Assembly: GCA_021812345.1 (NCBI GenBank) | Contig: JAKANP010000008.1 | Coordinates: forward strand, 1-34,884 | Origin: a bacterium | GTDB taxonomy: Bacteria > Patescibacteriota > Minisyncoccia > UBA6257 > JAGOQP01 | Length of the DNA: 34,884 nt | Direction: 5' to 3' | Part shown: piece after piece, positions 1 to 34,884 of the stretch | How the letters are laid out: every line of letters starts with the position of its first letter | How positions within the stretch are numbered: position 1 is the first letter of the stretch | Translations under genes and position numbers: made by a program | The notes under the pieces: generated by a model | What the model was told of the DNA's origin: nothing | Database searches by the model: none | The model's input: the letters and a program-made list of their open reading frames with translations, nothing else

Positions 1-166
1 TCCAAGTTCCGGTAACGGTATCATCAACTCCAAAATATCGGGCCAGTCCAACTCCGCCGGCAACTGCCACTGTGCAAATAGGACAAACCGCTTGCGCCGA
101 AAAAGCCCAAAAAAATCCGATAAAAAAGGCCCCGAAAGCCATTATTATATTTTTTCTTTTATTCAT
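1..166 (-). CDS. Partial membrane/exported protein with a CPIC motif (N-terminus only)
   Basis: The frame opens at an ATG at 166 and runs off the left edge, giving 55 residues. They show a basic start, a hydrophobic signal or first membrane helix ending near AQA, then VCPICTVAVAGG and GVDDTVTG. I recall similar CPR proteins with a CP(I/V)CTVAV start and several membrane helices, but no established function. The gene lies 43 nt after znuB on the same strand, so it is probably the fourth gene of the zinc-uptake operon. The CxxC could bind metal or be redox-active; that is inference. The start is supported by the signal-like sequence rather than by a ribosome binding site. Confidence 0.6.
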   Translation of the reverse strand, partial: MNKRKNIIMAFGAFFIGFFWAFSAQAVCPICTVAVAGGVGLARYFGVDDTVTGTW

Positions 167-209
167 AAAGCAGATAAATTATACCGATAAAAAAACAAAA
201 TTTCAAAAA

Positions 210-1022
210 TTATGAAGATTTTTTCGGAAATAAAACCAAAGCAAAGAAAATAACGGCTCCCACAAGAACAATGGTTGCGCCGGTTGGCCAATTAAGCGCC
301 AGTGACAAAAATATTCCCGAAAGCATTATTATTTCCGACAGAATCACACTCCAAACAACCAAAGATTTAGCCGACGATGCAAAAATTTTAGCCGAAGAAA
401 CAGGAATAATAACTAATGCGCTGACCAAAACAACTCCGACAATTTTTATTCCCAAAATAACCGAGACCGACAAGGCAATATAAAATAATAATTGATACAA
501 AGAAAGATTAACTCCCGAAAGATACGCCAAATCATTATTAAGCGACAAAAGAAGATATTGCCTGTATTTTACAATCATAAAAGTGCCCGCGATAAAAGCA
601 GTAATCAAAATAAGCCAAATATCGGAATACTGGATAGTCAGAATATTTCCAAAGAGAAAACTGATTAAATCCGGTTGATAACCAGATTTAAAATTCATCA
701 AAATAACTCCCAGCGCTAAACTTGCGGTAAATAAAACTCCGATAATGGCGTCAACCGAAACAACGGTTTTTTTCTCAAGCCAAAAAACCAAAATCGCAAA
801 AATAATCCCGACAATCATCGCCCACAAAAGCGGCTGACTGGAAAGCAAAATTCCCGCCGCCACTCCGGCCAGTGATGCATGCGCTATGCCGTCGCTGTAA
901 AAAGACATTTTTCTCAAGACAACAAACACGCCCAGAAACGCCAGTAAAGCGGCGCTTATAACACCGGCGAATATAGCTCTTAAAACAAACGGATATGAAA
1001 TTAAATTCAAAATATTTTCCAT
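210..1022 (-). CDS. znuB: Metal (probably zinc) ABC transporter permease, ZnuB family
   Basis: This 270-residue, very hydrophobic protein matches the ABC-3 permease family that moves Zn2+ or Mn2+ across the cytoplasmic membrane. About eight membrane segments can be drawn. The conserved cytoplasmic stretch around residues 30-55, with LRKMSFYSDGIAHASLAG, is the usual coupling region where the ATPase docks. Length is normal for the family. It lies 9 nt after the ATPase gene, in the order binding protein, ATPase, permease. Metal specificity is inferred from the partner binding protein, which has three histidine ligands. No Shine-Dalgarno is visible, so translation is probably coupled to the preceding gene. 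Confidence 0.9.
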   Translation of the reverse strand: MENILNLISYPFVLRAIFAGVISAALLAFLGVFVVLRKMSFYSDGIAHASLAGVAAGILLSSQPLLWAMIVGIIFAILVFWLEKKTVVSVDAIIGVLFTASLALGVILMNFKSGYQPDLISFLFGNILTIQYSDIWLILITAFIAGTFMIVKYRQYLLLSLNNDLAYLSGVNLSLYQLLFYIALSVSVILGIKIVGVVLVSALVIIPVSSAKIFASSAKSLVVWSVILSEIIMLSGIFLSLALNWPTGATIVLVGAVIFFALVLFPKKSS

Positions 1023-1031
1023 TTTAAAAGA

Positions 1032-1742
1032 TTATCTCAAGTGAGTATGTTCTTTGGGGCCAACGCTTCCTCCATAAAGTTTTTCCAAAACATTTTTATT
1101 AATCGCCTCTTTGGGACTGCCGACGCAAATCATTTTTTTATTCAAGCATAAAACTTTATTAGCCAGAGAATAAACCATATCTATTTCATGGGAAACCAAA
1201 ATAATTGTTATGTCATGTTCTTTATTCAAATGCTCGACAATGTCATAAAAACTTTTTACCCCTCCAATATCCACTCCCGCCGTCGGCTCATCCATAATCA
1301 AAAGTTTTGGATTACCGGAAACAGCTCTGGCAATTAAAACTCTCTGCATTTGGCCTCCGGAGAGCGTGCCAATTTTTTTAGAAAGCAACTTATCAACCTC
1401 CAGATGATTACAAACTACTTCCATATTTTTAGGATCCGCCTTTTTGGAAACCAGATTCATCAGCTCTTGCGCGGTTATCGGAAAGGTTCTGTCAAAATCA
1501 AGACGTTGCGGAACATATCCGATTTCATCAATTTTTTTGATTATCGGCTCTCCTAAAAATTCAACACCTCCTTTATGTTCAATCAATCCCAGAATTGATT
1601 TAACCAAAATCGTTTTTCCGGCGCCATTGGGGCCGATAATTGTCATAACATCCCCTTTTTTCAAAACAAAATCAACATCTTCAAGGACATTAACGTCTCC
1701 GAAACTTACTGACAGATTTTTTACTTCCAAAAGATTTTCCAT
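1032..1742 (-). CDS. znuC: Metal (probably zinc) ABC transporter ATP-binding protein, ZnuC family
   Basis: A complete 236-residue ABC ATPase that powers metal import with the neighbouring permease. Visible motifs in order: Walker A GPNGAGKT at residues 37-44, a Q-loop in GYVPQRLD, the ABC signature LSGGQMQR, Walker B LLIMDEPT with catalytic Glu, and the switch histidine in VSHE. The C-terminus carries a short histidine-containing tail (KEHTHLR), common in zinc and manganese importers. The ATG begins 4 nt after the stop of the binding-protein gene, so the two are almost certainly co-transcribed and translationally coupled. All catalytic residues are present. Confidence 0.93.
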   Translation of the reverse strand: MENLLEVKNLSVSFGDVNVLEDVDFVLKKGDVMTIIGPNGAGKTILVKSILGLIEHKGGVEFLGEPIIKKIDEIGYVPQRLDFDRTFPITAQELMNLVSKKADPKNMEVVCNHLEVDKLLSKKIGTLSGGQMQRVLIARAVSGNPKLLIMDEPTAGVDIGGVKSFYDIVEHLNKEHDITIILVSHEIDMVYSLANKVLCLNKKMICVGSPKEAINKNVLEKLYGGSVGPKEHTHLR

Positions 1743-1746
1743 TTAT

Positions 1747-2643
1747 TTATTTTAACACGGATTCCATTATTTGAGCATCATTTTCAAGCAATGAAATTAA
1801 ATCGTCGTTTCCGGAAGCTCCGCCATCAACCGGATTAATTAAAACCAATTTAACGCCGTTATCTTTAGCAACCTGCTCCAGGCTTTGAGCGGAAAATTGC
1901 GGTTCAATGAAAACAATTTTAAGATTGTATTGTTTTATGTCGTTTATGAATTGAGAAAGATATTGCGGAGTCGGCTCTTTTCCCGGAAACGGTTCAAAAG
2001 CGGCAATAACATTCAACCCGTATCTTTGGGCAAAATAATACCAAGCGTCATGAAAAACGAGAATATTTTTTTGAGAAACATTGGATAATGTTTTTGAAAT
2101 TTGAGCATCGGCTTCTTGCAGTTTCTGCAAATAAATATTTAAATTGTTTTTATAATAATTTTCGTTTACCGGATCTATTTTAACAATATCATTAAAAATA
2201 TTTTGAGCCATTATTTGGGCATTATTTAAATTAAGCCAGTAATGCGGGTCAACGCTACCATCGGAAAATTTTCTTAAATTTATTCCCGAAGAAAGAGTAA
2301 AAATTGGGGCGTCCAGAGCTCCACTTTTGGCAATGCCGTCAATCCAATCATCAAGCCCGTTTCCTATTTTAAATATGGCGCCCACTCCCTGAAGTTCCAG
2401 AGCGGTTTGAGGAGAAACTTCAAAGGTATGGGGACTGGCTCCCGGAGGAACTATTTGAATAACTTGAATCTTATCACCGACGATATTTCTGGCTATATCA
2501 AAAACCGGAAAAATCGTTGCCGCCACTTTAATTTTATTTTCCTGATAACTTGTTTGATTTGAAGTCTTATTAAAATAAAAATAGGTAATAAATCCGACAA
2601 AAATAATCATTAAAACAATTATGAAATAAATCAATCTTTTCAT
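1747..2643 (-). CDS. znuA: Metal ABC transporter substrate-binding protein, ZnuA family
   Basis: This 298-residue protein starts with an uncleaved-looking membrane anchor (residues 3-24) and no lipobox cysteine, as expected for a cell-envelope binding protein tethered by a helix. The mature part is a cluster A-I metal receptor. Likely ligands are His72 (in SPHTFE), His134 (in DPHYW) and His198 (in FHDAWYYFAQRYGL), plus an acidic residue near 247-273. Histidine at the third position points to zinc; manganese receptors usually have Glu there. The histidine-rich loop of Gram-negative ZnuA is absent. It is the first gene of the operon, and its ATG sits 6 nt downstream of a TATAAT box, so the message may be leaderless. 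Confidence 0.9.
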   Translation of the reverse strand: MKRLIYFIIVLMIIFVGFITYFYFNKTSNQTSYQENKIKVAATIFPVFDIARNIVGDKIQVIQIVPPGASPHTFEVSPQTALELQGVGAIFKIGNGLDDWIDGIAKSGALDAPIFTLSSGINLRKFSDGSVDPHYWLNLNNAQIMAQNIFNDIVKIDPVNENYYKNNLNIYLQKLQEADAQISKTLSNVSQKNILVFHDAWYYFAQRYGLNVIAAFEPFPGKEPTPQYLSQFINDIKQYNLKIVFIEPQFSAQSLEQVAKDNGVKLVLINPVDGGASGNDDLISLLENDAQIMESVLK

Positions 2644-2649
2644 TTTTTT

Positions 2650-2655
2650 ATTATA
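2650..2655 (-). promoter_or_regulatory. -10 box of the znu operon (leaderless start)
   Basis: A perfect TATAAT on the minus strand lies 6 nt before the znuA ATG, so transcription should begin at or near the A of the start codon. There is no convincing -35 at 16-18 nt; that position falls inside the terminator hairpin of the preceding gene. No Zur-type operator was recognised. Confidence 0.55.
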
Positions 2656-2660
2656 ACAAA

Positions 2661-2681
2661 AACGGGCGTCAAACGCCCGTT
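2661..2681 (-). terminator. Intrinsic terminator of the zinc-ribbon gene
   Basis: A 9-bp perfect stem (AACGGGCGT / ACGCCCGTT) with a 3-nt loop is followed on the minus strand by TTTTTG. It begins 11 nt after the stop of the gene ending at 2692, and runs straight into the -10 box of the znu operon. Confidence 0.85.
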
Positions 2682-2691
2682 AAACAATTTA

Positions 2692-3183
2692 CTAATCTAT
2701 TTCCACGATCTTGCAGGCGGGACAAACCACCAAAGAACTTGAAACCCCATTAGCCATCACCAAAAAATCTCGGCAGTTCTTGCAACGCATGGGGAAAAAT
2801 CTTTCATCGTCGGTTCCGCTAAAAGTGTTAAAAATTTTTTGAGTCACAACCCAGATAAACTTCTTGGGAATCCAAACATAAATCCCCGAAACAAATCCGT
2901 GATTCTTTGAATTGGATACAAAATATACCTGATACAAATCTTCGGATTCTCCCGAGATTTTCACGGGAACATAAAGCCCTTGACTGAAGGTTTTTCCGTC
3001 AAAATATCCGGAAACAATTTCCCTGCCCGAATTCTCAAAAACTGAATCGCTAAAAATTGAAGCCCTGAAGAATCCGAGGTCGGCAACTTCCATCTTGGTT
3101 GTGAACTTGATAAATCCGTCAATCGGATTCTTATAGGATACAAATTTTTTAGGAGTAAGAACAACTCTTTCTTCCATTTCCAT
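2692..3183 (-). CDS. Hypothetical protein with C-terminal zinc ribbon
   Basis: I do not recognise the family. The start is set at 3183 because AAAAGGGAGGAAAAG lies directly before that ATG, a strong Shine-Dalgarno; a longer frame starting at 3234 would place the promoter inside the coding region. The 163-residue protein begins MEMEERVVLTPKK and has a mixed, probably beta-rich middle. It ends with two CxxC pairs (CKNC and CPAC) separated by about 18 residues, a typical zinc ribbon. No membrane segment. It has its own -35/-10 promoter and terminator, so it is a single-gene transcript. The zinc ribbon suggests nucleic-acid or protein binding, but nothing more specific can be claimed. Confidence 0.75.
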   Translation of the reverse strand: MEMEERVVLTPKKFVSYKNPIDGFIKFTTKMEVADLGFFRASIFSDSVFENSGREIVSGYFDGKTFSQGLYVPVKISGESEDLYQVYFVSNSKNHGFVSGIYVWIPKKFIWVVTQKIFNTFSGTDDERFFPMRCKNCRDFLVMANGVSSSLVVCPACKIVEID

Positions 3184-3212
3184 CTTTTCCTCCCTTTTAA
3201 AATGCTGAGTAA

Positions 3213-3241
3213 ATAATAAACCAAAAATACCCACTTGGCAA
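3213..3241 (-). promoter_or_regulatory. Sigma-70-type promoter of the zinc-ribbon gene
   Basis: Minus strand: TTGCCA (3236-3241), 17-nt spacer, TATTAT (3213-3218). The expected start leaves a leader of about 23 nt containing GGGAGG before the ATG at 3183. Confidence 0.75.
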
Positions 3242-3320
3242 GAGTTGCTAAAAACAAATTTGTTATAAATTTATGGATTAAAAAATGAATTTTAAATAAA
3301 ATATTGATATAATATAAATA

Positions 3321-3326
3321 TATAAT
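3321..3326 (+). promoter_or_regulatory. Possible -10 box for the DUF975-like gene
   Basis: TATAAT lies 15 nt before the ATG at 3342, with a second TATAAT at 3308-3313. No clear -35 is seen. The region is very AT-rich, so chance matches are likely. Confidence 0.35.
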
Positions 3327-3341
3327 TAACCAAAATATAAA

Positions 3342-3956
3342 ATGGCAACAAACAATGCGGAGCTAATGCGACAAGCCAGAGAGTCGCTCAAAGGAAAATG
3401 GTGGCTGGCAGCAGAAGTGACAATTATTTATATAATTATCACCGGCGTCGTTCATCTGATTCCAAAAATAGGTCCTTTTGCGGGATTAATTATCGGAGGT
3501 CCGGTAGTTTTGGGATTTATGATGTTTTTTTTAGAATTATCAAGAAATAAAAATCCAAAAATAGATACTATTTTTTACGGCTTCAAAAAAACATTTTTTG
3601 GAGTTTCTTTATTGGCTTATCTTTTAATGGTTCTGTTTATTTTTCTCTGGTCTCTGCTTTTGATAGTTCCGGGTATTATCGCCGCTTTTTCATATTCAAT
3701 GACATTTTTTATAATTTCGGAAAATGACAAAATGAAAGCCACCGAAGCAATGAAGTTGAGCAAAAAAATGATGAACGGAAATAAATGGAAATATTTTTGT
3801 CTTCAACTTAGATTTATCGGGTGGGGAATATTGAGCTTAATCACTTTAGGAATAGGTCTTATATGGTTTATCCCTTACATTCAAACGACCAATGCCAAGT
3901 TTTATGACGATATAAAAAATAACAATCCGGAAAATAAAAAAAATCAAATTGCTTGA
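3342..3956 (+). CDS. DUF975-like integral membrane protein
   Basis: A 204-residue polytopic membrane protein. It opens with a short amphipathic segment, NNAELMRQARESLKGKWW, which is the hallmark start of the DUF975 family. About five to six membrane segments follow, including a pair around residues 20-60 rich in Gly/Pro and a long one near residues 88-125 with LLLIVPGIIAAFSYSM. The SENDKMKATEAMKLSKKMM helix before the last membrane pair is also typical. The family has no firm biochemical role. It stands alone on the plus strand and is closed by a strong terminator. No Shine-Dalgarno precedes the ATG. Confidence 0.75.
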   Translation: MATNNAELMRQARESLKGKWWLAAEVTIIYIIITGVVHLIPKIGPFAGLIIGGPVVLGFMMFFLELSRNKNPKIDTIFYGFKKTFFGVSLLAYLLMVLFIFLWSLLLIVPGIIAAFSYSMTFFIISENDKMKATEAMKLSKKMMNGNKWKYFCLQLRFIGWGILSLITLGIGLIWFIPYIQTTNAKFYDDIKNNNPENKKNQIA

Positions 3957-3984
3957 TTTAATAAAATAAAAAGGTTGTTTATTT

Positions 3985-4015
3985 ATCTCGCGCAAATTTA
4001 TAATTTGCGCGAGAT
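3985..4015 (+). terminator. Intrinsic terminator after the DUF975-like gene
   Basis: A 14-bp perfect stem from 3985 to 4015 with loop TAT is followed by TTTTGTTT on the plus strand. It lies 28 nt after the stop codon. Confidence 0.85.
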
Positions 4016-4065
4016 TTTGTTTAAATAAGAGTGGGGATATCCTAAACTTTGCGCGAAACCATTTT

Positions 4066-4180
4066 GAAGGGAGCTAGCCCGCCTCCGCTTCGCTCCGGCG
4101 GGGCGCTCAGGCGCGGCGGGGTTCCTCCCCTCAATCCCCTACTCCCACCACGCCCTCGCTTCTGGCATTTCGGCGAAAAA
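4066..4180. repeat. GC-rich inserted element with hairpins
   Basis: A block of about 110 nt, far richer in GC than its surroundings, with nested inverted segments such as CCGCCTCCGCTTCGCTCCGG and GGCGCTCAGGCGC. It has no start signals and its open frames look random, so it is best read as a non-coding dispersed repeat or element remnant at the border between the DUF975-like gene and the accessory island. Only one copy is in this window. Confidence 0.45.
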
Positions 4181-4201
4181 ATCCAGCGGCTATCAAACAA
4201 A

Positions 4202-4244
4202 GTATCTCGCCACGTTATTTTATCAAAAGATGACGGCGAGATAC
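4202..4244 (-). terminator. Putative terminator of the HEPN-like gene
   Basis: GTATCTCGCC (4202-4211) pairs perfectly with GGCGAGATAC (4235-4244) across a 23-nt loop. On the minus strand it begins 9 nt after the stop codon at 4253 and is followed by TTTGTTTG. The long loop is unusual for an intrinsic terminator. Confidence 0.5.
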
Positions 4245-4252
4245 AAATTAAT

Positions 4253-4795
4253 TTATTTTCTAACCTGCTCGAAAAATATATCAACCTCGCGCTCTCTTTC
4301 TGGTAAAAAACCATCATAATTGAGAGCGCCAATTGAATAATTTTTAGCCAAATCGTCAATCATCTGCTTGATATATTTTTCTAACTCATCAATAAACGAG
4401 TTTAAAACTTGTACCGAAACTTTTGTATCTATTTCTTCAAACCGCATATCGGCGTGGAGCAGATATTTATTTATCACAGTTTCCAGTTTTCCGTTCTTCC
4501 AAGTTTCAAATAATTCGCCGTGCTTTTTTCTTAAACTATCGTTTTTCAGGTGTCGGACGACAAACTGGAAACTGTGGGCATTGTTGTCGCGGTCAAAAAA
4601 TTTTCGGCAGTCGCTTAACTGCGAAACTATATAGCCATACCAAAACAACGCCACAACATCGTTATGCTCGGTGAGGTGCGTATTCTTCATCCCATCCTCA
4701 AATTTTTTGAAAACGACTCGCCGAGTTAAAAGATTGAGTAAGAGATTTTGGAAAAATGTAAATTCATTATTTAAGACCATGCAATTATTCTGCAT
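4253..4795 (-). CDS. Hypothetical protein, possibly HEPN/AbiU2-like
   Basis: A 180-residue, mostly helical soluble protein. I chose the ATG at 4795, which sits 1 nt after the stop of the protease gene (TAA-A-ATG, translational coupling), over an in-frame ATG at 4819 that would overlap that gene. Middle helices contain DVVALFWYGYIVSQLSDCRKF and a conserved-looking NKYLLHAD near residue 110. That resembles the R/N-x4-6-H motif and helical layout of the HEPN_AbiU2 group, known from phage abortive infection. This is a weak motif match, not a proven assignment. It is the last gene of a four-gene minus-strand cluster with a HicBA-like pair and a protease, which favours a defence or stress role. Confidence 0.6.
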   Translation of the reverse strand: MQNNCMVLNNEFTFFQNLLLNLLTRRVVFKKFEDGMKNTHLTEHNDVVALFWYGYIVSQLSDCRKFFDRDNNAHSFQFVVRHLKNDSLRKKHGELFETWKNGKLETVINKYLLHADMRFEEIDTKVSVQVLNSFIDELEKYIKQMIDDLAKNYSIGALNYDGFLPEREREVDIFFEQVRK

Positions 4796-4796
4796 T

Positions 4797-5696
4797 TTAG
4801 TTTGGTGTCCAAGTAACATTATTTATGTTTTGGATTTTTCCTTCGTTGGCGTAATTGCCTAAACTAATCCAAGTTGGGACACCCAATAAACACAAACCAT
4901 TCTCATCTTTTGAAAAAGCTACTCCGCCAGAATTACCACTGTCCATTTTAGCAGAAACATAATAATCATCATTTGGCAAAGGATATTGCGATTGCGCGAC
5001 GCTGGCAATGATACCATCACTAACAGTCCTAAGACCCGTTCCAGAAATCTTATCAGTTGTATATGCTGGATATCCCACGACAATAACTGGAGAACCTTGA
5101 GCTATTGACGAGGGACAATATCTAAGTGTGGAAATTTTATAATCTAATTTTTCTTCAGGATATGTAGCGTTGGCAGGTGTCGGAATTAAAGCTATTACAG
5201 CAATATCCGTGTATGAGTTCCAAGACTTATTATTTTCTAAATTTAAATCATACGGTATCCAATCGGTGGGTTTTTGTGGGTTAGCTACAAAAAATCTGCA
5301 AAAATACTGGTCTTGTACAACATGTTGGTTAGTAAGAACATAATTTTGATTATCAAACTGCCATAACGATCCACTACCAGCGGTTGACCAGTGAATATTG
5401 CCATTATTCGATGACCAACAAACGACATTGCCGACGCCCGATAGATAAGGCGCGAGTTCTTCCGTGCTGATTTGTGAAGAATTGAAATGCTGAACTGGTT
5501 CAGAATTGTTTCCGACTGATTGAGATGACTGAGTTGAATTTTCTCCCTGTATCAAATTTTGTGTGAATACATCAGATTTATTTGAAAACAACATATATCC
5601 GCCAATAAAAATCAAAGCTAGCGCCAAAATGATAACGGCCGGGTTATCAAAATTAAAATCATTTTTTGAGTCCCTATTATCCATAAATTTATTCAA
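4797..5696 (-). CDS. Membrane-anchored trypsin-like serine protease
   Basis: This 299-residue protein has a short cytoplasmic tail, one membrane helix at residues 20-37 (AVIILALALIFIGGYMLF), a Ser/Gln/Asn-rich linker to about residue 75, and an extracytoplasmic chymotrypsin-fold domain. The catalytic triad is visible: His125 in LTNQHVVQD, Asp164 in SYTDIAVIAL and Ser256 in MDSGNSGGVAF. No PDZ domain follows, unlike DegP/HtrA, so it is closer to stand-alone trypsin-like proteases. It sits between the HicA-like gene (12 nt upstream) and the HEPN-like gene (1 nt downstream), probably one transcript. An alternative in-frame ATG at residue 5 is possible. Confidence 0.85.
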   Translation of the reverse strand: MNKFMDNRDSKNDFNFDNPAVIILALALIFIGGYMLFSNKSDVFTQNLIQGENSTQSSQSVGNNSEPVQHFNSSQISTEELAPYLSGVGNVVCWSSNNGNIHWSTAGSGSLWQFDNQNYVLTNQHVVQDQYFCRFFVANPQKPTDWIPYDLNLENNKSWNSYTDIAVIALIPTPANATYPEEKLDYKISTLRYCPSSIAQGSPVIVVGYPAYTTDKISGTGLRTVSDGIIASVAQSQYPLPNDDYYVSAKMDSGNSGGVAFSKDENGLCLLGVPTWISLGNYANEGKIQNINNVTWTPN

Positions 5697-5708
5697 AATA
5701 GTTTTTTA

Positions 5709-5945
5709 TTAATCTTCCCCAATCCATTCTTTTTTCGAAATGCCCGACTGGCGGATAATGCTTTTAAATACACGGGGGTCTAATGATCTACTGGCGTGAA
5801 ACGGAATGCAAACCTGATGCTGAACACCATTATAATGACCGACGTAAAACATATGACTTCCTCGCGTATGTGTATGTAAAAAATTATACGTTTTTAGAAA
5901 TCGCACAACATCTTCTGCTGTCCAGTTAAAAATTCCTCGCGTCAT
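5709..5945 (-). CDS. hicA: HicA-like toxin (type II toxin-antitoxin mRNA interferase)
   Basis: A 78-residue protein of normal length for the YcfA/HicA family, a double-stranded-RNA-binding-like fold that cleaves mRNA. Key features are the catalytic-type His31 in RGSHMFYV, the strand HQVCIPFHASRSLDPRVF, and the C-terminal helix IIRQSGISKKEW, which matches the usual ending (I..agls.eef). It follows the candidate antitoxin gene by 28 nt on the same strand, in the hicB-hicA order. The usual GTL after the second histidine is replaced by DPR, so activity is likely but not certain. No Shine-Dalgarno was identified. Confidence 0.8.
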   Translation of the reverse strand: MTRGIFNWTAEDVVRFLKTYNFLHTHTRGSHMFYVGHYNGVQHQVCIPFHASRSLDPRVFKSIIRQSGISKKEWIGED

Positions 5946-5973
5946 ACAAATAAAATTAACTCCCGCTTATTAT

Positions 5974-6318
5974 TTATGCGGACATTAAAGCTCCTGACGA
6001 TAACATCTCTCTAATATTTAATCTGCCGAAAGTAAAAATATTTTCTGATTTTTTAATACGATGTTCTTGCAAATCATCCCACATTTCTTCGTATTCAAAA
6101 TCACTTTTTTGATTCAAAATTATAGGACGTGCCTTAATTTTCCGCGCTGCCTCCACATATCCAGAAAGTGCTTCAAATAAAAGCAGTGTTGCCTCCTGAG
6201 GACTATCTCCAACTTCAACGATATTAAACTCCAGCCCGACTGCATACCATTTTCTATTTTCGCGGAAGATAATGTATCGAACCGATCCTTTTTGTAAACT
6301 GTTTTTATATTTTACCAT
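5974..6318 (-). CDS. hicB: HicB-like antitoxin
   Basis: A 114-residue protein whose N-terminal half has the HicB partial RNase H-like pattern: strands RYIIFRENRKWYAVGLEFN, then VEVGDSPQEATLLLFEALSGYVEAA, matching the family rule of a strand pair, G(D/T)(S/T)xxEA and a long helix. The C-terminal part (residues 65-114) is not a clear ribbon-helix-helix or helix-turn-helix domain. It is assigned mainly on position, directly upstream of the HicA-like toxin on the same strand, and on this sequence pattern. By analogy it should neutralise HicA and repress its own promoter; no operator was seen. Confidence 0.65.
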   Translation of the reverse strand: MVKYKNSLQKGSVRYIIFRENRKWYAVGLEFNIVEVGDSPQEATLLLFEALSGYVEAARKIKARPIILNQKSDFEYEEMWDDLQEHRIKKSENIFTFGRLNIREMLSSGALMSA

Positions 6319-6382
6319 GTTAAAATATCATATCATATTTTTAAAAAAATCAAACTCTTGTTATGACCCGGAAAAAATTTAA

Positions 6383-6468
6383 ATAATTGGTGGACCCGAA
6401 GGGAATCCCTGCCCGCCAGCAGGCAGGGAACCCACCTTCACAACATCCCGATAATTTTGGTGGACCCG
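6383..6468. repeat. Direct repeats and hairpin abutting the tRNA-Ala 3' end (att-like)
   Basis: Two near-identical copies of ataatt(tt)ggtggacccg lie at 6383-6398 and 6451-6468; the second ends exactly against the tRNA discriminator base at 6469. Between them are nested inverted repeats: CCCTGCC / GGCAGGG inside GGTGG / CCACC. The tRNA 3' end itself looks partly duplicated (GGTCCAC followed by GGGTCCACCA on the minus strand). This resembles the outcome of integration at a tRNA 3' end next to the accessory genes, though no integrase gene is present. Confidence 0.5.
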
Positions 6469-6539
6469 TGGACCTAAGGAGAATCGAACTCCTGCCTCCA
6501 CAATGCGAATGTGGCGTCATACCACTAGACCATAGGCCC
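6469..6539 (-). tRNA. tRNA-Ala, anticodon CGC
   Basis: The 71-nt minus-strand sequence folds as a full cloverleaf. The acceptor stem GGGCCTA / TAGGTCC contains the G3-U70 wobble that marks alanine tRNAs. The anticodon stem CCACA / TGTGG encloses the loop TTCGCAT, giving anticodon CGC for GCG codons. The T arm is AGGAG-TTCGATT-CTCCT, and A73 is the discriminator. CCA is not encoded directly after A73; an ACCA occurs only 8 nt further on. Confidence 0.92.
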
Positions 6540-6616
6540 ACCAAAGTTATCGCGGATAATTGACTGCAAACTAATGTTTGGCGTTTTGAATTTTTTAAAA
6601 CGCTAAATAAACTATT

Positions 6617-6940
6617 TTAATTAACTCCGCTTCCGGGTAAAATGTCTTCCATCGTCGTTAGCAATATCGGTCCCTCCCCCTCGTTGCTTGCGGCCAATAA
6701 CATTCCTTGGCTTTCTAATCCCATTAATTTTCTCGGTTCCAAGTTGGCAACCACAATAATATTTTTTTGAATTAAATCTTCCGGAGAATATTTAAGTCCG
6801 ATTCCGGCAATAATTTGTCTTTTTTCGGAACCCAAATCAACCTCCAATTTTAAAAGTTTTTCTGAACCCTCCACTCTTTCGGCGGTTAAAATTTTTGCGA
6901 CTTTTAATTCAACTTGTTTGAAAGTATCGTAATTTATCAT
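6617..6940 (-). CDS. Stand-alone tRNA-binding OB-fold protein (Trbp111 / MetRS C-terminal domain type)
   Basis: A 107-residue protein made only of an EMAP-II-like OB fold. Typical stretches are FKQVELKVAKILTAERVEGSEKLLKLEVDLG, the strand KRQIIAGIGLKYSPEDL, NIIVVANLEPRKLMGLESQGMLLAA near the end, and closing PGSGVN. This domain is fused to the C-terminus of many methionyl-tRNA synthetases, or exists alone as Trbp111, where it forms dimers and binds the outer corner of tRNA. Length equals the isolated domain, so it is not a truncated synthetase. It lies directly downstream of the AI-2E-like permease gene (33 nt) on the same strand; no functional link is implied. Confidence 0.88.
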   Translation of the reverse strand: MINYDTFKQVELKVAKILTAERVEGSEKLLKLEVDLGSEKRQIIAGIGLKYSPEDLIQKNIIVVANLEPRKLMGLESQGMLLAASNEGEGPILLTTMEDILPGSGVN

Positions 6941-6973
6941 CGTGAATCAATTCTATTTAATTTACGGCCAAAA

Positions 6974-8017
6974 TCAAGTTTTGGGAACTTCGCTGTTCTT
7001 TCTTGCTAAATCGAAATAAACATCGGATACGGCGTAAAGCAAGGCAAAAATAATCGGACCGACTACAAACCCCATCGGGCCAAAAACACTTACTCCTCCA
7101 AGCACTCCGATAAACACCACCAACGGATGAACTCTCATCCCCTTGCCCACGAGAACTGGCCCCAAAGTATTATCTATCAGCAATATTGATAAAATCTCCC
7201 AAACCAAAAGTCCAAGCGCCATAATCAAATTCGAATTAAAAAAGTTATAAATAACCACCGGAACGATAATCAAAGCAGTTCCCAATGTTGGGACAAAAGC
7301 GGCAACAAAGGTAAGACTTCCCCACAAAGAAGGATTGGGAACTCCAAAAATATAAAATCCGATTCCGCTTACAATTCCCTGCAAAAAAGCAACCGTCAAA
7401 GAACCTCTTACCACCGAATTAGTCGCTTCCTTCATTTTTTCTATAAACAAACTATTATATGGCTCATTAAGCGGGCTGTGTTCAATAAGAAACTTTTTAA
7501 TTTTTTTTCCGTCTCTGAATAAATAAAATAAAATAAACAAGCTCAAAACGAAAGTCAAAAATCCTTTGGCAACGCCGGCAAAAATTTGAGCGACGTTTCC
7601 CAAAAACCAATCCAAAATTGATCGCGCGTAAGAAGCTAAATCAAAAGGGCCCATAAAAGCCGGCATGGATTCGTTTATTTTTTGATTTAACCAACTCACT
7701 AAATGAGATATCTGAACATTGCCTGACGAAGCGAAAAATGAATTATAAAGGTTATATGTTTCATTTAGAACCTGCGAACCGACAAAAAATAACGGTAGCA
7801 AGAAAACAATCAGCACCAAAAAGACCATCAAAAGAGAAGATGCCGCCCTTGATTTTACCGCCGACAGAACTTTTAAATATATCGGCCAAAAAGCTATGGC
7901 AAAAACCGCCGATAAAATAATTGCCGTCAAATACGGTTCAACAATAAAAAAAGACAATATCAACAAAAAGAAAAATAAAAAAGCCAAGAGAACTGATTGA
8001 GATCTGTTTGAGTCCAT
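6974..8017 (-). CDS. AI-2E family transporter (PF01594-type membrane protein)
   Basis: A 347-residue polytopic membrane protein. Two membrane helices at the N-terminus (residues 10-48) are followed by another pair near 62-82, a soluble stretch with NESMPAFMGPFDL, then the characteristic C-terminal membrane bundle with LTVAFLQGIVSGIGFYIFGVPNP, FVPTLGTALIIVPVVIYNF and IDNTLGPVLVGKGMRVHPLVVFIGVLGG. The DNTLGPxLVGK...HPLVVxxGVLGG pattern is the signature of the family named after autoinducer-2 export; many members instead have other or unknown substrates. The length is normal. It is read on the minus strand with no clear Shine-Dalgarno. Confidence 0.9.
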   Translation of the reverse strand: MDSNRSQSVLLAFLFFFLLILSFFIVEPYLTAIILSAVFAIAFWPIYLKVLSAVKSRAASSLLMVFLVLIVFLLPLFFVGSQVLNETYNLYNSFFASSGNVQISHLVSWLNQKINESMPAFMGPFDLASYARSILDWFLGNVAQIFAGVAKGFLTFVLSLFILFYLFRDGKKIKKFLIEHSPLNEPYNSLFIEKMKEATNSVVRGSLTVAFLQGIVSGIGFYIFGVPNPSLWGSLTFVAAFVPTLGTALIIVPVVIYNFFNSNLIMALGLLVWEILSILLIDNTLGPVLVGKGMRVHPLVVFIGVLGGVSVFGPMGFVVGPIIFALLYAVSDVYFDLARKNSEVPKT

Positions 8018-8100
8018 TTTTTAATAATAATTTAATTTTAAAAACTCAATAATAGGATTATTTTATCACAATACAAAACTAATTTAAACCAGCGCCCTGT

Positions 8101-8129
8101 TTGACATAGTGAGCCAAAAATTATATATT
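8101..8129 (+). promoter_or_regulatory. Sigma-70 promoter of the orphan gene at 8161
   Basis: Perfect -35 TTGACA (8101-8106), exactly 17 nt spacer, then TATATT (8124-8129). Expected transcript start is about 8136, leaving a 25-nt leader with GGGAGG before the GTG. The -35 is immediately preceded by CCAGCGCCCTGTTT, which occurs again at 33643-33656. Confidence 0.85.
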
Positions 8130-8160
8130 ATCAAATAGAACAGTTAAAAAGGGAGGAAAA

Positions 8161-8589
8161 GTGTCCAACGTCATTGAGCTTTCAAATGGCCATGAAATAG
8201 AAACTATTTTGTTTAACGGAGTTTGTGTGGCATTAAAAAATGCCGCAAGTATTATCAAGGTTCATATTTCAGATGGTAAAAAAAAGTATTCCGAAAATAT
8301 TTGGGTTGGGATGATCGCCATAAGAAAACTCTGGATAAAATCGATTTTTTCAAAATATGAAATGGAATCGACCTCTTGTGAGCTTCTTTCAAAGTTTCTT
8401 CTTTGCAATAACGACGGAAGCATAACAGATAACATCCGCGACATCATTCTTTATCTATGTCATGAAGAAAATGGAAATATTGTTATGGTTATTCCCCCGA
8501 TCAACGATAAAAATGATCCGATTCCGGCTCAGGAGATTATCAATCTTGGTCCGGTTCCCGATTTTGCTAAAGAAAAAAATCCTCGTTAG
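8161..8589 (+). CDS. Hypothetical soluble protein with strong expression signals
   Basis: I do not recognise this 142-residue protein. It has no membrane segment or obvious motif. An N-terminal half rich in beta-like stretches (HEIETILFNGVCVALKNA, IIKVHISDGKK) precedes a helical middle and an acidic, proline-rich tail. The GTG start is chosen because AAAAGGGAGGAAAA lies immediately before it and a perfect promoter lies at the right distance. It is a single-gene unit: the stop codon falls inside the terminator hairpin. The same 15-nt ribosome-binding block precedes the zinc-ribbon gene at 3183. Strong signals suggest an abundant protein. Confidence 0.75.
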   Translation: MSNVIELSNGHEIETILFNGVCVALKNAASIIKVHISDGKKKYSENIWVGMIAIRKLWIKSIFSKYEMESTSCELLSKFLLCNNDGSITDNIRDIILYLCHEENGNIVMVIPPINDKNDPIPAQEIINLGPVPDFAKEKNPR

Positions 8590-8596
8590 AGGATTT
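8577..8596. terminator. Bidirectional terminator between convergent genes
   Basis: AAATCCTC / GAGGATTT with loop GTTA. On the plus strand it is followed by TTATTTTG and it contains the stop codon of the gene starting at 8161. On the minus strand it is followed by a run of seven T and serves the phosphomannomutase operon ending at 8597. Confidence 0.85.
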
Positions 8597-9946
8597 TTAT
8601 TTTGATAAAATTTTTGTTAAATATTTTTTTATTTCCTCCAATTTAATTTCTTCTTTCGCTTCTATATTTAACCTCACCAAATTTTCGGTATTTGAAGGCC
8701 GGACGTTAAACCACCAATCCGATGATAAAACGGAAATCCCGTCGGTAAAATATATTTTATTATCTCTACTTGAAAACATCTTCTTTATCTTTGAATAAAT
8801 AACGGGAAGTTTTTTTAAATCAAACTTAAAATTAATTTCTCGGGAAACAAAAACCTTCGGTAACATATCGGACAATTGATAAAAATCATAAGGCAATTTT
8901 GAAATTGAATTGATAACTTTTATCATTGCCAAAATTGCCGAACCGGAAAAATTGTCTTCCGGAAAATAATAATGCATAGACGATTCCACTCCGGCAAACG
9001 CCTTTTCCTTTCGACAGACTTCTTTCATAAACAGATGGCCGACTCTTGTTTCTACAAAATTAAATTCATTTGAAAATCCCGACGAGTTTTTAATAAGATT
9101 CATCATATACCTGCACAAAACGGTAAAAACCACCGATTGTTTTTTATCTCTCGCTCCTTGAGCCAATATTCTCCAAATATTTTCAGGTCTGATAATTTTT
9201 CCCTTGCCGTCGGCAAAAAGCGCCCTGTCCCCATCTCCATCGAAAACAATTCCGATATCGGCTTTATATTTTATGACTGCTTTGGCAATAGCCACTTGAG
9301 CTATCTTTTGGGTCGGATCCGGACCATGAGCTTTAAAATTACCGTCAAGATTTCCGTTAATTATAATTGCTTCAACATTTTTTGGAAATTTTATTTTTTT
9401 TATTACCGGAGCCGATGAACCATTTGAGCAGTCAACTACCGCTTTTATTTTTTTAGAAACATCAAAATATTCAGAAAGTTCCTGAGCATATTTTAAATCA
9501 AGATTTTCCCTTTTAATTTTATTTTCTTTTTTTATATATGTCGTTTTGAAATTATTTTTTTCAGACGACATTTTTAAAAATAAATCCCTTCCTCCGATAA
9601 AAAGACCCGACGAATCAACAATTCCCAAACCGTTGTCGTCTTTGGGGTTATGCGAAGCCGTTACCACAATTCCGCCGTCCGCTTTAAAAAAATTAACGGC
9701 AAAATCAAGCATCGGAGTGGTTATAATTCCTACATCAAAAACTTCAAATCCGGCATTGATAAGGCCGTTTTCAAGCGCCTTGCTCAGGCCGGGAGAACTT
9801 AAGCGGGCGTCTCTTCCGATGACTATCTTGGCGCCTTTTCTAAAAATTGAAGTTGACTTAAAACCGATTTCAAAAACTTCTTTTTCATTTATTTGAGAAG
9901 GGTATTCCCCTCTTATATCATAAAGCTTAAAAATTTCTTTGTTCAT
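8597..9946 (-). CDS. manB: Phosphomannomutase / phosphoglucomutase family protein
   Basis: A complete 449-residue alpha-D-phosphohexomutase, which interconverts 6-phospho and 1-phospho sugars and feeds nucleotide-sugar synthesis. Visible motifs: YDIRGEYP at the N-terminus; the active-site phosphoserine loop TASHNP at residues 96-101 (Ser98); the Mg2+ loop DGDGDR at 236-241; the sugar-binding loop GVESSMHYYF, where the usual GGE(M/N)SGH core is altered; and the phosphate-binding end VRPSNTEN. It is the last gene of the minus-strand operon, 13 nt after the Nudix gene, and ends at the bidirectional terminator. The choice between mannose and glucose substrate cannot be made from sequence alone. 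Confidence 0.88.
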   Translation of the reverse strand: MNKEIFKLYDIRGEYPSQINEKEVFEIGFKSTSIFRKGAKIVIGRDARLSSPGLSKALENGLINAGFEVFDVGIITTPMLDFAVNFFKADGGIVVTASHNPKDDNGLGIVDSSGLFIGGRDLFLKMSSEKNNFKTTYIKKENKIKRENLDLKYAQELSEYFDVSKKIKAVVDCSNGSSAPVIKKIKFPKNVEAIIINGNLDGNFKAHGPDPTQKIAQVAIAKAVIKYKADIGIVFDGDGDRALFADGKGKIIRPENIWRILAQGARDKKQSVVFTVLCRYMMNLIKNSSGFSNEFNFVETRVGHLFMKEVCRKEKAFAGVESSMHYYFPEDNFSGSAILAMIKVINSISKLPYDFYQLSDMLPKVFVSREINFKFDLKKLPVIYSKIKKMFSSRDNKIYFTDGISVLSSDWWFNVRPSNTENLVRLNIEAKEEIKLEEIKKYLTKILSK

Positions 9947-9959
9947 CTTTTGATTATAT

Positions 9960-10517
9960 TTATTCGTTGTTTGTGTTGTCAGAAACTTTTTTTAATAAAA
10001 CCGGATTTCTTTTGCCGTTTTTTTCTCTGTTATTTAAAAAATTGCTCGCTTTGATTAAAACTTTTCTGTTCTCGTTATTTTTTGGTCCATAAAAAATCTT
10101 TAATGCATCTCTATAACCAAACCACCCGAAACCTTGAGAACGTTCCTCCAGTTTTATATTTTTTTTGTCGGTTTCGCCCAGATAAAAAATTACCGTTTTA
10201 AATATTTTTTTTCCGTTTTTAATATAAGTCCAATTCTCATAAGTTTTAAAACCGTCAACAAAATGAATGTCATTTTTGCCTATTCCCGTTTCTTCTCCGG
10301 TCTCTCTTAATGCGGTGGCAAAACTTCTTTCTTCCTTTTCTATCTTTCCTCTCGGAAAAGTCCACTGGGATCTTCCGTAGTAAAGCAAAAGGAATTGAAT
10401 TTCCCCGTTATATCTTCGATAAATTATAATGCCGGAAGATATTTCTCTTTCTGCAGGCGAAATTTTCGACTCCGCCCTCTCTCTTTTAAAATATTGTTTC
10501 GAATAGCTCTTTATCAT
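9960..10517 (-). CDS. Nudix hydrolase, Ap4A-hydrolase-like
   Basis: A 185-residue protein with a perfect Nudix box at residues 57-79: GKIEKEE, then ALRETGEETGI (G-x5-E-x7-RE-x2-EE-x-G). The stretches before it, SSGIIIYRRYNGEIQFLLLYYG and WTFPRGKIE, resemble bacterial Ap4A hydrolases of the GxxxxE/FPKGH type. The reaction would be cleavage of a nucleoside diphosphate linked to X, needing Mg2+. Residues 1-25 and the basic tail NREKNGKRNPVLLKK are extensions. Its ATG follows the Clp stop by 1 nt (TAA-A-ATG), so translation is coupled to the AAA+ gene. Confidence 0.88.
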   Translation of the reverse strand: MIKSYSKQYFKRERAESKISPAEREISSGIIIYRRYNGEIQFLLLYYGRSQWTFPRGKIEKEERSFATALRETGEETGIGKNDIHFVDGFKTYENWTYIKNGKKIFKTVIFYLGETDKKNIKLEERSQGFGWFGYRDALKIFYGPKNNENRKVLIKASNFLNNREKNGKRNPVLLKKVSDNTNNE

Positions 10518-10518
10518 T

Positions 10519-13074
10519 TTATTGTATTACATCAAATTCAAAATTATCGGACTCGTCCAAACTCACATCAACCGATTGCCCCTTGAAAACTTCGCCCGAT
10601 AATATTTTCTTGGAAAGTTCCGATTTTATATATTCATCGATAGCTCTTCTTAACGGTCGGGCGCCAAAAGCCGGATCATAACCCAAAGCGGCTATTTTTT
10701 CAATCACGTCCTGATTAAAATTGATATTTATTCCTTGAGATTCATCGAGGGTTTTTGCCAAGCTGTCTAAATTAATTTTAGCTATGCTGGTGATATCTCC
10801 TTGTGATAACGGCTTAAAAACAATAACACCCGAAAATCTGTTAATCAATTCCGGTTTAAAATAATCGAATAATTTTTTCTTTATATCATCGGAAAAATCT
10901 TGAATTTTTTTGCCTGCGGCAATCTGTTCCTGAATGTAAACCGACTGGGCATTTGATGTCGCAATAATAATCGTATTTTGGAAATCGACTACCCGTCCCA
11001 AACTGTCGGTCAATCTGCCATCATCAAAAACCTGCAAAAACAAATTAAGAATATCCGGATGAGCTTTTTCAAATTCATCCAACAAAATAAGACTGTATGG
11101 ATGTTGGATAATCGCCTCGGTTAAAGAACCTGCAATTTTTCCATCCGATGAACCGATAAATCTGGAGATGCTTTCCTTCTGCTGATATTCCGACATATCA
11201 AACCGGACCATAAATTTATCCGAACCGAATTGAATCTCTGTTAAAATTTTGGACAATTCGGTTTTTCCCACTCCGGTAGGACCAACAAAAAGAAAGGTTG
11301 CTATCGGACCGCCTTTTCGGGAGAGTCCGCTACGATAAGCCCTGAGAGCTTCGGAAACTGCCGATACGGCTTCGTCCTGATCGATGTAATTTTCGTGAAT
11401 AATCGATTCCAAGTTTAAAAGCGTTTGAGCTTCTTCTTTTCCTGTTTTATGTATAGGAACATTAATTTTTCTTTCAACAACTTCGGCGATGTCATCTCCA
11501 TTTATGCTCTTTTTTCCATTTTGCGTAGCGGAAGCCAAAGCTTCCTTAAAAATTTCTCTGGCATTTGCCGGCAATGGTTTGTAATTAAAATATTTTTCCG
11601 CCAAAGTCACCGCTTGTTTTACCGCTGAAAAATTTATGGATACTTTATATGTTTTTTCCATAACCAGAGAATCATAAGTCAAAAGAGTTATTGCTTCCTG
11701 TTGAGAAATCTCTCCTATATTCAAACTTTCAAAGACTTCGGAAAATCCGGTCTCGTTCTGAATATATTCTTTATACTCTTTCGGATAAGTCGCCCCAATT
11801 ACCGGAAAGGCGTCGCTTTTTATAACCGGCATTATAAAGTCATAAAGTTGCATCGAATTTGATTGGGATTTTTCAGCCAATAAGTGAATTTCGGGAATAT
11901 ATAAAATTATATTTCCTGCCGCCACTATCTCTCTGACTATTTTTGCAAAAACATCGGAAGTTTCACTTTCGGAACTTTGTGATATTAAATCTCCTATTGA
12001 AAACTTTACCAGTCTTCTGTCAAAAAGATTTTTAGGCACATTATCGGCAATAATATTTAAAGCCAAATGAGCCACAAGAGATTCTTTACCGACCCCGGGT
12101 TCGCCTATCAAAAGAACATTTCTGCTTCCCTGTCTTGATAAAACATCAACCATCTGATCGTATTCTTTTTGATGCCCTATTAAAAAACCTTCCACTCCGG
12201 CTCTGGCTAAATCAGTCATGTCCTGGGAAAATTTATCCAAAAGCGGAGTCGGACGGGAAGTAAAAGTTCTATTAACTCTTGATGGTTTTATCTTTACCAT
12301 TTTCATTCCAAATCCTCCGGTAAAAAGAGGAATCTTCCATCCGCTATTTGAAAATTTTCCAAAAATTATCGCGGAATCCACATCTTGAGCGCTGATTGAA
12401 AAAAAGTCGGTTATTTTTGAAATATAAGGGTCGTCTATAGACATCATTGACGAGAATAAAATATCACTTTCCACAGAATGTCTTCCGTGAAAATCAGCGT
12501 TGATCGCCGCCAGCCAAAAAATTTTTTTCATCTGCTCCAAGAGTTCGCTTTTTGAAACTTTACTTGAATTGTTTATTGAATTTTGTAATTCTTTCTCCGC
12601 TTTGTCTTTAAAATCTTTTATTGAAATATCCAATTTTGATAATGCCGACTCCACTTGTTTTGTATCTATTAATTCTATTATTATTGCCAAATTCAAATCT
12701 CCTCCCAAACTCAATATTTTTTCGAAAGCATTAACGGAATAATGAATCGATTCCCTGTCCACACAAAAAGCTATGTTATTTTTAGGGACTTCTCCTCTTA
12801 ATAAAGATTTTATGGAAAAGGCGGATGAACGAAAATGCAAAATATAATCCAAAACAAAAAGAGTGCCTAAAACTGCCGCCCAATTTAAACGCGGTATATT
12901 AGAAAGAAACCCGGCAATAATAGCCCCTAAGACAAATATAAAAAACACGTAAAAAAATATCCGCGACAGCGATCTGCTAACCCGATCGGAGTTGAACAAA
13001 TAATGATTAAAACTCACCTGTTCGATTCCAATTCTTATATATTTATTTTTTTTGCTTTTATTATCTACTGTCAT
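10519..13074 (-). CDS. Membrane-anchored double AAA+ ATPase, ClpB/ClpC-like, with degenerate first domain
   Basis: This 851-residue protein has two N-terminal membrane helices (about 38-57 and 62-82), a 210-residue linker of unknown fold, then two AAA+ domains. D1 has Walker A GEPGVGK (324-330), but the Walker B reads LYIPEIH (391-397) with Pro instead of Asp, and the usual arginine-finger ERRF is FSEVFE. D2 has Walker A GPTGVGKT (598-605), Walker B LLDEFEK and an arginine finger at NRF (746). Both pore loops lack the usual aromatic residue: the GYVG of D2 is replaced by SSDGKIAG. No ClpP-binding (V/I)G(F/L) loop and no long coiled-coil middle domain are seen. It is second in the operon, 8 nt after a small membrane protein. 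Confidence 0.88.
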   Translation of the reverse strand: MTVDNKSKKNKYIRIGIEQVSFNHYLFNSDRVSRSLSRIFFYVFFIFVLGAIIAGFLSNIPRLNWAAVLGTLFVLDYILHFRSSAFSIKSLLRGEVPKNNIAFCVDRESIHYSVNAFEKILSLGGDLNLAIIIELIDTKQVESALSKLDISIKDFKDKAEKELQNSINNSSKVSKSELLEQMKKIFWLAAINADFHGRHSVESDILFSSMMSIDDPYISKITDFFSISAQDVDSAIIFGKFSNSGWKIPLFTGGFGMKMVKIKPSRVNRTFTSRPTPLLDKFSQDMTDLARAGVEGFLIGHQKEYDQMVDVLSRQGSRNVLLIGEPGVGKESLVAHLALNIIADNVPKNLFDRRLVKFSIGDLISQSSESETSDVFAKIVREIVAAGNIILYIPEIHLLAEKSQSNSMQLYDFIMPVIKSDAFPVIGATYPKEYKEYIQNETGFSEVFESLNIGEISQQEAITLLTYDSLVMEKTYKVSINFSAVKQAVTLAEKYFNYKPLPANAREIFKEALASATQNGKKSINGDDIAEVVERKINVPIHKTGKEEAQTLLNLESIIHENYIDQDEAVSAVSEALRAYRSGLSRKGGPIATFLFVGPTGVGKTELSKILTEIQFGSDKFMVRFDMSEYQQKESISRFIGSSDGKIAGSLTEAIIQHPYSLILLDEFEKAHPDILNLFLQVFDDGRLTDSLGRVVDFQNTIIIATSNAQSVYIQEQIAAGKKIQDFSDDIKKKLFDYFKPELINRFSGVIVFKPLSQGDITSIAKINLDSLAKTLDESQGININFNQDVIEKIAALGYDPAFGARPLRRAIDEYIKSELSKKILSGEVFKGQSVDVSLDESDNFEFDVIQ

Positions 13075-13082
13075 AAATCAAT

Positions 13083-13427
13083 TTAAAATTGCCTGTTAAG
13101 CGTTTTATAAACGACAAAAATCGGGAAAAATGCCCAAATCAAATAAACAATCAGAAAAAATATCATTATCAAAAGATATCCCAAACCGCCGAATAAAATT
13201 CTGAACAACCTGAATAAGAAACCCAAAACATAGCCGTAAATATTATATTCTTGATACAACGGTTGAAAAAGAAATCTTAAATTTATTCTTATTGCTAAAC
13301 TTTTTTCCAAATTTCTTATAATTCCAAGCGCTTTGCCGTATATGAAATGAAATCCGTCCCAATACCAATGCTTGAAAAAAAGAAAAACATCTACTATAAA
13401 ATTTTTTAATAAATAAACCAAAATCAT
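13083..13427 (-). CDS. Small polytopic membrane protein
   Basis: I do not recognise a family. The start is placed at 13427 (MILVYLLKNF) because an upstream in-frame ATG at 13466 lies inside the trxB terminator, before the -10 box. The 114-residue product has a hydrophobic N-terminus (residues 1-18), an aromatic-rich linker (HWYWDGFHFIYGKALGI), and two long membrane segments at the C-terminus. It is the first gene of the operon and lies 8 nt before the membrane-anchored Clp-like ATPase, so it may be a membrane partner of that protein; this is inference from position only. Confidence 0.7.
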   Translation of the reverse strand: MILVYLLKNFIVDVFLFFKHWYWDGFHFIYGKALGIIRNLEKSLAIRINLRFLFQPLYQEYNIYGYVLGFLFRLFRILFGGLGYLLIMIFFLIVYLIWAFFPIFVVYKTLNRQF

Positions 13428-13437
13428 AATTATTTTT

Positions 13438-13443
13438 ATTATA
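13438..13443 (-). promoter_or_regulatory. -10 box for the small membrane protein / Clp / Nudix / mutase operon
   Basis: A perfect TATAAT on the minus strand, 10 nt before the ATG at 13427. The local sequence CTTTTTGTTATAATAAAAA closely matches the znuA promoter (GTTTTTGTTATAATAAAAA): in both cases the T-tract of the previous gene's terminator leads directly into the -10. The message would have a leader of only a few nucleotides. Confidence 0.6.
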
Positions 13444-13447
13444 ACAA

Positions 13448-13470
13448 AAAGTGCCCCAAAAGGCACCTTT
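13448..13470 (-). terminator. Terminator of trxB
   Basis: On the minus strand AAAGGTGCC pairs with GGCACTTT (one G-U pair) across a short T/G loop and is followed by TTTTTG. It lies about 33 nt after the trxB stop codon. Confidence 0.75.
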
Positions 13471-13502
13471 TATAATACACAAAAAAACACAACTTAATAT
13501 TT

Positions 13503-14429
13503 CTATTTTTTATCTTCCGAAATAATATAATCGTAGATATTTAATAGAGCCACAATTCCTTCCCCTATCGCCGGACCGATTTGAGCATAAAGCCCATCGG
13601 CAACATCTCCTGCCGCCCAAATTCCGGGCATTGATGATTGCTGAGTCTTGGAATCTACCAGAATATGCCCCTTAATGTCGGTTTTAACCAAGTCCTTAAC
13701 CAATCCGGAATTAGGAGTCCATCCGATAGAAACAAAAACTCCGGAAACATCTAGAGTTTTTTCTTCACCGGCAGTTGAATCCTGATATTTTAATCCCTTG
13801 ACAAAAGCGTCTCCAAATATTTCTTTGGTATTGGCGTTATTAATGATTTCCACCTTGCTTTCTTTTTCTATTTTTTCTTTGTAAACCGCATCTCCTTTTA
13901 TTCCGCTCCTTACAATAAGATATATTTTTGAAGCATATGGCAATAAATCAATGACCGCTTCAAGCGCGCTATTGCCACCGCCGATAACTGCCGCCGGTTT
14001 GTTTTTCATAAGTGGCGCATCGCAAATAGAGCAATAGAAAACCCCTTTTCCTTCGTATTCTTTTTCTCCGGGAATTTCCAATTTTCTATAAACGCTTCCT
14101 GCCGTATATAAAATTGTTTTCGTCTGATAAACAATTCCGTCATTGTCGGTCAATTCAAAAAGATAATCTCCGATTTTTTTTACGGAAACAACGAATTTGC
14201 CGTCTTTAATTTCAATCTCGTCATTAGCTCTGAGTTGTTCTTCTAAAACCTTGGCGAAATCGGCTCCGCTTATTGATTTATATCCGATAAAATTATCAAT
14301 AGATGCGGAGTTGACCGATTGTCCGCCAAAATCTTTGGTAATTAAAGCCGATTTTAATTTTTTTCTTGAAGCATAAATGCCTGCGGCTACTCCCGCCGGA
14401 CCCCCTCCAATTATTACAACGTCATACAT
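13503..14429 (-). CDS. trxB: Thioredoxin reductase
   Basis: A complete 308-residue flavoprotein of the low-molecular-weight TrxB type, which passes electrons from NAD(P)H through FAD to thioredoxin-like proteins. Motifs: FAD-binding GGGPAGVAAGIYASRK at residues 8-23; the redox-active CSIC in GVFYCSICDAP near residues 133-136; the nucleotide-binding GGGNSALEAV; and the C-terminal FAD motif WAAGDVADG. The usual HRR of the NADPH-binding site is not obvious; the segment reads YLIVRSGIKGDA, so NADH or another donor is possible. It lies downstream of the glutaredoxin and MgtC-like genes on the same strand. Confidence 0.92.
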   Translation of the reverse strand: MYDVVIIGGGPAGVAAGIYASRKKLKSALITKDFGGQSVNSASIDNFIGYKSISGADFAKVLEEQLRANDEIEIKDGKFVVSVKKIGDYLFELTDNDGIVYQTKTILYTAGSVYRKLEIPGEKEYEGKGVFYCSICDAPLMKNKPAAVIGGGNSALEAVIDLLPYASKIYLIVRSGIKGDAVYKEKIEKESKVEIINNANTKEIFGDAFVKGLKYQDSTAGEEKTLDVSGVFVSIGWTPNSGLVKDLVKTDIKGHILVDSKTQQSSMPGIWAAGDVADGLYAQIGPAIGEGIVALLNIYDYIISEDKK

Positions 14430-14461
14430 ATTTTTTATGATTAAATTACAAAACTTTATTC

Positions 14462-14923
14462 TTAATCTTGAGATTTCTTCCCAAAATTTGCTCCTCTCAA
14501 AAGATAGAGGAGTAAAGTTATAACCACTGATGCGATTATCGCAAAATCGGTTAATCCCAATCCAACCAATGCTCCGATCGCCGCGACAAACCAGATTAAA
14601 GCGGCCGTGGTTACACCCCTTACTTTTTCTTCCGTTTTTATAATAATTCCCGCTCCCAAGAATCCGATACCGACAACAATGTTGGCAACAACACCCAAAA
14701 ATCCGCTATTGCGAGCGATGACTTCAGGAAGATTTTCAGGAGAGACAGCAACAATGTAAGGCAAGGAAATTGATATCATGGCAAAAATTGCGGCGCCCGA
14801 AGCTACCGTCATGCAAGTCCTGACTCCGGCCTCTTTGCCTATCATCTCTCTTTCAAATCCCATAATAAATCCCAACACTAAAGCGACGCCCAATCTGATT
14901 AACATTTGTTCAAGAGTTAGCAT
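14462..14923 (-). CDS. MgtC/SapB family membrane protein
   Basis: A 153-residue protein with four to five membrane segments. It has the family's early motif LGFIMGFEREMIGKEAGVRTCMTVASGAA, with the conserved GxxxGxERE and AGxRT, and then GIGFLGAGIIIKTEEKVRGVTTAALIWFVAAIG, matching the conserved GIGFLGAG...V.GLTTAA.IW. The hydrophilic C-terminal domain found in MgtC proper is missing, as in the SapB-like members. In known members the role is linked to magnesium or membrane homeostasis, but this varies. It lies 32 nt before trxB on the same strand, so co-transcription is likely. Confidence 0.88.
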   Translation of the reverse strand: MLTLEQMLIRLGVALVLGFIMGFEREMIGKEAGVRTCMTVASGAAIFAMISISLPYIVAVSPENLPEVIARNSGFLGVVANIVVGIGFLGAGIIIKTEEKVRGVTTAALIWFVAAIGALVGLGLTDFAIIASVVITLLLYLLRGANFGKKSQD

Positions 14924-15027
14924 AATAAAATTATTTTTTTAATTTTAATAAATTTAATATCATAAATGCATTTAAAAACATTTATGAATTTAATTATAAC
15001 TCATTGTCGGGATTTTTGTAACTGATT

Positions 15028-15261
15028 TTATTTTTTATGACTCAAAACGTGATCAATAGCTCCTCTGTCAAAACCGACGATAATAGTTCCGTCGATATCT
15101 ATTACCGGAACACCCATTTGTCCCGATTTTTTAACCATATCGGCTAATGCTTCTTCGTCCGCTTCAACATTATAATCTTTGTATTCCACTTTGTTTTTAT
15201 CAAAATAATCTTTTGCCATTTTGCAATACGGGCAATGCGTAGTTGAATAAATTTTTATCAT
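15028..15261 (-). CDS. Glutaredoxin / NrdH-like redoxin
   Basis: A 77-residue thioredoxin-fold protein with the CPYC active site at residues 11-14, the TVP-like cis-proline segment as GVPVIDIDG, and the closing GFDRGAID. It is the size of bacterial glutaredoxins and NrdH. With a thioredoxin reductase two genes downstream and no glutathione genes in view, it could be reduced by TrxB as NrdH is; that is inference. The start has no Shine-Dalgarno. Upstream lies a 331-nt gene-free region shared with recG. Confidence 0.88.
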   Translation of the reverse strand: MIKIYSTTHCPYCKMAKDYFDKNKVEYKDYNVEADEEALADMVKKSGQMGVPVIDIDGTIIVGFDRGAIDHVLSHKK

Positions 15262-15447
15262 ATTTTTTTAAATTAATTATATTTTCTAAAGTATCGTTTG
15301 AATTTTACCTCCTGCAATTTTTTGAGAATTTACAAGTTTTCATATTTCATTATTTTAACATTCAAATTCAAAATTGATTATACCATCAAAAACCGATTTC
15401 TAAAATCACCGGAAAATGATTGAGTAAATATAAGCGAGTAAAGTTTA

Positions 15448-15485
15448 TCTGTCAAGTATCTCACGATCGTGAGATACTTGACAGA
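15448..15485. repeat. 38-nt perfect palindrome, core CTCACGATCGTGAG
   Basis: Every base from 15448 to 15485 pairs with its mirror position, with no loop. The outer arm reads TCTGTCAAGTAT, then the core CTCACGATCGTGAG. A second 38-nt palindrome with the same 14-nt core but different arms lies at 33520-33557. No T-tract follows on either strand, so it is not an obvious terminator. Confidence 0.9.
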
Positions 15486-15556
15486 ATGTATTTGTTGTTT
15501 TTTTGCCATTTTTTACAATTTTATAATCCAATTATTATCAGAGTAATCACGCTTTT

Positions 15557-15586
15557 TTGTAATTTAATGCCGATAAGTAGTAAAAT
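15557..15586 (+). promoter_or_regulatory. Probable recG promoter
   Basis: TTGTAA (15557-15562), 18-nt spacer, TAAAAT (15581-15586), only 6 nt before the ATG at 15593. Transcription would start at about the A of the ATG, giving a leaderless message. Confidence 0.45.
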
Positions 15587-15592
15587 AGCTTT

Positions 15593-17740
15593 ATGATTTC
15601 TTTTTCATCGCCTTTAACTTCAATCCCCGGAATTGGTCCTAAAATTTCCGAAAAGCTTTCTAAATTAAAGCTTCAGACGGTAAAAGACGTTCTGTATTAC
15701 TTTCCCTTTAGATATTTGGACTTTTCTAAAATCTCAAAAATATCCGAACTTTCCGACGGTCAAATAGCGACGGTTTACGGAAAAATAGAAAAAGTGAGCA
15801 TATATAAAACTTTCCATAAAAAAATGTGGATTGTTGAGGCGACAATTTCCGACGAAACAGGAAAAGTAAAAGCTGTCTGGTTCAATCAAAAATTTCTGAT
15901 AAACACGCTAAAAGAAGGAAAAACCGCCAATTTCGCCGGAAAAGTTTTTTTGCAAAAAAAATATTTCACTTTTCAAAATCCGATGTTTGAAATGATTGCC
16001 GATGAATTTCAAGAGACAAGACACACCGGAAGATTGGTGCCGGTATATCCGCAAACTGAAGGCGTAACTTCAAAAATGATACGCTTTGTCGTTTCTAAAA
16101 TACTTCCCTACTTTAAAGACAGCCCGGAGTTTCTTCCGGAAGAAGCCGTTGAGAAATTTAATTTCCCTTCATTGTCGGATGCTTTTGCTCAAATTCATTA
16201 TCCGGATACCGAAGAGCAGGCAAAACAAGCGGAAAAAAGATTTTCTTTCCAGGATTTATTCTTATTGCAATTAATAAACGCCTCTGAAAAAGAAAATCTT
16301 TTGCGTCAAGAATCTTATTCCTGCAATTACACTCCGGAACAAGTTAAAAAAATAATTTCCGTGATTCCTTTTGAATTGACGCTTGGTCAAAAAAAAGCGC
16401 TCTATGAAATATTGGAAGATGTCAAAAAAAATTACCCCACCAGCCGATTGCTCCAAGGTGATGTCGGTTCCGGAAAAACAATTGTCGCGGCAATAGCTTC
16501 TTTAATTGTCGCTCAAAACGGAAATCAGGCTGTATTAATGGCGCCGACAGAGGTGCTGGCCCGCCAACATTATGAAACGTTCAAAAAATATTTTTCCGCC
16601 CAGAATAAAAATGTTTTAAATGAAGGAGAATTAATAGGTTGCGGAGTGGCTCTTATGACCTCGGCCCAATCGATTGTTTTCTACGGAGACGGGTTGGAAT
16701 CTAAAGTTAAAAAAAATGAATTAATAAATAAAACAAAATCAGGAGAAATAAAAATAATCATCGGCACTCATTCGGTAATTCAAAAAAATGTCGTCTTGAA
16801 AAATCCGGCGCTGGTAATAATAGACGAACAGCATCGTTTCGGCGTTAAACAGAGATCAAAATTAGTATCGGAAAAAGAAATGATTCCTCATTTTTTGAGC
16901 ATGTCGGCAACGCCAATTCCCCGCACTCTCGCCCTTACCGCCTTTGGAGATTTGGATTTATCAATTATCGGGGAACTTCCTAAAAACAGAAAACCGATAA
17001 TAACCAAAGCCGTCAATTCATCCAACAGGCAAAAGGCTTATGATTTTGTTTCTCAACAAATAAAATCCGGACGACAAGCTTTCGTTATTTGCCCAAGAAT
17101 AGAACCTCCCGATCCGGAAGCTCCGCTCACTTCAAGACAATTATTTAATTTGGAAGTGAAATCGGTCAAGGAAGAATACGAAAAATTATCAAAAAAAATA
17201 TTTCCTCAATTTAAAATTGTAGCCCTTCACGGACGAATGAAATCCGCAGAAAAACAAAAAATAATGGAGGCATTTAGAAATAAAGAATACGATATTCTTG
17301 TTTCAACTTCGGTAATTGAGGTGGGAGTAGATATTCCCAATGCGACAATTATGCTTATTGAGGGATCTGAACATTTTGGATTATCACAACTTTATCAATT
17401 CAGAGGTCGGGTTGGGCGCGGAGAGCATCAATCATATTGTCTTCTATTTTCGGATATCAACTCCAAAACAACCGCGTACAGAATGAAAGCTCTGGTTAAT
17501 GCCAAAAACGGATTCGAGTTGGCGGAGATTGATTTGAAATTAAGAGGTCCGGGACAATTTTTAGGACAAGAGCAGTCGGGACTTCCGGACTTGGCGATGA
17601 AGGCTATTCAAAATCCTCAGCTGATCCAATCCGCTCGCGATAGCGCTTACGAAATAATAAAATCTGATCCGGAGTTAAAAAATCATCCTTATTTGTCGGC
17701 TTACACAAAACAATTCAAAAACCAAATCCATCTTGAATAA
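15593..17740 (+). CDS. recG: ATP-dependent DNA helicase RecG
   Basis: A complete 715-residue RecG, the double-stranded DNA translocase that remodels stalled forks and Holliday junctions. The N-terminal wedge domain begins with the helix-hairpin-helix-like LTSIPGIGPKISEKLSKL and contains an OB fold (residues 60-150). Helicase motifs follow: Walker A LQGDVGSGKT, motif Ia APTEVLARQH, the DEQH box IIDEQHRFG, motif III MSATPIPRTLAL, motif V STSVIEVGVDIPNA and motif VI QFRGRVGRGEHQSYC. The C-terminal TRG-type region FELAEIDLKLRGPGQFLGQEQSGLPDL is intact. It is probably a single-gene unit, with a leaderless start. Confidence 0.96.
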   Translation: MISFSSPLTSIPGIGPKISEKLSKLKLQTVKDVLYYFPFRYLDFSKISKISELSDGQIATVYGKIEKVSIYKTFHKKMWIVEATISDETGKVKAVWFNQKFLINTLKEGKTANFAGKVFLQKKYFTFQNPMFEMIADEFQETRHTGRLVPVYPQTEGVTSKMIRFVVSKILPYFKDSPEFLPEEAVEKFNFPSLSDAFAQIHYPDTEEQAKQAEKRFSFQDLFLLQLINASEKENLLRQESYSCNYTPEQVKKIISVIPFELTLGQKKALYEILEDVKKNYPTSRLLQGDVGSGKTIVAAIASLIVAQNGNQAVLMAPTEVLARQHYETFKKYFSAQNKNVLNEGELIGCGVALMTSAQSIVFYGDGLESKVKKNELINKTKSGEIKIIIGTHSVIQKNVVLKNPALVIIDEQHRFGVKQRSKLVSEKEMIPHFLSMSATPIPRTLALTAFGDLDLSIIGELPKNRKPIITKAVNSSNRQKAYDFVSQQIKSGRQAFVICPRIEPPDPEAPLTSRQLFNLEVKSVKEEYEKLSKKIFPQFKIVALHGRMKSAEKQKIMEAFRNKEYDILVSTSVIEVGVDIPNATIMLIEGSEHFGLSQLYQFRGRVGRGEHQSYCLLFSDINSKTTAYRMKALVNAKNGFELAEIDLKLRGPGQFLGQEQSGLPDLAMKAIQNPQLIQSARDSAYEIIKSDPELKNHPYLSAYTKQFKNQIHLE

Positions 17741-17889
17741 TTGCATTTTATTCCGTTAAAAAATGTCATCAATATTTATATCTAATTTAAATTTTATTTT
17801 TTAAAATAATCTGTTTATTAAGATTATTTTATTCAATCTATTGCTATCACGTAAAAATTCTGGTTTAATTAATTGCTTTATCATCTACT

Positions 17890-19701
17890 ATGGAGATAAG
17901 AAATATCGCGATTATCGCGCACGTTGACCATGGCAAAACCGCTTTAACCGACGCCCTAATGCGTCAAACGGGAATGGTTGACGATAATACAAGTATGGAT
18001 AGCAACGCGCTCGAAAAAGAGCGCGGGATTACGATTTATTCAAAAAACGCTTCCATATTTTATCCTTCGGCAAGCTCAGGACGCCCCGTGACAAAAATAA
18101 ATATAGTAGACACTCCGGGACATGCCGACTTCGGATCCGAGGTTGAGCGCGTCTTGCGTTCAATTGATTCCGTTTTGCTGGTAGTTGACGCGCAAGAAGG
18201 TCCCATGCCTCAAACCCGTTTTGTTTTAAAAAAATCACTCGAACTGGGACTCAAACCGATTGTTATTATTAACAAAATAGACAAACCGGCGGCAAATCCG
18301 GCACTTACTCAGGAATTGGTTTATGAATTATTTTTTGAATTGGGAGCTAACGACGAACAACTCGATTTCAAAACAATTTATTCCATAGGACGGGAGGGCA
18401 TAGCCAAAAAACATTTAAGTGACGAATCAAAAGATTTAACTCCTTTGCTTGATACTATTTTGGAATCGGTTCCTCTGGCGCCATCGGACGCGCAATCCCC
18501 GCTTAAAGCTCAGCCGTTTAATTTGGCCTATGATAATTTTTTGGGAAGAATGGCAATTTGCAGAATATATCAGGGAACTATCAATGACGGCAACAATGTT
18601 TTTGTTATAAAACCGTCAGGCGATGTCAGAAAATCAAAAATAACAAAACTTTTTACCTTCAGCGGACTTTCCAGAAAAGAAATAAATCAAGCGACTGCCG
18701 GAGATATTGTTATGATTGCCGGAATTGCCGATATAGATATAGGAGAAACGATTACTTCAGCGGATAATCAAGAAGCATTGCCGGCCATCACCGTTGATGA
18801 GCCGACAATTTCTCTGAACTTTTATGTTAACGACTCTCCTTTTGCGGGAAGAGAAGGAAAATTTGTGACCACTCGCCAAATAAAAGAACGACTTGAAAAA
18901 GAATTGGAGATTAACATCGGACTTAAAGTGGACTTCTCTCAAAATGATTATTATAAAGTTTTTGGACGAGGAGAATTGCATATCGCCATTCTTTTGGAAA
19001 ATATGCGCCGAGAAGGATATGAACTTCAAGTTTCTCAGCCGCAAGCAATTATCAAAGATGTTGACGGGCAAAAAATGGAACCGTTTGAAGAAGCAACCGT
19101 TGATGTTCCTCAAGAATTTTCAGGATCGGTAATAGAAAAAATGGGGAGACGAAAGGGACAAATGATAAATATGCAGAACAAAGATAATTGGCTAAGATTA
19201 ATTTTTGAAATTCCGACACGAGGACTTTTGGGATACAGAAGTGAGTTTGTCGTTGATACAAAAGGAGAGGGAATTTTATGCAACCGATTCATAGGGTTCA
19301 AACCTTATGCGGGCGAAATAAAAAAACGCGATGTCGGATCAATGGTTTCGATGGAAACGGGAACTGCCTTGGGATATTCTTTGGCTAATTTGCAGGAACG
19401 TGGAATGCTTTACATCGGACCCGGAACCGATGTTTATGAAGGTATGGTTATTGGAAATGTTTCCAAAGGTATCGATCTTACGGTTAATCCCATCAAAGGC
19501 AAACATCTGACGAACATGCGCGCATCAAGAGCTGATGAGGCATTGAATCTTACTCCCCCGTTATTGCTTACGCTTGAACGCGGTTTGGAAATTATGGCCG
19601 AAGATGAATATCTTGAGATAACCCCAAACAACGTGCGCCTAAGAAAACAAATTCGCTCGCAACTGGACAGAGTTAGAGAAAGCAGAAAAAAAGAAAACTA
19701 A
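17890..19701 (+). CDS. typA: Translational GTPase TypA/BipA with a small repeat-derived insertion
   Basis: A 603-residue ribosome-associated GTPase involved in stress and 50S assembly. G motifs: G1 AHVDHGKT near residues 10-17, G2 in EKERGITI, G3 DTPGHADF, G4 NKID. Domains II and III, the C-terminal [21 protein letters not shown] and the TypA-specific ending ([28 protein letters not shown]) are all present. Compared with E. coli BipA the loop between KNASIFY and [10 protein letters not shown] carries about seven extra residues, PSASSGRPV, coded by a short GC-rich repeat (18064-18090). No Shine-Dalgarno precedes the ATG. It is closed by a terminator shared with the convergent hsp20 gene. Confidence 0.95.
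18064..18090 (+). repeat. Short in-frame repeat inserted in typA
   Basis: The segment CCTTCGGCAAGCTCAGGACG followed by CCCCGTG codes PSASSGRPV. Its core is a close relative of the CTTCGACAAGCTCAGGAC type repeat that I recall as dispersed in many environmental bacterial genomes. The reading frame is preserved. No other copy was found in this window. Confidence 0.6.
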
Positions 19702-19727
19702 AAACTGCCTGATTATCGGGCAGTTTT
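19701..19727. terminator. Bidirectional terminator between typA and hsp20
   Basis: AAAACTGCC / GGCAGTTTT, a 9-bp stem, overlaps the last base of the typA stop codon. T-rich sequence follows on the plus strand. The minus strand also shows TTTT (TTTTAGTTTTC), serving the convergent hsp20 gene. Confidence 0.8.
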
Positions 19728-19769
19728 TGATTTCGTACTTTCGTAAAAATTTAGTATTTTGTAGCATTA

Positions 19770-20285
19770 CTAATCCAATTTAACCCTAACTTTTTTACTT
19801 TTTGTTTTGTGAACTTTGGGAAGCACTATTTTTAATATACCTTCTTTTAAGGATGCTTGAGATTTATCGGGATCAATTTCTTGAGGTAAAATAATTGAAC
19901 GTGAAAACTTCCCCCAAAAACATTCCTGATAAAGATAGTCGTCTTTTTTTATTTTTTCTTTCTTCTCTCTCTTGCCTTTAATTGTTACCGATTCGGGAGT
20001 AATGGCGATGTCCAAATCGTCAACGCTTACTCCGGCAATTGTGGATTCAATGACAATATTTTCTTCGTTTTGATAGACATCTATCGTAAGGTGTCCCTCG
20101 GCATCATCAAAATCAAAATCCTCTCCTGAAATTTTAAGCAAGTCGCCCTTGCTTGACGACTCTTCTTTCTCAATTAAAGGAGTTCTTGTTTCGGCTTTTG
20201 TTAATTCGGGTTCAAAATTACTTTCCGAATAATTACCGGATGAAATTCCGGCCAGTTTTTCAAAAAATTCTTTGTTGTTATCCAT
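19770..20285 (-). CDS. Small heat-shock protein, Hsp20/alpha-crystallin family
   Basis: A 171-residue holdase chaperone. Residues 1-70 form an acidic, low-complexity arm (TKAETRTPLIEKEESSS). Residues 75-171 are an alpha-crystallin domain: LTIDVYQNEENIVIESTIAGV, DLDIAITPESVTIKGKREKK, LYQECFWGKFSRSIILPQEID and the closing KEGILKIVLPKV, where GILKIVLPK matches the conserved G-x-L-x-x-x-x-P box. A short basic tail (KTKSKKVRVKLD) replaces the usual IXI motif. It is the last gene of a minus-strand cluster with a PrsW-type protease and a P-type ATPase. Confidence 0.9.
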   Translation of the reverse strand: MDNNKEFFEKLAGISSGNYSESNFEPELTKAETRTPLIEKEESSSKGDLLKISGEDFDFDDAEGHLTIDVYQNEENIVIESTIAGVSVDDLDIAITPESVTIKGKREKKEKIKKDDYLYQECFWGKFSRSIILPQEIDPDKSQASLKEGILKIVLPKVHKTKSKKVRVKLD

Positions 20286-20316
20286 ATTGAATATTATAGC
20301 CGCGCAAATTAAAGTT

Positions 20317-21048
20317 TCAAGTTTTATCAGAAAGGAACGGGGTTAGCTTGTGTTGAGACTCTTCCTGAATTTCTTCCTTTCGTAATTTTTCAAAATCATA
20401 CAAAACGACAAATCCTATGGCCGCCAGAAAAACAGTCGGATAAATCAAAAGATTATTAAAACTATAAACCAAAATATTAAAGATGGAATGGAAAAAAGAA
20501 GCAAAGATTATTCCTCCAAAAAGATAAAACGGCAATGATTTCTTTTTCATTCCCCAAGCCCACATATATCCCAAAATGGCGGAAGACAAAGCGTGAAGCA
20601 GGGTCGCTCCGACAAATCTCAACAAGATAACGTTAAACGCTTGTCCGACAGAATTATCAAGAACTATAAAAAAATTTTCCGCAGTGGCAAAACCTAAAGC
20701 TCCGGTAACCATATAAATCATAGCGTCTATCGGCTCGTCAAAATAAGGACTTTTTCTGATTGCCGACCAGACAAATAAAAATTTAACAATCTCCTCAATA
20801 ACGGCAAATCCCAAAAAAGGAGTCAAATTTGCTTCAGAGAGTCCGTTTATAATAAAAGAATAACCTCCGAATAAATCTTTGGAATAAAACTCCAAGACGT
20901 AAGCAAAAAAAGCGGAGAGTCCGCCAATAAAAAAAACTTTAGCAATCATTGCTCTGGGCTCAGGATGGACGTCTTCTTTCAAAAAAAATGCCAACCAAAT
21001 AAGTCCCGGAGCAAAACCCAAAGTCAAAGCCAACAATAAAGCCATCAT
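20317..21048 (-). CDS. PrsW-type intramembrane metalloprotease
   Basis: A 243-residue protein with seven to eight membrane helices. The catalytic motifs of the PrsW/CPBP-related group are visible: EEIVKFLFVW (EExxK) around residues 85-94, HALSSAILGY, and SFFHSIFNILVYS (HxxFN). The family cleaves membrane-bound anti-sigma factors in Bacillus; here no sigma/anti-sigma gene is nearby, so the substrate is unknown. The N-terminal FAPGLIWLAFFLKEDVHPEP is also typical (FFxxDxxxPEP). It lies 20 nt downstream of the P-type ATPase gene and 31 nt upstream of hsp20. Confidence 0.88.
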   Translation of the reverse strand: MMALLLALTLGFAPGLIWLAFFLKEDVHPEPRAMIAKVFFIGGLSAFFAYVLEFYSKDLFGGYSFIINGLSEANLTPFLGFAVIEEIVKFLFVWSAIRKSPYFDEPIDAMIYMVTGALGFATAENFFIVLDNSVGQAFNVILLRFVGATLLHALSSAILGYMWAWGMKKKSLPFYLFGGIIFASFFHSIFNILVYSFNNLLIYPTVFLAAIGFVVLYDFEKLRKEEIQEESQHKLTPFLSDKT

Positions 21049-21068
21049 GTTATTAATTGTATCAAAAA

Positions 21069-23621
21069 TTAAAAAGATATTCTAAAAATTCTCTTTATCC
21101 CTCTAGCCATTAAAACCGCCAAGGCTCCTAAAATCGAAGCAATGAAAATATCAAAAACATCAAGTTGAGAAAATTTAAACAGATGTCTTAAGAAAGGAAC
21201 ATAGAGGACCAATCCCAACATAGCCAGTGATCCGACAACAACGATTAAAAGCGAAATATTTTTTTTAAAAACAGACCAAATAGACTCCGACATTGAAAGA
21301 TTCGCCAAGATTAATCCCAGATTTGAAACTACCAAAATAACAAAACTTATCGCCCGAAGATTTTCTTCGCTCATTCCATTTTTTAACCCCAAAGAAAATA
21401 CAAATAGAATTATCAATGTCACAACCAATCCTTGAAATATGCTGGAGATAATATTTTTTTTGTTGAATATTTTTTCATTTATTTTTCTCGGCGGTCGATT
21501 CATTATGTCCGGTTCTTCCGGTTCCGCTTCAAAAACAACCGAACAGGCGGGGTCGATAATTAATTCCAAAAAAACAATATGCACCGGATAAAGCATTAGT
21601 GGCCAATTATAAATTACCGGAATAAGAGACAATCCGGCTATCGGAATATGAACGGAAAGAATATATGCCATAGCCTTTCTCAAATTATCAAATATTCTTC
21701 GTCCGCTTTTTATCGCCTCCACCATGGACAAAAAATCATCATTCATAAGGACAAGCGCCGACGCTTCACGAGCAACATCGGTTCCATGCTCTCCCATGGC
21801 AATTCCGATATTGGCCGATTTTAACGCCGGAGCGTCATTCACTCCATCTCCGGTCATGGCAACGATTTCTCCGGATTTTTTTAGAATATTTATAATTTTT
21901 AATTTATGCTCCGGGACTGCTCTGGTAAATATATTTGTATCTTTCAGAACCGACTCTAATTCATTTTCACTTAAACTGTCTATTTCCGAACCGGAGATAG
22001 ACAGCTTGGGATTCTTTAATCCAATTTGAGCGGCAATGCTCTGAGCCGTTTCCGCATAATCTCCCGTTATCATTATTATTCTTACTCCCGCAGAATAACA
22101 TTCTTTAATTGCCTCTTTAACAGTCGGCCTTATCGGGTCTTGAAGTCCGATGAGTCCCAAATATTCGAAACTAAAATCTTCTCTGTTTTCCGGTATTTGT
22201 CTGCCTTTATATTTAGCCGCGGCAACGGCAAAAATTCTCAAACCGTCCTTTGCCATTTCCGAAGCTTGAGATAAATATAAATCTCTTTTATCTTTTTTAA
22301 TTTTACATAAATCCATAACCGATTCGATTGCCCCTTTGGTGGCAATAAAATAATCGCCATCTTGGTCGGTTTTCCAAACACTTACAACGGCTAAACTATT
22401 TTTAATTACCGGAAATTCTTTAAACAGCGACCAGTGAGAGTGGCGATGTTCGGAGTTAAATAAATATTTTTCAAAAAGATTGGCAAACGCCTTACTTATG
22501 GGATTGAAAGGATTTTTTTGACTCTCCATGGACGACGTTTCAACAAGATAATGAAAATTTTCGGGTAATTCATTTTTTGATTCGTAATTTGTGTAAAACT
22601 TTTCTCCATTTTGATTGATTATTTCTTTAACCTCCATTTTGTTTTCGGTTAGGGTTCCGGTTTTATCAACACATAAAACGGTAGTTGCCCCCAATGTTTC
22701 TATGGCCGAAGTTTTTCTGGTTAAAACATTTTTCTTTGAAATTCTCCAGGCTCCGATAGCCAAGAAAACCGCCAACACAACGGGAAATTCTTCGGGAATA
22801 ACCGCCATAGCCAAGGCCAATCCGTTCAAAATTCCATTGATCCAGTGGTGCTGAGTCAACCCGTATACAATTCCGACAACAACACAAAGAGACAACCCGA
22901 CAAACGCCAAAGCAACGACAATTTTTTTTGTTTCTATTTCAAGATTCGTCTTTTCGTTTTTTATTTGACTCAAAGATTTTCCTATCTTTCCCATTTCCGT
23001 TTTGGTGCCGGTTGAAATTATTCTCGCCACTCCCCATCCGGAAGCCACCAAAGTGCCGGAAAAAACAAAAGGAGTATTTTCTCCTCCTAACTTTAATTTT
23101 TGATTGTTAAATTCTTCCGATATTTTAGCAACCGGGACAGATTCTCCGGTCAATAAAGATTCATCAATTAAAACATTTGATGCCATTTCCAAAACTCCAT
23201 CAGCCGGAACTCGATCCCCCTCCGAAATAATAACAACATCTTGAGCAACAACATCACGCCCCGCAATCCTTTTTATTTCATTATCTCTTATTACAAGCGC
23301 CCTGGGACTTGATAAATCCCGCAATGCTTCAAGAGCCCTTTCTGTTTTTCTTTCCTGATATAAAGTTATTCCAGCAATAACAAAAACGAAAAATAGCAAA
23401 AATAATGCTTCTGTTTTATCGCCCAAAATCAAATACAGTCCTCCGGCAATCAATAAAAGAGCTATCATCGGCTCCTTAATGACGCTCGAAGCAATGGACG
23501 CAAAGCCTCTTTTTTTTGCCGAGGCAATCTCATTATAACCATCGGTTAAAAGACGGCGCCGAGCTTCCGCCTCGGTGAGTCCGTTAAATTTTTTCACGTC
23601 AACTCCTGAAAATGAAATCAT
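21069..23621 (-). CDS. P-type cation-transporting ATPase (P2-like)
   Basis: An 850-residue ion pump, full length. Domains: N-terminal cation-ATPase segment (GLTEAEARRRLLTDGYNE), actuator loop LLTGESVPV, membrane helix M4 with VIPEEFPVVLAV, phosphorylation site CVDKTGTLTENKM, nucleotide-binding domain, hinge MTGDGVNDAPALKSANIGIAMG, and C-terminal membrane bundle with FLELIIDPACSVVFEAEPEEPDIMNRPPR. Ca2+ pumps usually have PEGLP in M4 and NxxTD in M6; here they are PEEFP and ELIIDP, so transport of Ca2+ is not assured. Upstream is a terminator and a small basic gene; PrsW and Hsp20 follow on the same strand. Confidence 0.92.
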   Translation of the reverse strand: MISFSGVDVKKFNGLTEAEARRRLLTDGYNEIASAKKRGFASIASSVIKEPMIALLLIAGGLYLILGDKTEALFLLFFVFVIAGITLYQERKTERALEALRDLSSPRALVIRDNEIKRIAGRDVVAQDVVIISEGDRVPADGVLEMASNVLIDESLLTGESVPVAKISEEFNNQKLKLGGENTPFVFSGTLVASGWGVARIISTGTKTEMGKIGKSLSQIKNEKTNLEIETKKIVVALAFVGLSLCVVVGIVYGLTQHHWINGILNGLALAMAVIPEEFPVVLAVFLAIGAWRISKKNVLTRKTSAIETLGATTVLCVDKTGTLTENKMEVKEIINQNGEKFYTNYESKNELPENFHYLVETSSMESQKNPFNPISKAFANLFEKYLFNSEHRHSHWSLFKEFPVIKNSLAVVSVWKTDQDGDYFIATKGAIESVMDLCKIKKDKRDLYLSQASEMAKDGLRIFAVAAAKYKGRQIPENREDFSFEYLGLIGLQDPIRPTVKEAIKECYSAGVRIIMITGDYAETAQSIAAQIGLKNPKLSISGSEIDSLSENELESVLKDTNIFTRAVPEHKLKIINILKKSGEIVAMTGDGVNDAPALKSANIGIAMGEHGTDVAREASALVLMNDDFLSMVEAIKSGRRIFDNLRKAMAYILSVHIPIAGLSLIPVIYNWPLMLYPVHIVFLELIIDPACSVVFEAEPEEPDIMNRPPRKINEKIFNKKNIISSIFQGLVVTLIILFVFSLGLKNGMSEENLRAISFVILVVSNLGLILANLSMSESIWSVFKKNISLLIVVVGSLAMLGLVLYVPFLRHLFKFSQLDVFDIFIASILGALAVLMARGIKRIFRISF

Positions 23622-23640
23622 CGCATTAATTATACAATAA

Positions 23641-23665
23641 AAAACCGCTTATTTTAAGCGGTTTT
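23641..23665 (-). terminator. Terminator of the 54-residue basic protein gene
   Basis: AAAACCGCTT / AAGCGGTTTT, a perfect 10-bp stem with loop ATTTT. On the minus strand it lies 11 nt after the stop at 23677 and ends in TTTT. Confidence 0.85.
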
Positions 23666-23676
23666 GCGATCAGTTC

Positions 23677-23841
23677 CTACCTCTTATTTTTATTATTGCG
23701 CCTACGGTTCTTCTTTTTGAGCTTTCCTGGTTCACCGGTATAGGGATTCATTCCTACAGCCTTATTTTGGCCAGAATTTTTTCCGACTCTCAATTCGCCG
23801 ATGCGGTCACCCGAAGACAAATCGTATGGATTATAAGTCAT
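23677..23841 (-). CDS. Small basic hypothetical protein (54 residues)
   Basis: Reading the minus strand from the ATG at 23841 gives 54 residues starting MTYNPYDLSSGDRIGELRVG and ending in a run of Lys/Arg/Asn (KLKKKNRRRNNKNKR), closed by TAG. A strong Shine-Dalgarno (GGAGG) lies 4 nt before the ATG and a perfect terminator follows, so it is a real gene rather than a chance frame. The middle NPYTGEPGK is suggestive of a short turn or nucleic-acid-binding motif. The very basic tail fits RNA or ribosome binding, which is inference. I do not know the family. Confidence 0.75.
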   Translation of the reverse strand: MTYNPYDLSSGDRIGELRVGKNSGQNKAVGMNPYTGEPGKLKKKNRRRNNKNKR

Positions 23842-23979
23842 TGCGCCTCCATTTAGTGCTTTAAAAATATTAGCATATTATTGAATTTTAAAAATTGCTT
23901 TCTATAACTTTAAATCTGGGACAAATTTTAAAGTACAAATAATTGACTTTTAGCATAATCAACTATCTTGGTCGCTTGA

Positions 23980-24011
23980 TTTTCACGGTTTCAATATTGA
24001 AACCGTGAAAA
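23980..24011. repeat. 32-nt perfect palindrome, core TTTCAATATTGAAA
   Basis: Positions 23980-24011 pair perfectly about the centre 23995/23996 with no loop: TTTTCACGG-TTTCAATATTGAAA-CCGTGAAAA. It lies 64 nt downstream of the valS stop. The inner 26 nt reappear exactly at 26334-26359. Confidence 0.9.
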
Positions 24012-24074
24012 AATAATCAAAACCGCCTTACTTAAAACGTTTTTTTTAATTACTTATTAATATTTAATTATTTT

Positions 24075-26198
24075 CTACCACTCTTCCACTATCAAATATT
24101 CCTTTTCTTTCTTCGGAAGTCGTTGATAAATCGCCTCGGTAACAAACGGCATAAACGGATGAAGTATTTTTATTATCTCAAAGAGAGAATACGATAAAAT
24201 ATTTTTTGTTTCTTGGTCATCTTTATTTTTCGAGTACTCTATATATTTATCGGCAAATTCTCGCCAAACAAATTCATAAATATCATGGAGTGCCTGCCCA
24301 AAATCATAACCGTTTATTTTGTTTTCTGTTTCTGCTTTAAGTTTTTTTATCCCGTCGATTATTTTTCTGTTTTCTTCATCTTTTATTTGATGGGGGTCTG
24401 AGATGTTAAAATCATCTTCTGCTTTTGAAATAATAAATCTGGAAATATTCCACAATTTGTTGGCAAATTTTTGACCGGCTAATACGTGCTCATCCGCCCA
24501 TCTTATGTCTTGCCCTCCCATTGCCTGCCAAATCAAACCGAAACGCGTAGCATCAGCTCCATATTTTTCAATAAGAGTCATCGGATCAATTCCGGTTCCA
24601 AGAGATTTTGACATTCTTTTTCCGTCTTTGGCTAAGATTGTGGCGTGAATGATAACATCTGAAAACGGCTCTTTATTCATAAACTCTTCTCCTGAAAAAA
24701 TCATTCTTGAAACCCAAAGATTCAAGATATCCCTGGCTGTTGAAAGCACCGACGTCGGATAAAATTCTTTCAAGTCATTTGTTTTCTCTGGATAACCAAG
24801 AGTTGCAAATGGCCAAAGAGCCGAAGAAAACCAAGTATCCAAAACATCAGTTGATCTTGTATATCCTTCAGGCGGATTTTCTCCAACATAGATTTTTACT
24901 TCTTTATCTTTTGAATCTTGAGTGCCTTCTTGCTTAAAATAAACAGGAAGTTGATGTCCCCACCAAATCTGTCTTGAGATGCACCAATCTTTAACTTTAG
25001 AAAGCCAGTCCAAATAAATTTTACTCCAACGTTCGGGATAAAATTTTACCTTGCCGTCTTCAACTGCTTTTATTGCCAATTCTGCCAATTTATCCATTTT
25101 CAAAAACCATTGCTTTGAAATCAGCGGTTCAATTACCGAATCGCATCGATAACAATGAGCGACGCTGTGGATATAATCCTCTTCTTTCTCCAAAAGATTT
25201 AATTTTTTTAATTCTTCAATAACTTTTTCCCGAGCCTCAAGGATTTTTAGTCCTTCAAATTCTTTTCCGGCAATTTCGGTCATTCTTCCTTTTTCGTTTA
25301 TCACTTGATATTTTGGCAGATTATGTCTTTCGCCCATATCGGCATCGACAAAATCATGAGCGGGAGTTATTTTAACCGCTCCGGTTCCAAAATCTTTTTC
25401 AACAAATCTATCGGCGATTATGGGAATCTCCCTGTTTAAAATCGGCAAAATAGCATGCTTACCGACGATTTTTTTATATCTTTCATCTTGAGGATTGACC
25501 GCGACAGCGGAATCTCCCAACATCGTCTCCGGTCTTGTTGTGGCAACCGTTATAAAATCTCCGCTTTCTTTTATCGGATATTTTATATGCCAAAGTTTTC
25601 CTTTTTCTTCCTTATATTCCAATTCCAAATCGGACAAACTGGTTGCATCTTTTGGACACCAGTTGACAATTCTGTCTCCCTGATAGATCCACCCTTTTTT
25701 ATAATAATGGCCGAAAGCTTCGCTTACCGCTTTGGCATATTCCTTGTCCATCGTAAATCTGGTTCGCGACCAATCGCAAGAAGCTCCGATTTTTTTAAGC
25801 TGACCCAAAATTATATCTCCATATTTTTCTTTCCATTCCCAAACTTTTTCTAAAAATTTTTCCCTTCCCAAGTCGTGTCGGCTTAAACCTTCTTTTTTGA
25901 GTTGTTTTTCAACAACATTTTGAGTGGCAATTCCGGCATGATCAGTCCCAGGAAGCCACAATGTTTTAAAACCCTTCATTCTCTTATATCGTATCAAAAT
26001 ATCCTGAATGGATGCATTTAAAGCGTGGCCCATGTGCAAGCTCCCCGTAACATTCGGCGGCGGGATCACTATGGAAAATGTTTTTTCTCTTTTCCCCGGC
26101 AGTTTATCAGGATTAAAAAAACCGGAACTTTCCCAGTCTTTATAAATTTTATCTTCGTTTTCTTTAAAGCTGTAAGGTTTTAGAAAATCGTCATTCAT
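24075..26198 (-). CDS. valS: Valyl-tRNA synthetase (short form)
   Basis: A 707-residue class I synthetase, shorter than the 880-950 residues of most bacteria. Motifs: HIGH box as HMGHALNA; editing domain with TTRPETMLGDSAVAV and PAHDFVDADMGERH; tRNA/zinc-type CYRCDSVIEP; WWGHQLPVY; and KMSKSLGTGIDP. The ValRS anticodon-binding helices are present (KFANKLWNISRFI to HPFMPFVTEAIYQ), but the C-terminal coiled-coil arm is missing: the protein stops at LIVEEW. The frame closes cleanly, so this is a short form rather than a frameshift. An 11-bp hairpin ends 1 nt before the ATG. Confidence 0.95.
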   Translation of the reverse strand: MNDDFLKPYSFKENEDKIYKDWESSGFFNPDKLPGKREKTFSIVIPPPNVTGSLHMGHALNASIQDILIRYKRMKGFKTLWLPGTDHAGIATQNVVEKQLKKEGLSRHDLGREKFLEKVWEWKEKYGDIILGQLKKIGASCDWSRTRFTMDKEYAKAVSEAFGHYYKKGWIYQGDRIVNWCPKDATSLSDLELEYKEEKGKLWHIKYPIKESGDFITVATTRPETMLGDSAVAVNPQDERYKKIVGKHAILPILNREIPIIADRFVEKDFGTGAVKITPAHDFVDADMGERHNLPKYQVINEKGRMTEIAGKEFEGLKILEAREKVIEELKKLNLLEKEEDYIHSVAHCYRCDSVIEPLISKQWFLKMDKLAELAIKAVEDGKVKFYPERWSKIYLDWLSKVKDWCISRQIWWGHQLPVYFKQEGTQDSKDKEVKIYVGENPPEGYTRSTDVLDTWFSSALWPFATLGYPEKTNDLKEFYPTSVLSTARDILNLWVSRMIFSGEEFMNKEPFSDVIIHATILAKDGKRMSKSLGTGIDPMTLIEKYGADATRFGLIWQAMGGQDIRWADEHVLAGQKFANKLWNISRFIISKAEDDFNISDPHQIKDEENRKIIDGIKKLKAETENKINGYDFGQALHDIYEFVWREFADKYIEYSKNKDDQETKNILSYSLFEIIKILHPFMPFVTEAIYQRLPKKEKEYLIVEEW

Positions 26199-26227
26199 AA
26201 AAAGCGTAGTATTATCCTACGCTTTTT
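26199..26227 (-). promoter_or_regulatory. Hairpin directly in front of the valS start codon
   Basis: An 11-bp stem (core AAAGCGTAG / CTACGCTTT, loop TATTATC) ends in TTTTT immediately before the ATG on the minus strand. It looks like an intrinsic terminator placed at the start codon, so it may act as an attenuator or translation control element, or simply end upstream transcripts. Confidence 0.5.
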
Positions 26228-26241
26228 TGAGTTAAAAATCA

Positions 26242-26270
26242 AAAATCTGCATTTTTCAAACGCAGATTTT
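26242..26270. terminator. Second hairpin upstream of valS
   Basis: AAAATCTGC (26242-26250) pairs perfectly with GCAGATTTT (26262-26270). On the minus strand it is followed by TTTTTGATTTTT, fitting a terminator for the gene that ends at 26391. Confidence 0.5.
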
Positions 26271-26332
26271 AATGGGGTGCGCTTTTTTGACTCAAAAATC
26301 AAAAAATGACGCGCATTAAAAAATATATTAAA

Positions 26333-26360
26333 ATCACGGTTTCAATATTGAAACCGTGAT
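26333..26360. repeat. 28-nt perfect palindrome, second copy of the TTTCAATATTGAAA family
   Basis: Positions 26333-26360 form a perfect loop-free palindrome with the same 26-nt interior as 23980-24011. It lies 31 nt after the stop of the peptidoglycan-binding gene and is followed by TTTTAATAT on the minus strand, so it could also work as a terminator. Confidence 0.9.
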
Positions 26361-26390
26361 AATATTTCATAAAATTATTTTGCGTGATTT

Positions 26391-27434
26391 TTATCTTTGC
26401 GCTTCAACTAAAACTTTTGTTTGAGTCGGGTCAATTGATTTATTGATTTCCAGTTTTGTAATTTGGTCTACCGTGCTTGTTGAGTTCAATATTGAATTGA
26501 GCGCTTGCATCGTTGCATTGTCAAACACTCCGGATGAAGGAAGCCCCATCGCCGATTGCATTTTAGAAAGCCCTTGCGAAGTGAGGTCGTCAAAATAATT
26601 TGTCGGATCACGATTTAAAAATCCGCCTTCCGCCAAAAACGATTGCAAAATTCCCACATCGCTTCCCGTGTCTCCAACCTTCATGGTTCTGTTAAAATTA
26701 AAAGAAATCTCAATGGGCTGATAAATATCAATTCCTTTGGCAAAATAAACTTTGAAATCTTTGGAATCAAATTTTGCCAAATTATCCACGATTGTTTTTG
26801 ATGCCGCCAGAAAATCTCCGTTTTTGTTATAAACAATGGCATAAACCGAAACATTATTAAAATTCAACTCCGAACGATTTACCACTTTTCCGCTTACAAA
26901 AACCGAATTGGATTTATCGGTTTGAACGCTTTGAACTTCCACATCCGGCTTTTGATAATCGGACGCCGAAACCCACTGAGGATTTGAAATTGACAAATCG
27001 GAAGAAGTTATCTGCCCAACGGGAACATTTACATTCGGCTCAATAATATATTTCAATTCTCCGCCATAAATAAAAGAGTTGCCGCTTATTGTCTGCAAAA
27101 CATTTCCAAACTGGTCTTTGATGGTAAATTGATAATCAAAATATTTTGCCGCCCAATCGGGATTAGGATTATAAACTTCAGCGATTACCCCGCTCGAACT
27201 TGCCGTTGTTTGAAACACTTTAGGCCATCCGCTATCCACCTGAATTGATTTTAATGATTTTATGGCACAAGGAACACAAGGCCCTCCGCAGTCCACTCCT
27301 GTTTCGCCTTGATTTTGGACATTATCAAAACAAGTCGGAGCCGGTTTTAAAAATAAACTATAAATCCCCCAAAGAATAAGGACAGCGACAATTAAAAATA
27401 TCAATCCAAAAATTATTTGTTTTATTCCACGCAT
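26391..27434 (-). CDS. Membrane-anchored peptidoglycan-binding-domain protein
   Basis: This 347-residue protein has one N-terminal membrane helix (residues 6-28), then a cysteine-rich segment PTCFDNVQNQGETGVDCGGPCVPC that recurs in envelope proteins of CPR bacteria and archaea. A beta-rich middle follows (residues 65-245) with FxxxNPN-like and VxGxVxNxSxxxFxxV patterns typical of immunoglobulin-like or FxLYD-type domains. Near residues 252-315 is a PG_binding_1 repeat: MKVGDTGSDVGILQSFL ... GVFDNATMQAL. It should sit on the outer face and contact the cell wall. Neighbours are valS downstream and 5S rRNA upstream, so it is probably an independent unit. Confidence 0.82.
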   Translation of the reverse strand: MRGIKQIIFGLIFLIVAVLILWGIYSLFLKPAPTCFDNVQNQGETGVDCGGPCVPCAIKSLKSIQVDSGWPKVFQTTASSSGVIAEVYNPNPDWAAKYFDYQFTIKDQFGNVLQTISGNSFIYGGELKYIIEPNVNVPVGQITSSDLSISNPQWVSASDYQKPDVEVQSVQTDKSNSVFVSGKVVNRSELNFNNVSVYAIVYNKNGDFLAASKTIVDNLAKFDSKDFKVYFAKGIDIYQPIEISFNFNRTMKVGDTGSDVGILQSFLAEGGFLNRDPTNYFDDLTSQGLSKMQSAMGLPSSGVFDNATMQALNSILNSTSTVDQITKLEINKSIDPTQTKVLVEAQR

Positions 27435-27469
27435 ATTCTAATTATACAAACATTTTTAAACAAAATAAA

Positions 27470-27494
27470 ACCGCCTGCAGATTATACAGACGGT
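27470..27494 (-). terminator. Terminator of the rRNA operon, after 5S
   Basis: ACCGTCTG pairs with CAGGCGGT on the minus strand (one G-U pair), followed by TTTTATTTTG. It lies about 40 nt downstream of the 5S 3' end. Confidence 0.8.
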
Positions 27495-27532
27495 CCCTTT
27501 TTTATAATAATGCATAATTAGAACTTTCATAT

Positions 27533-27643
27533 GCCGGCAAACCCTACTCTCTCGACAAAAGCCAATACCATCGGGGCTTAGCACTTTCACTTCTCTGTTC
27601 GGAATGGGAAGAGGTGGGTCATGCCAAGCTAGATCACCGGCAA
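27533..27643 (-). rRNA. rrf: 5S ribosomal RNA
   Basis: About 111 nt on the minus strand with the standard 5S core: GACCCACCTCTTCCCATTCC, GAACAGAGAAGTGAAA, and the terminal helix closing GCCGGT near the 5' end with GCCGGC at the 3' end. Beyond the mature ends, GAACTTTCAT upstream pairs with ATGAAAGTTC downstream, extending helix I into a precursor stem. Exact ends are estimated to within a few nucleotides. Confidence 0.93.
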
Positions 27644-27715
27644 ATGAAAGTTCTGATTATGCAGAACTGATAATAAATAAAAATAAAATAAACAGATTTC
27701 AAGTTTTAAAAATCA

Positions 27716-27740
27716 ATACTCTTCTAAAAGGTGAAGATAA
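27716..27740 (-). other. 3' arm of the pre-23S processing stem
   Basis: This 25-nt segment is complementary to 32742-32766 with one unpaired or mismatched position, so the two ends of the 23S precursor form a long helix, the usual RNase III substrate. The helix is continuous with helix 1 of 23S (GAAAAAGT / ACTTTTTC). Confidence 0.85.
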
Positions 27741-27974
27741 ATGAAAAAGTTTTGTTGTTGCGAAGCTATTAGTACTCCTTGGCTAAACGCATTACTGCGC
27801 GTACACCTAGAGCCTATCAACCTGGTCATCTTCCAGGGCTTCTAATACCTAATCTTGGGGTGGGCTTCGCACTTAGATGCTTTCAGTGCTTATCCCGACT
27901 AAACATAGCTACCCGGCGCTTCACCTGGTGGCAAAGCCGGCAGACCAGAGGTTTATTCAGCCCGGTCCTCTCGT

Positions 27975-28797
27975 CATGTTTGATTCATAAACCGCAGGCT
28001 CGCGCGTATTAAACCGCGAACATTTGCGGAAAACTACTTCCTCTGTCGCCAGAGGCATTAGACTATATCTTCATCCCTATCTTTTTTAAAAGATGGGGAG
28101 ACGGCATATTATAGAAATTCAATGACTTCTATCTTCATCCCGATAAATCGGGAATTCAGTCGTTACGGGGTCAATCCCAACATTTCAAGCAGTTCATCTT
28201 TTGATTTTTTATGATGCGTCGCATAGTTTTCTTTTTGGATAACCATCATCGCTTTAACCAAATTCAAAAGATCTTTTTTTGAAAGTTTGCCATTTTTCTT
28301 TTTCAAAAGAATTTGTGACGCTTTATAAAGAGCGCGCGCTTGATTCTTTTTGAATCGAATATATGGCAACAAACATTTTATTATTTTATTCACTTGCCGA
28401 TATCCATTAATCCGAAGTTCACCGATATTGTCATTTCTTTTTGAAATATAGCCAATACCAAGTTCATTTCGAATCCAATGAAGTGGCTGCTCGTGACGCA
28501 AATCTTGATAAAAACAAATGGTCAGCATAAATCTGTATTTTTGCTTTCCATCTTTTCTTTTTTTAATTTGCATCATCAAGCTACCGTCTCCATCGAGGAA
28601 ACCTGCAATATATGCTTGAGATATTTTAGATCGACTTCCCACGGTATTGTCTTATTAATTTTCTGGTCCTCAAGTTAATTGTACCACAATTATCGGACCG
28701 ATAATATTGTGGCTATCAACGAACCGGAACGAAATAAGATTTCACCGTTATTAGCCGTGTTGGCATTTCCGATTACTCGGAAAAGTAGCAATTTCTT
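27975..28797 (-). mobile_element. Group I intron in the sarcin-ricin loop (after U2656), with LAGLIDADG gene
   Basis: The 5' exon ends GGCCCTAGT and the 3' exon resumes ACGAGAGGACC, so the 823-nt insert splits the sarcin-ricin loop between E. coli U2656 and A2657. Group I signs: U at the end of the 5' exon, G as last intron base (ACATG), a 4-bp P1 candidate (TAGT / GCTA), core segments GACAATACCGTGGGAAGTCG and TTGACCCCGTAACGACTG, and the P7 3' strand AAGATATAGTC near the 3' end. An intron-encoded endonuclease gene fills the region between the core segments. Splicing was not shown, only inferred. Confidence 0.88.
28163..28642 (-). CDS. LAGLIDADG homing endonuclease, intron-encoded
   Basis: A 159-residue protein with a single LAGLIDADG motif near residues 10-20 (AYIAGFLDGDGSL), so it should act as a homodimer cutting an intronless 23S allele at the sarcin-ricin loop. 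Basic strands KKRKDGKQKYRFMLTICFYQD and GIGYISKRND fit the DNA-binding saddle. The start is a GTG at 28642 inside the conserved intron core (ACCGTGGGAAGTCG), and the stop TAA lies in the other core segment (TTGACCCCGTAA), so the frame overlaps the ribozyme core at both ends. It is read in the same direction as the rRNA, with no promoter of its own visible. It could also assist splicing as a maturase, as some relatives do. Confidence 0.88.
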   Translation of the reverse strand: MGSRSKISQAYIAGFLDGDGSLMMQIKKRKDGKQKYRFMLTICFYQDLRHEQPLHWIRNELGIGYISKRNDNIGELRINGYRQVNKIIKCLLPYIRFKKNQARALYKASQILLKKKNGKLSKKDLLNLVKAMMVIQKENYATHHKKSKDELLEMLGLTP

Positions 28798-28843
28798 ACT
28801 AGGGCCAACCCCCCTCAAGTATCAACGCCTGCAGCAGATAGAG

Positions 28844-28877
<34 letters not shown>

Positions 28878-28952
28878 GCGTACCACTTTAATTGGCGAAC
28901 AGCCAAACGCTTGGGAGCTTCTCCACCCCCGCGCTGTGGTGAGCCGACATCG

Positions 28953-29316
28953 TACAAATTCTATTGTTTCTAATAGTGTGGACTATATCTTCATCCTCGA
29001 CATTTGTCGAGGCGTTGGCGTATTAGCTGTTCTATAAAGAACAACTCCGGACTGACTAATATCAGTCCAAGTCTCTACGGGGTCAATAAAAATTTAAAAT
29101 GTAAATATCAAAATTTAAAATAATAATTCATAATCTTTGAATTTTTCATTATCATTCTATTTTTTAGATTTGATTTTTAAATTTCTACGACTTCCCACGG
29201 TATTGTCCATGTTATTTGTTATAACATTAGGAGTTCACCGTTATAAGCCAAATTGTTTTAGGTTTAAACATTATTTTTCAGGCATGACATTGCTATCATG
29301 GCGCCCCGATATGTTG
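28953..29316 (-). mobile_element. Group I intron in the peptidyl-transferase centre (after U2500), no intact gene
   Basis: The 5' exon ends GGCACCT and the 3' exon begins CGATGTCGGCTC, placing the 364-nt insert after E. coli U2500, a known group I insertion position. P1 can pair GGCACCT with GGGCGCC (one mismatch), and P10 pairs CGAT with ATCG exactly. The core shares GACAATACCGTGGGAAGTCG, TTGACCCCGTA and AAGATATAGTC with the sarcin-ricin intron. Where that intron has its endonuclease gene, this one has about 110 nt of AT-rich sequence with no frame. With these borders the last intron base is A, not the usual G. Confidence 0.8.
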
Positions 29317-29913
29317 AGGTGCCGAGCGATGCCGTCGATATGGACTCTCGGGCATCACCAGCCTGTTATCCCCAGGGTAGCTTTTATCCGTTGTCTCCGG
29401 CCTTCCTATGAAGAGTTACACATAAGTAAACTTACACATAACATTACCGTCGGGTCACTAAGTTCCGCTTTCGCGTCGGCGCGACTTGTCAGTCTTGCCG
29501 TCAAGCCAGCTTACGCCTTTACACGTCCAGTCCGATTTCCATCCGGACTAAGCTGACCTTTAAACTCCTCCGTTACTTTTTAGGAGGATAACGCCCCATT
29601 AAAACTGCCCGCCAGCCACTGTCCCCCGCCGTTTTTGCCGACAAGGTTAGAATTTAAAACTTTGAAGATGGGTGTTTCATTGTCGCCTCCATCCCAACCG
29701 AAATCAGGACTTCGAAGGCTGCCCACTACGCTACGCATCAAAGCTCTAAAGCCAATAACAAGCTACAGTAAAGCTCCTGGGGTCTTTTCGTCTTGCTGCA
29801 GGTACCCCGCGTCTTCACGGGAATCGCATTTTCACCGAGCTCATCCTTGAGACAGTTCTCAGGTCGTTACGCCTTTCGTGCGCTTCGGAACTTACCCGAA
29901 AAGGAATTGCGCT

Positions 29914-30167
29914 CACGATTGTTACTGCATAACGATTGTTATACGGACAGGACATTTCTGCCTGTCTCTCTATGTCGCCATAGAGGTCGGACTATATCTT
30001 TATCCGCCATTGCGGATGTTCGGCATATAGTCTCTGAGGATATCTGCATAAAGCAGATCTTTCCTGCTGATTGACCGCACTAGATACATTATCACCAAAA
30101 TAATTGGTAGCACTAGATACACGGTTGTTCCAGCATATAGCCGAATTTTACTAAGGCAATTCAATTC
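29914..30167 (-). mobile_element. Compact group I intron after U1931, no gene
   Basis: The 5' exon ends GGTTCTAAGGT and the 3' exon begins AGCGCAATTCC, matching E. coli U1931/A1932, a site used by group I introns in other bacteria. The 254-nt insert has a perfect P1 (CTAAGGT with GCCTTAG including the U-G pair), the R segment CTCAGAGACTATATGCCG, the S segment AAGATATAGTCC and a terminal G (ATCGTG). It has no reading frame and is a minimal ribozyme. Its core differs from the two other introns, so it has a separate origin. Confidence 0.88.
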
Positions 30168-30352
30168 ACCTTAGAACCGTTATAGTTACGGCTGACATTG
30201 ACGAGGGCTTCGGGCAGTGAGCATTAGCTTGCGCTAGCACCCCCACCGTTAACCTTCTCGCATCGGTCAGGCGTCACCCCCTATACGTCCTCTTACGAGT
30301 TAGCAGGGAGCTGTGTCTTTAGTAAACAGTCACCCGAGAGACTTTCGCTGCG

Positions 30353-30674
30353 TCCAGCACCACTTTTTGGTTTCAAGCAATAAAACTATTTTTTATTCTT
30401 TTAAATAATTCCTGCTTGGCTCTGCCATGGTTTTTTAATCTTAATTCACGATTATCAGCATCTTTTTTATCTCTGTAAGTTTCTAAATATATCGGCACCC
30501 ACTCGCCAAATTTTCTTTTTGTCGCCGATTGCAAACCATTATTATGTTCTGCAATTCGACGCTTAAAATCTTTCGTCTTACCAATATACATTTGATTAGT
30601 TACATTATGCTGTATCACATACACATGCCACATATTTTAATTTTAACATTTTAAAACCAAAAAGTGGTGCTGGA
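30353..30674 (-). mobile_element. Hairpin insertion at 23S helix 63 carrying a GIY-YIG gene
   Basis: A perfect 21-bp stem (30353-30373 with 30654-30674) closes a 280-nt loop almost entirely occupied by a GIY-YIG reading frame. It replaces the tip of the region equivalent to E. coli helix 63, between ACTTCGGGATAAGG and GACTGTTTACTAAA. No group I or group II core is visible, so it is better called an intervening sequence. A long stem of this kind would be a natural RNase III substrate, giving a fragmented 23S rRNA. Confidence 0.82.
30373..30633 (-). CDS. GIY-YIG nuclease-domain protein inside 23S rRNA
   Basis: An 86-residue single-domain GIY-YIG protein resembling the small UPF0213/YhbQ-like group: MWHVYVIQHNVTNQMYIGKT holds the paired GIY/YIG strands (here YVI and YIG), then KRRIAEHNNG with the conserved Arg and His, and LETYRDKKDADNRELRLKNHG with the catalytic-type Glu. 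Length is that of the domain alone, without a DNA-binding tail. The ATG lies 20 nt inside the stem loop and the TGA stop overlaps the stem base, so the gene and the hairpin are packed together. It is read in the rRNA direction. It may be the homing enzyme of the insert; that is inferred. Confidence 0.85.
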   Translation of the reverse strand: MWHVYVIQHNVTNQMYIGKTKDFKRRIAEHNNGLQSATKRKFGEWVPIYLETYRDKKDADNRELRLKNHGRAKQELFKRIKNSFIA

Positions 30675-31212
30675 AGACCTTATCCCGAAGTTACGGTCGC
30701 TTTTTTGCCGAGTTCCTTAAGGATGAATCACTCGTTCCCCTTGGGCTTCTCGCCCCACCCACCAGTGTCGGTTTACGGTACGGGATCTATATGGATAATC
30801 TTAGGAGCTTTTCTCGGAGGCTTGCTTTGCGAAGTTTATCGATAAATCGATATTCCCGCTGCGCTTGAATTTGTTCCGATAAATCGGAACCACAAACGGA
30901 TTTGCCAATTTGCAATTCTCACGCCACGGATGCCAAACCACTAAGGCACTCCGCATACTAAACCTCGTCCCTCCATCGAACCATACAGATGGGTCGGAAT
31001 ATTAACCGACTGTCCATTAGCTTCGGCTTTCGCCATCGCCTTAGGACCCGCCTAACCCTTCGCTGATTTCCATTGCGAAGGAAACCTTGGATTTTCGGGG
31101 TGCCGGATTCTAACCGGCATTGTGGTTACTCATGCCAACATTCTCTCTTCCAAACGCTCCACTCGCCCTCGCGGGTCAAGCTTCACAGCTGTTTGGAATG
31201 CTCTCCTACCCC

Positions 31213-31332
31213 CATCTCGTCAAAGACGAGAACGCCGACTTACGCCGACATCGCGCAGATATGCGCAGAATTTCTTCCGCGTCATTCCGCATTTAGTCTG
31301 CGTCTTTCCGCGATCTTGTCTTTGACAAGATG
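31213..31332. repeat. 120-nt palindromic element, copy A (23S helix 45)
   Basis: Begins CATCTCGTCAAAGACGAGA and ends TCTTGTCTTTGACAAGATG; the ends are inverted repeats of one another and each is also a small hairpin. The interior holds repeated CGCG(G/C)A-like units. It replaces the tip of the segment equivalent to helix 45 (between CGAAGACACGACT and GGGGGTAGGAGAGC). About 107 of 120 positions match copy B. Confidence 0.88.
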
Positions 31333-31846
31333 AGTCGTGTCTTCGGTATTATGTTTTAGCCCCGGTAAATTTTCGGCGCAAACTGCCATCTAGTAGTGAG
31401 TTGTTACACACTCTTTAAAGGATGGCTACCTCTAAGCCAACCTCCTACCTGTCTGAGGCAGATCACTACCTTTCACACTTAACATAAATTTAGGGACCTT
31501 AGACGACGATCTGGGCTGTTGCCCTTGCGACCACGGAGCTTAGCCCCCGCAGTCTGACTGCTCAAGCTTTTCATATCGGTATTCGGAGTTTAACTGAGAA
31601 GCCGAGGTTTCCCCCTTTACCTCTCAACTAGTTGCTCTACCCCCAATATGTTTTTCTTGAACGCTAGCCCGAAAGCTATTTCGGAGAGAACCAGCTATTA
31701 CCAGATTCGATTAGCTTTTCACTCCTTACCATGGGTCATCCGAAGGTTTTGCACAACCAACCGGTTCGGACCTCCTCCCGATTTTCATCTGGATTCATCC
31801 TGCCCAAGGCAAGCTCATCTGGCTTCGGGTCTTATGCGTACCGCCC

Positions 31847-31966
31847 CATCTCGTCAAAGACGAGAACGCCGACTCACGCTTACATTTCGCAGACTTACGC
31901 AGAATTTCTTCCGCGTCAATCCGCGTCTAGTCCGCGTTTTTCCGCGATCTTGTCTTTGACAAGATG
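31847..31966. repeat. 120-nt palindromic element, copy B (23S domain II)
   Basis: Same length and identical first 27 and last 25 bases as copy A, with about 13 internal differences. It sits between GAGTCTTAAAAGGGCGT and GGGCGGTACGCATAAGACCCG on the minus strand, a domain II position where E. coli has only a short loop. Chance frames across it are not genes. Confidence 0.88.
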
Positions 31967-32741
31967 ACGCCCTTTTAAGACTCGCTTTCGCTATGCCTCC
32001 GTTCCGTAGAACTTAGACACGCGATACACATAAACTCGTTGGCTCATTCTTCAATAGGCACACGGTCGCTCTTGCGAGCTTCCGTTCCTTGTAGACATAT
32101 GGTTTCAGGTACTATTTCATCGGCCTCACCGGCCTGCTTTTCACCTTTCCCTCACGGTACTTGTTCGCTATCGATCACTAAGTGTATTTAGCCTTTCCCG
32201 ATAGTGCGGGAAGATTCCTCCGAAACTCACGTTTTTCGAAGTACTCAAGATCAAATGCTAAAGAGTTCTTCCGCTTTCGCCTACAGGACTATCACCTGCT
32301 ACGGTGCGGGTTTCCAACCGCTTCGACTAGCTGAAGAATTTGTAACTCCTCCTTTTCGCGTTAATCCCCCACCACTCTAGAGAGGAGTGCTAGGGGAAAA
32401 ACACAAAAGCGCACATGTCTTACTACCCCAATCAAAACATTCTTGCGAATACCTCAATTGGTTTGGGCTATATCCCTTTTCGCTCGCCGCTACTTGGGGA
32501 ATAACATTCGTTCTCTTATCCTCCGCTTAATGAAATGTTTTACTTCAGCGGGTTCGCTCTCTATTCCTTGAGAGAATAGAGTACTACGGGTTTGCCGTAG
32601 TGGGTTTCCCCATTGGGAGATCTCCGGATCAAAGGTTGCTACACACCTCCCCGAAGCTTATCGCAGTTACGCTACGTCCTTCATCGCCACTTAGTGTCAA
32701 GGCATCCACCATACGCCCTTAATTAACATTACTTTTTCTAG

Positions 32742-32766
32742 TTATCTCCACCTTTTAGAAGAGTAT
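32742..32766 (-). other. 5' arm of the pre-23S processing stem
   Basis: Complementary to 27716-27740 (for example ACTCTTCTAAAAGGTG with CACCTTTTAGAAGAGT). It lies just upstream of the mature 23S 5' end. Confidence 0.85.
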
Positions 32767-32983
32767 CTCCGCCGGACAAGACCCCTCAAGCCGACGGCAA
32801 TTCCAAAAGATAAAAATATACCTGCATTTCGTTTATACTTTTGCTATGCAATTTTCAAAGGACCCTGCACTGAATTTCTATAGTGATGATCCCTTCTTGC
32901 CTACTCCGCCGAAGCAAACGCTTTAGCTGCGAAGGCCGGGCGCATAAAGCTTCAAAGGGTTGTTCTCTCTTTAGAGAACAAAA

Positions 32984-33001
32984 ATCCGCCGGTTGGCGGA
33001 T
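32984..33001 (-). terminator. Terminator-like hairpin between the rRNA promoter and 23S
   Basis: ATCCGCC / GGCGGAT, a perfect 7-bp stem with a 4-nt loop, followed by TTTTGTTC on the minus strand. It lies about 65 nt after the predicted transcript start, so it would give an RNA of roughly 90 nt or act as an rRNA attenuator. Confidence 0.55.
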
Positions 33002-33072
33002 GACTACGGCAAACAAACGTTTGCAACGTTTCATCCACCTATAGAATTAAATTCAAATCGCATCGTGGGATT

Positions 33073-33102
33073 AGTATATAGGAATTCAACTTGCTATGTC
33101 AA
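33073..33102 (-). promoter_or_regulatory. Strong promoter upstream of 23S
   Basis: Minus strand: perfect TTGACA (33097-33102), then TATACT (33073-33078) at 18 nt or TATATA (33075-33080) at 16 nt. It is the only strong promoter found between the orphan gene and 23S. Confidence 0.75.
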
Positions 33103-33184
33103 GCATCAAACAAAGGATAAGATGGGGATAAATCTCCCTACAAATAGGATCTTTAGCGATGTCCAAAACGATATTCAGCGCAAC

Positions 33185-33208
33185 AAAAAAGCCCCACAAT
33201 GGCGGGCT
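33185..33208 (-). terminator. Terminator of the 73-residue orphan gene
   Basis: AGCCC / GGGCT stem of 5 bp with a 9-nt loop, followed by TTTTTTG on the minus strand. It overlaps the stop codon at 33207. The stem is short, so strength is uncertain. Confidence 0.55.
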
Positions 33209-33428
33209 ATAAATTTGATACCGGCTTGGATACGGGCACTTTTATTTCATTTAATTTATTGCGGATTTTTTCGGAAAAAAAATCAAATTCATTCTCAATA
33301 AACTCACACAGCTGAGCCAACTCTTCTTCCGGAACGGACAACTCAACAAACAACCCGCTATGACACGGCAATGGGCTGGAACCCTCCAACCGAACATTGG
33401 AAACCAGGGTAATTTTTCTTGCGGACAT
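33207..33428 (-). CDS. Small hypothetical protein (73 residues)
   Basis: I do not recognise this family. The product begins MSARKITLVSNVRLEG and has a beta-like start, then an acidic helix EEELAQLCEFIENEFDFFSEKIRNKLNEI, and a short tail. No membrane segment. It is supported as a real gene by a good promoter (TTGACA, 17 nt, TAGGAT at 33456-33484), a GAGGG 7 nt before the ATG, and a T-rich terminator at its stop. The first two residues resemble a very short soluble regulator or dimer-forming protein, but no function can be assigned. It lies between the SLH gene and the rRNA promoter. Confidence 0.65.
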   Translation of the reverse strand: MSARKITLVSNVRLEGSSPLPCHSGLFVELSVPEEELAQLCEFIENEFDFFSEKIRNKLNEIKVPVSKPVSNL

Positions 33429-33455
33429 GATGTGCCCTCTTTGAGTTCTTCAAAT

Positions 33456-33484
33456 ATCCTAAGTGAGACGCGCATTCATGTCAA
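33456..33484 (-). promoter_or_regulatory. Promoter of the 73-residue orphan gene
   Basis: Minus strand TTGACA (33479-33484), 17-nt spacer, TAGGAT (33456-33461). Leader of about 20 nt with GAGGG before the ATG. Confidence 0.7.
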
Positions 33485-33493
33485 AGGCACCCC

Positions 33494-33557
33494 GTCCACC
33501 TTAGCTCACTACTTATTAGTGTCCACCTTAGCTCACGATCGTGAGCTAAGGTGGACA
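33494..33557. repeat. 38-nt perfect palindrome plus an extra direct half-copy
   Basis: GTCCACCTTAGCTCAC occurs at 33494-33509, again at 33521-33536, and inverted at 33541-33556. The last two form a perfect 38-nt palindrome (33520-33557) around CGATCG. The 14-nt core CTCACGATCGTGAG is shared with 15448-15485. The arrangement is two direct copies and one inverted copy of a 16-nt end sequence, as if terminal repeats of an element were joined. Confidence 0.88.
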
Positions 33558-33654
33558 GAGAATTTTTATTAAATTTAATGCCTATTTGTTAATGGGCGGA
33601 AAAAAATCACCTGATGCATACGGGGCGAGTCAAATAAGATCTCCAGCGCCCTGT

Positions 33655-34884
33655 TTATTTCCACAAAGAGTTAGCAATCAATGCCGACGCCTGACCTCTG
33701 GTTAACATGTCATTGGGACAAAATTTCATTGAATCAATTGAGCATCCCGCAGTTATCCCATGCTCATACATATATTGGATTGATTTGAAATAAGGCGACG
33801 CTGCCGGAACATCTGCAAAATAAGGAGTTTGAGATACATTAGAAAGATTAAAATTCAAGGCCTTGGCAATCAAAACCGCAAATTGAGCTCTCGTTATTGA
33901 ATCGTTCGGACAATATTTTTTAGGATTTAAAGAACACCCAGCCGTAATTCCAGCTTTGTATATCGCCTCAATTTGCGCAAATCCAAAATCATTAGAGCTT
34001 ACATCTTGAAATGTTGGTGCTGTTGGAGGATTAGAAATATTAAGATTGGCTGCTTTTGTTAAAACGACTGCTACCTGAGATCTTGTCATAAAATCATCGA
34101 CGCCAAAGTTTCCATTGCCATAACCCACAAGAATTCCATGGGCTGAAACGAACTGAATTGCCTTCCAGAAAATATTTGACTGCGGAACATCGGAATAAAT
34201 ATAATAAGAAATTTTCATTCCGGCATTTACGAGTGCGCCCTGCACCTGATCCGGATTTACATTTCTGGGCTGGATATTATTTTTGACGGCAAGTGCGGCA
34301 ATTGCTCCGGCGGCCTGTCCCGTATTCATCGTAATCGGTTGCAGACGCAAAGCGCTGTCAGCCATACGAGCGGCGGAAAGATTTTTTTCAGCAACAAGAA
34401 ATCCATCGACGCTTTCGGGAATAAACGACTCAAACGGAATTTCAAACGGGCCGGCATGAGCATTTAGACGATCACTAACGATTTCAAGCCCCGCTTCAAG
34501 AGTAGACGTAGCATTGCAATTGTGCTGATCCACTCCATAGTCGCCAACAGCAACCGATGTCGGAAATTGTTTTGAAGGAATATAAAAATTTCTGAACGGA
34601 ACCGTCCTTTTAATATCGCTGGCCGTAAGCGTATACTCGCCAATAATTCTGCGTCCTTCTCGCACATACGGCATGACGGACATATTTTTTTCAAGAGTTT
34701 TGTATGCAGAACCGATGTTGGCGCAACTATTATCCAAAGTATTGTAAGTTCCCCCATAACCCTCGTCATTTGCAACTGACCACAACGGTTGATTCAAATC
34801 ATGCTGCACATAATAAACAAACTGCAAAGTTTTCAATTTCGCCTGACAATTGTACTGATTTCTAAAATTTAAATTTTCAATATA
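33655..34884 (-). CDS. FAD-dependent oxidoreductase C-terminal part fused to three SLH domains (partial)
   Basis: The frame is open to the right edge, so the N-terminus with the FAD-binding Rossmann fold is outside the window. The visible part starts with NFRNQYNCQAKLKTLQFVYY, and continues through FIPESVDGFLVAEKNLSAARMADSALRLQP and NTGQAAGAIAALAVKNN, which match the FAD_oxidored (PF12831-like) C-terminal signature. Three SLH repeats follow: DVPQSNIFWKAIQFVSAHGI, DVSSNDFGFAQIEAIYKAGI and DVPAASPYFKSIQYMYEHGI, each ending with the T/R-x-(Q/A) motif. SLH domains dock proteins on the cell wall or S-layer, so the enzyme is presumably exported. A downstream in-frame TTG at 34836 is not the true start. 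Confidence 0.85.
   Translation of the reverse strand, partial: YIENLNFRNQYNCQAKLKTLQFVYYVQHDLNQPLWSVANDEGYGGTYNTLDNSCANIGSAYKTLEKNMSVMPYVREGRRIIGEYTLTASDIKRTVPFRNFYIPSKQFPTSVAVGDYGVDQHNCNATSTLEAGLEIVSDRLNAHAGPFEIPFESFIPESVDGFLVAEKNLSAARMADSALRLQPITMNTGQAAGAIAALAVKNNIQPRNVNPDQVQGALVNAGMKISYYIYSDVPQSNIFWKAIQFVSAHGILVGYGNGNFGVDDFMTRSQVAVVLTKAANLNISNPPTAPTFQDVSSNDFGFAQIEAIYKAGITAGCSLNPKKYCPNDSITRAQFAVLIAKALNFNLSNVSQTPYFADVPAASPYFKSIQYMYEHGITAGCSIDSMKFCPNDMLTRGQASALIANSLWK

Follow-up and report, generated by a model that had tools for sequence, protein, structure and literature searches.

Genomic islands at tRNA-gene hotspots are among the closest described counterparts of the locus studied here, and as in those islands the content directly 3' of the tRNA varies across congeners; unlike them, the locus has neither an integrase nor a flanking att pair. 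Its genes resemble parts of other known systems. With HicAB type II modules it shares a HicA domain with Gly-Ser-His, a small partner gene that lies directly upstream and is always adjacent, and remote HicB profile similarity in the partner protein, but the antitoxin is too divergent for the Pfam HicB models and its gene comes first. Its protease has the N-terminal membrane helix and the complete His-Asp-Ser triad of HtrA/DegS-like proteases but no matched PDZ domain, and belongs to a Patescibacteria-type family that occurs beside serine recombinases and once in a viral contig. The last protein is predicted to be all-helical, as are AbiU2-type HEPN proteins (PF18734; PMC3710099), and its KFFD...S and N-x4-H-x-D motifs align with AbiU2 members from the same order; in contrast to these it has Ile/Leu for Arg, falls below the Pfam threshold and is known from three genomes. 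Finally, a short, dispersed GC palindrome that also occurs inside a coding gene recalls REP and Rickettsia-type palindromic elements (GTAG/CGTC repeats, PMC3733652), from which it differs in its frequent placement within the D-arm or T-loop of a broken tRNA copy that adjoins an intact tRNA of the same type. Patescibacteria is not among the phyla named in the results of that palindromic-repeat survey (PMC3733652).

The window, by which we mean the whole stretch of DNA analysed (34,884 nt), comes from a Patescibacteria-type genome of 725 kb in 27 contigs, with Candidatus Colwellbacteria among the relatives found by search. Four minus-strand ORFs of 114, 78, 295 and ~180 aa (5974-6318, 5709-5945, 4797-5684, 4253-4819) lie downstream of tRNA-Ala(CGC), spaced by 28, 24 and ~1 nt, which bears out the four close same-strand genes of the first-pass annotation. 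The site is bordered by a tRNA-binding-domain gene on one side and a conserved zinc-ribbon/znuABC block on the other. A promoter search at the patch gave nothing that stands out above chance. The features are:

3342..3956, plus strand: DUF975 membrane protein gene, absent from the site in both congeners
4035..4252, no strand: flank common to a Ca. Colwellbacteria contig, interrupted by the GC-rich block
about 4066..4150, no strand: GC-rich block inserted in the flank, absent from L017
4253..4819 (likely start 4795), minus strand: remote AbiU2-type HEPN protein of ~180 aa, by profile-profile match
4797..5684, minus strand: trypsin-like protease of 295 aa, PF13365 3e-13, triad H121/D160/S252
5709..5945, minus strand: HicA toxin of 78 aa with intact GSH motif, PF07927, PDB HicA-type chain
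5974..6318, minus strand: divergent HicB-like antitoxin of 114 aa, adjoins hicA in 12/12, profile-profile match
6387..6447, minus strand: tRNA 3'-half remnant (T-arm, acceptor strand, CCA) with T-loop palindrome, the att-like repeat
6407..6427, no strand: GC-rich palindrome CCTGCCTGCTGGCGGGCAGGG held in the remnant T-loop GTTC-G-ATTC, with GTTC on one side and ATTC on the other
6445..6461, no strand: inverted-repeat arm downstream of the tRNA, ACCAAAATTATCGGGAT on the minus strand
6468..6539, minus strand: intact tRNA-Ala(CGC), RF00005 66 bits
6540..6557, no strand: inverted-repeat arm upstream of the tRNA, ATCCGCGATAACTTTGGT on the minus strand

Genomes were compared at one per species only. 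Among members of the genus, G024 lacks the island: its tRNA-Ala is separated by ~175 bp from the conserved zinc-ribbon gene, which znuABC accompanies. The same tRNA-Ala site of G077 is filled by a metal/arsenic island (L019:6412-11356) with genes for ArsR, thioredoxin, cation efflux, OsmC, a chromate transporter and an ArsP-type protein. Another tRNA-3'-like remnant is seen at the G077 site, at about 6290-6330 of L019. Relative to these congeners the insert in the window takes in the DUF975 gene as well. The accessory island beside a tRNA that had been proposed from the first reading is therefore upheld, and since three congeners carry three different contents at one site we regard the site as an insertion hotspot. 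Our main reading, to which we assign a probability of roughly three in four, is that unrelated cargo was assembled at this hotspot and that the tRNA-side repeats are older debris of it. The hotspot directly downstream of tRNA-Ala(CGC) would collect unrelated mobile cargo, which in this genome would be a HicB-HicA pair, a membrane-anchored trypsin-like protease and an AbiU2-type HEPN gene. The gene families, their failure to recur as a set, the three states of the site and the tRNA remnant are demonstrated by the comparisons below; the biochemical roles proposed for these products, and the order of events, are inferred.

HicA scored 35.4 bits against PF07927 (cut-off 27). Its Gly-Ser-His motif is invariant among relatives, and H31, which corresponds to the catalytic His, is invariant in the alignment. 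The 114 aa partner gave no match to the Pfam HicB models. A nine-member profile built on it matched the order's own HicB_lk_antitox members at 86% with a score of 35.2 in profile-profile comparison, where the best of 60 column-shuffled control profiles scored 17.3; this supersedes a comparison with one E. coli HicB sequence that gave no signal. The HicBA-like pair of the first-pass annotation is thus confirmed, with HicA over the Pfam cut-off and a divergent HicB as partner by profile-profile score. The gene hicB is present in 12 of the 200 order genomes and in none of the other family members, and hicA follows it directly in all 12 loci; a search of viral contigs gave no hicB relatives. Stop codons occur in several of the copies, which fits pairs in decay. 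In four of its 12 loci (Ala, Val, Leu, Ala) the pair follows a tRNA of the same strand at a distance of at most 400 bp, as compared with none of 23 protease loci, a difference with a Fisher p of 0.009 in a small sample. HicA would cleave mRNA once HicB is lost or degraded, so that the patch would stay in the genome.

The membrane trypsin-like protease was likewise borne out. The protein passes the Trypsin_2 cut-off, its closest solved chains in the PDB are DegS/HtrA, and the triad residues His121, Asp160 and Ser252 are invariant columns of the alignment; one N-terminal membrane helix was read from the sequence by eye. It may work on the outside of the membrane, with surface or envelope proteins as its targets. 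Serine recombinase genes (PF00239/PF07508) adjoin two of its three nearest relatives (L035:2-922, L037:2010-2954), and one relative was found in a viral contig.

The gene of the last protein probably starts at the ATG at 4795, one base past the protease stop codon, rather than at 4819, because relatives begin at about the corresponding place. No credible Pfam, NCBIfam or PADLOC family was found for this protein, and the search of G000 with PF18734, at the curated cut-off for HEPN_AbiU2, gave no match. Profile comparison with HEPN/AbiU2, which the first-pass annotation had suggested as a check, did give a remote match, though one below the Pfam threshold: a three-member profile reached 80%, a score of 39.3 and an E-value of 1.4e-5 (hhalign) against AbiU2 members of the order, where 60 column-shuffled profiles and the reversed profile scored at most 18.9. 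The protein carries the motif N117-x4-H122-A-D, which reads I/L-N-K-x-x-L-H-A-D. All three known sequences retain N-x4-H and have Ile/Leu where the Arg of Rx4-6H is expected, which makes the RNase label doubtful; of the HEPN-like RNase that had been proposed, the likeness to AbiU2 stands and the catalytic activity is in question. Some HEPN domains without the motif have been suggested to be non-catalytic RNA binders (PMC3710099). With its Arg gone, the protein may bind RNA or be a weak or dead RNase. AlphaFold models made with and without AbiU2 sequences were all-helical (pLDDT 64 and 59), without significant PDB fold match, both being too weak for fold matching, and a PDB sequence search with the profile returned chance matches only.

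The HEPN gene occurs in two of the 200 order genomes and in one further contig (Ca. Colwellbacteria); 380 phylum genomes, phage and plasmid records and viral contigs held no relatives beyond these three. The protein is 88% identical to the copy in the Colwellbacteria contig and only 63% to that of the congener. DNA identity between the window and the Colwellbacteria contig is 87% across the gene and beyond its end, whereas the NUDIX protein is only 39% identical, from which we conclude that the HEPN gene moved recently; it would be a horizontally mobile gene that travels by itself. The homologue in G024 adjoins two zinc-ribbon genes (L020:1958-2698 and 734-1948), one of whose products has a weak SLATT_1 match (E 0.002). 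By eye, other AbiU2-type HEPN genes of the order (L058, L059, L060, L063) adjoin DNA methyltransferase or restriction-like genes. Identity to the flank of the Colwellbacteria contig is 87% over 4151-4766, which comprises HEPN gene and flank, and 74% over 4035-4091. The GC-rich repeat that had been placed at the far border of the island does exist as a block at ~4066-4150, but it forms no island boundary: as it is absent from the flank's nearest relative, it is an insertion in the flank.

The first-pass annotation had proposed that the four genes could be one defence or stress module, to be given up if their order did not recur. Such a module, in which HicBA would guard the operon and an invader or a stress signal would be the target of its protease and HEPN RNase, would account for genes that are all on the same strand with gaps of 1-28 nt, and elsewhere in the order AbiU2-kind HEPN proteins do adjoin restriction-type genes. 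The four-gene order, however, was found nowhere else. Protease and HEPN genes are missing from all 11 hicB loci beyond the window, as are hicBA and HEPN from the surroundings of the 23 other protease loci; PADLOC reported no defence system and matches to the protease domain only, and the Rx4-6H motif of the HEPN protein is without its Arg. Since the gene order does not recur, the single-module proposal is refuted, and we hold it to be highly improbable. A smaller unit made up of protease and HEPN gene alone, where the protease would activate or release the HEPN protein and hicBA would be a separate neighbour, is also rather unlikely. The stop and start codons ~1 nt apart would be compatible with translational coupling and a joint function, and the HEPN copy of the Colwellbacteria contig ends at the contig edge, before its upstream gene, which could be a protease; on the other hand, the congener HEPN gene follows zinc-ribbon genes with no protease, HEPN is missing from the 23 other protease loci, and the two products would lie on opposite sides of the membrane, the protease domain outside by prediction and the HEPN protein inside. 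Assembly of unrelated cargo at a hotspot is the reading we prefer.

On the tRNA side of the hotspot, inverted repeats of 17-18 nt stand on either side of the intact tRNA-Ala, and the folding energy of the region is -84.1 kcal/mol (z = -5.6); an Rfam search over the island found nothing credible besides the tRNA. The exact 12-mer TTGGTGGACCCG was found at 6387 and 6457 only in the region scanned. The att-like repeats of the earlier description are therefore real as a pair, but TTGGTGGACCCG does not bracket the island, as both copies are on the same side of the genes, and a search of the far end of the patch gave no copy. The att-like repeat is a piece of the 3' half of a broken tRNA that carries the palindrome. 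A classical integrative element, inserted at the 3' end of the tRNA and with TTGGTGGACCCG for its att core, is consequently a very unlikely explanation of the patch, even though the patch sits directly downstream of the tRNA and the 12-bp exact repeat includes tRNA-end sequence: the copies are 70 bp apart on one side, the far end has none, an integrase gene is absent, and a tRNA 3'-half remnant, like those seen beside other tRNAs in other genomes, accounts for the repeat. The remnant would be the 3' half of a broken tRNA-Ala, left beside the intact, inverted-repeat-flanked gene that would now do the work.

The same anatomy was found beside Glu, Pro, Arg, Gly, Phe, Thr and Val tRNAs of the order. 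The pattern GTTC-palindrome-ATTC occurs in 12 places in the 200 order genomes, 10 of which keep the T-loop arrangement, and all 10 follow a tRNA of the same strand at a distance of 9-75 bp (Arg, Thr, Glu, Phe in two genomes, Gly in two, Ala, and Pro twice in one genome). Since the T-loop pattern came from a tRNA and favours tRNA contexts, a sample of palindrome cores was drawn without tRNA selection. The exact 20-bp core is present in 77 of the 200 genomes with up to 24 copies, the reversed-pattern control giving zero, and a tRNA lies within 300 bp of 32 of 85 distinct cores. Similarity between flank and neighbouring tRNA exceeded the 99th percentile of 483 random flanks in seven of these 32 and had p < 0.05 in 13, all 13 in sense orientation.

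Other arrangements were seen as well. In G077 the palindrome lies in frame within a conserved gene (L019:5776-6120, ...EEADLPAGRQVIAG...), like Rickettsia-type palindromic elements. Many tRNAs have, downstream of a terminator-like hairpin, an antisense T-arm-like stretch (e.g. GGATTCGAACC) that is followed by a recurring GC-rich repeat (GGGGTCGGG...), as at L268, L270, L277 and L278 in G109 and at L227, L243, L250 and L255 in G000. A limited search of the open-licence literature gave no description of such tRNA-side repeats.

At some loci, reading by eye places an intact tRNA between the halves of a broken one of the same type. In G109 a broken outer tRNA-Arg(CCT), GTCCTCGTAGTTCAA...TAGAACAAGTC-palindrome-CGTCCTAAGG...GAGGACGC, encloses an inverted-repeat-flanked tRNA-Arg(CCT), and similar, partly incomplete cases concern Glu(CTC), Ala(CGC) and Ser (G109), Thr(CGT) (G135), Val (G118) and Asp (G117). 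Loci with an intact tRNA between or beside broken halves are L166/L278, L097, L271 and L275 (G109), L132 (G135), L174 (G118) and L122 (G117). Junctions of nested tRNAs often have inverted repeats, and palindromes were seen in the D-arm, anticodon arm or T-loop of the halves. Inverted repeats around tRNAs scored at least 11 in 11% of 181 tRNAs, a set enriched for palindrome loci, versus 3.2% of permuted pairs; a terminal motif TA(A/T)(C/T)CGGG common to inverted repeats is, in a biased sample, suggestive only.

It is possible, though on present evidence doubtful, that inverted-repeat-flanked tRNAs insert into and replace resident tRNAs of the same isoacceptor, mostly at the anticodon loop, and that the old halves are left on either side and then receive the palindrome in their D-arm or T-loop; the window's tRNA-Ala with its att-like repeat would be an eroded case. 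We regard the broken-half remnants as demonstrated but keep such insertion as a lead only, because two formal tests gave no clear excess. Rejoining the outer halves with ARAGORN yielded a tRNA in five real cases versus eight and seven permuted ones, a comparison confounded by neighbouring tRNAs, and two of the five real cases (Gln, Arg) gave the inner tRNA's own anticodon. A strict T-arm scan of all tRNAs of two genomes gave few matches and no clear excess, with criteria that were too strict. The main rival is that the repeats are nothing else than slippage or tandem duplication of tRNA 3' halves, with palindromes taken up later and no insertion of tRNA into tRNA. This is a serious possibility, if short of probable: at L098 (G017, tRNA-Phe) a second copy repeats ~90 bp of tRNA and flank almost exactly, save the palindrome. 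Duplication is at odds with L278/L166, L132, L097, L174 and L122, where outer-tRNA halves stand on both sides of the intact tRNA, and with the inverted repeats often found at the junctions of those nested loci.

We regard the four genes as ordinary hotspot cargo, with one rare, degenerate HEPN family among them, and advise against listing them as a defence module. The tRNA-side repeats are of more interest and deserve a survey of their own. Should the nested arrangement hold true, it would reveal how essential tRNA genes are replaced in streamlined bacteria, and would account for a class of repeats next to tRNAs that can readily be taken for att sites. The palindrome in the loops of dead tRNAs would offer a handle on the spread of such elements in genomes that are known mainly from metagenomes.
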